DNA from: Acidobacteriota bacterium | GTDB lineage: Bacteria; Acidobacteriota; Terriglobia; Terriglobales; Acidobacteriaceae | NCBI GenBank assembly: GCA_013290025.1 | Contig: JABCYV010000010.1 | Location: 1-44,951 of the forward strand | Direction of reading: 5' to 3' | Length of the DNA stretch: 44,951 bases | In this document: piece by piece, positions 1 through 44,951 of the stretch | Layout: each line of letters starts with the position of its first letter | Numbering within the stretch: the stretch's first letter is position 1 | Notes under the pieces: generated by a model | Database searches by the model: none | What the model was told of the DNA's origin: nothing | Seen by the model: the letters and a program-made list of their open reading frames with translations, nothing else | Made by a program: the position numbers and the translations under genes

Positions 1-37
1 GTTTGTGTTGTGGCCAAAGGAGCTATCCTCGTCGCTG

Positions 38-54
38 TGGCGGAGGGTCCGCCA
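38..54. terminator. Short perfect hairpin downstream of the aldehyde dehydrogenase gene
   Basis: A 7-bp perfect stem (TGGCGGA / TCCGCCA) closes a GGG loop about 50 bases beyond the aldehyde dehydrogenase stop codon. No T-run follows on the minus strand, so a role as an intrinsic terminator is only a guess. The first 100 bases of the window hold nothing else that I recognise. Confidence 0.25.
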
Positions 55-101
55 GTGTCAGATCAGATCTCATTTTACCCAAAAGAATCCACTGTCGCAT
101 T

Positions 102-1682
102 TCAACGTTGAATCTTCCCTTTCCCCAGAAGGACACCTGCCGCCCTTAGCCCTCCCTGCAATCGTCGGCCCAGCGCACCCGCAAACTGCAAATCGAGAAA
201 ACCCTCCATCTGCCGGGTGAATGTTTCCCCGTACCCGTACCACCAGACTTTCTTCACGGAGGGCAAGCGATCGGAATCCACATACTTGATTCGCACCATT
301 TCTTCCAGGCCAAACCGCCCATGCGTGCGTCCCAAGCCGCTGGCTTTCACTCCGCCATGGGGAGCCTCACTGATGCCGAAGCACGAAACTGTGTCGTTCA
401 CCATCACGGTCCCGGCCTGGATACGGCTGGCAAGCGCTTCTCCTCGGGCGCGATCCCGAGTCCACACGCTGGCCGCCAAACCATACTCGGAGTCATTGGC
501 CAGCCGGAGGGCCTCGTCATCACTATCAAACGGCATGACCGGGAGAACAGGCCCAAACGTTTCCTCGCGCATGATGCGCATTTCATGGGTGACGTCAGCC
601 AGCACCGTCGGCGCATAAAAATTCGGGCCCAGTTGAGAAAGTCGAACACCACCGGTCAGAACTCGCGCGCCACGGGACCGGGCGTCTTCCACGTGCAGTT
701 CCACATTGCGGAGTTGACGTTCGTGGATCAAGGGTCCGACTTCAGTCTCCGAATGCATACCGTTGCCCACGCGAAGTTGCTTCGTTTTGCGCACGCAATC
801 TTGCAGGAACGGCTCGTACAGACTGCGATGAACATAGCAGCGCTCAACCGAGAGACACGCCTGTCCGGCGTTCACAAACGCACCCCACGCCGCGCCACTC
901 GACGCCACCTCGATGTCTGCGTCGCTCAGCACCAGCATAGGATCTTTCCCGCCCAACTCCAGAGTCACCGGAAGCAACCGCGCCGCCGCGCCCTGTGCGA
1001 TGCTCCTGCCAGTCGGTACGCTTCCGGTGAAAACCAACTTGTCGACTCCAGAATTGATCAAAGCAGCGCCGGTTGCCCCATCGCCCAAGACAACTTGAAA
1101 CACATCCCTCGGCACGCCGGCCGTATGCAGTAACGACTCGAGTTCCAGTGCCACGAGCGAGGTGAGTTCCGAGGGCTTCAGCACGACAGCATTTCCGGTT
1201 ATCAGCGCAGACATGCTCTCAGTAGCGGGAATCGAAAAGGGATAATTCCAGGGTGAGATGATTCCAATCACGCCGTAAGGTTCGCGGACGATGCTGCCCT
1301 TCTTAGTCTTCATCGCGAGGTTGCCGTGTGGAATCCGCTCCTGGCGCAGAAACCGATAGGCATTTTCGATGCAGAAGCGGGCGGCGTCGAGAACGACCAC
1401 GATCTCCGTAAGCAGAGCTTCGACATAGGGCTTGCCAGCCTCTCGCGTGATCAGTCGAGCAATGTCGGATTTCTGCTCATGCAGATGGTGCTGGAATTCA
1501 CGCAGGATGGCAGTGCGACGGCTTGCCCCGACCCCGCTCCAGGCCGGCTGCGCTGCGTGGGCCCTGGCAACAGCCGCCTGCACTTCGGGTTCCGAGGTGC
1601 ACTCGAATTCACGCAGAGTCTCGCCGGTCGCAGGATTTACGGACGCAAATCGACGTTGTGCGATTTGAAGATCGGTAGTCAT
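102..1682 (-). CDS. NAD(P)-dependent aldehyde dehydrogenase family protein
   Basis: This is a full-length aldehyde dehydrogenase superfamily enzyme of 526 residues, expected to oxidise an aldehyde to its acid in the cytoplasm. From the chosen start, SPWNYPF lies near residue 143, the cofactor-site VLKPSE near 168, the general-base Glu in LELGGK near 242 and the catalytic Cys in NAGQAC near 276. The ORF track starts at 1763, which would run into truA. The ATG at 1682 begins MTTDLQIA and leaves 49 bases between the genes, so I prefer it. A C-terminal extension of about 60 residues with a weakly hydrophobic tail resembles fatty or succinic-semialdehyde dehydrogenases. The substrate cannot be read from sequence. 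It lies behind truA on the same strand and may be cotranscribed. Confidence 0.9.
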   Translation of the reverse strand: MTTDLQIAQRRFASVNPATGETLREFECTSEPEVQAAVARAHAAQPAWSGVGASRRTAILREFQHHLHEQKSDIARLITREAGKPYVEALLTEIVVVLDAARFCIENAYRFLRQERIPHGNLAMKTKKGSIVREPYGVIGIISPWNYPFSIPATESMSALITGNAVVLKPSELTSLVALELESLLHTAGVPRDVFQVVLGDGATGAALINSGVDKLVFTGSVPTGRSIAQGAAARLLPVTLELGGKDPMLVLSDADIEVASSGAAWGAFVNAGQACLSVERCYVHRSLYEPFLQDCVRKTKQLRVGNGMHSETEVGPLIHERQLRNVELHVEDARSRGARVLTGGVRLSQLGPNFYAPTVLADVTHEMRIMREETFGPVLPVMPFDSDDEALRLANDSEYGLAASVWTRDRARGEALASRIQAGTVMVNDTVSCFGISEAPHGGVKASGLGRTHGRFGLEEMVRIKYVDSDRLPSVKKVWWYGYGETFTRQMEGFLDLQFAGALGRRLQGGLRAAGVLLGKGKIQR

Positions 1683-1731
1683 AGTTCTAGGAAAGTCTAC
1701 GCGGCCGACGGTACGCGCGCCACACGAGGAT

Positions 1732-2478
1732 TCAGTACTCGACGCCGACCAAATACAGTCCATTTGCCGGCGCAGTGGCTCCCGCCGCTGAACGATTGCG
1801 AGCCGCCAAGATTCTCGTCATATCCAAAGGCCGTAATGTGCCCTTGCCCACCAGCACGAAGGTTCCCACCAGGTTCCTCACCATATGGTGTAGAAATCCG
1901 CCGCCGCGGATCGTAAAGATCAATTCCTCGCCATCCCGCTTCCAACTCGAGCAGAAGACCTCTCGTACATTCGAAGCTTCTTCTTCTCCGCGCTCCGGAT
2001 CCACCGCCGCAAACGAAGTGAAATCGTGTTCTCCCACGAGCACCGCTGCGGCCTGCTTCATCGCGTCTTCGTTCAGCGGATAAGGATGGTGCCACACGTA
2101 GCGGGCCAAAAAGGGTGGACAAATCGCACCGCGATACATGCGATAGCGATAGGTCTTGGCACGCGCTGATTTGCGAGCATGAAATTGGGCGGAGGCTTCG
2201 ATGGCTTCCAGCACCCGAATCGAAGCCGGCAGAATATCATTGAGCGCTTTCCCCAAGTTCTCCGCCGGGATCGACGATTCCAGCCCAAATGTGGCCACTT
2301 GGCCCAGAGCATGGACGCCGGCGTCGGTTCGTCCTGAGCCCTGGGGCAAGACCTTTTCTCCTGTCACTCGTCCAATAGCCCAGGCCAGTGTGCCTTGGAT
2401 GGTGGTCGCGGAGGGCTGCACCTGCCAGCCTGAAAAATCCGTGCCGTCGTAAGCCAGAACCAGTTTGATATTGCGCAT
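1732..2478 (-). CDS. truA: tRNA pseudouridine(38-40) synthase TruA
   Basis: TruA isomerises uridines 38-40 in the tRNA anticodon stem-loop. The 248-residue protein has the usual family length. It starts with the typical LAYDGTDFSGWQ segment, and the catalytic aspartate is Asp52 in GRTDAGVHA. Further family features are the KTYRYRMYRG strand and the C-terminal GGGFLHHMVRNLVGT motif. The start is the ATG at 2478 and the frame is intact. It is the first gene of a minus-strand pair with the aldehyde dehydrogenase and is transcribed divergently from the TolC-type gene, across a 267-bp intergenic region that must hold promoters for both directions. Confidence 0.96.
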   Translation of the reverse strand: MRNIKLVLAYDGTDFSGWQVQPSATTIQGTLAWAIGRVTGEKVLPQGSGRTDAGVHALGQVATFGLESSIPAENLGKALNDILPASIRVLEAIEASAQFHARKSARAKTYRYRMYRGAICPPFLARYVWHHPYPLNEDAMKQAAAVLVGEHDFTSFAAVDPERGEEEASNVREVFCSSWKRDGEELIFTIRGGGFLHHMVRNLVGTFVLVGKGTLRPLDMTRILAARNRSAAGATAPANGLYLVGVEY

Positions 2479-2745
2479 GACAATTCTTTGGAGTCTTCCC
2501 GAAGGAGGTGCTCATCCAAGGCCTTTTACGGAACCTGCAACCACCGGGGAGTATTCTCACGAGTTCAAGGCGAGGATGTTCTGTCAGATATACTATTTTA
2601 TTTCCCGCAGGAACCTGGGTGAAAGCAGCTTCTTTAGTCCGGGAACTGCGAAAAATGAAACCCCGGCTTCCGATTTTGCGTAACAACGGTTGATAGAGAA
2701 GCTCTGCCATCTTCAACAGCAGCTTTCATCCATGGAGATAAACGA

Positions 2746-4854
2746 ATGCGTTTGCCTGGTTTGAAGTCCGCCGCGCGGTGGATCGTTGCCGTTATGATCG
2801 CGTGTATGTTGTCCATCATCGGCTGGACGCAAGATTCGTCTCAATCCGCGCCTGCCGTGCCGCCTCAGGCACCGGAGCCGCAGCATTTCGTCTTAAAGGA
2901 TTATGCCAAACCACGCTCGCACTTTCCCAATCCGATTGGGCCGTATCTGTCGCAGCACGTCGCACCACCCGACCTGCGCAATACGCCGCGCATCGAGCAG
3001 TTGCTGCAAAACGGCAAACTCATGCTTTCGATGGACGATGCCGTCGCTCTGACGCTGGAGAACAATCTGGATATCGCCATCGCCCGTTATAACTTAAATA
3101 TTGCGGACACAGATATCATGCGCACCAAAGCCGGAGCCAACTTTCTGGGCGTCAATAGCGGCCTGGTACAAGGCACGCCAGGGGGAGGCACCGGCGGTCT
3201 CAGCGGGACAGTAGGCTCAGGAACCGGCGGCACCAGCGCTGGAGCGGGTGGCGCGGGCACCGGTACTGGCGGCCTGGTTATCTCCACGCTAGGCAGTGGT
3301 CCGCAGATTACCAGCTACGATCCTATCCTCACCGCCACGCTGCAAATGGACCGGGCTTTCGCTCAATCGACCAGCATTTTCAACCCGCTGCCGATTGCGA
3401 ATCAGAATACAGGAACGGCAAACTTCAGTTACCTGCAAGGCTTCAAAACCGGGACCAACCTGTCGGTGGGATTCAACAATAGTCACATCACAACCGACAA
3501 TCCAACGACCACTTACAGCCCGGTTCTAACGTCCGGGTTTCAGTTCAGGCTTACCCAACACCTGCTGCAGGGCTTCGGTTTCGCGCCCAACGAACGCTAT
3601 ATCAGGATTGCCAAGAATAACCGTGAAATCACTGATGTCGCTTTCCGCCTGCAAGTCATCACCACCGTCGACCAGATCGAGAATATTTACTGGGATTTGG
3701 TGTTTGCCTACGAGAATGTGCGGGTGCAACAGGAGTCGTTGGCCTTCGCACAGAAAACTCTCTCCGATACCAGGAAGCAAGTGGACATCGGTACATTGGC
3801 GCCTATCGAAGTCGTGCGTGCTCAGAGTACCGTCGCCACTGACCAGCAGGCCTTGACCCTGGCTCAAACTAATCTTGAGTTGCAGCAGTTGCTGATGAAA
3901 AACGCGCTCAGCCGTACTCTGGTGGACCCGAGACTGGCTGATGCCGAGGTAGTCCCGACTTCCAGCATGCAGCTTCCGCCGCAGGAGGCGATTGTCCCCA
4001 CCGAAGACCTGGTCAACGACGCGCTCGGCCATCGCGCCGAGTTGGCGGAAGCGCGCATCAATTTGACCAATACCGAGATCAGCAACAAAGCAGTCCGCAA
4101 CTCACTGTTTCCGAGCCTTGACCTCTACGCTTACTACGGAGGCTCTGGAATTGGAGGAAATGTCGCTCTTCCCATCTGTGCGCCGGGGCAGAGCCCTTTT
4201 ATCAATCAGTGCTTCTCGACGGCGTCAGCGGCCCCCCCATTTCGTAACGGTGGTCCAGTCAGCTACAGTAATGCGCTAAATCAACTCGTAAATTCCAGTT
4301 CTCCTGACAAAGGCGTCGGTTTGAGCGTAAGCATCCCCATTCGCAACCGCGTCGCCCAGGCAACCCAGATTCGCTCCGAATTGGAATACCGTCAGGCGCA
4401 GATGAGGTTGCAGCAGATTGAGAACCAGATTCGCATTGAGGTGCGCAACGCGCAATTCGCGGTGCAGCAGAACCGCGCCAGCGTGGAGGCCGCTCGGGCC
4501 GCCGTTGAGCTTGGGCATCAGTCCTTGGACGCGGAACAGAAGAAGTACGCCCTGGGCGCTTCCACCACCACTCTCGTTCTGCAAAACCAAACCACCTTGG
4601 CCCAGGCTGAATCCACTCTGGTTTCAGCAATGGCCGCCTACGAGAAATCGCGGGTTGAACTGGATCGCGCCACAGGATCTTTGCTAGACCACAGCGGAAT
4701 CCAAATTGCGGACGCCGAGCGCGGAGAAGTCACGCATATGCCCAGTGTGCCTTTCGTTGCGCCCCGGCAGGAAACTCAGCCAGTGACACCGCCGCCACCG
4801 ACCGAGCCGCCCGAGGCTCCGCCACAAACAACGCCGCAAACGCCCCAACGATAA
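2746..4854 (+). CDS. TolC-family outer membrane efflux protein (copy 1)
   Basis: This 702-residue outer-membrane channel protein has an N-terminal signal peptide (hydrophobic residues about 11-28). Two TolC/OEP repeats follow, with long helical stretches such as ENIYWDLVFAYENVRVQQE and the second-repeat ELEYRQAQMRLQQIENQ. TolC homologues form trimeric periplasm-spanning exit ducts for efflux pumps or type I secretion. Two parts are unusual: a Gly/Ser/Thr-rich insertion at about residues 145-185 and a Pro-rich C-terminal tail (PPPPTEPPEAPP). At 702 residues it is much longer than typical TolC (about 450-500). The ATG at 2746 follows GGAGAT at good spacing. A close paralogue lies 264 bp downstream. 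No inner-membrane pump or adaptor gene is adjacent, so the partner is unknown. Confidence 0.88.
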   Translation: MRLPGLKSAARWIVAVMIACMLSIIGWTQDSSQSAPAVPPQAPEPQHFVLKDYAKPRSHFPNPIGPYLSQHVAPPDLRNTPRIEQLLQNGKLMLSMDDAVALTLENNLDIAIARYNLNIADTDIMRTKAGANFLGVNSGLVQGTPGGGTGGLSGTVGSGTGGTSAGAGGAGTGTGGLVISTLGSGPQITSYDPILTATLQMDRAFAQSTSIFNPLPIANQNTGTANFSYLQGFKTGTNLSVGFNNSHITTDNPTTTYSPVLTSGFQFRLTQHLLQGFGFAPNERYIRIAKNNREITDVAFRLQVITTVDQIENIYWDLVFAYENVRVQQESLAFAQKTLSDTRKQVDIGTLAPIEVVRAQSTVATDQQALTLAQTNLELQQLLMKNALSRTLVDPRLADAEVVPTSSMQLPPQEAIVPTEDLVNDALGHRAELAEARINLTNTEISNKAVRNSLFPSLDLYAYYGGSGIGGNVALPICAPGQSPFINQCFSTASAAPPFRNGGPVSYSNALNQLVNSSSPDKGVGLSVSIPIRNRVAQATQIRSELEYRQAQMRLQQIENQIRIEVRNAQFAVQQNRASVEAARAAVELGHQSLDAEQKKYALGASTTTLVLQNQTTLAQAESTLVSAMAAYEKSRVELDRATGSLLDHSGIQIADAERGEVTHMPSVPFVAPRQETQPVTPPPPTEPPEAPPQTTPQTPQR

Positions 4855-4870
4855 GCTGTGGCGCAGCGTT

Positions 4871-4915
4871 AGCCGAGAGAATCTGCTTTCGTACGACCTA
4901 GCAGATTCCTCGGCT
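4871..4915 (+). terminator. Long hairpin after the first TolC-family gene
   Basis: A stem of about 15 bp with a single bulged A (AGCCGAGAGAATCTGC pairing with GCAGATTCCTCGGCT) and a 14-base loop begins 16 bases after the stop codon. No clear T-run follows. It probably separates the two TolC-type genes as a terminator or mRNA-stabilising structure. Confidence 0.5.
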
Positions 4916-5118
4916 GTTCAACATCGCCATCCGAATAGCAAAAACCCTTACTAAGTTTGCCCCATCTCGCGCAAACACTTCTTTACAATTCCCCGAGATC
5001 AAACTCGGCCTCGCGACCGCTAGTATTGAGATGGATTCCGCCCATTTTGCGGGAGCACTAAATCCGAGATCAGAGCAGCCTCGTCATTTTTTTCAGCCTC
5101 GATCCAAGGAGATAAGTC

Positions 5119-7233
5119 ATGCCTTTCGCTCGTTCGAAATCTACCGCCCGCCTGATTGCGGGGGTTGTGTTGACGGTGATATTGTTGGCCAGCGTTTGGG
5201 CACAACAGTCGCAGTCTGTGCCATCAGCTCCACTACCGCAGGCGCCTCAACCGGGGCAACTGCAGGTGCAGACCCCCGGTCAGTTCGGTCTCAAGGATTA
5301 TTCCAAGCCGCGTTCCGCATTCCCCAACGTCAGCGCGCCTTACGCACCGCAACCCGTCGCGCCGCCGAATCTGAACAACACGCCACGCGTTGATCAGTTA
5401 TTCCACGATGGCAAGATCATGCTCTCGATCGATGACGCAGTCGCGCTGGCGCTGGAAAACAATCTCGACATCATGTTGGCGCGCTACAACCTGAACATCG
5501 CCGACACCGATATTCTGCGCGCCAAGGCTGGAGATTCAATCTTGGGAGTGAACGCCGGCGTCGTACAAAACACGCCGGGTGGGGGCACGGGTGGACTCAG
5601 CGGGACCGTCGGCTCCGGACCCGTTGGCTCTGGCCCCGGTGGTACTACCGCCGGGTCGGCAGGGGCCGGCACAGGCACAAACGGATTAGTGAGCTCTACG
5701 CTGGGCATCGGCGCCCCTATCACCAGCTTCGATCCCGTTCTCAGCAGCACCCTGCAAATTGACCACAACAACATCTTGTCCAGTAGTTCCTTCGCGGTCC
5801 CATCGACGGCCCAAAACACCGGCACAGCGGATTTCTCTTATTTGCAAGGATTCCACTGGGGCACGAATCTCGCGGTAGGATTCAATAACAGTCGCCTCAC
5901 CAGCAGCTCGCCGTTCGCTTCTCTAAGCCCGAACTTGAGCGCCAATTTCCAGGCCAGAGTCACTCAGACTCTGCTGCAAGGCTTCGGCTTCCTGCCCAAC
6001 ACGCGCTTCATCCGCATCGCCAAGAACAATCGCGAGATCTCGGATGTCGCCTTCCGCTTGCAAGTCATTACCACGGTCGATCAGATCGAAAATATTTACT
6101 GGGACCTGGTCTACGCGTATGAAAACGTGAGGGTGCAACAGGAAGCGCTGGCTTTCGCTCAGAAAACATTGGACGATGACAAAAAACAGGTGAAATTCGG
6201 AACCTTGCCACCCATCCAGGTGGTGAGCGCGGAGAGCACCGTTGCAACCGATCAGCAGGCCGTCATCCTCGCCCAAACCAACCTTGAGCTGCAACAGTTG
6301 CTCATAAAAAACGCTCTCAGCCGTAACCTGGAGGATCCTGCGCTTGGGGAAGCCGCAGTGGTCCCGACCTCTACCATGCAAGTGCCTCAGCAGGAGCCGA
6401 TCGTTCCCATACAAGACATGATCAACGACGCTTTGAGTCACCGTGCCGAATTAGCTGAGTCGCGTATTGACTTGAACAGTCGGGAGATCAATATCAAAGC
6501 TGTCCGGAATGCCATGCTGCCGACACTCGACCTGTTCGCCTATTACGGAGGCTCGGGTTTGGGTGGAACGCAAAATCCCGCGAACATTTGTCCGCCGCCG
6601 CCGCAAACCAGGTTTGGCTGTCATATTGCCGGCAGTATCTCGCCGGTCGGTTACGGGGGGACGCTCAACGATTTGGTCAATTCCGCGGCGCCAGATAAAG
6701 GTGTCGGGCTGACCCTCAACATTCCGCTGCGCAACCGGGCGGCGCAAGGCAACCAGGTACGCGCTGAATTGGAATATCATCAGGCGCAGGTACGGCGGCA
6801 GCAGATTGAAAATCAGGTGCGCATCGAGGTGCGCAACGCTCAATTTACTTTGCGGCAGAACCGGGCAGCAGTTGAAGCCGCTCGGGCCGCGGTTGAATTC
6901 GCCCGGCAGTCGCTGGATTCTGAGCAGAAAAAACTGCAGGCCGGCGTTTCCACCCCGACTTTGGTTTTGCAGAATCAGTCTGCCTTGACCACGAATGAGT
7001 CCAATCTGGTTTCCGCCATGGCCGCTTACGAGAAATCGCGAGTGGAGCTGGACCGGGCCACCGGCACGCTGTTGGACCATGCCGGAATTCAGGTTGCCGA
7101 CGCCGAGCGCGGCCAGGTGACCCACATGCCGAATGTGCCCTATGTCGCACCGCGTCAGGACCTGCAGCCCCAGGTGCCGCCAGAGCAGCCACAACAGCAG
7201 GTGCCCCCGACGCCGCAATCTGGCCAGATGTAA
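5119..7233 (+). CDS. TolC-family outer membrane efflux protein (copy 2)
   Basis: This 704-residue paralogue of the preceding gene shares the same architecture: a signal peptide ending near the ASVWAQQ segment, a conserved FGLKDYSKPRSAFPN stretch, OEP repeats, a Gly-rich insertion (about residues 153-190) and a Pro/Gln-rich tail. Long blocks are nearly identical in the two copies, for example RIAKNNREISDVAFRLQV, which points to tandem duplication. It should act as a trimeric outer-membrane export channel. The ATG at 5119 follows AAGGAGAT at good spacing, so copy 2 has its own ribosome site. The intergenic hairpin suggests it may also have its own transcript. The partner pump is not in the window. 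Confidence 0.88.
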   Translation: MPFARSKSTARLIAGVVLTVILLASVWAQQSQSVPSAPLPQAPQPGQLQVQTPGQFGLKDYSKPRSAFPNVSAPYAPQPVAPPNLNNTPRVDQLFHDGKIMLSIDDAVALALENNLDIMLARYNLNIADTDILRAKAGDSILGVNAGVVQNTPGGGTGGLSGTVGSGPVGSGPGGTTAGSAGAGTGTNGLVSSTLGIGAPITSFDPVLSSTLQIDHNNILSSSSFAVPSTAQNTGTADFSYLQGFHWGTNLAVGFNNSRLTSSSPFASLSPNLSANFQARVTQTLLQGFGFLPNTRFIRIAKNNREISDVAFRLQVITTVDQIENIYWDLVYAYENVRVQQEALAFAQKTLDDDKKQVKFGTLPPIQVVSAESTVATDQQAVILAQTNLELQQLLIKNALSRNLEDPALGEAAVVPTSTMQVPQQEPIVPIQDMINDALSHRAELAESRIDLNSREINIKAVRNAMLPTLDLFAYYGGSGLGGTQNPANICPPPPQTRFGCHIAGSISPVGYGGTLNDLVNSAAPDKGVGLTLNIPLRNRAAQGNQVRAELEYHQAQVRRQQIENQVRIEVRNAQFTLRQNRAAVEAARAAVEFARQSLDSEQKKLQAGVSTPTLVLQNQSALTTNESNLVSAMAAYEKSRVELDRATGTLLDHAGIQVADAERGQVTHMPNVPYVAPRQDLQPQVPPEQPQQQVPPTPQSGQM

Positions 7234-7317
7234 AGAAGTTCGCATTCTGGATAAGTGCTGCTATTGTTGGCACGCGCGCATCGTTGAGGTCAAACTGCTT
7301 GGGCTGGAGATGATTAC

Positions 7318-8289
7318 TTGAAGATCGCCAAGGACGTCACGGAACTCATCGGCCACACGCCGCTGGTCTATCTAAACAAAGTCACAGCCGGCTGCCATGG
7401 AAAGGTCGCAGCAAAGCTCGAGAGCGGTAATCCCTGTGGCAGCGTGAAAGACCGCATCGGCGTCAGCATGATCGTCGAAGCCGAACGGGCGGGAAAGATA
7501 CATCCGGGAAAAACCGTTCTGATCGAGCCCACCAGCGGCAACACTGGGATCGGCCTGGCCTTCACTGCCGCCGTCAAGGGGTACCGCCTCATACTCACCA
7601 TGCCCGACAGCATGAGCATGGAACGCCGTGTTCTCCTCATGGCACTGGGGGCGGAAATCGTGCTGACCCCCGGACCCAAAGGAATGAAAGGCGCTATGGC
7701 CAAGGCACAAGAGATTCTCGCCAGCACGCCAGGTGGTGTCATCCTGCAGCAGTTCTCTAACCCGGCGAATCCCAAGATCCATCGCGAGACCACCGGACCA
7801 GAAATCTGGCACGACACCGACGGCAAGATCGATATATTGGTTTGCGGTGCCGGAACTGGCGGAACTTTGACGGGCGTGACCGAGTTTATTCGGCCGAAGA
7901 AGCCGGCCTTCAAAGTGATTGCGGTCGAACCGAAGGACAGCCCTGTGCTCTCTGGCGGGCAGCCCAGCCCGCACAAGATACAGGGCATCGGCCCAGGCTT
8001 TATCCCTGAAATCTTGCGGGTGGATCTGATCGATGAAGTCATCCAGGCCTCGACTGAAGATTCCGTCGCTATGGCCCGACGCCTGCCCCGTGAAGAGGGC
8101 CTGCTAGTCGGGATTTCCGGCGGGGCGGTGGCCCACGCTGCCGTGGAAGTGGCCAAGCGTCCAGGAAATGCAGGGAAGCTGGTTGTGGTTGTTTTGCCAG
8201 ATTTTGGCGAACGCTACTTGAGCACGATATTGTTTGAAGGACTCCGCAACGAGGCCCAGCAATTGGCGACGGCTGAGGTAGCGGTGTAA
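7318..8289 (+). CDS. cysK: Cysteine synthase (O-acetylserine sulfhydrylase)
   Basis: This PLP-dependent enzyme makes L-cysteine from O-acetylserine and sulfide. The 323-residue protein carries the PLP lysine at Lys44 in NPCGSVKDR, the substrate/phosphate loop PTSGNTGIG near residues 71-79, [10 protein letters not shown] near 180, and the C-terminal VGISGGA motif. Its length fits CysK/CysM. The start is TTG at 7318, preceded by a GGCTGGAG ribosome-binding sequence. No better start lies upstream in frame. It sits 84 bp after the second TolC gene on the same strand, with no metabolic link evident. CysK versus CysM cannot be settled by eye, but CysK-type is more likely. Confidence 0.92.
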
Positions 8290-8311
8290 TCGTCGTCACT
8301 CCGGGCGAAGT

Positions 8312-8376
8312 TGTCATGCTGAGCGGAGCCGGCCTCTCGCCTGCGGGAGGCCAGAGAAGCCGAAGCATCCCTATCG
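8312..8376. repeat. REP-like intergenic element with 8-bp hairpin
   Basis: Downstream of cysK lies a segment beginning GTCATGCTGAGCGG and ending GAAGCATCC, with a central perfect 8-bp stem (GGCCTCTC / GGGAGGCC, one G-T pair) around GCCTGC, and outer ATGCT/AGCAT ends that can also pair. The layout resembles the short palindromic elements scattered between genes in many GC-rich bacteria. I see only this copy here, so the repeat label is inference. It may also act as the terminator for cysK. Confidence 0.45.
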
Positions 8377-8460
8377 TCACCACTTCCCTCTTAGGACAAG
8401 TATCCCTGGCGCACCAGCCTCTCTTCCGGTTTCTTGCGCCAGCAATGTATCCTTCCAGCC

Positions 8461-9324
8461 GTGACTCTGTCGGTCGTCGTCATCACCTACAACGAAGAAG
8501 CCAACATCGGCCGCACGCTGGAGAGTGTGAAGCCCCTGGTCGGCGACGGCAAAGGGGAGATCATCGTCGTTGACTCCGGCTCAACTGACCGCACCGTTGA
8601 GATCGCGCGATCGCACGGCGCGAAGGTCTTCGTCGAGGAATGGAAGGGCTACGCCGCGCAGAAGAACTCGGCGATTGAGAAGGCGACGGGGGATTGGATT
8701 CTGAGCTTGGACGCGGATGAGGAGGTAAGTGCTGATTTAGCCGCTCACATCAACCGTTCGGCCGCCGATGACCATCGCAGTCCTTTCGAGTGGAATATCG
8801 CGCCCGCGTTAGACGTTGAATATGAGAACCTCCGTACCGACCTTAGGCCGCTTCCGCAAGCTTTTTGGATTGCTCGCAAGAACTATTTTCTCGGCCGCTG
8901 GATCGAGCACGGCGGATACTTCCCCGATCAAAAGCTCCGCCTATTTCCGCGAGGTAGCGCTCGATTCGACGAGAATCGTGCGGTCCACGAAGACGCCCAT
9001 ACGAATCGCCGAACCGCCGTCGTGAAAGTTGGCGCCCTCCTCCACCACTCCTACCCCACGCTCTCCGAGTACATTGACCACATGAATCGCTACTCGTCGC
9101 TGGCGGCGGAGATGATGGTGGCGACAGGAAGAGTCCGGTTCAACGTGATTAACATTGTCGTGCGTCCACTGGCAGCATTCGTCTATAACTACCTTTTCCG
9201 CCTTGGCTTCCTCGACGGCGGCGAGGGACTGCTGTTGCACCTCTACCATGCCGCTTACGTCTCCTGGAAGTATGCCAAGGCCTGGGACCTGGGAAGGAGG
9301 TCGTCATCCGGCGATCCCGCATGA
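8461..9324 (+). CDS. Family 2 glycosyltransferase (WaaE/KdtX-like)
   Basis: This is a cytoplasmic or membrane-associated GT-A glycosyltransferase of 287 residues. The N-terminus LSVVVITYNEEANIGRTL is the GT2 nucleotide-binding strand, followed by EIIVVDSGSTDRT and the metal-binding DXD-like LSLDADEEVS. The lack of membrane segments in the first two thirds, and the WKGYAAQKN and ENRAVHED motifs, fit lipopolysaccharide-core glycosyltransferases of the WaaE/KdtX group. The C-terminal part (ARPLAAFVYNYLFRLGF-type) is hydrophobic and probably membrane-apposed. The ORF track begins at a TTG (8434). The GTG at 8461 gives the typical short N-terminus and is preferred, but neither has a clear ribosome site. 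The acceptor sugar is unknown. Confidence 0.85.
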   Translation: MTLSVVVITYNEEANIGRTLESVKPLVGDGKGEIIVVDSGSTDRTVEIARSHGAKVFVEEWKGYAAQKNSAIEKATGDWILSLDADEEVSADLAAHINRSAADDHRSPFEWNIAPALDVEYENLRTDLRPLPQAFWIARKNYFLGRWIEHGGYFPDQKLRLFPRGSARFDENRAVHEDAHTNRRTAVVKVGALLHHSYPTLSEYIDHMNRYSSLAAEMMVATGRVRFNVINIVVRPLAAFVYNYLFRLGFLDGGEGLLLHLYHAAYVSWKYAKAWDLGRRSSSGDPA

Positions 9325-9401
9325 GTCCTGGACAACAGAGACTGTTCGTGGTTGACCGACCGCCGGAAGCATGGCGCAGCTTTCGGCGGTCAGTCAAAGA
9401 A

Positions 9402-9536
9402 TCAGTGGCTAATATGAGGTAGGGAGGTTGCGGACTTAGGCCAAGGGTCAGGGCCATCAGCCCAGATGCGGTTGTGCGCTGACATCGTGATTGTGAGAGT
9501 TGCGAGAATCGCTAAAGCATGGAGCAGTTTTTTCAT
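9402..9536 (-). CDS. Small secreted peptide, 44 aa
   Basis: This ORF is too short for the track but well formed. An ATG at 9536 is preceded by AGAGGG about 7 bases upstream and followed by MKKLLHALAILATLTITMSA, a textbook signal peptide with a likely cleavage site after MSA or after the following NRIWA. The mature part would be only about 20 residues and polar, containing ADGPDPWPK, and ends at TGA. I do not recognise the family. It could be a secreted signalling, scaffold or toxin-like peptide. It lies alone in a 730-bp gap, oriented against the glycosyltransferase gene, with a candidate promoter about 120 bases upstream. Translation is not proven. Confidence 0.5.
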   Translation of the reverse strand: MKKLLHALAILATLTITMSAHNRIWADGPDPWPKSATSLPHISH

Positions 9537-9653
9537 GGTTAGCCCTCTGCGAGTGAAGGCTAGGGGAATAAGCGACCGGATGGAGAAACATTTGAATCGT
9601 GTTCGGTGTTCTGAAGATGAAACTATGGCCGTGGAGGCCGAAGTTCGGGTTCA

Positions 9654-9681
9654 TGTATAGTAAAATTGGTGTGGTTTGCAA
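9654..9681 (-). promoter_or_regulatory. Candidate sigma-70-type promoter for the 44-aa peptide
   Basis: On the minus strand TTGCAA and TATACA are separated by 16 bases, pointing toward the secreted-peptide ORF. The resulting leader would be about 110 nucleotides. The match is moderate. Beyond this, the stretch 9537-10054 holds only a CCACCGGTGG palindrome and no convincing gene. Confidence 0.3.
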
Positions 9682-10054
9682 CCACCGGTGGCTGTAAAGT
9701 ACGGAACAATTCCACCGGCGTTCCGTGTTAAGACAAAAATCCCTCGCGTTGATCCCTTCCGATCGTGAGCACCTGGAAAACTGAGGCACACAGCACTCTA
9801 GCACCTTGAGGGCAAATATAAAGCGAACACACGGTTCATCGACTGCTTCTTCAGGTCCCTAAAATATTGATTCTAGACCTAGCTTTGCATCACCCTAGCC
9901 TGTCTTTAACGCCCCGGGAACTTCTTGTTCTGAAAGTGGAACGGATTTCGCAGGCGCGCGCGAGTTACGAGATCAAGCAGTATGGTAGGAGCAAGTATCG
10001 GCCGAAAGTTGCCCATGATACGTGATGTTTCTTTGCCCAAAATGGGTCCGGACT

Positions 10055-10501
10055 ATGAAAACACACAGAATGATTCTGATGTCGGCGCTTGACGATTTTG
10101 TGGGGACTACCCTACCGGCAGTCTCGGGAATTCTTGCGAGGCTGGAGTACATTTCTGGCCTACGGAAGGCTAGGACAGAGCGATACTCGCATTGGGGTCT
10201 TAGCAGGGTTTACGGGGAACGGGCGGCACAGAACGCGCTTGCGGAAGCACATCGGTTATTGTTCCTACAGGTACTAAATACCCCAATCGGGGAGCTGCAC
10301 AACGACATCATGGTGTCGAGCCAGGCGTCGCAAATGAAGCCCTATGAGTATCTGGAGCATCTGCGTAGTCATCTTCGCGTCTTGGTGCCGTCAGATCCGG
10401 GCGGCGGATCTGCGCGGCACCTCAGTTCAATGCTTGAGGCTCTTTCGAGTCTGGCTTCGCATCGGCTAGGGATTCCAATGGACGCCAGTCCCCCAATTTG
10501 A
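10055..10501 (+). CDS. Uncharacterised protein, about 148 aa, convergent with an XRE regulator
   Basis: I do not recognise this protein. It is mostly alpha-helical in appearance and polar, with no signal peptide or membrane segment. Segments such as ALDDFVGTTLPAVSGILARLEY and ERAAQNALAEAHRLLFLQVL look like a genuine compact helical domain rather than a shadow frame. The ORF opens at 10022, but the ATG at 10055 (MKTHRMIL) gives a more natural start. The MILMSALDD start at 10070 is also possible. The end overlaps the end of the convergent XRE-type gene by 80 bases, which is unusual and suggests linked evolution of the two. It may belong to the adjacent accessory cluster. Confidence 0.6.
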   Translation: MKTHRMILMSALDDFVGTTLPAVSGILARLEYISGLRKARTERYSHWGLSRVYGERAAQNALAEAHRLLFLQVLNTPIGELHNDIMVSSQASQMKPYEYLEHLRSHLRVLVPSDPGGGSARHLSSMLEALSSLASHRLGIPMDASPPI

Positions 10502-11240
10502 GTGCGATGCCAACCACCTGACCGATCACCTCCGCATCCTGAGGATGACTCAAGATCCGCACCGGTGCCGGGGATAAGGAATGCGGTTGTAGGACGATGT
10601 TTTCGCCACTCATCGTGCACCAGCAACAGGTGTAGCCTTGCCGTGTTTCCACGAAGTAAATCGGACGCTCATATTCAGATCGCCACATCCCGTAGACAAC
10701 CTCGTCCCTGGACTCATCCACCTGCAGAAAAGTACCGGGCGGAAGGATTGGATACATGGTGAAATCTTCACTGCCGATGTAGCCATAAGTGTAATGATCG
10801 CTGGCGAATTGCGCTAAGTATGTCAGTGGAACTAGTCCCCACTTTTCTATCATGCGCCCTAGGTTGCAGGTCCGGCGCGGGTCAAATGCGGGATCTAGCC
10901 GAGTCGGCATCTGTACTGCGGAAGCACTCTGTAGGATCTCGCAGCGATGCGATTTTGGCGGGAGGTTCAGGTTCACGTCCGCCATGGCGGTATTGAGGTC
11001 AACGCCATACCACGACAACACCTCCCGCAGGTCGCGACGGTAAATTACGGCGAGAGCGTAAAGCCGAAAAATGCTAGGAATGAGGCCCTTCGTCTCAATA
11101 TCGGAGAGACGACTGGGGCTGACAGCGAATTCACCATTGCCGTGCCTCTCCGCAATGCGCGCGCTTGCAGTTTCGACATCACGCATGGTGAGGCCGAGAT
11201 GCTCACGTAATAAGCGTAGATGCAGCCCGGCTTCGAGCAT
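10422..11240 (-). CDS. XRE-family helix-turn-helix regulator with S24/LexA-like C-terminal region
   Basis: The N-terminal 70 residues form an XRE/Cro-type helix-turn-helix domain (LRLLREHLGLTMRDVETAS...SPSRLSDIETKGLIPSIFRLYALAVIY). Such domains bind operator DNA as dimers. The rest (about residues 140-255) contains a strand-rich region with PILPPGTFLQVDE and PIYFVETRQGYTCCWC that resembles the S24/LexA peptidase fold. I do not see a confident Ser/Lys catalytic pair. The ORF runs up to 11294, but the ATG at 11240 (MLEAGLHLRLLREHL) has AAGG upstream and gives the normal XRE start. Divergent from the YxxP-leader gene cluster and separated from it by 540 bp, it is the natural candidate regulator of that cluster. 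That role is inference. Confidence 0.75.
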   Translation of the reverse strand: MLEAGLHLRLLREHLGLTMRDVETASARIAERHGNGEFAVSPSRLSDIETKGLIPSIFRLYALAVIYRRDLREVLSWYGVDLNTAMADVNLNLPPKSHRCEILQSASAVQMPTRLDPAFDPRRTCNLGRMIEKWGLVPLTYLAQFASDHYTYGYIGSEDFTMYPILPPGTFLQVDESRDEVVYGMWRSEYERPIYFVETRQGYTCCWCTMSGENIVLQPHSLSPAPVRILSHPQDAEVIGQVVGIALKLGDWRPLESLADAKPDSKEPQALN

Positions 11241-11779
11241 TAAAGTAACCTTGCAGGAGATGGCGCTTATATCAGAGTAATCGCGCACGGGCAAAAATCC
11301 TCTCTTTCCAACTCAATCGTCGAGCCACGAATCTACTCGTGGACATTGGTCTCGTCCGAGGCCCATACGGTTTGGGTTCCGATCTCAAAGGAGTCTAACT
11401 GAAATCGTCGAATGTTTGTTCCATTTTCAGGACAGTATCTAGAAATGCGCATCCATACCAGATCGACTAGAATAGAAAAGTGGACGACTTCCGGTCAAGC
11501 TACTACGCACCGAGCTTTCTGAGACTGTGGATTCCTTCTCGCACGCGAGTTTACATCAATCATCTAGCGGAACTGATTCTCCCACTGGCATTAAGCTCCG
11601 CAGACCCCTGGACGACGAATCTTACCGTTGGCAGGCGCGTAAGACCACGCCTGCTACTCAGAAAGACAAAAACATCGGACAGTCCAGATGTGCAGCCGCT
11701 GCTTGTTCTGTTTTCAGAACAAGAACATTGCCGTTCAGATTTCCAGGTGACGGATAGATATTGTCGGCGGGGAGGTCGT
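11241..11779. other. 539-bp divergent intergenic region, regulatory by position
   Basis: No gene is supported here. The plus-strand ORF of the following gene is open back to 11480, but that stretch (SRTRVYINHLAEL...) has no initiation signals I trust. The region must contain promoters for the XRE gene (minus) and for the 104-aa protein (plus). I cannot pick out a convincing -35/-10 pair or operator by eye. Confidence 0.4.
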
Positions 11780-12094
11780 ATGAGCGAGCACGAACCCAAG
11801 AAGAAGCCGTATACCCCACCTAGCTTTGCTCGACTTGACGCGAAGGCAGCCAAAACAGCCCTGGAGACTAAAGCAGTTCCGGGCGACGTGAATGCCAAGG
11901 CGATGTTGAAGTTAGTCAGCGCTTCGACGGCAGAGCAACCACGCCAGATTAATATTGCGATTCAGTTGCCGTCTGGGGGCCACAGCGGCGAGATGACCCT
12001 ATCCGCCCAGGCACTGCAGGTCAGTGACCTCGAAGTCCTGCGCAAAATACTAGGACTAGCCGAGGAAGTTCTGCGTCTGGAAAAGAGTGCTTAA
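11780..12094 (+). CDS. Candidate RiPP-precursor-like protein with YxxP leader motif, 104 aa
   Basis: The ATG at 11780 follows a strong GGGGAGGTCGT ribosome site. The ORF track start at 11480 lacks one. The first 30 residues are basic and Pro-rich, with KKPYTPPSFARL followed by AKAAKTAL. In lasso-peptide leaders, established motifs are Tyr at -17, Pro at -14, a hydrophobic residue at -12 and Thr at -2. Here Tyr11, Pro14, Phe16 and Thr26 have exactly that spacing. A core starting at Leu28 would place Asp36 at position 9, a possible ring acceptor. However, the remaining 77 residues are far longer than a lasso core, and Leu1 is atypical. It may instead be a scaffold recognised through the same leader motif. 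It is followed by an HPr-kinase-like gene and a nucleotidyltransferase gene. Confidence 0.6.
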   Translation: MSEHEPKKKPYTPPSFARLDAKAAKTALETKAVPGDVNAKAMLKLVSASTAEQPRQINIAIQLPSGGHSGEMTLSAQALQVSDLEVLRKILGLAEEVLRLEKSA

Positions 12095-12255
12095 GTGGGT
12101 GGTAGCGCGCCGATGACGACCTTCTTGACCGTTCTTGTGGAAAACGCTGGGGGGTTCGCGGGCCGATTCGCGCCTTCGAGCCTTCAAAGCGAACTCAGAT
12201 TGGAGACCGGATGTCTGGATCCGGCCTGCCCGTAATCAGGCGGAAGTCGTCTTGA

Positions 12256-13077
12256 ATGGAAAAACTTGACCGCCTAGGCTGGGCGGAGACAGTTTCCTTC
12301 ACGGTATTCGGCGTGCGCATAGGCGTTCGTGTGAATGCAGCGGAATTACTCGCCCCCCTTGTCTCTCATCTTCCGGTAGCGCGGAAACCTGCGAGTTTTG
12401 GCATCGTCGACCGCCTCTATTCCTTGATCGGAGGCGATCCCGCGTCACGACCTCCTGTGCGGTGTTTCAGTCTCTTGTATGGAGACACTCAACAGCTTGC
12501 TCGAACTCTGAATCTGGAAGAATTATACTGGGCACTGGAATCTGATGTCGATTTTTACGTCGGACAAGTTGCGCGCCGACGATTATTTGTTCACGCTGGC
12601 GTGGTGGGTTGGAAGGGGCGCGCCATCGTCATCCCGGGCCAAAGCCACAGCGGGAAGAGCACTCTGGTAAAAGCTTTCGTGCAGGCGGGGGCTAGTTACT
12701 ATTCTGATGAATACGCGGTACTCGATCAGCATGGCGCCGTGTATCCGTTTCCAAGGCGTATCTCTCTTAGAGACCGTACTGATGAAACCGTAACCAAGAT
12801 CACCCCAGAAGAACTGGGGGGCAAGACCGGTGCCAGACCGCTCCCGGTTGGGCTCTTGCTTTTAACCCACTACAAGCCCGGCGAGCAGTGGCGGCCAAAG
12901 GTGTTGTCTTCGGGAAGAGGGGTCCTCGGCCTGATTGCGAACGCTTTGGCCGCGCGCAAGCAACCGAAGCGGGCCCTCGCCACCTTGGAAAAGGCAGTAT
13001 GCCAAGCCCAAGTGCTAAGCGGCACCCGTGGTGAGGCAAATCAAACGGCAGAATCGATCTTGAAACGGTTTGGATAG
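12256..13077 (+). CDS. HPr-kinase/phosphorylase-like protein (RiPP-cluster type)
   Basis: This 273-residue cytoplasmic protein has the HprK fold signature: RLFVHAGVV (His113), the Walker A loop GQSHSGKST (residues 128-136) and YYSDEYAVLD with Asp151. Its N-terminal part differs from that of true HprK, which phosphorylates HPr. Shorter HprK-like proteins of this kind occur next to lasso-peptide precursor genes, where some phosphorylate the precursor. The role here, phosphorylating the upstream 104-aa protein or a cofactor, is inferred from family and context. The gene starts with the ATG at 12256, has a weak ribosome site and lies 161 bp after the precursor-like gene. No PTS operon is nearby, which argues against carbon-catabolite control. 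Confidence 0.8.
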   Translation: MEKLDRLGWAETVSFTVFGVRIGVRVNAAELLAPLVSHLPVARKPASFGIVDRLYSLIGGDPASRPPVRCFSLLYGDTQQLARTLNLEELYWALESDVDFYVGQVARRRLFVHAGVVGWKGRAIVIPGQSHSGKSTLVKAFVQAGASYYSDEYAVLDQHGAVYPFPRRISLRDRTDETVTKITPEELGGKTGARPLPVGLLLLTHYKPGEQWRPKVLSSGRGVLGLIANALAARKQPKRALATLEKAVCQAQVLSGTRGEANQTAESILKRFG

Positions 13078-13168
13078 TGGTTCGCAACACTTGGAGAGTC
13101 GTTTGAGATCGCGAGGACTAGAAATCGTGCTGGTTCCGGAGCAGTGCGGCTCGTAGATCTATCATCGC

Positions 13169-14245
13169 ATGAGACTTGCAGGACCATTGCCAAGAACTGA
13201 ATCACCAGGTCATACGGTTGCGGCTGCGCTCACTGGAGCCTGGCGCAAGTCATTCCCGAAATCAATAATCACCGCAGCGGATGCGGCCACAATGGTTCCA
13301 TTGCTTCTGAGATCGGGCGCAGGGGCATTGGGTTGGTGGCGATTTCAGAATTCTCACGGACCCTTTCTATCCACCGTACGGCCGTTGCGCGAAACTTACT
13401 TGCAGTATGCGATTCACGCGGCTGAGCATGAGAATAACGTGGCGGAAGTCTTCCGGGTGTTGCGCTCGGCCGGAATGGAGCCCATGCTGCTTAAGGGATG
13501 GGCGATCGCCCGAACATACCCAGAGATCGGCCTGCGTCCATCGGGGGATATCGACCTGTATGTGCCGCCGGAGCAGTTTGCCAAAGCTCAGGCTGTACTG
13601 AACCTTCCTGAGTATCAACGGTACTGGGTAGATTTGGACCATGATGAGATCACACGATTTAACGAGCTGAGCTTTGAGGATTTGTACGGCGCTTCGGAGG
13701 TGGTTAATCTAGACGGCACGGAAGTACGGATCCTCGGTGCTGAGGACCATCTTCGCATCCTTTGCTTGCACCTGCTTAAGCATGGCGCCTGGCGCCCACT
13801 CTGGTTGTGTGACGTTGCGGCTGCCCTAGAGGCGAGGCCCCCAACCTTTGACTGGCATCGTTGCTTGGGAAAGAGCAAGCGGCATGGCGATTGGGTGCTT
13901 TGCACTCTTGGGCTGGCGAGCTCGCTTCTTGGAGCAGTGATAGAAGACACGCCGGCGAAGCAAAGGCTCAGCAGTTTGCCCGGCTGGCTCACACGGACCG
14001 TTCTGAAGCAGTGGAGCACTCCGTACGCGCAGAACCAGTCTTTGTTCGTCGATCAAGTGAGAGGAAGTTGGTGGAAACCCAGCATTCTCGAATCAGTCCG
14101 CCAGCGTTGGCCGAATTCCATCCAGGCGACCATAGACGTCGATGGAGAGTTCGATCATATGGTACGGCTGCCATTTCAGCTCAGGAACTGCGCCGCGCGG
14201 TCAGCCAAGTTATGTCGGCAGCTACCAACGCTGATGCGCAAATAG
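13169..14245 (+). CDS. Nucleotidyltransferase family protein (NTP_transf_5 type)
   Basis: The 358-residue protein has the clear motif set of the NTP_transf_5 family: LLKGWAIARTYPEIGLRPSGDIDLYV at about residues 107-132, with the catalytic-type acidic pair Asp127 and Asp129 of the polymerase-beta fold. A downstream conserved His-rich helix ICLHLLKHGAWRPLWLCDVAAAL is also typical. Members are expected to transfer a nucleotide or use an NTP, but substrates are largely unknown. They often accompany lasso-type or PqqD-containing RiPP clusters. It follows the HprK-like gene by 91 bp, consistent with one operon. An ATG at 13169 opens the frame. A later start, for example near MVPLLLRSG (residue 42), cannot be excluded. 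Confidence 0.82.
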   Translation: MRLAGPLPRTESPGHTVAAALTGAWRKSFPKSIITAADAATMVPLLLRSGAGALGWWRFQNSHGPFLSTVRPLRETYLQYAIHAAEHENNVAEVFRVLRSAGMEPMLLKGWAIARTYPEIGLRPSGDIDLYVPPEQFAKAQAVLNLPEYQRYWVDLDHDEITRFNELSFEDLYGASEVVNLDGTEVRILGAEDHLRILCLHLLKHGAWRPLWLCDVAAALEARPPTFDWHRCLGKSKRHGDWVLCTLGLASSLLGAVIEDTPAKQRLSSLPGWLTRTVLKQWSTPYAQNQSLFVDQVRGSWWKPSILESVRQRWPNSIQATIDVDGEFDHMVRLPFQLRNCAARSAKLCRQLPTLMRK

Positions 14246-14379
14246 CCGATTGGTCTCAGCACCTGCTCAATCAAGTTGCGTCCAACCATCCGCACAGCTT
14301 CAAATTGCGTTTCTTGGTCAGCGGGGTGAATCATCTCCTCGAAAGTCGCGCCGTTGGGCCAAACTGTAGCCTGACTCAT
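14176..14379 (-). CDS. Possible small protein, 67 aa, convergent with the nucleotidyltransferase gene
   Basis: The ATG at 14379 has an AGGCGAC sequence in front and opens MSQATVWPNGATFEEMIH, followed by a helical stretch ending near NLIEQVLRPIGYLRI. The composition looks protein-like and third codon positions are GC-rich, but the 3' end overlaps the nucleotidyltransferase tail by 70 bases and I do not recognise a family. It could be a chance ORF. Confidence 0.25.
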   Translation of the reverse strand: MSQATVWPNGATFEEMIHPADQETQFEAVRMVGRNLIEQVLRPIGYLRISVGSCRHNLADRAAQFLS

Positions 14380-14574
14380 GTCGCCTGCACGCTTGGGCTT
14401 TCGCAATTGCGGATACTAGAAGCTAATCTAGGTGACACCACGAGATTGTTGCAAAATACACGGCGGGTTCCGGGATCTCTGGCAACCTGTTGATCCAGCG
14501 CGATGCTAACGTCGCTATCGGGACGGCCACGTGATGCGGAGGAGCCTTGAAGTAGTCCTGCACGCAAGAATCGA

Positions 14575-14603
14575 TTGACGGACAAAAGGTTTCGGATTAC
14601 CAT
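14575..14603 (+). promoter_or_regulatory. Candidate sigma-70 promoter for the FecR-like gene
   Basis: TTGACG and TACCAT are separated by 17 bases, giving a predicted transcription start near 14610 and a leader of about 34 nucleotides before the ATG at 14644. The -35 box is a strong match and the -10 box is moderate. Confidence 0.5.
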
Positions 14604-14643
14604 CGCGCCAGGTCATTTCTCAAAGGGTAGAAGGATTTGCAAC

Positions 14644-15315
14644 ATGAGGACCCTGTACTTAAAGATCCTGAGCTGCGTGATGGCTGTGATTTTCCCGGCC
14701 GCTTCGTTTGCAGCCGACCAGCCTAGTGCGATGCTCTACAGTCATGGGAGCGCTTTGCTCAATGGCAGCAGCATCGCCAAGTCGTCGGCTATCTTTTCCG
14801 GCGATCTTGTACAGACGAATAAGGGCTCCGTCGCCAACATCAACGCGACAGGTTCAACCGTCCTCGTTCTCAACGACTCGCTGGTTCAGTATCAAGGGGG
14901 CGCTGTCAAGTTAGAGCACGGAGGCGTGACTGTATCGACCTCGAAATTGCTGGCAACTCAAGCCGGCAACGTCACCGTATCTCCGGCCGCTAGTGTTTGG
15001 ACCGAATTTGAAGTCAGAGATATGGATGGTAGGGTCCAGATCGACGCGCGCAAGGGCGACCTGAAGATCAGCGATGAAGCTGGCACCACCATGCTAGCCC
15101 AAGGTCAGCAGACCACTCGAGACGACTCGACCCAGGCTCAAGAGACGCCGGAAAAGAAAGACAGGAAGAAGAGAGGTGGTGCGGCGGCCCCTGCTGCTGG
15201 CGGAGGCGGGGTCCTGAACGCCAAGGTGGCGATCGGGGTTGGTGTCGCCGCGATCGCTGGCGTAACGGCGTGGGTGTTGGTCCAGGGCGACGAGCCCGTA
15301 AGCCCTGCGAAGTGA
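14644..15315 (+). CDS. Exported FecR-like domain protein with C-terminal membrane anchor
   Basis: This 223-residue protein begins with a signal peptide (MRTLYLKILSCVMAVIFPAASFA). The body (about residues 35-145) resembles a FecR periplasmic domain: AIFSGDLVQTNKGSVANINATGSTVLVLNDSLVQY and later VRDMDGRVQIDARKGDLKI. FecR domains are beta-rich periplasmic sensors or assembly modules. A Lys/Gly/Ala-rich linker leads to one C-terminal membrane segment (VAIGVGVAAIAGVTAWVLV). The ORF track starts upstream at 14575, inside the likely promoter. The ATG at 14644 with AGAAGG upstream fits the signal peptide. No sigma factor or TonB receptor gene is adjacent, so classical Fec-type signalling is not indicated. 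Confidence 0.75.
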   Translation: MRTLYLKILSCVMAVIFPAASFAADQPSAMLYSHGSALLNGSSIAKSSAIFSGDLVQTNKGSVANINATGSTVLVLNDSLVQYQGGAVKLEHGGVTVSTSKLLATQAGNVTVSPAASVWTEFEVRDMDGRVQIDARKGDLKISDEAGTTMLAQGQQTTRDDSTQAQETPEKKDRKKRGGAAAPAAGGGGVLNAKVAIGVGVAAIAGVTAWVLVQGDEPVSPAK

Positions 15316-15709
15316 AACCGAGCGAACGGCGGCTTAATGCCGGCGCGCCCCACTCCTCGGATTAATTCAACAATCCACTCACAGAAGTCCAGTTCAGAAA
15401 TGCCAGACGTTCGCCGGGTCCGAAAATTGGAAGGGTCGTGCCATAGGGTCGGCTCCTGACTTCCCCACATTCTTCATCTTCCCGGAACCCAGCTCTGTCC
15501 AAGACTTCAGATTGATAGGTCCGGTCGAATGCCCTTCGATGTTGGCCGTCCCAAAAACCGCAAATTTAGGAGCTTCAGGAGTCGGGCGCTAAAAGTGATC
15601 TAACTGGAAACAATGGGCTTGTTGGGTTCGTTTCGTCAATTGGGTTCGTTAGGTCACAATGATGGTCCGTACAGACTCAGCAGGACGATGCCTAAACAGG
15701 GCATATGGG

Positions 15710-15870
15710 GCGATGCGGACGCGTACCGGCCCCGCGCTCCTGATCAGCCCGGACCACGATCGCGAGCAGAGCCGCGATAAGGTGTTCCAGCAACTCTCGT
15801 CGCTCACCACCGTTTCTTCTCAACTCGCGGGACTTTGGTTTTTATATATCGTAATACGATGTTATGGGAG
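15710..15870 (+). repeat. Dispersed intergenic repeat, copy A (possible ncRNA)
   Basis: About 160 bp of this gap resemble 27655-27820. Shared blocks include GCTCCTGATCAGCCC, GATCGCGAGCAGA, a TTTCTTCTCA-type block with C(A/G)CTCGC, and TTTTTATATATC followed by TAATACGATGT and TTATGGGA. A perfect ATCGCG/CGCGAT hairpin lies inside. The pyrimidine-rich end resembles an RNA 3' end. I see no protein in the rest of the gap from 15316 to 16295. Confidence 0.55.
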
Positions 15871-16295
15871 AAACGAGTCGTCGCATTATTACCCTTGGGA
15901 ATTCATTCAGAGGTTGTGCCATGGCGTTTACTTCAGCCACAGGCTGTCCAAATTGCGACGTTGGCCAACGGTCCAGATCACATGAACCCCGCAATTAGGC
16001 AAAGAATTGAAATCAGCGGTCAAACCTTTACAACCCTCTCCCTTTTCGCACTACGCAACAACAGCCCTAAAACTGCGTTTCGGGGTGGCGAGTTGAACGC
16101 ATCAAAACACCATTCTCCGCTTAAAAATATCCCTACCGCACCGAGCCCGTGATGAGCGTGGGTTACAGCCCGTAATGTATTCTGCGGTTCGAAACGAAAC
16201 GAATCCAACACACCTGACGTCGACTGCCGTTACCTTGGTTATCTCCAGATCATGCCCGCTTGCGACTAAGCTCGAGCTTCCGCGAATGCCTGACT

Positions 16296-16637
16296 ATGAA
16301 ACGCTGGATTACTATCGCCCTCTTGGTTTTTTCATCGGCAAGCGTCGTCCTTTCACACCGTTCCTCATTCGCCCAGCAGAACGAGCCAGAAGTTGAGCGT
16401 CAGGTGCTCAGCAAGGTGGCACCGACTTACCCCGCTTTAGCCCGCAAGGCCAACATCCGTGGGACCGTGAAGCTAGGAGTCGTAATTGCGTCCGACGGTA
16501 GAGTAGAGTCCACAACAGTGATTGGTGGGAATCCCGTACTCATCCAGGCTGCGGTCGACGCGGTTCGCAAATGGAGATACGCGGCCGGTCCACAGCGGAC
16601 CACAGAAGTGGTCGAACTGAAGTTTAGTGCTCCCTGA
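16296..16637 (+). CDS. Energy transducer TonB C-terminal domain protein, 113 aa
   Basis: A signal peptide or anchor (MKRWITIALLVFSSASVVLS) is followed directly by a TonB C-terminal domain: VAPTYPALARKANIRGTVKLGVVIASDGRVESTTVIGGNPVLIQAAVDAVRKWRYAAG. The YP...A...G.V.L...I..DG.V and WRY..... motifs are diagnostic. Full TonB proteins have an inner-membrane helix, a Pro-rich spacer and this domain. Here the spacer is missing, so it is a short exported TonB-domain protein of the kind common in Acidobacteriota. The start at 16296 fits the signal peptide better than the track start at 16260. No ExbB/ExbD genes are nearby. Confidence 0.85.
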   Translation: MKRWITIALLVFSSASVVLSHRSSFAQQNEPEVERQVLSKVAPTYPALARKANIRGTVKLGVVIASDGRVESTTVIGGNPVLIQAAVDAVRKWRYAAGPQRTTEVVELKFSAP

Positions 16638-17083
16638 ATACGCACACTCTTTCATTGGCGCGACGCTACAAATTGCGCGGCATCTCAGCGAATGACTCGA
16701 GGGGATGCGTCCAGGTTTGCTCGGCTTCCACGAGGAGCGACCCCTTCTTCGTCTGCTCGGACCGAAGGTGGACCGAGCAGCTTGATCCCCCGGATGGCGG
16801 TGCCAAATCTACACCCTAATTTCTTCTTGTCGAGGGTGAGCGTTGAAGGAATGCACGTGGGATACGCATTCCACGCGAAAAGCTAAACCTCTGTAAAGAT
16901 CCTCTTCACCTACGTCTAGCCTTTTGTACGAAGGCGCTGCATCTAGTTTGGGCGGAGGCGTTGTGCGGGCGCGTTGCTGACGATCGTTCTCGTTAGCCTG
17001 CTCATTCCAGAAACCAGGGACCGCTCGCGCGAAGAGATTACGAAGTTCTGGACGTCGCAACGACAAAGACCGGCAAGTCCCGC
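16638..17083. other. 446-bp intergenic region without recognisable gene
   Basis: Only short shadow frames occur here. I see no RNA gene, strong promoter or repeat. It separates the TonB-domain gene from the 3' end of the convergent sugar-lactonase gene. Confidence 0.4.
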
Positions 17084-17989
17084 TCACGGCGCCTGAGCAA
17101 TCACATGGAATTGATTTTCCGGCTGGCCTGCGACTTCGGTAGGAATGGCGAACAAACCGCCTGCGAGTCGGTCTCCTGGGGGGGCTTCGATCCGTGCCGT
17201 CGTAACATACAGAGTCTTAAGGCCCGGTCCTCCAAATGTGCAAGTGGTGATGTTCTGCACCGGCATTTCTACGACGCGGTCAATCGCTCCGTCCGGCGCG
17301 GCACGCACGATGCACCCCCCAAAAAAGCGGCAATTCCAGAGATAGCCTTCTGAGTCCACGGTCGATCCGTCAGGCAAACCTCGCGCGAAGCCTTGCAGAA
17401 AAGGCCTCTCATTGGCAATTGTTCCCGTGTTGGAGTCGTAGTCATAAACCCAAATCATATTCGCCATCGTATCGCCGAAATAGAAACGCCGGTGATCCGG
17501 GCTCCACGCTAGTGTGTTCGCAATTCCGATATTCTTGCGCCATACTTTTGACTTGTGATTCGGTTCCAGGCTGAGCAAAACGCCATCTTGTCCGCCAACC
17601 TCGCAGGACGAACCATCTGGACAGACGTTGTTGCACATCGAACCCAGCCAGAGTGCGCCACGCGGGTCGGCTCGCGCATCGTTCAAACGCACTCGGGGCC
17701 ATCCCTCAAGATGAAAGAGAGGATCATGACGCGCGTCGGTTTCGGAATCCCACATGATCACACGCGAGCCGAGAACGACAAGCAGCGTATCCGGCCGGGT
17801 TGTCAAAGTGAGAGCCGTGACCGGCTCATCGAACAACCACGTGCGTACGCACAAATCGGAGGGTCGGAAGCGATGAATGAGGAAGCGATTAATGTCCGTC
17901 CAGTACAGCGCTTCGTGCCCGGCATGCCAGACCGCTCCCTCACCGCAGACGTCTCCGGTGGGTGCAACGCAAACGGGAGTACCCTTCAT
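17084..17989 (-). CDS. SMP-30/gluconolactonase/LRE-family sugar lactonase
   Basis: This 301-residue six-bladed beta-propeller is expected to hydrolyse a sugar lactone to the aldonic or uronic acid using one divalent metal. Family landmarks are GEGAVWH (metal-binding Glu) near residue 17, RLNDARADPRGALWLGSM (Asn and Asp ligands) near 101, SPDHRRFYFGDT near 158 and LPDGSTVDSEGYLWNCRFFGG near 203. There is no signal peptide, so it is cytoplasmic. Its start overlaps the stop of the upstream SDR gene by 4 bases, implying translational coupling. With the SDR dehydrogenase and divergent mannonate dehydratase it suggests oxidative catabolism of a sugar or uronate. The exact substrate is inference. 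Confidence 0.88.
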   Translation of the reverse strand: MKGTPVCVAPTGDVCGEGAVWHAGHEALYWTDINRFLIHRFRPSDLCVRTWLFDEPVTALTLTTRPDTLLVVLGSRVIMWDSETDARHDPLFHLEGWPRVRLNDARADPRGALWLGSMCNNVCPDGSSCEVGGQDGVLLSLEPNHKSKVWRKNIGIANTLAWSPDHRRFYFGDTMANMIWVYDYDSNTGTIANERPFLQGFARGLPDGSTVDSEGYLWNCRFFGGCIVRAAPDGAIDRVVEMPVQNITTCTFGGPGLKTLYVTTARIEAPPGDRLAGGLFAIPTEVAGQPENQFHVIAQAP

Positions 17990-18768
17990 GCTACGCCGAT
18001 CCCCGCGAGGAGCCCGCCATCCACCAGATAGTCGCCACCCGTGCAGATCCCTGACTTGTCAGAAGCCAGAAAGGCGGCCAGCTCTGCAACTTCCTCAGGC
18101 GTGCCGATTCGCCCCATCGGATGCGCTGCTCCAAAGCGGTCGAACACAGTTTCGAGGGGCAGATCGGGTCCAAAGTGTGCTGCCGCCCGCGCTAGCATGG
18201 GGGTGCGTATGGAACCCGGGCTGATGGAATTCACCCGTATATGATCGGCAGCGTGGTCGAGCGCGAGCGCCCGCGTGAGGCTGTGCACGGCTCCCTTTGA
18301 TGCGGCATAAGCCACAACGCCGCGCTGGCAAGCATGGCCCTGCACGGAAGAAAGGTTGATGATCGAGCCGCCGCCGCTCTTCTGCATCTCTGGAAGTCCA
18401 AAATGCGCCAGCAGAAAAATACTGCCCACATTGACCATCATGCAGCGGTTCCAAGTTTCCGGGTCGGTCTCGATCGCGGTGCCGAAAGGATGAATCGCGG
18501 CGGCATTGACGATGATGTCGAGCCTTCTGTACAGTTCGACTGTCTTAGCTACGACCGAACAGACTTCATGGGGCTGACTGACGTCGCAAAGCTCGACCCT
18601 CAGAGACAAACCAAGTTTCTTCGCTTCTTGCTGTAGTTCCGCGTTGCCTACTGTTTCGATGCCACAGGACACGACACGGCATCCGCCCGTCGCAAGCCGC
18701 TTAGCGATGGCTCGCGCAATACCCGTCGTGCCAGTGACAATCGCAACTCGATTTTCAAATTCTTCCAT
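17986..18768 (-). CDS. SDR-family NAD(P)-dependent sugar/alcohol dehydrogenase
   Basis: A classical short-chain dehydrogenase of 260 residues. The dinucleotide-binding loop is TGTTGIARAIA, slightly off the TGxxxGIG consensus. NAAAIHPFG and the catalytic serine in LSSVQG follow. The Tyr-Lys pair lies in YAASK, then SPGSIRTPM and the C-terminal YLVDGG close the domain. The ATG at 18768 follows AGGAGC at good spacing and begins MEEFENRVAIVTG. The longer ORF to 18846 is not needed. It is the first gene of a two-gene minus-strand operon with the SMP-30 lactonase and diverges from uxuA. A role as hexuronate or fructuronate reductase, or as the aldose dehydrogenase feeding the lactonase, fits the context. 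Confidence 0.88.
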   Translation of the reverse strand: MEEFENRVAIVTGTTGIARAIAKRLATGGCRVVSCGIETVGNAELQQEAKKLGLSLRVELCDVSQPHEVCSVVAKTVELYRRLDIIVNAAAIHPFGTAIETDPETWNRCMMVNVGSIFLLAHFGLPEMQKSGGGSIINLSSVQGHACQRGVVAYAASKGAVHSLTRALALDHAADHIRVNSISPGSIRTPMLARAAAHFGPDLPLETVFDRFGAAHPMGRIGTPEEVAELAAFLASDKSGICTGGDYLVDGGLLAGIGVA

Positions 18769-18868
18769 CCGATGGCTCCTCGATTTGCTGACGTTCCCTA
18801 AGCGGCTATCAGTGTATCGCGCCCTTCTTGAGTAAGGCCTTGACACCTTGTTTCAATTCAAAACCTAG

Positions 18869-18879
18869 AGAATAATTCT
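18869..18879. promoter_or_regulatory. Small inverted repeat in the SDR-uxuA divergent region
   Basis: The palindrome AGAATAATTCT sits 30 bases before the uxuA start, next to an AT-rich GAATATATATAG block likely to form part of the uxuA promoter. It could be half of an operator for a hexuronate regulator. The support is positional only. Confidence 0.25.
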
Positions 18880-18908
18880 GGTACTTAAGAATATATATAG
18901 AGGACACG

Positions 18909-20099
18909 ATGAAGGAAACTTGGCGCTGGTTCGGGCCGCAAGACCCGATCACACTTCAAGACGTCAAGCAGGCTGGGGCCACCGGCATTGTGACGGCACT
19001 CCACCATCTTTATCGCGGCGAGGCGTGGCCGTTCGCCGATGTTCTCGAGCGCAAAATGGAAATCGAAGCGGCCGGGCTTGACTGGTCGGTAGTGGAGAGC
19101 ATTCCAGTTCATAATTCGATCAAGTTGCGATCAGCGCAGCACTCACACTTCATCGGCGCGTGGAAAGATTCTCTCAATGCGGTCGCGAAGGCTGGCATCA
19201 AAATCGTCTGCTACAACTTCATGCCGGTTGTGGACTGGACGCGCACTGACTTACTGTGGCGACTGCCCAACACCGCGTACGCCTTGCGTTTCGATGTGAC
19301 CGATTTTGCGGTTTATGACATCTTTATCCTTCAGCGCAAACATGCCGAAGCTGACTACACTCCCGAACAATTTGCCGCTGCCCGGTTTCGGTTTGAGACA
19401 ATGCCTGATATCCGGCGGGGCGATCTGGAGCGAACCATTGTCACCGGATTACCCGGCGCTGAAGCCTCCTATAATCGCGAAACATTTCGCAAAATGCTGG
19501 CCGATTACGAAGGCGTCACGCCTGGTGACCTTCGCGCAAATCTGCTCGCCTTCTTACAGGAAGTGGTTCCCGTCGCGGAAGAAGCAGGTGTCCGACTAGC
19601 TATTCATCCCGATGATCCGCCATGGTCACTCTTCGGTTTGCCGCGTGTAGTGTCGACAGCCAATGATGCACGACAGATTCTCCTTGGCTACGATACTCTG
19701 GCGAACGGTCTTACGTTCTGCGTCGGGTCGTACGGAGCGAGAGCGGACAATGACCTGCTCGCCATGATCCGAGAATTTGGCTCGAAGATCCAGTTTGCCC
19801 ATCTTCGCCAAGTGACTCGCGAGGCCGATGGTTCGTTTTGTGAAGCGGAACATCTGCGCGGCAGTTCGGACATGGTTGGGGTAATTCGTGGACTCCTCGA
19901 AGAAGAGGCCCGCAGGCGCCACGAAAGTCGTTCCGATCACCAGATTCCCATGCGCCCCGATCATGGGCATCTTTTAACTGCGGATGCGAACAAAAACGTG
20001 AATCCCGGTTATTCGTTGCTAGGCAGATTGAAGGGACTCGCGGAACTGCGCGGTGTCGTCCACGGCCTACAACACGCGATTCCCCAACTGGCCCATTAA
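18909..20099 (+). CDS. uxuA: Mannonate dehydratase
   Basis: UxuA dehydrates D-mannonate to 2-keto-3-deoxy-D-gluconate in hexuronate catabolism, in the cytoplasm. The 396-residue protein starts with the conserved [33 protein letters not shown] and contains [27 protein letters not shown], the metal-site stretches [21 protein letters not shown] and the late MRPDHGH. Length and motifs are those of the family. The ATG at 18909 follows GAGGACACG. It is divergent from the SDR/SMP-30 pair, giving a compact uronate module. No uxaC, kdgK or kdgA is in the window, so the pathway must be completed elsewhere. Confidence 0.94.
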
Positions 20100-20191
20100 T
20101 CGGAGGTCCGCGACGCGGTCGGAGTCTTGAATCTCCTGCGCCCGCGGTCTAGAATTCTGCTGCCATTCTTCTCAAACTGTGGGAGGTTCGT

Positions 20192-20359
20192 ATGCCCCAC
20201 TACGAGTTTTTCTGCCACACCTGTAAGAAAACGTTCTCGAAGATTTTGACCGTTGCCGAACATGAGACGGGAAAGATCGTCTGCCCGCAGTGCGGCAGCA
20301 AGAATGTCGAGCAGGGCTGGTCTGCCTTCTCCGCCATCACCTCCAGGAAAAGCGCGTGA
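20192..20359 (+). CDS. FmdB-family zinc-ribbon protein, 55 aa
   Basis: This small protein is missing from the ORF track. The ATG at 20192 follows TGGGAGG. It opens MPHYEFFCHTCKKTFSKIL and has a second knuckle VCPQCGSKNVE, so two CxxC pairs can bind zinc as in the FmdB/putative regulatory zinc-ribbon family. The function of the family is largely unknown, with transcription-related roles suggested. It is 92 bp after uxuA on the same strand and may be read through from it. Confidence 0.85.
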   Translation: MPHYEFFCHTCKKTFSKILTVAEHETGKIVCPQCGSKNVEQGWSAFSAITSRKSA

Positions 20360-20395
20360 AGGGGCTCCCGAGGAAGCGTGTATGCGAGCTCCGAT

Positions 20396-20485
20396 ATGAA
20401 GCCCATTGCGCTGGTGGAAGTCTTGCTTTTGGTCCTGGGACTGTTTGCCTTCTTCATCCCGGTCGTAAAGAGAAGCATGGTGTGA
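20396..20485 (+). CDS. Possible single-span membrane miniprotein, 29 aa
   Basis: An ATG 36 bases after the zinc-ribbon gene opens MKPIALVEVLLLVLGLFAF followed by FIPVVKRSMV and TGA. It has one strongly hydrophobic helix with a positively charged C-terminus. A GTG at 20378 in the same frame follows AGGA closely and is an alternative start. I know no family for it. The hydrophobic pattern is convincing but the length leaves chance open. Confidence 0.35.
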   Translation: MKPIALVEVLLLVLGLFAFFIPVVKRSMV

Positions 20486-20759
20486 AGATCGGAGATACCA
20501 AAATCGGTGTGCAAACCGAAAATAGCGACGGGCACCCTACGGTGTGACGAGGTCTGGCGTTCGGAACAAAGACCTGTTCCAGAATCAGGACAATCAAAGA
20601 ATCCCGTCTCCGTACGCCGATTTTCATGTTGGAATTCCGTCCAGGCCGAGCATGGATTGAGGCCTCGCGCGAAAGAAGTGGGAGACGTGGGGCCTCAGGA
20701 TACTGGGTCGTTAGCGGCCCGAACGCGCACTGCATTCACTCTTCTCGGAGACGGCGACT

Positions 20760-21122
20760 ATGGATGAGCGGATCCGGTTCATCACTCATGAGGGTAAACG
20801 AATTCTACTAGTCGACCTCACACACTGCCCGGCCCATGAGGTCGAACAAATTGCCCGGAACGTTCCCAACCACGTGACTGCCCAGCCGCGCGGTTCGGTC
20901 CTGCTGCTCGCAGATTTTACCGGAGCATCGATTGATGCGGAAGCCATTCGTGCGATGAAGGAAAGTGCAGTCTTCGACAAGCCCTACATAAAGAGGTCAG
21001 CATGGGTAGGAGCAGAGAAGTTCCCTGAGGTGTTGTACGAGAACCTAAAGAGCTTCTCGCGACGCGAATTTCCTATGTTCAAAACATGCCAAGACGCCCT
21101 GTCGTGGTTGGTAAAAGACTGA
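20760..21122 (+). CDS. STAS/SpoIIAA-like protein, 120 aa
   Basis: The 120-residue soluble protein has the alternating strand-helix pattern of STAS/SpoIIAA-like folds: RIRFITHEGKRILLVDLTHC, then VLLLADFTGASIDAEAIRAMKES, then a C-terminal helix CQDALSWLVKD. Such proteins bind partners or lipids rather than catalyse reactions. Similar small proteins are frequent in Acidobacteriota as stand-alone genes. The ATG at 20760 follows CGGAGACGG at good distance. The 274-bp stretch before it contains no gene that I can support. Confidence 0.65.
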   Translation: MDERIRFITHEGKRILLVDLTHCPAHEVEQIARNVPNHVTAQPRGSVLLLADFTGASIDAEAIRAMKESAVFDKPYIKRSAWVGAEKFPEVLYENLKSFSRREFPMFKTCQDALSWLVKD

Positions 21123-21199
21123 ATGAAACGGGGCCATGTTCGGTGTTGCGCATCGCAAGAAAAGGAAACCTCGAAAACGGCTCCAACAAAGCCCTCTTT

Positions 21200-21251
21200 G
21201 TTTCTATTGGCGCCAAGAGTCTAGGGTTTCTATTGGCGCCAAGGGTCTAGG
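21200..21251. repeat. 26-bp tandem duplication
   Basis: Two head-to-tail copies of a 26-base unit beginning GTTTCTATTGGCGCC and ending GTCTAGG occupy 21200-21225 and 21226-21251, differing at one base. Each contains the palindrome TTGGCGCCAA. Confidence 0.9.
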
Positions 21252-22034
21252 CAAGGGCGCATGAGAGTCCGCAGGCAGCAGGTTCGCCGCAGGCGCGTAA
21301 AGACCGCGAAGCCCTAGTTACAGGCTTTGGTGAACGTGAGTTGAATCCTCGGTCCAGGATCACCATGAAGTTAGGTGGGGTGCGGCGACGAGCAAAGTGC
21401 CTCCACCGCTCCCCAGAACGGCTTCGCACACGACCCAGGCCGGCCTACCCCACTTAAAGATTACGTCTGTATGCGCTTGGTATCACGGCACGTTAGTCAC
21501 TAGACTTTCGGGTTTGGGGTGAGTTTTTGGGCGGAGTACAGACTTCTTGGGCAAGGACTAGTTGTTAGGAAAAACCGTATCGAACAACCATTCGGGAATG
21601 TGCGAGATTGAGAGCACTCTGGCCCTCTTTGCTGCATGCACCGGCCGCAGGAAGATCGCATCCGGGAACTCTGTGCACAAAGCCAGATAACGACAGGGAT
21701 CGGCACTAGTTCGGCAAGCCCCAGAGGCGTTCTGTTCGCTTTTCGGAACAAACAAGGAATTCTGCTTTGGAACTCGGGCGAATGGGTTAGATTCGTGTCG
21801 AAAGTATCCGACAGCAGTCGCACAACCGGCATCTGAACACCCATAGAGGTGACAGATGCCGTCATCTCCCGCCGCAAAATCAAAACAGTCCGCTCTTAGT
21901 GGCGACGCCGTCAGTGCTGGGGCTCGTCCACACATACTGGGCCGCTCGGTGAAAATGGTCCAGCCCAATTTCCACATAATCTCTGCACTTCAAAAATATG
22001 CTAGAAGATGAAAAAAGAACACGGATCCACCCAT
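21252..22034. other. 783-bp region with only degenerate frames
   Basis: Several overlapping frames exist on both strands (21500-21977) but none has a family-like sequence or a good start. A short plus-strand stretch near 21640 (EDRIRELCAQ) looks like the beginning of a helical protein that then loses sense, so the region may be a decayed gene. Confidence 0.35.
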
Positions 22035-22382
22035 CTAATGCCCGATCTCCAAGGCCGCCGTCTCTTCCCAGTCATCGGGCGGCAACGGCACTCCCCAGAT
22101 GTTTCGTGGCTCATCAAGTTCGATCCCGCAGTGCAGCGGGTTCTTAGGATCGATGTAGACAACCCGAGCCGCAGCACGCTTATCCGTGAGGTAGACGTGA
22201 ATCGAGACTCTCATTCCGCAACTCAACTCAATCGCGGTTGCGATCAATGATCCATGAAGGTTGACGACGATGGTCTCGCCCTCGCAGGTCCTACTGTCAG
22301 CGCCACTCTCGATGGCGGTTACCACTTTTAGAGGGACGCGAGTACTTCGTCGTGACTCCCGAAATGTCGCCGTTGGGAGCAT
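22035..22382 (-). CDS. PilZ-domain-like protein, about 115 aa
   Basis: The sequence RESRRSTRVPLKVVTAI, then GETIVVNLHGSLI, then GMRVSIHVYLTDKRAAARVVYIDP and HCGIELDEPRNIWGV follows the pattern of acidobacterial PilZ-domain proteins. The domain normally binds c-di-GMP through an RxxxR motif and (D/N)xSxxG. RRSTR is present, but the second motif is altered to VNLHGS, so nucleotide binding is uncertain. The ATG at 22382 is preferred over the track's TTG at 22409. Neither has a clear ribosome site. It is transcribed toward the decayed 21-22 kb stretch. Confidence 0.65.
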   Translation of the reverse strand: MLPTATFRESRRSTRVPLKVVTAIESGADSRTCEGETIVVNLHGSLIATAIELSCGMRVSIHVYLTDKRAAARVVYIDPKNPLHCGIELDEPRNIWGVPLPPDDWEETAALEIGH

Positions 22383-22462
22383 CAGCGAAAGGATACATGC
22401 GACGGACAACCGATGAATGCCCCAATGGAGTCACAGAATAAATGAGACCGTAGGAATACTGG

Positions 22463-22500
22463 GCACGTGCCCCGGTTTGCTGTACCAATCACAATGTAAG
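22463..22500. repeat. Remnant resembling an IS3-family terminal repeat
   Basis: The block containing GCCCCGGTTTGCTGTACCAATC parallels the inner part of the neighbouring IS end (CCCCACTTTTCTGTACCAATC). It lies just 12 bases outside the intact element in the same orientation, so it may be a terminus of an older, related insertion. Confidence 0.5.
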
Positions 22501-22582
22501 TTCTCGGTTGATTGACCCGCCCCACTTTTCTGTACCAATCGAAACTAGAGTTTTAAGCGTCAACAGTCCAATTGCCCTGATT

Positions 22583-23500
22583 TCATGCGGGTTTCGCGCA
22601 CTCCAGAGACTCCATGAAGAGGCTCTGGAGTGCGCGCCCCATCGATGTACTAGTTTTTTCTGTCGCACGCCTGTGTAGCTCCGCGAATGCCGCCGGCGTT
22701 CGGTCCGCCAGGGCGCTGTGCGGCCGTTCGTGATTGTAATGTTCGCGGAACTTCGCCAGCTTCTGCCGCGCATCATCCAGCGAAACAAACCATTCCACGT
22801 TCAGACACTCGTCTCGCAATCGCTCGTTGAAACTTTCGATGAACCCGTTTTCCACCGGACGGCCCGGACGAATGAAACACAACTGCACGTCGTGGCCCAT
22901 CACCCAAGCTTCCAGGGCCCGACTACTGAACTCACTGCCATTGTCCACCGTAATGCTGCCCGGCAGACGTCCTCGCTCTGCTTTGGCTCTCTCCAGCGCC
23001 TGGGCTACTTGCATTCCGGTCATGGCACGATCCGCTTCCAAACAGACGCACTCCCGCGTGAACTGGTCCACCACCGTCAAAATGCGGAACGAACGGCCGT
23101 CGGCGAACTTGTCGCTCATAAAGTCCATGCTCCAACATTGGTTCGGAGCTGTCGCTGTTGCTCTGGCTCCACGCTGACGACGGGCGATCTTCCGCCGCTG
23201 CTTGGTGCGCACGATCAACTGTTCCTCGCTGTACAACCGGTAGATCCGTTTCGCGTTCACCTTCCATCCGTCTCGGCGCAACAACACGGTCAAACGCCGG
23301 TAGCCATAGCGCACGTGGCTGGCCGCCATCTCGCACAAGCGCCGCCGCAACACCGCATCGAACCGCCGCACTTTTTTCTTGTACATCCAGGTTGACCAAC
23401 CAATCTTCATCAGCCTCGCCACTGCCCGATCTGGTAGGTTTGCTGAGCCCATTGCCCCAGCTTCCGTCGCAGGCCAGGCTTTACAGCTTTTTTGGCACAA
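22583..23500 (-). CDS. IS3-family transposase OrfB (DDE integrase core), N-terminus out of frame
   Basis: This frame encodes the rve/DDE catalytic domain: NQCWSMDFMSDKF (first Asp), SITVDNGSEFSS (second Asp) and GRPVENGFIESFNERLRDECLN (Glu), then HSALADRTPAAFAE. OrfB normally strand-transfers the element as an OrfAB fusion made by -1 frameshifting. The expected OrfB start (KPGLRRKLGQWAQQTYQI) is found in the -1 frame relative to orfA and then hits stops. The rest of OrfB continues from about RAVARLMKI in a different frame. One base appears to be missing near 23430. The product is probably inactive unless translated from an internal ATG, or unless the base is a sequencing error. Confidence 0.85.
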   Translation of the reverse strand: MCQKSCKAWPATEAGAMGSANLPDRAVARLMKIGWSTWMYKKKVRRFDAVLRRRLCEMAASHVRYGYRRLTVLLRRDGWKVNAKRIYRLYSEEQLIVRTKQRRKIARRQRGARATATAPNQCWSMDFMSDKFADGRSFRILTVVDQFTRECVCLEADRAMTGMQVAQALERAKAERGRLPGSITVDNGSEFSSRALEAWVMGHDVQLCFIRPGRPVENGFIESFNERLRDECLNVEWFVSLDDARQKLAKFREHYNHERPHSALADRTPAAFAELHRRATEKTSTSMGRALQSLFMESLECAKPA

Positions 23501-23747
23501 TCTCCTGCAGGATCTGGCGATCCAGGCTGAGATCCGCCACCAGCCGCTTCAAGCGCCCGTTCTCTTCCCGCAGCTGCCGTAACTCTCGCAGCTCATTGAT
23601 CCCCAACCCGGCATATTGTTTCTTCCACGCGTAGTAGGTCCCCTCGCTGATTCCCACCTTGCGGCAAATATCGGCCACCTTCTCGCCCGCTTCTCCCTGG
23701 CGCAGAACCGCCACGATCTGCTCTTCGCTGTGAGCCTTCTTCGGCAT
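23481..23747 (-). CDS. IS3-family transposase OrfA (helix-turn-helix protein)
   Basis: This 88-residue protein starts MPKKAHSEEQIVAVLRQGEAGEKVADICRKVGISEGTYYAWKKQYAG, a Tnp_1-type HTH domain that binds the IS ends, followed by a leucine-zipper-like helix (LRELRQLREENGRLKRLVADLSLD). It ends ...PKKL at the heptamer AAAAAAG, the usual programmed -1 frameshift signal for making OrfAB. The ATG at 23747 lies 80 bases inside the right IS end and is preceded by GGAGAGGAGAAGGG. Confidence 0.93.
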   Translation of the reverse strand: MPKKAHSEEQIVAVLRQGEAGEKVADICRKVGISEGTYYAWKKQYAGLGINELRELRQLREENGRLKRLVADLSLDRQILQEIVPKKL

Positions 23748-23848
23748 CGTCCCTTCTCCTCTCCAGGACTGGTCTGTGCCTAAGATACCTCTAGTTTCCC
23801 TTGGTATAGTTTTTGGGTTTTGGGTCAGATGTTCAGCGGGGATGAGGT

Positions 23849-23884
23849 CTGGAGCAGGGGATGGCGCTTGAATCCCCGCTCCAG
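23849..23884. repeat. Strong hairpin immediately outside the IS right end
   Basis: CTGGAGC-A-GGGGAT pairs perfectly with ATCCCC-GCTCCAG except for a bulged A, around a 9-base loop. It starts 22 bases beyond the IS. It could be a terminator for the minus-strand gene at 24009 or a REP-like target favoured by the IS. Confidence 0.6.
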
Positions 23885-24008
23885 CATCCTTGTACTAGCT
23901 TTCCTCATGCCCACATCTCCGCTCGTGTTCGTGCAAACTCTGCGGGCGGCAAGTAATCCTGGAAATAATGCTCCGCACTATTCAGGCGCCTCCGCGCGGG
24001 AAGGAAGC

Positions 24009-24266
24009 CTAGCAGCCCCAGTCCGCCTCGCCAGGCTTCGCGAAATACTGACGATTAGCTCGTTCTTCCTCGAACGTCGCAGCCAACTCCAGCAGGGTCA
24101 GCCGAGCCGCCGCGATCATCAATTTGCATTCGTTTTCCGGAGCCTGCTCCCAGGAAAAAGCTGCTTCCTGGCTCGCGTGACCATGAAAGTCATGTGCAAG
24201 GGCCTCGTGATAGTGATGAAAAAGTTTTGCCAAATCTTCCGCGGATACCTTCTGAATAGACGACAT
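24009..24266 (-). CDS. Uncharacterised small helical protein, 85 aa
   Basis: I do not recognise this protein. It has no signal peptide or membrane segment. The sequence MSSIQKVSAEDLAKLFHHYHEALAHDFHGH is followed by a long helix (NECKLMIAAARLTLLELAATFEEERANRQYF) and a short Gly/Trp/Cys tail. The amphipathic helices and normal codon use suggest a real small protein, perhaps a His-containing helical bundle. The ATG at 24266 has a weak AAAGG upstream. It reads toward the IS. Confidence 0.5.
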   Translation of the reverse strand: MSSIQKVSAEDLAKLFHHYHEALAHDFHGHASQEAAFSWEQAPENECKLMIAAARLTLLELAATFEEERANRQYFAKPGEADWGC

Positions 24267-24725
24267 AAAATTGCCGAGCCTTTCTTGTACGACTTCTACC
24301 TACCGATGAGCCATCCTGATGTGTGATGACTAATCCCATTGGACAGCACTAGCGATAAGTTGTGTGTAAGGCGTACATAAAAAAATCGTAAAAAATGGAT
24401 CTTCCGAGAGTGCGTGCCCAGGCAGCTTCATTCTCATCGAAGCCAGGGATTTGAATGAAGCCATTCAGATCGCGTCGAAGATGCCGTCGATCCGTTTGGG
24501 AGGTATCGAAGTGCTGACCGGTCAAGGAATTGACTTCCAGCGCCGGTCGCGGGCAAAGCCAGTAGGAGAAATCCAACCCCTTCTGGCTGCGGGCTTGTGT
24601 TCAAACTCACCCACTGATTGGGACGATGACAAAAATAGGTCGGAAGATGGCCGCGCTACCCAGCACCTAAAGCGTAGGCCTGGTGAAAGAGACCGAAAGG
24701 AAGTAATTAAGTCGTTTCAAATTTA
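24267..24725. other. 459-bp region without a supported gene
   Basis: Shadow frames only. Near 24651-24686 is one copy of a short dispersed repeat (see 27013). No promoter stands out. Confidence 0.35.
24651..24686. repeat. Short dispersed repeat, copy 1
   Basis: The block GCGCTACCCAGCACCTAAAG followed by CGTAGGCCTGG matches 27013-27048 with one substitution and small gaps. CTAC and GTAG within it can pair. It looks like the edge of a formerly larger repeated intergenic element. Confidence 0.6.
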
Positions 24726-24868
24726 TGGCGGAAGTGACAGGATTCGGAACCTGCGGTACGCCCTTAAGGGAAAAGATAGATACGTCCGTCCTCCAAGACG
24801 GTGAGTCTTCTCGCAAACGATACGTCCGAGTATCAATCGGATGCAATAGGCCGCTCTGCCACACTCCC
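24726..24868 (-). tRNA. tRNA-like locus with encoded CCA and over-long central region (possible pseudo-tRNA)
   Basis: On the minus strand GGGAGTG at the 5' end pairs with CACTTCC at the 3' end (six Watson-Crick pairs and one G-T), followed by G73 and an encoded CCA. GCAG/TTGC form a D stem with the class II GTGGCAGAGCGG sequence. GCAGG/CCTGT form a T stem, but its loop TTCCGAAT has one extra base. After the D arm, TCCGA-TTGATAC-TCGGA would give anticodon GAU. Further on, CCGTC-TTGGAG-GACGG offers a GGA (Ser) loop, which would fit G73 and a long variable arm. CGGACGTATC occurs after both arms, as if the segment had been duplicated. At 143 nt it is far too long for a normal tRNA. Confidence 0.5.
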
Positions 24869-25402
24869 GGTATAAATGTGAACACTCGTCGGACGTTCCG
24901 CACAGTTGTAAAAATCGGTCTCGTCGATCTTGGTGTGACCAGCGGATTCATGCGCGTGTCCAAAGAGGTGGACGCGAGGCTTAAGCCGTTGGACGGCGGT
25001 CAAGAGCCGTGGGCAGCCAAGAGCCTTTCCGTAGAGCCCTTTGTCGAGCACACCCGCAGGCGGGACATGTGACATCAAGACGTCACACGGCTGTATGTCC
25101 GTTGCGCCATACGAAACGCCATAGAAGCGAACGCCGTCAACGTCAATCGAGTTGTTATTCAGGAGAGTGATGCCCTGCTCAGCCAGCAGCTCTTCCGCGT
25201 TCGATTGCATCTTCAGAACCAAATCATGATTGCCTTGGACGAATAGCTTTCTCTTATGAGGGAGCGAACCAAGCCAGCGTAAATCACTCCGAAGAGACTG
25301 CAGATCATCTCCGCAAAAGACATCACCAGCGACGCATAAAACGTCACCCTCAGGGATCGTAGGACGTGCTCCGTGCGAATCACTGAACATCACGAGGTTC
25401 AT
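24833..25402 (-). CDS. Calcineurin-like metallophosphoesterase
   Basis: This 189-residue member of the metallophosphoesterase superfamily has the canonical metal-binding motifs: MFSDSHG (D-x-H), VAGDVF (GD), QGNHD (GNHD), LMSHVPP and FGHAHES (GHxH). It should hydrolyse a phosphoester with two metal ions in the cytoplasm. The substrate is unknown. The track ORF starts at 25501, but the domain begins at the ATG at 25402 (MNLVMFSDSHG). No ribosome site is obvious. The 3' end runs into the tRNA-like gene: the last residues VAERPIASD are translated from tRNA sequence, so the natural C-terminus may have been replaced by recombination at the tRNA. Confidence 0.85.
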   Translation of the reverse strand: MNLVMFSDSHGARPTIPEGDVLCVAGDVFCGDDLQSLRSDLRWLGSLPHKRKLFVQGNHDLVLKMQSNAEELLAEQGITLLNNNSIDVDGVRFYGVSYGATDIQPCDVLMSHVPPAGVLDKGLYGKALGCPRLLTAVQRLKPRVHLFGHAHESAGHTKIDETDFYNCAERPTSVHIYTGSVAERPIASD

Positions 25403-25649
25403 GTCATCAGTATAGATGTGCCTGCAGGCATGGCCAAATGGCACGAAATAATAGGACGCAGGCACGCCAACGCAAGCAATTGCACTTGCAGTCGCTGACA
25501 TTCACAGAATCAGCGGAGTCAGCAAAGCAGCGAGTGACACGCTAGAGGCCGCCTTATTGGGTGGCTGTTCTCGCCAGTTATCCTTACAGCATCGTGCTTT
25601 TGGGCGAGGTAGTGACCAGAGTAATGACCGGCCTTTCAGGCTTGAACGC

Positions 25650-25655
25650 TATAAT
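25650..25655 (+). promoter_or_regulatory. Consensus -10 box before the beta-propeller gene
   Basis: A perfect TATAAT lies 38 bases before the GTG start at 25694. No good -35 box is visible at 16-18 bases spacing (TGACCG at 19 is the nearest). Confidence 0.4.
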
Positions 25656-25693
25656 CCCGCTCAAGTGAACTTTTCAATTCAAGGTCGGCGCCA

Positions 25694-26878
25694 GTGAACT
25701 CGTGCTTTCGAATTACGGGACATTGGCCTGAAGATGTCACCCTTCGCCTCGTGCTTGCTCGCCGATGTGTGGTGTCCTTACTGATAATGCTGGTCGCGCA
25801 TCTGGTGGGTTGTGGGGGTGTCGGTCGGATAGTCCCTACAGCTCCCACTGCTCCAGCACCGCCGCCCGAGTTCCTGTACGTGACTAATTATAGTTCAAAC
25901 AACATCTCTGCATTCAGCATCAACACCGCCACGGGTGTCTTGACTCCGGTGGTCGGCTCACCGTTTACCGCAGGGACTGGGCCCAACCCCGCGGCCGTAG
26001 CTTCCGGCAAATTTCTGTATGTCGGCAACTCCACTTCAAACAGCGTTTCTGGCTATACCATCGACCAGAGCAGCGGTGCACTTACATCGGTGCCCGGATC
26101 CCCCTTTGCAGCTGGCACTGGTCCTCAGGCAATCGCGGTGGATTCCTCGGCGAGGTTCGTGTACCTGGCCAATTTCTGGTCTGCGAACATTTCCGCTTAC
26201 TCTATCAACGCGAGTACCGGCGCACTGAGCCCGGTGCCGGGTTCGCCATTTGGATCTGGTGGGACCTTCTACGGCATCACAGCTGACCCCGCCGGCAAAT
26301 TTGTATACGTCAGCGATAACGGATTCCTACGGATTTCTGCTTTTGCCATTGATGCAACCAGCGGTGCGCTCACCGCGGTGCCTGGAGGCCCTTTTCCGGC
26401 AGGAAGTAATCCTTTGGGCCTAGTGGTCCATCCTTCGGGTAAATTTCTGTACGTGACGGACGTGCCTCCTGCCTCGAATGGCAATGTCTTGGCCTACAGC
26501 ATTGATGGAACAACCGGAGCCCTGGCTCCTTTAACCGGGTCACCATTTGCCGTAGGACCTCAGCCGCTGGCCGTTAGCATTGAGCCACAAGGCAAGTTCG
26601 CTTACGTCAGCCTCATTGGGGGGCCGACTATTGCCGGTTTGACCATAAATTCAACCAGCGGAGCCTTGACTCAAATGGCAGCTTCGCCTTTCCCTGCACA
26701 AAACCCGTTAGGAGTTGGGATTGATTTCTCGGGCAAGTTCCTGTACGTAAGCAATCCGAATCTGAACAGCGTGGGGGCATACACGATTGATGGGACTACT
26801 GGTGCGCTGACTGCCATTGGCTCACCAACGGCGGCCGGCACCGGTCCTATCGGCATCGCGGTCTCACCTGCGCATTAG
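25694..26878 (+). CDS. YVTN-type beta-propeller lipoprotein (lactonase-like fold)
   Basis: The 394-residue exported protein has a hydrophobic segment (CVVSLLIMLVAHLVGC) ending in a lipobox-like LVGC, then a Pro-rich linker, then about seven repeats of the form FLYVTNYSSNNISAFSINTATGVLTPVVGSPF. Each repeat ends SGALT.(V/M)..SPF and begins with GKF(L/V)YV. This is a seven-bladed propeller of the YVTN/6-phosphogluconolactonase-like type, probably anchored to a membrane and facing the periplasm or surface. Catalysis is not implied: most such proteins are binding or structural. The GTG at 25694 starts the frame. A GTG at 25751 gives a more typical short signal peptide and may be the real start. 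Confidence 0.82.
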   Translation: MNSCFRITGHWPEDVTLRLVLARRCVVSLLIMLVAHLVGCGGVGRIVPTAPTAPAPPPEFLYVTNYSSNNISAFSINTATGVLTPVVGSPFTAGTGPNPAAVASGKFLYVGNSTSNSVSGYTIDQSSGALTSVPGSPFAAGTGPQAIAVDSSARFVYLANFWSANISAYSINASTGALSPVPGSPFGSGGTFYGITADPAGKFVYVSDNGFLRISAFAIDATSGALTAVPGGPFPAGSNPLGLVVHPSGKFLYVTDVPPASNGNVLAYSIDGTTGALAPLTGSPFAVGPQPLAVSIEPQGKFAYVSLIGGPTIAGLTINSTSGALTQMAASPFPAQNPLGVGIDFSGKFLYVSNPNLNSVGAYTIDGTTGALTAIGSPTAAGTGPIGIAVSPAH

Positions 26879-27012
26879 CTCGTAGTGTTCGCCAGCGACG
26901 GGTTTCCTTGGACAAACTCGCCATCAATTCGCAATCAAAACTAGGCTGTTTGGGGGTATTTTCGGACGGCAGAAAATGGCACGTCGGACTTTGGTGGCGC
27001 TTGGACAGCCAT

Positions 27013-27048
27013 GGCGGCGCTACCCACCACCCTAAAGCGTAGGCCTGG
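27013..27048. repeat. Short dispersed repeat, copy 2
   Basis: GCGCTACCCACCACCCTAAAG and CGTAGGCCTGG match copy 1 at 24651. The flanking segment 26879-27241 shows no gene with a believable start. Its minus frame (SSQAYALGWWVAPPWL) reads like a repeat-derived frame. Confidence 0.6.
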
Positions 27049-27241
27049 CTGGAGTATCGGGGACTCACGAACCCCGCAGGTGGCACCCTTTGCTTCTCCG
27101 CCGCTCCGAGAAAAAAGAACGTGTACGATCGTACTCTTTGGGCACGTAGTCCATTACTTGTAATGTCGGGATTGGGGATGAATTGTTGTGTTCGACGACG
27201 CCGCGCCACCGGAAACAAAAGCCAAAAGGGTAAAGGGAATC

Positions 27242-27481
27242 ATGTCAGATTTGAACGAGACGCAAAACCCCACATTCTATCGAGTCCGAATCAAAGACGG
27301 CCACGACGCTATTGGGTTGTTGGTAAGTGCGGCGGGCAAGCGCTGCATCCCATCAACCCAGTTTTGGTTGACCGTCGATGCATGTGCCGCCTATCGTTTC
27401 CCGCATAGTGCTGCGCTGCACGTGCAGGTACGGCTTCGGAATATGGGATTCACGACAGCGTTAGAAGAAATTCAGGATTAG
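27242..27481 (+). CDS. Uncharacterised protein, 79 aa
   Basis: I do not recognise this protein. The ATG at 27242 has AAAGGG at good spacing and is a better start than the 27188 start in the track. The sequence FYRVRIKDGHDAIGLLVSAAGKRCIPSTQFWLTVDAC and the ending LHVQVRLRNMGFTTALEEIQD suggest a small mixed alpha/beta soluble protein, with no export signal. Two cysteines are not in a CxxC pattern. No operon partner. Confidence 0.55.
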   Translation: MSDLNETQNPTFYRVRIKDGHDAIGLLVSAAGKRCIPSTQFWLTVDACAAYRFPHSAALHVQVRLRNMGFTTALEEIQD

Positions 27482-27654
27482 TCCGCCAAGGATTGACTTT
27501 TCTCCCTCTGACACGCCTCCTACGCCAAAAATTCCGATTTACTCCGGCGTTAATGAGAACGTCACACACGTGGTCGTGATTAGCGAGCGTGGACCGAATC
27601 GTCGCAAGCCAGGACCTCAGAAATGAACACCAGCCGAGTACCGTACGAACAGCA

Positions 27655-27820
27655 AGAGACGCGGATGCATGTCGGCCCCCGCTCCTGATCAGCCCAGGGC
27701 CAGGATCGCGAGCAGAACGGGATAAATCTCCGGCAACTGTGGTCGCTGCCACAACAGCTCCTTCTCAGCTCGCAGGGGCTTTCGTGTTTTTATATATATC
27801 CTAATACGATGTGTTATGGG
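27655..27820 (+). repeat. Dispersed intergenic repeat, copy B (possible ncRNA)
   Basis: Second copy of the element at 15710-15870. GCTCCTGATCAGCCC and TAATACGATG are spaced 121 bases here and 116 in copy A. The AGCTCC/GGGGCT pairing just before TTTCGTGTTTTT looks like an intrinsic terminator, so a short RNA ending near 27795 is conceivable. The rest of 27482-28092 holds nothing else convincing. Confidence 0.55.
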
Positions 27821-28092
27821 ACTTGCGTTCGCGAAGCCTTTTGCAACCGAGTTGAAGACGCGGCCTCGGCTGCCGTGGCCACTCGATCCAGCGCGTCTTC
27901 CGCGCCAGCAATGACCTCACTCATGGGTTCCGTCATCGATCGCGGTAGACTTTGCGATCAGTCGGCATGCGAGTAAGTCTGAAAATCCTAGGGACGAAAC
28001 GCCTGGAACCACAACGCGTGGTGTAGACTCTCACATCGATACTGCTAAAGATCGGTCAGGTTAAATCCGTCCCGCCCGTAAATCCCGGAGGA

Positions 28093-28185
28093 ATGATGAT
28101 CTATAGGGCTCTGTTGATTTTGTTGGTCGCCACAACGATCAACCCCGCGCTCACATGTTTGCATGAGTGCTCCTTTTGTCGATAA
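28093..28185 (+). CDS. Possible secreted Cys-containing miniprotein, 30 aa
   Basis: Not in the ORF track. Tandem ATGs at 28093 and 28096 follow CCCGGAGGA. The frame reads MMIYRALLILLVATTINPAL, a plausible signal peptide or anchor, and then TCLHECSFCR and TAA. Three cysteines in ten residues are notable. It may instead be the truncated beginning of a longer gene, since the surroundings are decayed. Confidence 0.3.
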   Translation: MMIYRALLILLVATTINPALTCLHECSFCR

Positions 28186-28397
28186 GCCGCCTCTCTCACC
28201 GCTTTCCGCCGGACGGTGCGCGACGTAAGAAAGATTTTCGTGTATCGCTTAAACGATTTGTGACCATGACTCTGTTCATAAGTTGCCCCCAAGATACTCA
28301 CCTGTGAAGGCGTTGGAGATCACCACAGTATGCTCCTGCTGATGGCGAAGATAGTTTAGAGCCTGGGTTGTGCTATCCACAGCATCATCGTGAGCAC

Positions 28398-28667
28398 CGG
28401 TCGAGCGTTTCCGCGGAGCTGGCGTCGCAGGGGATTCGGGTCAACCTCGTGTGTCCAGGATTCATCGATACGCCGATGTATCAGCGGGCCCGAGGTATCG
28501 CCGGCGACGACTTGTTCGACAAGGTTCTCATACCACGTGTTCATACGAGGCGCGCAGGTCGCCCGGAGGAGATCGCCCATACTGTAGTCTTCCTGTGCTC
28601 GGACGAGGCTAGCTACATCTCGGGAACCACGCTGACACCCGATGGAGGGTTCACTCTGACGATCTGA
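28398..28667 (+). pseudogene. C-terminal fragment of an SDR-family dehydrogenase
   Basis: The frame encodes SAELASQGIRVNLVCPGFIDTPMY, RAGRPEEIAHTVVFLCSDEASYISGTTLTPDGGFTLTI, which is the last third of a FabG-like SDR (the substrate-loop CPG and the C-terminal DGG strand). The Rossmann NAD-binding half and the Ser-Tyr-Lys catalytic site are absent upstream. Frames before about 28400 show no SDR residues, so this is a 5'-truncated remnant and not a start-codon problem. It probably lost its front part by deletion in this fluid region. Confidence 0.8.
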
Positions 28668-28747
28668 TTTGGATTATTTCGTACCAGCCAACTCTTAACT
28701 TGTACCCTGAATCTTAGCCGCTATTCGCGTCCCTTCGTGGGGGGGCG

Positions 28748-28876
28748 ATGGTTCACAGGCCCCGCCGAGAAACTCCTATCGAAAGCATCTTCCGCGAAGT
28801 GACTGGCCGCAAGATGAGCGCAGCGCTGAAGCGGATTTTGCTACGCAGACCAAGAGGCAAACGCAAATCTGCATAG
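28748..28876 (+). CDS. Possible small basic protein, 42 aa
   Basis: The ATG at 28748 opens MVHRPRRETPIESIFREVTG, continuing with an amphipathic helix and a highly basic end (LLRRPRGKRKSA). A G-rich stretch precedes the ATG but is not a proper ribosome site. The composition suggests nucleic-acid binding. The family is unknown and the frame could be chance. Confidence 0.3.
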   Translation: MVHRPRRETPIESIFREVTGRKMSAALKRILLRRPRGKRKSA

Positions 28877-28902
28877 ATTAAAACTGTCCGCAAAGAATCA
28901 GC

Positions 28903-28929
28903 AAAAGGAGGCAGCGTCGCCTCCCTTTT
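28903..28929. terminator. Bidirectional intrinsic terminator
   Basis: AAAAGGAGGC-agcgtc-GCCTCCCTTTT forms a GC-rich 6-bp stem flanked by A- and T-runs, so it can stop transcription from both sides. It ends 25 bases beyond the 3' end of the minus-strand monooxygenase-like gene. Confidence 0.75.
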
Positions 28930-28954
28930 CTATCACGGACCACCTCGCAACTTT

Positions 28955-29275
28955 TTACGCCGCTGCACGAGTGCTGATCTTGTGGAAGGTCGAAGAGGCG
29001 ACCTCAAGAGTTCTTACCTCAGGAGTGGGATCAATCACTTTTTCTAAGGTCTTCAACACTTCTGGATAAGTTGTGCGATTGTAAGTCTCCGCGTTCTGTT
29101 TCGAGTCCCACAGGCTGATGGCGACAACTTCCGGTCCACCCGGATCAACAAACAACATTTCATCCGTAAAGCCCTGCTGTTTTCGAAGGGTCGGAATGAT
29201 TTGGCTCTCAAACACTCGCGCAAATTCTTGACGTGAGTTCGGCTTTAACTGCATGGAAATAATACGAGCGAACAT
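28955..29275 (-). CDS. Antibiotic-biosynthesis-monooxygenase-like (ABM) domain protein, 106 aa
   Basis: The small ferredoxin-like fold is visible as MFARIISMQLKPNSRQEFARVFESQIIPTLRKQQGFTDEMLFVDPGGPEVVAISLWDSKQNAETY. This is the ABM/dimeric alpha-beta barrel pattern of single-domain cofactor-free monooxygenases and heme-degrading or stress proteins. Substrate unknown. The ATG at 29275 is 6 bases after GGAGGT, better than the TTG at 29281. A bidirectional terminator follows the gene. No biosynthetic neighbours are present. Confidence 0.8.
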   Translation of the reverse strand: MFARIISMQLKPNSRQEFARVFESQIIPTLRKQQGFTDEMLFVDPGGPEVVAISLWDSKQNAETYNRTTYPEVLKTLEKVIDPTPEVRTLEVASSTFHKISTRAAA

Positions 29276-29716
29276 GGTCAACCTCCAAGGATTGATGGGA
29301 AATCTAAGAGGGACGGCTTCAGATGGGCTGACTTAGCTCAGGAGACCTGAAAGAGTAAGAAGAGGTAGCTTGCTCGATCAGAATGCTAGGCCTTTGCTCG
29401 ACAACTGTCAAACACAAGCCCTCCTACGGAATCAACAGCATTGGAATGGACGATTGTCGCTAAAGTTGGCCACGCGGCTTCAACTCCCCGGCACTGAACG
29501 ATTCAGGCAGCAGTGGATTCGGAATCGCTCCTGAACATCCATTTGGCGAGAAAGTCAAGTCGCTCTCGTCATCGGTTGGTGATCGCCTGGCATTCGCCCG
29601 CTAGAGTCATTGAAACCGGACTGCGCGTCAGCTCTGCAGAGAAAGACGATTAGCCTATAATTGCCGCCTGTGCCGAAACAGGCCAGGGCACGGCGTTTGG
29701 TGCCTGGAGGTGGCGC
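29276..29716. other. 441-bp intergenic region with a TATAAT box and one arm of a 20-bp inverted copy
   Basis: A perfect TATAAT at 29656-29661 lies 55 bases before the gene at 29717 and is its likely -10 box. No clear -35 box is seen. At 29604-29623 lies a 20-base sequence repeated exactly, in inverted orientation, at 31280-31299. No gene is supported here. Confidence 0.45.
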
Positions 29717-29908
29717 ATGAAAGATCCTTACGAGCTTCTGAGAGAGAAGGAGACGGTCATTCTGCGGTTGCGGCAAGAGATTGAGGCACTACGCTGCGTC
29801 ATTCCGCTCCTGGCCGACGATCTAGAGCAAGCTGACTATGAGACTTCAGAGTGGCAGCCCGTTGATGCTCCCGGAACTGGAACTGCGGGAAAGAAATTCT
29901 GGCCATGA
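29717..29908 (+). CDS. Small coiled-coil protein, 63 aa
   Basis: The ATG at 29717 follows a strong CTGGAGGTG. MKDPYELLREKETVILRLRQEIEALRCVIPLLADDLEQAD forms one long heptad-patterned helix, then an acidic and Gly-rich tail. Short proteins with this DPYE(L/V)LR.KE....R...EIE.L..VIPLL pattern are, to my recollection, widespread in Acidobacteriota, with unknown function. Probably cytoplasmic and dimeric. The next genes are on the opposite strand. Confidence 0.7.
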   Translation: MKDPYELLREKETVILRLRQEIEALRCVIPLLADDLEQADYETSEWQPVDAPGTGTAGKKFWP

Positions 29909-29936
29909 CCCAGCTCCCGGCGACCGAGGGCATTCC

Positions 29937-30298
29937 CTAGTTTTTAGCTCTTTCCGGCGGGGGGTGTAGCAGCCCTGCTTTCCCTAGGGCGTGGAGCATC
30001 GCTGAGCCTACATTGTCCTTCTCCTTCTCAGGATGGGCCGCCATGTATGCTACAAAGACTTGTCTTATTTGCTCAAGAGTGAGATCTTCCCCCACCGTTA
30101 AGGCGGGCGATTTTCCTGGCGCACTGACCTGCCCTCCCCAAAACCCTTCCACCATCCTAGAAGGTAGCCATTGCAAAAAGACCTCGGAACATCTGAATCC
30201 CGACTGGAGGCCTCACATGACTTGAGCAACTCACCTGCCTTTGGCTGAGCCCATGCTGTTGTCGCAAGCAATAGTGTTGCAATGGCAATTAACTTCAT
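29937..30298 (-). pseudogene. Frameshifted exported Rap1a/Tai-like protein
   Basis: Two overlapping frames make one protein. The upstream frame gives a signal peptide and start (MKLIAIATLLLATTAWAQ, KAGELLKSCEA, SFCNGYLLG). The downstream frame continues (MVEGFWGGQVSAPGKSPAL, LTLEQIRQVFVAYMAAHPEKE, SAMLHALGKAGLL). Together they match the layout of Rap1a/Tai immunity-type periplasmic proteins: two Cys, a C.GY..G...G motif and a helix-rich C-terminus. The frames join at the TTCTAGGATGG stretch near 30155, where one base seems lost. The ATG at 30298 follows GGGGGAAAAG. Type VI effector genes are not nearby, so an immunity role is not supported. A sequencing error could also explain the shift. Confidence 0.7.
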
Positions 30299-30631
30299 TT
30301 CTTTTCCCCCGGCTCCTTTCACGTTGTCATGGTCGGGGGGAGGTGCAAGTCACGGAAGTAACTTCCAGGGCCGGTCGAAAGGCGAAGGCCTGGCGATCAC
30401 CGCACGGAGTCGCCGTCCGGTGGGACCCTTCGACTCTCAACAGGGTTAGCAATCGGACTGCCCGCTAACCGGACATCCGAGAGCGAAGAATCTCTCCCTA
30501 TAAGGCACCGCCGGAACAGGGATTCGAGCGAATTTCTTGCACGGTTCCTTCCGTGCCATTGATCAGGAGGCTTTTCCAAGCTACCGCACGCTTTAGATCG
30601 TCTGCCATTCCGCGATTTCTGTGAAGCCAAA

Positions 30632-30811
30632 TTGGGTTCCAGGGAGGCAGTGCTACTCGGGCAGGCGCATAGTAGGCACCCCGTCACGGCCCGTGCAGAC
30701 CAGCTGCGGCCCGAGACCCTGCTTTTGCACTCGATCGCACGCTGCTTTGGGTTCCTACCGGCCGAACAACAACAGGCATTTGTGGCCCATGCCCTTGAGA
30801 AGGCGTCGTGA
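30632..30811 (+). CDS. Uncertain ORF overlapping the HNH endonuclease start
   Basis: The frame is open from 30558 and ends TGA, overlapping the GTG start of the HNH gene (GTGA). It reads SREAVLLGQAHSRHPVTARADQLRPETLLLHSIARCFGFLPAEQQQAFVAHALEKAS, which looks like a genuine helical protein and is coupled to the endonuclease. No ATG exists. TTG at 30632 or GTG at 30650 are the only starts, both weak. It may be the truncated end of a larger gene. Confidence 0.35.
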   Translation: MGSREAVLLGQAHSRHPVTARADQLRPETLLLHSIARCFGFLPAEQQQAFVAHALEKAS

Positions 30812-31050
30812 ACCGAATTCGACCCAAGAACCCTCGGCTGCGACTCACCCCCGAGTTGTACGACCAAGCATGTCAGCACGTACTTCGTCGAGACGGTTGG
30901 CGATGCCAGAGTTGCGGCACCATGTCGAATCTTGAAGTGCACCACCAGGCATTTCGCAGCCACGCCGGCGACGACTCGGAGGAGAATCTGATCACTCTTT
31001 GCGCAGGCTGCCATGCCGGTATCCACACGGGCACACAGCTTTGTCATTAA
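30808..31050 (+). CDS. HNH endonuclease domain protein, 80 aa
   Basis: This small nuclease has the full HNH signature with zinc knuckles: DGWRCQSCG, then NLEVHHQAFRSHAGDDSEENLITLCAGCHAGIH. The two His of VHHQ, the Asn of ENLITLC and the last His form the metal-dependent DNA-cleaving site, with CxxC pairs binding zinc. Stand-alone HNH proteins of this size are often mobile or selfish. The start is GTG at 30808 overlapping the upstream stop. Its 3' third plus the following 20-odd bases is duplicated at 39180, so this sequence has moved within the genome. Confidence 0.85.
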   Translation: MNRIRPKNPRLRLTPELYDQACQHVLRRDGWRCQSCGTMSNLEVHHQAFRSHAGDDSEENLITLCAGCHAGIHTGTQLCH

Positions 31051-31534
31051 GACGGTGGAGCGATTTTTGGCATGGCTGTACGGGAAACCGTACCGACGGT
31101 TCAAATCTACCTCGCTCCGCCACGTAGTCTGGGTCCAGAGAAACCCGGCTGCATTCCGGCTAAAAATCGCTGAAAATCGGCGCAATTCTGCGATTCTCTT
31201 CCTGAACCGCACCGGAGAAAGGGTCGCTCTTCGTTGCGCAGGCGAGCTTTGGTGCCTTTTTCTCTACATGGCTCTCCCCCAGTCCGGTTTCAATGACTCC
31301 ATCGTGTGCCTGTGTTGTAGACTCGGCCACCCGCTGGAGATCCGTGCTACTTCGTGCGCCGATGCCCCTGTTGCGACCAAGTGAACTTTTGACTCCCGTT
31401 AAGCGTGCCCTGAACAAAATCGTTGTTTGCTATTGGCCTCTGTTCGTATCGGGATTGCCAGGTGGGAGATGGTGACTTTCGTGGTTATAGGTCGCGCAAT
31501 CGGCAGTTAAGAATCACGATCGACAATCCGCCCC
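31051..31534. other. 484-bp intergenic region, arm of a 20-bp inverted copy
   Basis: No gene is supported. CAGTCCGGTTTCAATGACTC at 31280-31299 is the exact reverse complement of 29604-29623. The long plus frame from 31013 (MPVSTRAHSF...) begins as a shadow of the HNH tail. Confidence 0.45.
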
Positions 31535-32551
31535 TCATCTCTTCTTGGGTGGCAGATACTTTTTCTCGATCGACGCCACTACCACGTAATTCGGATCCAC
31601 CATCTCATTCAGATGAATCTTTGCCACCTTCGACAGTAATTCATACGCATCCAGCTCCGACAAGCCATAATCGTGGTGGATCCACCCAACCAGCTCCGTA
31701 AAAGCGATGCGCAGGCAATCATCCAGCGGGCGGTAGGCCCCGACGGTCATGATGGCTTCGTCATTCTCGAATCGCGGCCAGTTGATCTTTTGGTTCTTAA
31801 TCACGTTGACTTGTATACGTGCTTTCAGCGGTACTTCCACCGCCGTACCGGCGATTTCGCCATCACCCATGGCGGCGTGTCCATCGCCAAGGTACAGAAG
31901 ACCTCCCCGGACATTGACCGGAAAGTAGACAGTATTGCCCACGCTCGCTTCTGGCGAATCCATGTTGCCGCCGAATTCTGCTGGCACAATCGAGCTGCGC
32001 GCCTCCCCATTCGCCGGAGCCACGCCAATGCAGCCAAAAAACGGATGCATGGGAATTTTTACCGAAAAATCCGAATCCAGCGCCTTGAACGTCGCCGTAT
32101 TCGAGGTGTGGTCAATGGGATAGAACCAGATTTTTTCCGGCAGCGGTCGATGAAGCATGGGAGTGTAGTTGGTTTCATTCAGCGCGCCGAAACCAGGCGC
32201 AAATGCTCCCACGCCGGTGTCGCCGTCCACTTGCAAATCCAGGATTTTCACCGCCAGGGTATCCCCGGGCTCGGCTCCTTCGATGTAAAACGGCCCGCTC
32301 AACGGATTGTCACCCTTGGCCATGCTGACCGTGTCGCCCGGCTTCTTGAGCGCATTGCCAAAGCAATCCAGTGTGTTGGTGTCGAGTATGTCTCCTGGCT
32401 TAAGCCGCGCCACCGGCTCGGCAACACCATAGACATACTTCACGTTGTCGATAGTTGCGTGATATTTCACCACCTTACCGCCCACGTCTTGTGCCGGGGC
32501 GTTTCCCGCACCGGCGACCAGCAATAAACCAGCCAAAATGTGAGCCTTCAC
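31535..32551 (-). CDS. Exported acetamidase/formamidase-family protein
   Basis: This 338-residue protein belongs to the FmdA/AmdA family, which hydrolyses short amides to ammonia and the acid. Conserved segments are EPVARLKPGDILDTNT, NPLSGPFYIEGAEPGDTLAVKI, HPFFGCIGVAP, GGNMDSPEASVGNTVYFPVNVRGGLLYLGDGHAAMGDGEI and the late LDAYELLSKVAKIHLNEMVDPNYVV. The N-terminus MKAHILAGLLLVAGAGNAPAQ is a signal peptide, so this version works in the periplasm, unlike classic cytoplasmic enzymes. The start is GTG at 32551, 6 bases after GGAGGT. It is divergent from the TonB receptor gene. No ammonium transporter is adjacent. Confidence 0.9.
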   Translation of the reverse strand: MKAHILAGLLLVAGAGNAPAQDVGGKVVKYHATIDNVKYVYGVAEPVARLKPGDILDTNTLDCFGNALKKPGDTVSMAKGDNPLSGPFYIEGAEPGDTLAVKILDLQVDGDTGVGAFAPGFGALNETNYTPMLHRPLPEKIWFYPIDHTSNTATFKALDSDFSVKIPMHPFFGCIGVAPANGEARSSIVPAEFGGNMDSPEASVGNTVYFPVNVRGGLLYLGDGHAAMGDGEIAGTAVEVPLKARIQVNVIKNQKINWPRFENDEAIMTVGAYRPLDDCLRIAFTELVGWIHHDYGLSELDAYELLSKVAKIHLNEMVDPNYVVVASIEKKYLPPKKR

Positions 32552-32918
32552 TTCAACCTCCGATGTGGATTGTTGATTTTTGATCTTGGTAGTACACGAA
32601 ATAAATCAGAAATCTGCTGAATCAAACCCATCAAATAACGACAGCTTACTTCACCCAGACCAACCACGCAATTAACCCGCATTGTGGCAGCGCGGCATTT
32701 GCGATTCGTGTGCTTCATATGAACTAAGAGAGAAATGTGAGCAATGAAATAACCAGCTCTGTTTCTGAAACTACGATTTCATAACGTCGTCGAGAGGAAA
32801 ATAGATACAGAACACCTGTCGTTTGTGAGGCCAAGAAGGATCCAAACAAATTGGATGCCCCGCATTCATCCTTAAGAATATACTGTCGGTCTCACAACGA
32901 ATTGAACGAGGAGGAAAC
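32552..32918. promoter_or_regulatory. 367-bp divergent region between amidase and TonB receptor genes
   Basis: No gene is supported. AT-rich stretches occur at both ends. A TATACT box near 32880, 40 bases before the receptor ATG, could be its -10 element but lacks a -35 partner at normal spacing. Confidence 0.35.
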
Positions 32919-35900
32919 ATGTTCAGCATCCGAAAGTGGATCGCTTTGGGCGTGTTCATCACCTGCTTCAGCGAGTTCATGTTGTCACAGGGCGGCGCTA
33001 CCGGAGCCATTACCGGCACCGTTCAAGATTCGTCCGGGGCCGTGCTTTCTGGCACCAAAGTGGATATTGTGAACGAGGCAACGGGGCAGGTGGAGCGCCA
33101 TCTTACGACTGACTCCTCCGGAGGCTTCACCGCCACCCTCTTGCCTGTCGGCAGCTATGCAGTGCAGGTTAGCGCCGCCGGATTTGCCACTACTAAGTTT
33201 CCCGGCATCCTCGTGAATATCACGGAAACCACCCGCATGACGGCGGTGCTGAAGGTAACGTCGGTTAACGAGGTGGTCGAAGTTCAGTCCCAGGTCGCCC
33301 AAGTGGACACGACCGACGCGACCACGGGGCAGTCGCTTGGCAGCACTACGATTACCAACCTTCCACTGGCCACCAGGAATTTTCAACAATTGCTGACCCT
33401 CTCGGCCGGTGCTTCTTCCGACTTGAACAATGCATCCCAGTTGGGTCGCGGGCAGGTATTCATTCACGTAAATGGTGGGAGAGAAGACAACAACAACTAC
33501 CTGATCGAGGGCATTTCCGTCGCCGACTACTCGTTCGGAGAATTGACCTACACCCCCCTTCCCAATCCCGACTCCATTCAGGAATTCAAGGTGAGCACCA
33601 GCCTCTACGACGCAACTCAGGGGCGCAATGGAGGGGGCAACATCAATGCCACCCTGAAGAGTGGCACAGCCAGTTTCCACGGCGATGCATGGGAGTATTT
33701 CCGCAATACCGTGCTCGATGCTAACGACTTCTTCCTTAATCGCGCAGGGCTGCCCAGGCCGGTGATCCAGCAGAACATCTTTGGTGGCGACTTAGGCGGA
33801 CCCGTCGGGCCTAAGGCGAAACTCGGCTACTTTTACGTGAACTATCAGGGCACACGGCAGCGCAGCGGCGCCTCTCCGGGAACGTTCATCAACACAAGTA
33901 TCCCGGTGATTCCGACCGACCGCTCCGAAGGAAACCTGCTCAAGACATTCTTTCCCAGCGGAGGGCTCACCAACATTGATCCGGTGGCGTTAGCCCTGCT
34001 GAATTTCAAGAGCAACCAGTTCGGCGGAGGAGGTGGAGGCTGGCTCCTGCCCACCGTGCCGGGGACTCCGGGTTTCACCAACGGCAAACTGAACTTTGGC
34101 CCGCTCATCCTGACCAGTACTGGCAAGTTCACCGACGATCAGTTCACCACCAACTGGGACCGCGAGTTCCGCGGCGGCAAAGATCGCGTCGCATTCCGCT
34201 TCTTCTGGGCTAATTCCGACACCTTTCAGCCATTTGGCGCCGATTCTTTCCAGATTCAGACGGGCGGCGTCCCCACGCCGAACAATCTTAATTTTCCGCT
34301 GGACATCCCGCTGCATAACCGGGTGGGCAGCATCACTGAGACGCATTTGTTTTCCAATAAGATCGTGAACGAGTTGAGATTTGGGGTAAATATCATTAGC
34401 GACAAATTAAACAACCAACCTCCCGTCACCAATTCGCAAGTGGGAATCAACATCCCTACCGCGAATCAGGATCCGAATATATACCGCTTTACTTTTGGAA
34501 GCTGGGCCTTCGGCCCCTTTCCGCAACAGTTGCAAAGCGCGCTTTCGGACACCTTCGTTTTGCTCGATACTCTGGGATGGAGCTATGGTGCCCATCAGTT
34601 CCGCTTCGGCGGGGAACTGGACCGTACCACCATCCGCCGTAACCTGCCGGTCGCCGACAACGGGCTCTTGTTCTTTTCGCCGCCTACGCAGGGCACGGAC
34701 TTTCAGAGCTTCCTGGCTGGCGCCCCCTTCTTCGGTGAGGCTGGGGGTGGCCTGGGCAATCACGACTATCGTATCCCTTCTTACTCCTGGTTCGCCCAGG
34801 ATGACTATCGAGCTAGCAAGACGTTGACGCTGAACCTCGGTTTCCGCAACGAGTTTGTCGGCGCTCCCTACGATGAGCTTTGCCACCTCGGGAATACTGA
34901 TCCTCCGCTGGCCAACACCACCGGGCAACCCTTTGTTTACCCCACATGCGTAAGTCAATTCAAGCTTCCCGGCTTGAGTGGAACGCTTAATCGGGCTGCC
35001 CTGAACAACGAATTCGCCACGGTTTGGGAGCCCCGCATCGGCTTCGCCTACGATTTTCTTGGCCGTCACAACACCACGATCCGCGGCGGCTACGGCATCT
35101 ACAGCGTGCGCGAGGACTTGGGCGCGGTAGATAACTTGTCATTTTCGGCGCCATTTTTCCCCATCGCGGTCAACTTCTTGCCTGGGGCGGGCAGCCTGAC
35201 CAATCTCTTCCAGCCAAACCCGAAAACAGGATTCACGGGAATTCCGCCCTTGGGTGTTCTAAGTCCTACTTTCGTACCTCAGGCTGCGTTATTTAGTGGG
35301 TTTGCCCCAAGCTGCACTCTGGGGAATGGAAATCCGTCGACCAATCCGGAGCAATGCGGCCCGACGTTTACTGGCAACGTAAACAGCTTTATTGGCCTCC
35401 AGGTGCCGCTCCACTGGATCGCAGCGACCACCCAGCAGTGGAACTTCACAGTACAGCATGAACTGGGCAGGAATTGGTTCTTCGAGATCGGATATGTCGG
35501 AACCAAGGGCACCCACCTACGCTCGACATTCGATCCTGACCAAGCGACTTTGGCCACTCTCCAGCACCCGGTTACGATCCCGGGGGTCAGTTGCGCCGGG
35601 GTAAGGGCCCCGGGGAAGTCATGTCAGATCGTTGATACTACGGCGGAGAACGCCAACGCGCGCGCCCCTTTCCTGGGCCTTGCTCCTAGCGCATTCGAGT
35701 CGTTCTCCCCCAATTCCGACTCGCACTACCATTCGCTTCAGGCAACTGTCTCGCACCGCTTCTCGGGAGGATTGTATTGGCAGAGCGCGTATACTTTTTC
35801 CAAAGCGATCGACGATGTTTCGACGGCGACGGTGGCCTTCGATACCCGTTTCAACGATCAGAACAATGCACGCGCCTCTCGCGGTCTCTCAGATTTCGAC

Positions 35901-36491
35901 CGTCGGCACCGGTTCGTCACCAGCGCGGTCTACCAGTTGCCGTTCTTCTCCCATGCAGGCGGCTTTACCCGCGGGGCGCTGGGCGGTTGGGAAATCAGCG
36001 GAGTGCTCACGCTGCAATCAGGTTTGCCATTCACGCCTATCGATTCGGCTGGCGGGAGCGCTTACGCTCTCAGCAGTCCGAACCTCGCGACCCCGACCTT
36101 CACCCCCGGGTCCAGTTGTGCCAGCGCTCCCACATCAGGTGGCGTGGAGTCACGGCTCGGCCACTGGGTGAACCCCGCGGCCTACATGCCGGACGCGGTG
36201 ATACCACTGGCCAACGGCGCGCCAGGGGATGCCACAGGCTATGGCAACGCTCCGCGCAACTGCGTGATCGGACCGCCCCAGAAGAATGTGGACTTTACGC
36301 TCGGGAAGACCTTCAAGCTGACCGAGCGTCAGAGTCTACGCTTCCGTGCCGACTTTTTTAATTTGTTCAATCACCCTTCGTTTGCCAATCCGTCGGCGAC
36401 CGACGTTGAAAGTCCGAGCTCGTTTACACAGATCACCTCGGTGGTGGGCACTCCGCGGCTGATCCAGTTCTCTTTGAAATATGGGTTCTGA
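32919..36491 (+). CDS. Oar-like TonB-dependent receptor with carboxypeptidase-regulatory-like domain, 1190 aa
   Basis: Large outer-membrane transporter typical of Acidobacteriota. A signal peptide (about 1-25) is followed by a beta-sandwich carboxypeptidase-regulatory-like domain (GAITGTVQDSSGAVLSGTKV to about residue 110), a plug domain (about 125-250, with NLPLATRNFQQLL, VHVNGG/REDNNNYLIEG and SIQEFKV) and a long barrel ending LIQFSLKYGF, whose terminal Phe fits outer-membrane insertion. TonB energises import of polymers or chelates, but the substrate cannot be read. The ATG at 32919 follows GAGGAGGAAAC. It stands alone, divergent from the amidase gene. No SusD gene is nearby, which is normal for this clade. 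Confidence 0.92.
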   Translation: MFSIRKWIALGVFITCFSEFMLSQGGATGAITGTVQDSSGAVLSGTKVDIVNEATGQVERHLTTDSSGGFTATLLPVGSYAVQVSAAGFATTKFPGILVNITETTRMTAVLKVTSVNEVVEVQSQVAQVDTTDATTGQSLGSTTITNLPLATRNFQQLLTLSAGASSDLNNASQLGRGQVFIHVNGGREDNNNYLIEGISVADYSFGELTYTPLPNPDSIQEFKVSTSLYDATQGRNGGGNINATLKSGTASFHGDAWEYFRNTVLDANDFFLNRAGLPRPVIQQNIFGGDLGGPVGPKAKLGYFYVNYQGTRQRSGASPGTFINTSIPVIPTDRSEGNLLKTFFPSGGLTNIDPVALALLNFKSNQFGGGGGGWLLPTVPGTPGFTNGKLNFGPLILTSTGKFTDDQFTTNWDREFRGGKDRVAFRFFWANSDTFQPFGADSFQIQTGGVPTPNNLNFPLDIPLHNRVGSITETHLFSNKIVNELRFGVNIISDKLNNQPPVTNSQVGINIPTANQDPNIYRFTFGSWAFGPFPQQLQSALSDTFVLLDTLGWSYGAHQFRFGGELDRTTIRRNLPVADNGLLFFSPPTQGTDFQSFLAGAPFFGEAGGGLGNHDYRIPSYSWFAQDDYRASKTLTLNLGFRNEFVGAPYDELCHLGNTDPPLANTTGQPFVYPTCVSQFKLPGLSGTLNRAALNNEFATVWEPRIGFAYDFLGRHNTTIRGGYGIYSVREDLGAVDNLSFSAPFFPIAVNFLPGAGSLTNLFQPNPKTGFTGIPPLGVLSPTFVPQAALFSGFAPSCTLGNGNPSTNPEQCGPTFTGNVNSFIGLQVPLHWIAATTQQWNFTVQHELGRNWFFEIGYVGTKGTHLRSTFDPDQATLATLQHPVTIPGVSCAGVRAPGKSCQIVDTTAENANARAPFLGLAPSAFESFSPNSDSHYHSLQATVSHRFSGGLYWQSAYTFSKAIDDVSTATVAFDTRFNDQNNARASRGLSDFDRRHRFVTSAVYQLPFFSHAGGFTRGALGGWEISGVLTLQSGLPFTPIDSAGGSAYALSSPNLATPTFTPGSSCASAPTSGGVESRLGHWVNPAAYMPDAVIPLANGAPGDATGYGNAPRNCVIGPPQKNVDFTLGKTFKLTERQSLRFRADFFNLFNHPSFANPSATDVESPSSFTQITSVVGTPRLIQFSLKYGF

Positions 36492-36536
36492 GGAAGTGGG
36501 AGCCCAGCCTGCGAACCCGGTCAATGAGTTCTATAA

Positions 36537-36622
36537 AAAGGGATGCCAAGAGAACAGCTCCGCCTCGACCGGAGGTCGAGATGGTTCCTCGAGATCCAGC
36601 CCACTGTAGTCAACATCCCTTT
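36537..36622 (+). repeat. Nested inverted repeat after the TonB receptor gene
   Basis: Outer arms AAAGGGATG and CATCCCTTT (9 bp, perfect) enclose a perfect inner hairpin CTCGACC-GGA-GGTCGAG. The 86-base unit could fold as a stable RNA or act as terminator between two convergent genes. It could also be a tiny mobile repeat. Confidence 0.7.
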
Positions 36623-36711
36623 CACAAAGAAATACCAGCCACATCGGAATGCCAAAAGAACCATATTTTGAAGGGTGAGCTCTTCCCTTCTCCCAACCAA
36701 ATAGCACTCTC

Positions 36712-39012
36712 TCAATCTGAAGTAATTGGTAGTGGTGGGCCCACCTGGGTCACCGCTCTTGGATCGGCCGGGATCTTGAGACGAACTTCACAGAGATCCC
36801 CGATCAGGTTTCCTGCCCAGCGGTAAATGTTTCCCTCCTTAACTATCTTGCGCATCCGCCGCATACGAGCACCTCGTTCTTCGGGGTCCATCTCCAGAGC
36901 ATAACGGATAGCATCAGCGGTGCGTTCGATATCATACGGATTCACCAGCAACGCATCCCGCAGTTCTCTGGCCGCTCCGGTAAAACGGCTGAGAATCAGG
37001 ACTCCCTGTTCATCATCGCGGGCCGCGACAAACTCCTTAGCTACGAGGTTCATTCCATCATGCAAGGACGTGACCAGACAAACATCGGCACTCCGGTAGT
37101 AGCGCTCAATTTCGATGTGACTATGGTGCCGGTTCAGAAAGATAATCGGCTTCCACTTGCCAGTTCGAAAACGCCAGTTGATTCTTTCAGATTCGGCTTC
37201 TACGTCGGCAAAGAAGTCGTGATAGCGCTTAATATGCGTGCGGCTTGGGGCGCCAATCTGCACAAAGGTGAACTTCTCCCGATAGAGGGGATATTTCTCT
37301 AACAATCGCTCAATAGCCAGGAAGCGCTCCAAGATACCCTTGGTGTAATCGACGCGGTCCACGCCCACTCCGACGAAGAGGGCCTCGACACCGGATTCCT
37401 GTAGCAGCGATGCCCGTTCCAGATAAATGTTCTGTTCAGGTTGCGCTCGTGGGTCGCCAGTGAAGTCCACGCTGATCGGAAATGGCTTCACTGCGGTGCG
37501 ATGATCTTCGCGGTTCACGGCAAAGTGATCCCAGTCGATGCGTGATTCCAGGGTGCGATCTACGGTCTGCAGAAAGTTTGTACAGTGCGACTGAATGTGG
37601 AACCCGATCAGGTCGGCACCTAGCAGACCCTCTAATAATTCGCGTTGCCACGGGCAGATCCCGAAAGTTTCGGGGTTTGGCCATGGGATATGCCAAAAAA
37701 TGGCTACACGGGCGTCCGGACGGTTTTCCTTCACCAGACGCGGCAATAGTCCAAAGTGGTAGTCCTGGACCAGGAGCACTGGCTGTTCTGTGCCAGACAT
37801 CTCCTCCAGTGCAGCTTTTGCGAACTTCACGTTTGCCTGGCGATAGTGCTCCCAGTCAGACACCCGGAACATCGGTCGTGTATGAGCAATATGGCAAAGC
37901 GGCCAGAGACCTTCGTTGGCGAAACCGTAGTAATAACCCTCTTCTTGCTCTTTTGTTAGCCAGACTCTTCGCAGCGTGTACTTCGGCTCTTCGGGAGGAA
38001 CACGCAGGCGATCGTGTTCGTCGACTGTTTCCAAATCTGCGTCGCCGCTGCCGTGCGCCACCCACGTCCCGTCACAAGCACACAGCACAGGCTGCAATGC
38101 GGTTACAAGTCCACTGGCCGGAACCACGGCCTGCACCGAGTTACCCCGTCGAATGTGACTGTAAGGTTCGCGGTTGGAAACTACAAACAATCGACCATCA
38201 GCAAGCTTGCCGCGCACGTGCACTGAGAGGCGCTCTGGTGTCCACACCGATTCCCCGGCTTCGCGCAATTGCGCCTCTTTCTCCACCGCCGAACGGGCGG
38301 CCGTCAGGCTTTCCGCCAGAGTCTCCATCTCCCGCGCTAACGGTCGCAACAGATCCAGGTCGGGCATAGCGCTCTGAACAACGCCAACTTTGGCCGTCCG
38401 TAGAGCTTTCATCCATTGCGCTGCCCGAGCAATGGGCCCGGCAATGCTCCAGCGGACAATCAAGAGCGTAATCAATGCGATCAGAACGACCTGTATCAGC
38501 ACTCGCAAAAAGGTTTCGCGCCAGACATGCGCAGTCTGTGCATCGATATAGTTGGCGTCATGAACGATGATTAGCTCGCCCACAGCTTCATCATTGCGAT
38601 GGAGGGGAAGTATATAGATATGCTGAGCCTTGCCAGCTTTGTGAATGAACCGGCTTTCTTTTTTGTTGTCCGCGATTACCCGAGGGTCTGCGAAGGACCG
38701 GATTTCCGCCTGTTGAACAAGTCCCACAGACGCGGCGATGGGTTCCAGCTTGGTGTTCAAGACGGCGACTCCAACTAGGTGTTCTCGATTGCTGAATCGC
38801 CCGACGATCCGCTGAAGTTGTTTGAGTGACCTCTCATCGAGGTAGGGCTCTACATTTCCGGCCAAGCTCTCCGCAAGCACCTCTGCTCTAAGCTCCAGTT
38901 CTTTCCGCAATCCGCGCTTCTGTGCGCGAACCTCATAGTATGAGGAGAGCAAAGAGACGAGCGTAACCCCCAGGATGAGCGAAATGATCAAGCGAACGCT
39001 GAGTAGTCGCAT
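36712..39012 (-). CDS. Trehalose-6-phosphate synthase fused to a membrane sensor/HAMP module
   Basis: The 766-residue protein joins two parts. Residues 1-240 carry one membrane helix (5-23), a periplasmic sensor region of about 140 residues, a second helix (about 168-188) and a HAMP-like linker ([16 protein letters not shown]). From about residue 274 a GT20 domain follows: [56 protein letters not shown] and [12 protein letters not shown], matching OtsA motifs that bind UDP-glucose and glucose-6-phosphate. So trehalose-6-phosphate would be made under control of an external signal. The ATG at 39012 follows AGAGG. The ORF to 39096 is a less likely start. No otsB is present nearby. Confidence 0.9.
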
Positions 39013-39179
39013 AGAACCTCTGCTAAGGCGGCTTGCTTCATCTTGCTTGCGGGTCTCTGCGGCGCGAAACAGTCCTAGCCCGCCCGTCTGCGGCAAAATA
39101 TTTGCTAGGGTCAGCGTCCAGGCAAGGGCGCAGCCACTCTTCGTCTTCCGGACGAATCACATCGAGCCTAGCATAGTGT

Positions 39180-39269
39180 CACGCCGGCGACGACTCGGAA
39201 GAGAATCTGATCACTCTTTGCGCAGAATGCCACACCAGTATCCACAAGGGAACACAGCTTTGTGATTGA
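39180..39269 (+). pseudogene. Duplicated 3' fragment of the HNH endonuclease gene
   Basis: The frame reads HAGDDSEENLITLCAECHTSIHKGTQLCD and stop, nearly identical to the end of the HNH protein at 30808. Similarity continues for some 25 bases past the stop. The N-terminal half is absent, so this is a remnant. It lies in the 405-bp gap between the OtsA fusion gene and the AsmA-like gene, which otherwise holds nothing recognised. Confidence 0.88.
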
Positions 39270-39417
39270 GAGCGGTGGACCGATGTTTGGTGAACGGAAG
39301 GTCCAGAAGGCTCCCCTCAGTGAGTATTGGAAGCAGAAGGTGTAGACGCCTCGGGCTTGGTCCCACCGAGATAGCGCATACTCATTTGGGTGTGAGGGTG
39401 GACTCCAGGCCTTTTTT

Positions 39418-40758
39418 CTAATTGACCTTCTTTCCCTTGGAGCCCTTGGCAAATACCGGGTTGTCGATGGTCCCGCCGATATGAAACGGAAACGACAGCT
39501 TGCCATTTTTCAGCGTACCTCCGGCCAGTCGCGCAATCAGATTCGTCACAAAACCTTGCTGGGAGACAATTTCCGCCACACCCTGATAATTCAGTTCGTC
39601 GGAGCCGGATAGGCTTACGGTGCCTGAGCCATCAAGATCGACTCCGTAGCCGTCGATATCGATGACCTTACTCGTAATCCGCTCGTGATCTAGCTCGAGG
39701 TCGGTTGAAACAAAATTGAAAGAGGAAGGATCGTTCTTAGCGGGTCCGAGATCGTTGTAATGTGCCAGCTTCATCAGGTTCGCATTGAGCTTCAAGCTCG
39801 GCACATCACCGTTGCGCACCGTCAAATGCCCGCTGCCGTGTAACCCCTCCAACGGATGGCGCGAGTGCTCGATTTCCCCGGCGATCTTCAATTCACCCTC
39901 CATCTTTCCCGTCATTTTCCCGCGAGCACTCGGAAATGCCGTCAGAAGGTGTGCCACATCAATCCCCTTCATTCGTGTGTCGGTCTTGAAGCTGGCGTTC
40001 TTTCCCGACAATTTAATCGAGAGTTCTCCCGTCGCGTTTCCCGCATACGCTTCCGCTTTCACGTCGGTGAATAAAACCTGTCGAGCTTGCAGCCGGATAT
40101 TAGAATTCAGATTTTTCGCCTCGATTGAGCCGAACCGCAGCAGCCTGGCGTTCAATGTCCCCTCTCCATCGAGTGTGGTGGAAGCGGGATTGGCAATGGC
40201 GTCTACGTTTACGTTTTCTAGTTCGCTGAAGACGTCGTGCGCCTCGAAAAAGACCGGACCCGCCGCATCGGAAGGCAGAAGATTTGAAACAGTCACGTGC
40301 CCCCGTTTGATCTCCACTCGCGAGACCACTCCGAAAAGAAACGTGCTGGGCGTATTTTGGGCCCCCGGATTCTCGAAGTTCCATGGCCCGTCCGGGTCCG
40401 AAATCAGATTGATGGTGGGCTGTTCGAGCACAAGCGACTTGATCACCACCTGCCGATGCAGTAGCGCCCCCACGTCAAGCTGCGCATCGATCCGCACCAC
40501 CTTTACGATGTAACTCGGGGGAAACAACGGTGGACTCTTCACCCCGAAATCGTCCACCTGAATCGCTAGCCTGGGGGAAAACGTCACCGCCAGCCGCCCG
40601 ATCTCCACGTTCTTCCCGGTCTTCTCTTCCAGATAGGAGACCACCTTCGTCCGGTAGCGATCCGCATTGAGTAGGATGGGCAGAAGAAAAATCAGCACAA
40701 CGAGCAGCGCGCAGGCGATGCCAACCAGAATAAACCCAGTCCTGCGACGGATTGTCAT
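39418..40758 (-). CDS. AsmA-family protein
   Basis: The 446-residue protein has an N-terminal membrane anchor (GFILVGIACALLVVLIFLLPILL) followed by the AsmA start RYRTKVVSYLEEKTGKNVEIGRLAVTFSPRLAIQVDDFGVKSPP and a long beta-strand-rich periplasmic region (INLISDPDGPWNFENP, later GSGTVSLSGSDELNYQGVAEIV). AsmA-like proteins span the periplasm and are linked to phospholipid transport to the outer membrane. The ATG at 40758 (MTIRRRTG) has GTGAGGCTGCC upstream and is preferred over the track start at 40800. The C-terminus is short compared with large AsmA members. Confidence 0.85.
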   Translation of the reverse strand: MTIRRRTGFILVGIACALLVVLIFLLPILLNADRYRTKVVSYLEEKTGKNVEIGRLAVTFSPRLAIQVDDFGVKSPPLFPPSYIVKVVRIDAQLDVGALLHRQVVIKSLVLEQPTINLISDPDGPWNFENPGAQNTPSTFLFGVVSRVEIKRGHVTVSNLLPSDAAGPVFFEAHDVFSELENVNVDAIANPASTTLDGEGTLNARLLRFGSIEAKNLNSNIRLQARQVLFTDVKAEAYAGNATGELSIKLSGKNASFKTDTRMKGIDVAHLLTAFPSARGKMTGKMEGELKIAGEIEHSRHPLEGLHGSGHLTVRNGDVPSLKLNANLMKLAHYNDLGPAKNDPSSFNFVSTDLELDHERITSKVIDIDGYGVDLDGSGTVSLSGSDELNYQGVAEIVSQQGFVTNLIARLAGGTLKNGKLSFPFHIGGTIDNPVFAKGSKGKKVN

Positions 40759-40786
40759 GGCAGCCTCACGCTCGCGGCGACGAAGG

Positions 40787-40937
40787 TGTCTTTCACCCAT
40801 GACGGAATGAATCCCCAGCGCACCAGCAACAGTTCCCGAACGGGCTCTTTCGGGTTCTGCCGAATGATTAGGACAAATTGGGTCGGGGCGATGTTATCGC
40901 GTTGGCTCCACACTGTTCTGCCCCGAGAGGCTATCGA
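40787..40937 (-). pseudogene. Internal fragment of an SRAP/YedK-like gene
   Basis: The frame ASRGRTVWSQRDNIAPTQFVLIIRQNPKEPVRELLLVRWGFIPSWVKD matches the NIAPTQ and LLVRWGLIPSW core of SOS-response-associated peptidases, which crosslink to abasic DNA through an N-terminal Cys. The MCGRF start with this Cys and the C-terminal His part are missing, so only a remnant remains. The rest of the gap up to 41256 shows nothing recognisable. Confidence 0.75.
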
Positions 40938-41256
40938 AGTATTCTTCAACAATCTGCGTTCTCCGCGACGGTGATAGAACCCGCACTTGGTGAGATTATG
41001 GCAGATAGGGCTGTTTGTGTGGCCTCGGTGGAGGAGGCTTTTTGGAAAAGTCTGATCCGCAGCCCACGTCCCCGGAGTGCGCCGGAAGGCCCGTCAGGCG
41101 AGCTGTTAGTCGCAGGTCCTACGGGAGAATTCTTGGCACCATATGGTTTCCACACGCTGAAGCTCAGTTTCTGGATCGGCCCTCACCCGATCGATATCGA
41201 CAGCAAAAGGCAATGAAACGGCATGGCGATGTAGCTCTCACGCCGATCGCAAAGCG

Positions 41257-42456
41257 TCACTCGAGGCGCAACGCATCGATAGGACTTAAGTTCGCCGCTT
41301 CGCTAGCCGGTCGGAAACCGAACAACACCCCGACCCCGCTGGAAACCACGAGTGCGACCGCGACGGCCGTCCAGGAAATGCTAAGGGGTACTGTGTTCTT
41401 GATCCACTCGGTGACTGACCAGATGAATCCAAGCGCAATCACCACGCCCAGGACGGCGCCGGCAAAGCTGATGAAGAACGCCTCCAACAAGAACTGCAGC
41501 CGGATCTCAGCCGGTGTGGCGCCTAGGGCTTTCCTCAGCCCAATCTCGTGCGTTCGCTGAGAAACATTGACGAGCATGATATTCATGATGCCCGTTCCTG
41601 CAATGGTCAGGGTCAAGACGGCAAGGGCGATGAGCACGGAGCTCATCGCGACCGAAACTTTGCCAGCCGTCCGAAGAAGGGAAGACAGGTTCTCGACGGA
41701 GTAACGCGCCTCCTTGCGGTGGCGGCTGTGCAATAAATGGTCCATCTGTTGGGTCATGGCGGGCACCTCGCTGGAGGATGCTGTCTGGGCATACAGGACC
41801 TGGAAAAAGTTGTCGCCCGTGATGTCCTTCACCAGGGAGAACGGAATGAGCAACGTTTCATCCTGTATCTCGGACTGCCCGAAGGTGGGCACTCCCTCTT
41901 TGAAGGTTCCGATGATGGTGCAACGAAATTGGTCAAGCTGAATGGTGTTACCCACGGCAGGGTCGAGGCCAAAAGCGATCTGGGCAGTATGGTCAGTGAC
42001 GAGGCAAACCTTGAAGTGGGCCAAGAAGTCTTCCGCGTCGAAATACCTACCCGAAGTAATTCGCAGGCTCCGGATTTTCTCAAAGTCCTCGGTAATGCCG
42101 ACGAGGCGTGCGTGGAGCAGCTTACCGCGGAGTTGGAAATCAACTGGCACGTCGTAGGTACCGGCGCCCGCGCTGACTGTGGGCAGGGTGTGGCGCACGG
42201 CTACGAGGTCGTCAGGTGTCAATTCATCTTCGAGCACAGAAGAGGCTCCGCTGCGATCAAGTGTGGCGTAAGCGAGGTTGGCACCGATCCCCTCGATCTG
42301 AGAGACCATGTAGACCTTACCGGTGGAGACAATTGTGACCACCAGCACGATCGCGGCACTGCCGATAACAACGCCGAGCGTGGTGAGAGAAGCCTTTAGC
42401 TTATCGACGGCAAGGGCCCACAAGGCAAAGCGTATGCTCTCCCCCCAATGGATCAT
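41257..42456 (-). CDS. MacB/FtsX-type ABC transporter permease
   Basis: The 399-residue permease starts with a cytoplasmic segment and helix (KLKASLTTLGVVIGSAAIVLVVTIV), then a large periplasmic MacB_PCD domain (about 45-255), then an FtsX domain with three helices. The cytoplasmic motif TGIMNIMLVNVSQRTHEIGLRKALGAT is diagnostic and the protein ends SPIDALRLE. These mechanotransmission-type permeases work with a LolD/MacB-like ATPase. None is in the window, although several genes of this family act in trans. It follows the glycosyltransferase gene by only 15 bases on the same strand, implying cotranscription. Confidence 0.9.
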   Translation of the reverse strand: MIHWGESIRFALWALAVDKLKASLTTLGVVIGSAAIVLVVTIVSTGKVYMVSQIEGIGANLAYATLDRSGASSVLEDELTPDDLVAVRHTLPTVSAGAGTYDVPVDFQLRGKLLHARLVGITEDFEKIRSLRITSGRYFDAEDFLAHFKVCLVTDHTAQIAFGLDPAVGNTIQLDQFRCTIIGTFKEGVPTFGQSEIQDETLLIPFSLVKDITGDNFFQVLYAQTASSSEVPAMTQQMDHLLHSRHRKEARYSVENLSSLLRTAGKVSVAMSSVLIALAVLTLTIAGTGIMNIMLVNVSQRTHEIGLRKALGATPAEIRLQFLLEAFFISFAGAVLGVVIALGFIWSVTEWIKNTVPLSISWTAVAVALVVSSGVGVLFGFRPASEAANLSPIDALRLE

Positions 42457-42471
42457 GCGTTCTGTCGTGCC

Positions 42472-44334
42472 TCATGGAAGCGCATGGTTGGTCAACAAAT
42501 AGTTACCGGCGTTCTCGGCTACAACCTGCAGGTCGGACCGCCCGACAAGTTGCTCGAGATGCGGCATTTCCGTGCCATAAGCAAGAAGGTAGCATCGTTC
42601 CGACCCCCTCCACAGCGACTCGAACTTGCCGTCATCGATGAACACGTTGGGAGCGCCGGGTGCGTAAGAGCCATATTCCAGATTGTTGTTCCGGCCGTTC
42701 AGTAGCAGAGCCGTTCGGCCCGTATAGAAGAACACCGACGAGAAGGCGTAGAAAGAATTGGCTTCAATCAACTGTCCTGGCGGACTCTGCTGCAGGCGCT
42801 CTGCCAGTGGGTAGGAGCCTAGATATGAGTCGAAGCGGATGAGGGCAATCCTAGCAGCCTGGAAGAAGACGACCATGCTGGCGGCGACTACGAGAACGGT
42901 TCTCCGCACGTCCGTCCGCGCCACCGCCAAGCCTAAAGCTCCCGCTCCGAAGCCGAGGGCCGCAAACCCTAGCGGCAGCTTCAGGTAGGCGAAGGCGTTG
43001 AGGGTTAGATCCCGGATGTGGCCCAGCGACAGGGTGTAAAGATCGGGATGTTGGGTTAGGGCGCTGGCGATGCCCGCGCCGGTAGGCAACCGCCAGACGA
43101 GCAGGAGCACGAGTAAAAGCGCGGCAGACAGTAGGGTGAAGACAGTCAGCAGAATTCGGGTACCTAGGGGCACCCAGCGGCTGCGGGAGCTGAGGGCCGA
43201 CCCGATCAACAAAGCCAGCGCTGGGTAGACCGGCAGCGAGTAGTACTCCTGCGTGGTCGAGAATGTGAAGAACAACATGACTACACCGATCCAGCAAAAG
43301 GCCATCAACCGCACACGTCCGCCGCGCGTACTCGGCTGGTAGGAAAGGGTGGGAGAGGCGAGAAGGTAGACCGACCAGGGGAATATCCAAACCAGGTTCA
43401 GTAGCCAAAACCATAGTCTGGGCACGGTGTTGTAGTCGCGCGGGTATCGCAAGTTCAGAAAACGCAAAAGATGTTCGTTGATGAAGTAGAACCAGAAGAA
43501 TCCGTGGTATTCGCCCGGCCCGCTATGCATGGAGAACGCAAAGTAAGGTGGGTTACGTAGAGTGGCGAGCGCATGCCAGGGGGCAGCGATCGCCAACGCG
43601 ACGGCGACAACTATCGCCACATGTAATCGACGCCATGCCACAGGAGAGAACAGTTGTCGAGTGATCGCCATGTAGACTAGGCCGGCCATCACAGGAAAGA
43701 CCACGGCAATGAGGCCCTTTAGCAACAGGCCGAGTCCTAAGCACAGCCCCAGGATGAGGGACCAACCGAGGGGATGCTCGCCTTCTGGTTCAAGCAGCCG
43801 CAACCAGGCCCAAACGGCGCCGGTGATGGCCAGAGTCAGCGTGGCATCTGGGATCAGGATCCGTGTGAACAAAAACAATCCAACCGACGTAGCGAGCGCG
43901 ACGCTAGCGTAGACTCCCGCCTCCTCATCAAAAGCCCAGCGTGCGAAGCGGTAGGTGACCCAACACAAAAGTACCACCGCGATAGCAAGCGGCAAACGCG
44001 CAGCCCAGTCGTGGACCCCCAAGATGCGGTACGATCCTGCCATCATCCAGTAGATCAGCGGCGCTTTTTCGAGATAGGCGACGCCATCGAGTCGGGCCGT
44101 CACCCAGTCTCCCGACGCTAGCATGTTCCGGGCAATCTGCGCCTGGACCGCATCAACATCGTCCATTAGACGAGGTGGACTGGCGATATTTACGACGAAG
44201 ACGAGACAAGCTGCTGCGACAACGATCCAACCGCCCCAACCGCTTCGACGAGTGGGCTCGGCATTGTGGCTTCCGCCGGTATTAGCTCGATGTTCCACCG
44301 TCTCATCCAGATCAACAGAACCATCAAACCCCAT
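42472..44334 (-). CDS. ArnT-like family 39 glycosyltransferase
   Basis: The roughly 620-residue multi-pass membrane protein has a first helix (WIVVAAACLVFVVNI), the acidic periplasmic loop PPRLMDDVDAVQAQIARNML, and GDWVTARLDGVAYLEKAPLIYWMMA, the DE/D-x-Y/F and EKPPL-like motif of PMT/ArnT GT39 enzymes that use polyprenyl-phosphate sugars. About ten further helices and a C-terminal periplasmic domain follow. The acceptor could be lipid A, a glycan or protein. The ATG at 44334 overlaps the end of the asparagine synthase by 145 bases. A GTG at 44298 is another possible start. Overlap suggests translational coupling. Confidence 0.88.
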   Translation of the reverse strand: MGFDGSVDLDETVEHRANTGGSHNAEPTRRSGWGGWIVVAAACLVFVVNIASPPRLMDDVDAVQAQIARNMLASGDWVTARLDGVAYLEKAPLIYWMMAGSYRILGVHDWAARLPLAIAVVLLCWVTYRFARWAFDEEAGVYASVALATSVGLFLFTRILIPDATLTLAITGAVWAWLRLLEPEGEHPLGWSLILGLCLGLGLLLKGLIAVVFPVMAGLVYMAITRQLFSPVAWRRLHVAIVVAVALAIAAPWHALATLRNPPYFAFSMHSGPGEYHGFFWFYFINEHLLRFLNLRYPRDYNTVPRLWFWLLNLVWIFPWSVYLLASPTLSYQPSTRGGRVRLMAFCWIGVVMLFFTFSTTQEYYSLPVYPALALLIGSALSSRSRWVPLGTRILLTVFTLLSAALLLVLLLVWRLPTGAGIASALTQHPDLYTLSLGHIRDLTLNAFAYLKLPLGFAALGFGAGALGLAVARTDVRRTVLVVAASMVVFFQAARIALIRFDSYLGSYPLAERLQQSPPGQLIEANSFYAFSSVFFYTGRTALLLNGRNNNLEYGSYAPGAPNVFIDDGKFESLWRGSERCYLLAYGTEMPHLEQLVGRSDLQVVAENAGNYLLTNHALP

Positions 44335-44951
44335 AAGTGATACCCCAAGTTCGCTCTCCTCGCCAGGTGTTCTCGTATTAGGTGCTCGACGGCAGGCCAG
44401 TGGAATAGCTTACTAGCCGACACCGCCTCCTGGGATAGCGTATCCAGGAGCAGGGGTCGAAGAACTCCCCGAAACCATTCGTGGATAGGGATGTCGAAAC
44501 CAATTTTGGGCCGACGCAGCACCTCGGGTGGCAATTTGTGCTTCATCATGCGTCGCAAAACGTATTTAGACTTCGACCCCCGCAGCATAAAGTTCGCTGG
44601 CAGGCGGTTGGCAAAATCGACGATACGCGGATCGAGGAAGGGGGGCCGGACCTCCAGCGAATGAGCCATGCTCATTCGGTCCACTTTATAAAGGATGTCA
44701 TCAGGCAAGTAGTACCGTTGGTCGAAGTCAAGATAACGCTGCAATCCGGTATTGGTCGCCCTTCCAGCGACTACTGCGGCCAGTGGAGTGGGATCCGCGT
44801 AGAGAAATAGCTCCCGCTTTTCAACTTCGGAAAAGGTTCCGTTCCAAAACACGTGTGCCAGTTCCGGCGAAAGCAGCGAGCCTTGCAGAAATCGCTTGAG
44901 CTTGTACTCGGAACTGATTTTTTCGTCTGACACGGGCAGATGCCTGGCACA
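44190..44951 (-). CDS. asnB: Asparagine synthase C-terminal domain, cut by the window edge
   Basis: This is the last ~250 residues of a glutamine-hydrolysing asparagine synthase-like protein, whose N-terminal glutaminase and pyrophosphatase loop lie beyond the window. Visible motifs are DQRYYLPDDILYKVDRMSMAHSLEVRPPFLDPRIVDFANRLP, typical of the synthase domain, then SKYVLRRMMKHKLPPEVLRRPKIGFDIPI. Asparagine synthases make Asn from Asp and ATP, but members also serve in surface-polysaccharide loci or as lasso cyclases. It is the most upstream visible gene of a minus-strand operon with the GT39 enzyme and permease. Track start 44933 is not a real start. Confidence 0.88.
   Translation of the reverse strand, partial: CARHLPVSDEKISSEYKLKRFLQGSLLSPELAHVFWNGTFSEVEKRELFLYADPTPLAAVVAGRATNTGLQRYLDFDQRYYLPDDILYKVDRMSMAHSLEVRPPFLDPRIVDFANRLPANFMLRGSKSKYVLRRMMKHKLPPEVLRRPKIGFDIPIHEWFRGVLRPLLLDTLSQEAVSASKLFHWPAVEHLIREHLARRANLGYHLWGLMVLLIWMRRWNIELIPAEATMPSPLVEAVGAVGSLSQQLVSSSS

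Follow-up and report, generated by a model that had tools for sequence, protein, structure and literature searches.

Does a gene for a small protein with a YxxP motif, followed by genes for an HprK-like kinase and an NTP_transf_5 nucleotidyltransferase, mark a lasso-type peptide cluster? This question is raised by a locus of an Acidobacteriota bacterium for which an initial annotation had suggested a possible RiPP-type cluster, either a reduced one using enzymes encoded elsewhere or a new modification system with the same leader recognition. The window, i.e., the whole stretch of DNA analyzed (44,951 nucleotides), is the complete contig C10 of the genome G000 (82% complete, 4.9 Mb). The locus contains the following features:

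10055–10501 (+), P0005, 148 aa, protein without a family assignment, convergent with the regulator P0004
10422–11294 (−), P0004, XRE-type (HTH) regulator, divergent from P0001
11417–11434 (+), weak second palindrome copy (three mismatches), in the P0004-proximal part of the divergent promoter region
11704–11721 (+), perfect palindrome TGTTCTGTTTTCAGAACA, 58 bp 5′ of the P0001 ATG
11780–12094 (+), P0001, 104 aa, YxxP protein
12256–13077 (+), P0002, HprK-like kinase (TIGR04352 profile)
13078–13168 (no strand), gap between the kinase and NTP_transf_5 genes, the slot of the PqqD-signal-tail gene in G058 (L062) and G015 (L126)
13169–14245 (+), P0003, NTP_transf_5 nucleotidyltransferase (PF14907)

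P0001, P0002, and P0003 are real genes, all in the same direction, and a GGGGAGG ribosome site is located immediately 5′ of the P0001 ATG. The 104-aa reading frame with Tyr11, Pro14, Phe16, and Thr26 was confirmed, as was the flanking protein that had been described as unknown. Elsewhere in the window, a tandem pair of TolC-type outer membrane efflux protein genes is found (2746–7233).

The families to which the two enzymes had been assigned proved to be right. P0003 exceeded the PF14907 cutoff of 31 with 104 bits, and P0002 matched TIGR04352 with an E-value of 2.8e-18 and 66 bits, a score that does not reach the cutoff of 200. His113, Lys134, Asp151, and Asp157 of P0002 are kept in 26, 26, 26, and 24 of 26 sequences, respectively, and correspond to the His-Lys-Asp-Asp residues reported in kinases that tailor lasso peptides (PMC9266682). 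In P0003 the G...D-x-D motif is intact, with Lys109-Gly110, Arg123, Asp127, and Asp129 invariant in 22 of 22 sequences. Judged by these residues, both enzymes look active.

Genes for HprK-like kinases and nucleotidyltransferases are frequent lasso accessories (PMC7533575, PMC9266682), which speaks for a reduced lasso-peptide cluster with its B and C enzymes encoded elsewhere. However, the lasso leader spacing ascribed to P0001 was not borne out: Thr26, the residue at position −2, is replaced by Ala in the three closest relatives (G010, G015a, and G015b), so that this Thr is not a feature of the family, and the implied core would begin with Leu28 instead of Gly. The B2 protease (Transglut_core3, PF13471) had no match in the organism's own genome, at 82% completeness. 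In line with the initial annotation, which had found no RRE or cyclase gene near P0001, the window contains neither a PqqD gene nor a lasso cyclase gene. Its only Asn_synthase reading frame (44190–44933, −), located 30 kb from P0001, truncated by the contig end and adjoining a PMT_2-type glycosyltransferase gene, scored 141.6 bits against the XrtA/PEP-CTERM amidotransferase model and 41.9 bits against the lasso cyclase model (NCBIfam). With the Thr not conserved, no B2 match in the 82% of the genome available, and no cyclase nearby, the lasso cluster was rejected as an extremely unlikely explanation.

Kinase matches were found in 28 genomes among 399 class members, and 25 kinase-relative loci, weak ones included, were read with profiles for the kinase, PqqD, and NTP_transf_5. 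A PqqD gene is located within 4.5 kb of the kinase gene at 21 of the 25 loci, and both PqqD and NTP_transf_5 genes are present at 17. Nineteen of the 21 PqqD genes encode a fusion consisting of a PqqD domain, an RR motif, a hydrophobic stretch, an AxA motif, and an exported tail of mostly 17–65 residues; this count includes L075, which has a longer tail and was assigned by eye, while L088 and L090 are without the signal-tail part. All six fusions tested passed the Pfam cutoff for PqqD, and one passed that of TIGR01409 for a Tat signal. The tails range from six-cysteine sequences with inhibitor-cystine-knot spacing (L063–L065, G015, and the copy in the organism's own genome described below; the clade of the window shows this cystine-knot-like type) to Pro/Lys-rich ones, and no conserved residue marks a modification site in them. 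For this gene set, the name "Terriglobia PqqD-signal-peptide cassette" was defined in this analysis. In G058, kinase, fusion, and NTP_transf_5 genes follow each other without gaps. A plasmid of Gemmatirosa kalamazoonensis (L109 7706–11765) carries genes for a kinase, a PqqD-signal-Cys-rich tail protein, a MauE-like membrane protein, and NTP_transf_5; as this set stands outside the Acidobacteriota, the design of the cassette crosses phyla.

In the window, the kinase and NTP_transf_5 genes are adjacent and of the matching clade for this cassette. The kinase shares 44% identity with that of G058 and 48–65% with the pieces from G015, and the nucleotidyltransferase shares 59% with that of G015. Only 91 bp separate the two genes, and searches of the window revealed no PqqD remnant and, by pattern, no Tat signal elsewhere. 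The genome itself contains PqqD genes on the contigs C160, C66, and C70, and one of them encodes a PqqD-signal-tail fusion, which is unlinked to the window (C160; L085 6843–7502) and ends in a tail of about 30 residues with six cysteines. Its score against TIGR04353 was 23.3 bits, below the cutoff of 35. The fusion is closest to that of the G015 cassette (49% for the PqqD piece and 58% for the signal-tail piece, which lie in different frames in G015 and were each compared to C160 apart), and it is also near the fusions of those loci whose kinases are closest to the window kinase. On contig C53 of G015 the order is kinase, PqqD, signal-tail, NTP_transf_5, with frameshifts in the kinase and the fusion. 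Given these frameshifts and a broken PqqD reading frame directly 5′ of the C160 fusion, decay or misassembly of part of the copies is conceivable. Overall, the identity of the cassette and the fusion encoded in trans are well supported. Of the earlier proposal, the idea of a reduced cluster that uses a part encoded elsewhere thus stood, given the PqqD/RRE-domain gene on C160 with its identical palindrome (see below), but the lasso identity did not.

Other gene sets of related composition were also observed. Contig C66 of the same genome (L084 12435–20000) encodes PqqD-like, radical SAM, and HprK-like proteins and the start of an S24/S26-like peptidase. A similar PqqD-like/radical SAM/HprK-like cassette is found on C53 of G015 (L126 15702–18514), where a 74-aa peptide with YESPKLRTISLRPEEAVLGNCK is a candidate for a YxxP precursor on which the radical SAM enzyme would act.

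The window operon and the C160 locus share TGTTCTGTTTTCAGAACA, an 18-base palindrome with three exact copies in the 4.9 Mb genome: one 5′ of P0001, one 5′ of the C160 PqqD genes, and one on C62. At the P0001 and C160 loci it is positioned 46–58 bp 5′ of the first start codon. A looser form of the pattern yielded 35 matches against 0 control matches in 61 genomes; the invariant TTTT of this set follows partly from the pattern used. A further TGTTCGCTTTTCGGAACA site is present in the window at 21733–21750, with no obvious gene start shortly downstream. In G015, the palindrome is located 86 bp 5′ of a solitary YxxP gene on C54. The palindrome is probably an operator, and its predicted binder is likely P0004 or a paralogue on C35 that is 84% identical to it. 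P0004 was found where the initial annotation had placed a divergent XRE/S24-like regulator; its HTH matches in Pfam are weak and sub-cutoff, and an S24 domain was not reported by Pfam, the C-terminal part possibly being a degenerate S24-like one. Its structure model (mean pLDDT 33) was not used. On C35 (L131 5323–6556), the P0004-like gene is convergent with a P0005-like gene (61% identity), and this recurrence marks the pair as a regulator module rather than a part of the enzyme cassette.

It might be argued that the palindrome is a short repeated element, such as a REP-like hairpin, and as such uninformative on co-regulation. G008 leaves room for this reading, as it contains 15 copies of TGTTCNNTTTTNNGAACA in 2.4 Mb (L136–L156), two of which adjoin genes resembling REP-associated transposases. 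In the genome studied here, however, palindromes are rare and mostly located 46–260 bp 5′ of start codons, and the exact copies stand in unrelated surroundings (22–33% identity of the flanks). Moreover, G001, of the same genus, keeps the palindrome 5′ of the same PilZ-type and GAF genes as G000 despite diverged flanks, doubled in one case, and the sole copy in G059 precedes the start of a P0004 homologue (41% identity) by 90 bp. A repeated element therefore appears improbable, and the case for co-regulation of the window operon and the C160 locus is good, if inferential. Still, since the palindrome is also found 5′ of PilZ, GAF, and methyltransferase genes, co-regulation is no proof of a joint function.

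P0001 itself had no match in Pfam or NCBIfam. Its residues 8–45 belong to a family of small proteins with a conserved Y-x-x-P...D..A...L pattern, and a family profile built without P0001 found it with an E-value of 3.4e-6 among 2837 sequences, 2000 of them shuffles of P0001, which confirms that the YxxP motif is real. Relatives of residues 5–50 are present in G010 and G015, and a wider set of small proteins from genomes of the same family has K-x-x-Y-x-x-P and D..A...L in common. For residues 55–104, no homologue was found. Searches for P0001 homologues gave none in viral contigs, none in plasmids apart from a single chance match (E-value 9), and nothing in GTDB contigs beyond two Terriglobales matches already known. 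The structure model of P0001 (mean pLDDT 54), with a disordered N-terminal part and a C-terminus of beta strands and a helix, was too poor for a fold search, and sequence searches of solved structures with P0001 to P0004 returned nothing useful.

P0001 could be the precursor of a RiPP-type product. An unlinked PqqD domain would then bind the YxxP leader, and the neighboring enzymes would phosphorylate and further modify the C-terminal part. RREs are known to recognize Y/W/L-x-x-P motifs (PMC12710340), the Tyr, the Pro, and the hydrophobic residue after it are maintained throughout the family, P0001 heads the operon, a YxxP gene adjoins the cassette in a second genus as well, and the organism has PqqD domains to offer. 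Of the leader residues whose conservation was to be checked, the Tyr and the Pro hold up in this way and the Thr does not. Against a precursor role, however, conservation extends through D..A...L, while the C-termini of the family are unrelated and share no core, Ser, Thr, or Cys. Most relatives also occur in genomes free of the kinase: of nine further YxxP-family genomes and one genome of the same genus, only G015 contains it, no kinase match being present in G010, G412, G335, G867, G910, G415, G949, and G886 or in the same-genus genome G001. Likewise, all 25 kinase-relative loci scanned are without a YxxP gene, and the short YxxP reading frames near 17 kinase loci were chance-like ones only. 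As the PqqD-signal-tail fusion of the relatives' cassette is the better substrate candidate, a precursor role of P0001 is rather unlikely.

The same distribution can be read as a sign that P0001 is a small signaling-type protein of a palindrome regulon, with PilZ, GAF, and response-regulator genes, whose place next to the kinase gene is accidental. YxxP genes, of which there are about one or two per genome, are mostly solitary and often found near PilZ, response-regulator, or membrane-bound GGDEF-type genes, and the palindrome precedes PilZ and GAF genes as well. Yet in G015 a YxxP gene (E-value 1.7e-5 with a profile built without G015) is convergent with the cassette on C53 at a distance of 290 bp. 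The YxxP gene hence adjoins the cassette in two genera, which at such low copy numbers would be a double coincidence. The proposed co-occurrence with the kinase thus fails for most homologues but holds in G015, which implies that the link between YxxP gene and cassette is not pure accident; an accidental adjacency is possible, though doubtful. We read P0001 as an adaptor or co-regulated partner of the cassette, a role that is conjecture.

Taken together, the explanation favored here, to which we give about an even chance as a whole, is that of a split cassette for the modification of an exported peptide, with an unlinked fusion on C160 under shared palindrome control. The families, the relatives' conserved cassette, the empty slot, the unlinked fusion, and the common palindrome are established at the level of sequence. 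The operon of P0001, HprK-like kinase, and NTP_transf_5 would form one half, and the C160 protein, in which a twin-arginine-like signal with a terminal AxA connects the RRE-type PqqD domain to the six-cysteine tail, would form the other, both probably controlled together by P0004 via TGTTCTGTTTTCAGAACA. The PqqD domain may present the fused tail to the kinase, which would phosphorylate it, and NTP_transf_5 would attach a hexose or a nucleotidyl moiety to this phosphate, following the reactions reported for PsmK and PsmN of pseudomycoidin (PMC9266682); this modification chemistry is conjecture by analogy. The product would then be exported by Tat and the tail freed by signal peptidase. In the weakest step of the scheme, P0001 is most likely an accessory, with its YxxP segment docking on the PqqD domain. 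Against the explanation as a whole weigh the tails' lack of a conserved modification site, the sub-cutoff scores of the kinase (TIGR04352) and of the C160 PqqD (TIGR04353), and the damaged reading frames on C160 and in G015. The split cassette might even represent a new class of modification in which an RRE (PqqD) domain and the peptide whose modification it assists are parts of a single polypeptide. This protein would combine the PqqD domain with a Tat signal and a knottin-like core, and a dedicated kinase and NTP_transf_5 would phosphorylate and then glycosylate or nucleotidylate it before its export in folded form. The YxxP motif would reside on P0001 as a separate adaptor, so that the customary roles of leader and RRE would be reversed. 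We consider such a new class conceivable but unlikely.

Cassettes of HprK-like kinase, PqqD, and NTP_transf_5 are widespread and already named in databases, while our literature searches found no papers on HprK-related or HPr-rel-A systems, nothing relevant among the matches on PqqD in combination with Tat or cystine knots, and no paper on such cassettes outside lasso clusters. The window and C160 together hint at a little-studied peptide-modification system. The fusion, in which PqqD is followed by a Tat-type signal and a short exported tail, provides a concrete, testable substrate candidate, and the common palindrome ties this unlinked gene to the cassette enzymes. The locus is also a warning that YxxP, kinase, and nucleotidyltransferase together are insufficient for calling a lasso-type cluster.

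With lasso tailoring, as known for paeninodin (PadeK) and pseudomycoidin (PsmK/PsmN; PMC9266682), the window has the two enzyme families and the His-Lys-Asp-Asp set of the kinase in common, but it is without lasso precursor, B2 protease, and cyclase, and the candidate substrates share no C-terminal Ser. The combination of a PqqD/RRE domain and a YxxP-type motif is shared with RRE/PqqD-dependent RiPP systems (RRE-Finder, PMC7470986; PMC12710340), from which the present case differs in that the RRE-type domain is fused to an exported peptide. Neither paper uses the terms kinase or HprK, and their passages on fusions concern enzymes and not exported peptides. As in knottins, the tails of L063–L065, L085, and G015 have the spacing C-x6-C-x4/5-CC-x3/4-C-x4/6-C, with sub-cutoff Pfam ICK matches; unlike knottins, they are bacterial and stand behind a PqqD domain and a Tat-like signal, and their knottin fold and disulfides are putative. 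A counterpart in gene content is HPr-rel-A (TIGR04352, TIGR04353), which on a plasmid of Sphingomonas parapaucimobilis (NZ_CP155749.1) combines HprK-like kinase, PqqD, and nucleotidyltransferase in one run, next to a gene whose small product bears a twin-arginine-like signal. The set in the window is a variant of this type of gene set and no member by NCBIfam cutoffs, as the scores of the Terriglobia proteins are far below them. The adjacency of kinase, PqqD, and nucleotidyltransferase genes seen in HPr-rel-A recurs at the 17 relative loci mentioned above, whereas in the window PqqD is unlinked and the YxxP protein is added. Finally, the Tat-type protein and PqqD are encoded by separate genes in Sphingomonas, whereas in Terriglobia they form one fused protein.

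Follow-up and report, generated by a model that had tools for sequence, protein, structure and literature searches.

Irregular tRNA-like genes have already been reported from soil Acidobacteria (review PMC7609411, which cites Mukai et al. 2017). According to this review, some irregular tRNAs in soil data have additional stems, UAU ranks with the most predominant anticodons of allo-tRNAs, and a pseudogene of the UAU allo-tRNA group in Edaphobacter overlaps a transposon-related ORF (PMC7609411). The allo-tRNAs and irregular tRNAs of soil Acidobacteria are like the gene described here in serine-type identity, a possible isoleucine-codon anticodon, extra stems, overlap with an ORF and, if the host is an acidobacterium, phylum. 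They differ from it in that allo-tRNAs have 8/4 or 9/3 acceptor/T stems, whereas ours are 7/5, and in that the reported fifth stem of irregular tRNAs stands between the acceptor and the D arm, whereas the extra arm here lies beside the anticodon arm (PMC7609411). Archaeal intron-containing or permuted tRNA genes are over-long too, but our gene belongs to a bacterial genome and shows no sign of removal. The tRNA-Ser(UGA) and tRNA-Ser(CGA) of the host are likewise type II serine tRNAs, and phage tRNA-Ser genes (with GGA in IMG/VR contigs L096, L102 and L104, and with GCT in a Streptomyces phage) resemble our gene in D arm, acceptor, T stem, G73 and CCA, yet are 86-92 nt long, have a single anticodon arm and close the T stem with a 7-nt loop, against 143 nt, two arms and an 8-nt T loop here. 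We regard the gene as real and unusual, and probably as a relic that belongs with the known irregular, mobile-element-linked tRNA-like genes.

Layout of the 143-nt gene

The window, meaning the whole 44,951-nt stretch that was analysed, is an entire contig of a draft genome (327 contigs, 82% complete), whose phage and gene content point to an acidobacterium as the probable host. Read on the minus strand from 24868 to 24726, it encodes a 143-nt tRNA-like RNA including CCA, whose positions are numbered as p = 24869 minus the window position. A covariance model that we call R1, for which 15 serine tRNAs were taken from phages and from this genome, was used alongside the Rfam tRNA model; the features are as follows.

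24726-24868, minus strand: whole tRNA-like gene (Rfam tRNA 35.1 bits; R1 62.5 bits, E = 3.9e-14)
24862-24868, minus strand: acceptor 5' strand GGGAGUG, pairing with 24730-24736
24843-24859, minus strand: D arm GCAGAGCGGCCUAUUGC, identical to the D arm in tRNA-Ser genes on phage contigs
24825-24841, minus strand: arm 1, canonical (5-bp stem, 7-nt loop), anticodon GAU at 24832-24834; the arm chosen by Rfam tRNA and R1
24819-24828, minus strand: direct repeat CGGACGTATC, copy 1 (p41-50)
24802-24818, minus strand: linker joining arms 1 and 2, GUUUGCGAGAAGACUCA, from sequence reading, with no convincing match
24786-24801, minus strand: arm 2, 5-bp stem and 6-nt loop UUGGAG, GGA at 24792-24794; assigned by likeness to phage tRNA-Ser(GGA)
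24779-24788, minus strand: direct repeat CGGACGTATC, copy 2 (p81-90)
24756-24783, minus strand: variable arm if arm 2 is read as the anticodon arm, with a GUAU/GUAC stem and a 20-nt inner part, from suboptimal folds
24737-24754, minus strand: T arm, 5 bp, 8-nt loop UUCCGAAU with one additional C, from pair listing and R1 alignment
24726-24736, minus strand: acceptor 3' strand CACUUCC, discriminator G73 and CCA, from sequence reading and pair listing
24833-25501, minus strand: metallophosphoesterase ORF, likely start 25402 (Pfam Metallophos, PHROG metallo-phosphoesterase)
22583-23747, minus strand: IS3-family transposase pair (NCBIfam transpos_IS3, HTH_Tnp_1)
31057-31122, plus strand: second tRNA-Ser relic (R1 32.3 bits, E = 2.2e-6)

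The RNA begins GGGAGUG UG GCAGAGCGGCCUAUUGC A and ends GCAGG UUCCGAAU CCUGU CACUUCC G CCA. A first-pass annotation had described acceptor, D and T stems, a discriminator G and an encoded CCA around a centre some 50-60 nt too long, with two anticodon-like hairpins (GAU and GGA) each carrying CGGACGTATC at its 3' side; all of these parts are present at 24726-24868 on the minus strand, and the excess amounts to about 51-57 nt over the normal serine tRNAs of this genome and of phages (86-92 nt). That annotation did not mention on which strand the gene lies, nor that the loop of arm 2 has 6 nt and the T loop 8.

The acceptor stem has 7 bp (p1-7/133-139), all seven of them standard pairs with one G3:U70, and the D stem has 3 bp, to which a G-U may add a fourth; A14, G15, G18G19 and A21 are retained. 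The T stem has 5 bp (p115-119/128-132), and every pair in the acceptor, D, arm 1, arm 2 and T stems is standard. The acceptor cannot be extended, as p8 and p132 are both U, and by its 7/5 stems the gene is not an allo-tRNA. A 7-nt T loop is near-universal in bacterial tRNAs and shapes the elbow, so the 8-nt loop UUCCGAAU, found in place of a 7-nt loop of TTCRANY pattern, should disturb the elbow.

Model scores and the choice of anticodon arm

With the full Rfam tRNA model (RF00005) and permissive filters, the gene scored 35.1 bits, above the gathering threshold (29 bits), and its R1 score in the window ranked third genome-wide, after two normal serine tRNAs with 95.8 and 93.6 bits. The likeness to tRNA is not chance, and scores of 35.1 and 62.5 bits are not the values far below cutoff at which, with no mature transcript, the first-pass annotation would have taken the gene for a plain pseudogene. 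With filters off on a short stretch, R1 gave a poorer local placement. The gene was not detected in an Rfam search with default filters, was not listed in a first-look RF00005 search of its own genome, and was not called by ARAGORN with or without intron modes. Long tRNA-like genes with otherwise sound stems thus escape standard tRNA finders, and since the first-look search misses this one, similar long genes may well be present elsewhere without having been listed. Unconstrained folding gave pair probabilities of 0.75-0.83 for both arms and 0.6-0.7 for the outer stems and did not favour the D stem, and the whole fold was as stable as that of shuffled sequence (z = -0.22).

Both covariance models take arm 1 (p28-44, UCCGA UUGAUAC UCGGA, loop UUGAUAC) as the anticodon arm and the remainder as the variable region; R1 pairs the first GUAU (24820-24823), in place of the GUAU that follows arm 2, with the same GUAC that precedes the T arm. 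The gene has the serine-type body, long variable arm and G73 of a type II tRNA-Ser, as reflected in the R1 score, but in place of a single 5-bp/7-nt arm with a serine anticodon it has two arms, of which the canonical one reads GAU.

SerRS recognises the acceptor and the variable arm and not the anticodon, so a GAU tRNA of this kind would be charged with serine and would place serine at isoleucine codons. A working serine-accepting tRNA with the isoleucine anticodon GAU and a giant variable arm enclosing the GGA hairpin would agree with the layout picked by both models and with the canonical form of arm 1, and it is made less far-fetched by another Ser-type GAU tRNA in viral contigs L082 and L086 and by an 8/4 allo-tRNA with UAU in the same genome; hairpin tags in the variable arm are also tolerated in engineered allo-tRNAs (PMC7590224). 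Against it stand the 8-nt T loop, the lack of visible conservation or of orthologues in our searches, the closure of the insert by a variable-arm stem of just 4 bp (GUAU/GUAC), and the cost to the host of serine at isoleucine codons, and we consider such a tRNA unlikely. That a functional serine-accepting GAU tRNA, with the GGA-like hairpin held in its giant variable arm, would serve for conditional Ser-for-Ile misreading or as a phage decoy seems to us decidedly unlikely. If the RNA were expressed and charged, a tRNA with two hairpins would test the limits of tRNA shape as well as serine delivery at isoleucine codons in soil bacteria.

Phage-type parts and a probably rearranged centre

The D arm, GTGGCAGAGYGGYCTATTGC in DNA, is common among the tRNA-Ser genes of viral contigs, and the 3' end of the gene (T arm plus acceptor) is 96.6% identical over 29 nt to a Streptomyces phage tRNA-Ser. 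The serine tRNAs of the host differ in the sequences of D arm, variable arm and T stem, and tRNA-Ser(UGA) and tRNA-Ser(CGA) are clearly not the direct parent; the parent type is best read as a phage tRNA-Ser. Arm 2 (p68-83, CCGUC UUGGAG GACGG), with a loop one nucleotide short, resembles the GGA arm of the phage tRNA-Ser(GGA) in contigs L096, L102 and L104, sharing 11 of 12 nt in CACC(N)TCTTGGA. By shuffling, P was about 0.013 for arm 2 alone and about 0.06 over the whole central stretch, which suggests a modest likeness, weak but detectable. Arm 1 gave no comparable match to the phage tRNA-Ser(GGA) arms.

In the phage tRNA-Ser(GGA) genes, CACCATCTTGGAAAGGTGG follows directly after the D arm (TTGCACC.TCTTGGA), so the roughly 40 nt that separate the D arm from arm 2 could be read as a removable, intron-like insert in a tRNA-Ser(GGA), in line with the first-pass suggestion of an insertion that must be removed. 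Group I and group II introns are larger than such a segment, which has no Rfam intron match, ARAGORN intron modes found nothing, and in what would be left after excision the anticodon loop still has 6 nt and the T loop 8. Excision of either 40-nt segment did not restore a canonical tRNA, in that ARAGORN recognised none of the excised versions, even with a 7-nt T loop, and we find this explanation scarcely credible.

The two copies of CGGACGTATC lie exactly 40 nt apart, each beginning in the final stem bases of its arm, and when the 143 nt were shuffled, 0.6% of the resulting sequences contained an exact 10-nt repeat. Apart from this repeat, arms 1 and 2 share little. An internal duplication or recombination product within a serine-type tRNA had been proposed at first pass; the R1 fit, the equally placed repeats and the likeness of arm 2 argue for rearrangement and the serine type holds, though with a phage tRNA-Ser rather than the host's serine tRNA as parent, and a simple 40-nt tandem copy is less likely than a fusion of paralogous genes. 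The fusion of two genes is favoured over plain tandem duplication because the arms are unlike outside the repeat and arm 1 has no phage match. We infer the fusion event from sequence comparison, intact parent genes not having been found in the searches.

Based on these data, we favour a phage-type tRNA-Ser gene that was rearranged by fusion or partial duplication and is probably a young, non-decoding relic. It may have arisen when two related tRNA-Ser-type genes in the tRNA set of a phage recombined, or by partial duplication within one; the 5' half of one gene would have contributed the acceptor, D arm, GAU arm and start of the variable arm, and the 3' half of the other the GGA arm, variable arm, T arm and acceptor. 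The fused product would then have stayed next to other mobile DNA in the chromosome of the bacterium, carried as a relic at the 3' end of the metallophosphoesterase gene. Since the outer halves still pair, a transcript might serve as a substrate for RNase P and CCA-dependent enzymes, but ordinary decoding appears unlikely with an 8-nt T loop and so crowded a centre. The non-decoding relic is the most likely reading given that T loop and no conservation that would support use, and it is also most consistent with the serine-type score, the intact outer stems, the repeat placement, the phage-like D arm, 3' end and arm 2, and the single copy. Weighing against the relic are the all-standard stem pairs, unusual in a decayed pseudogene unless it is young, and the canonical loop of arm 1; weighing against a fusion are the lack of intact parents in our searches and the modest likeness of arm 2, with its P value over the centre. 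Of the marks of a pseudogene, the gene shows lesions at conserved positions (indels in the T loop and the GGA loop) and has no orthologue in the 60 + 399 genomes searched, but it has neither disrupted stems nor a low covariance score. Even if a relic only, it would offer a clear snapshot of phage tRNA gene recombination and a remnant of phage DNA in an uncultured bacterium.

DNA searches found the gene as a single copy in its own genome and no relative or parental copy there, in 60 related genomes or in 399 genomes of the class; one weak 30-nt match (L002) was unrelated and without a tRNA, and a plasmid match was due to chance. An intact tRNA-Ser(GGA) was likewise missing from the assembly, which is also without several other tRNAs, and so its absence is uninformative. 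In IMG/VR, neither the exact 5' part nor the exact 3' part was matched in pattern scans, and the 8-nt T loop was matched in one contig only, without a recognisable tRNA. No two-armed relative was found in the IMG/VR or GTDB pattern scans, which require near-exact matches and can be escaped by distant relatives. Nine matches from a gapped-pattern scan of GTDB were all unrelated on inspection, and five of them represented one Verrucomicrobia repeat. That repeat (L066, L068, L070, L071 and L072), reading GCAGAGCGGTGCTGCAC...GCGTCTTGGAGTGCGG, is a dispersed, well conserved element of more than 100 nt in a Verrucomicrobiales bog MAG and is unrelated to tRNA.

Genomic surroundings and other tRNA-like genes

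The final 11 codons and the stop of the metallophosphoesterase ORF lie inside the tRNA-like gene, with the stop in the loop of arm 1, and homologues of the protein have a comparable C-terminus. The gene for this enzyme is phage-like and rare (6 of 399 class genomes, its own included), and its best phage match is in Tunturi_5, a 309-kb Acidobacteriota phage; its pairing with a tRNA-like gene was not seen elsewhere, three homologue loci having given no Rfam match. An artefact of assembly or sequencing might be suspected in a metagenome-style draft of this contig number and completeness, the more so as both loop-length anomalies are single-base indels, but the ORF continues into the gene without a break, and misassembly repeats do not typically combine a 40-nt spacing with differing arms, and we judge an artefact very improbable.

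The IS3 element lies about 1 kb beyond the tRNA-like gene, and no attachment-site-like repeat of the tRNA 3' end was found within the window. The second tRNA-Ser relic, 6.2 kb away, has a perfect acceptor stem, a variable arm and CCA but is missing its D and anticodon arms, and its 3' 48 nt share 85% identity with the genome's own tRNA-Ser(UGA). The rare phosphoesterase overlap, the nearby IS3 element and this second relic form a context most consistent with the relic reading of the 143-nt gene. In the acceptor stem of the second relic, one compensated pair differs from the genome's own tRNA-Ser, and an HNH-like reading frame (30799-31050) lies just ahead of it.

A further possibility is a tRNA-like RNA without decoding function that a phage or mobile element retains for some other role, for which a decoy for tRNA-cutting defences, a processing signal or a charged reservoir are candidates, and with a central domain that changes freely. 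Long tRNA-like RNAs in viral contigs L085, L092 and L098, which share the D arm, are missed by ARAGORN and have the anticodon position or variable region replaced, are consistent with such an RNA, as are the irregular tRNAs of unknown use reported from soil (PMC7609411), but beyond common tRNA parts these three are not closely related to our gene, which is also single-copy in its genome, and we hold this possibility to be quite improbable.

Several tRNA-like genes were noted in passing. Those at L092:4706-4825(+) and L098:4224-4329(+), IMG/VR contigs, score 54.3 and 50.3 bits with the serine model and have the same acceptor and D arm and the same T loop, TTCTAAT, with a variable region of the form GGGATTC[hairpin]GGGCCCC. 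A 20-nt perfect palindrome stands in place of the anticodon arm in L098, and in L092 its place is taken by a stem of 8 bp whose 18-nt loop is complementary to the variable region; L087 carries a truncated copy of the same type. The 108-nt RNA at L085:4932-5039(-) and L095:12489-12596(-), also in viral contigs, has an anticodon arm with CGC and a variable region of 36 nt, scores 56.5 bits with the serine model and is missed by ARAGORN. At L081:6300-6580(+), another viral contig, tandem units of T arm, acceptor, short loop, acceptor and D arm form circularly permuted tRNA-like modules, with a match of 48.5 bits, below cutoff, to the Y RNA-like family YrlA. The Ser-type tRNA with a GAT (Ile) anticodon at L082:9448-9537(-), and in L086, has its first acceptor bases unpaired. 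The allo-tRNA of our own genome (L025:625-711(-), C38:12648-12734) has an 8-bp acceptor, a 4-bp T stem, UAU and a serine-type variable arm, and is labelled tRNA-Ile by ARAGORN.
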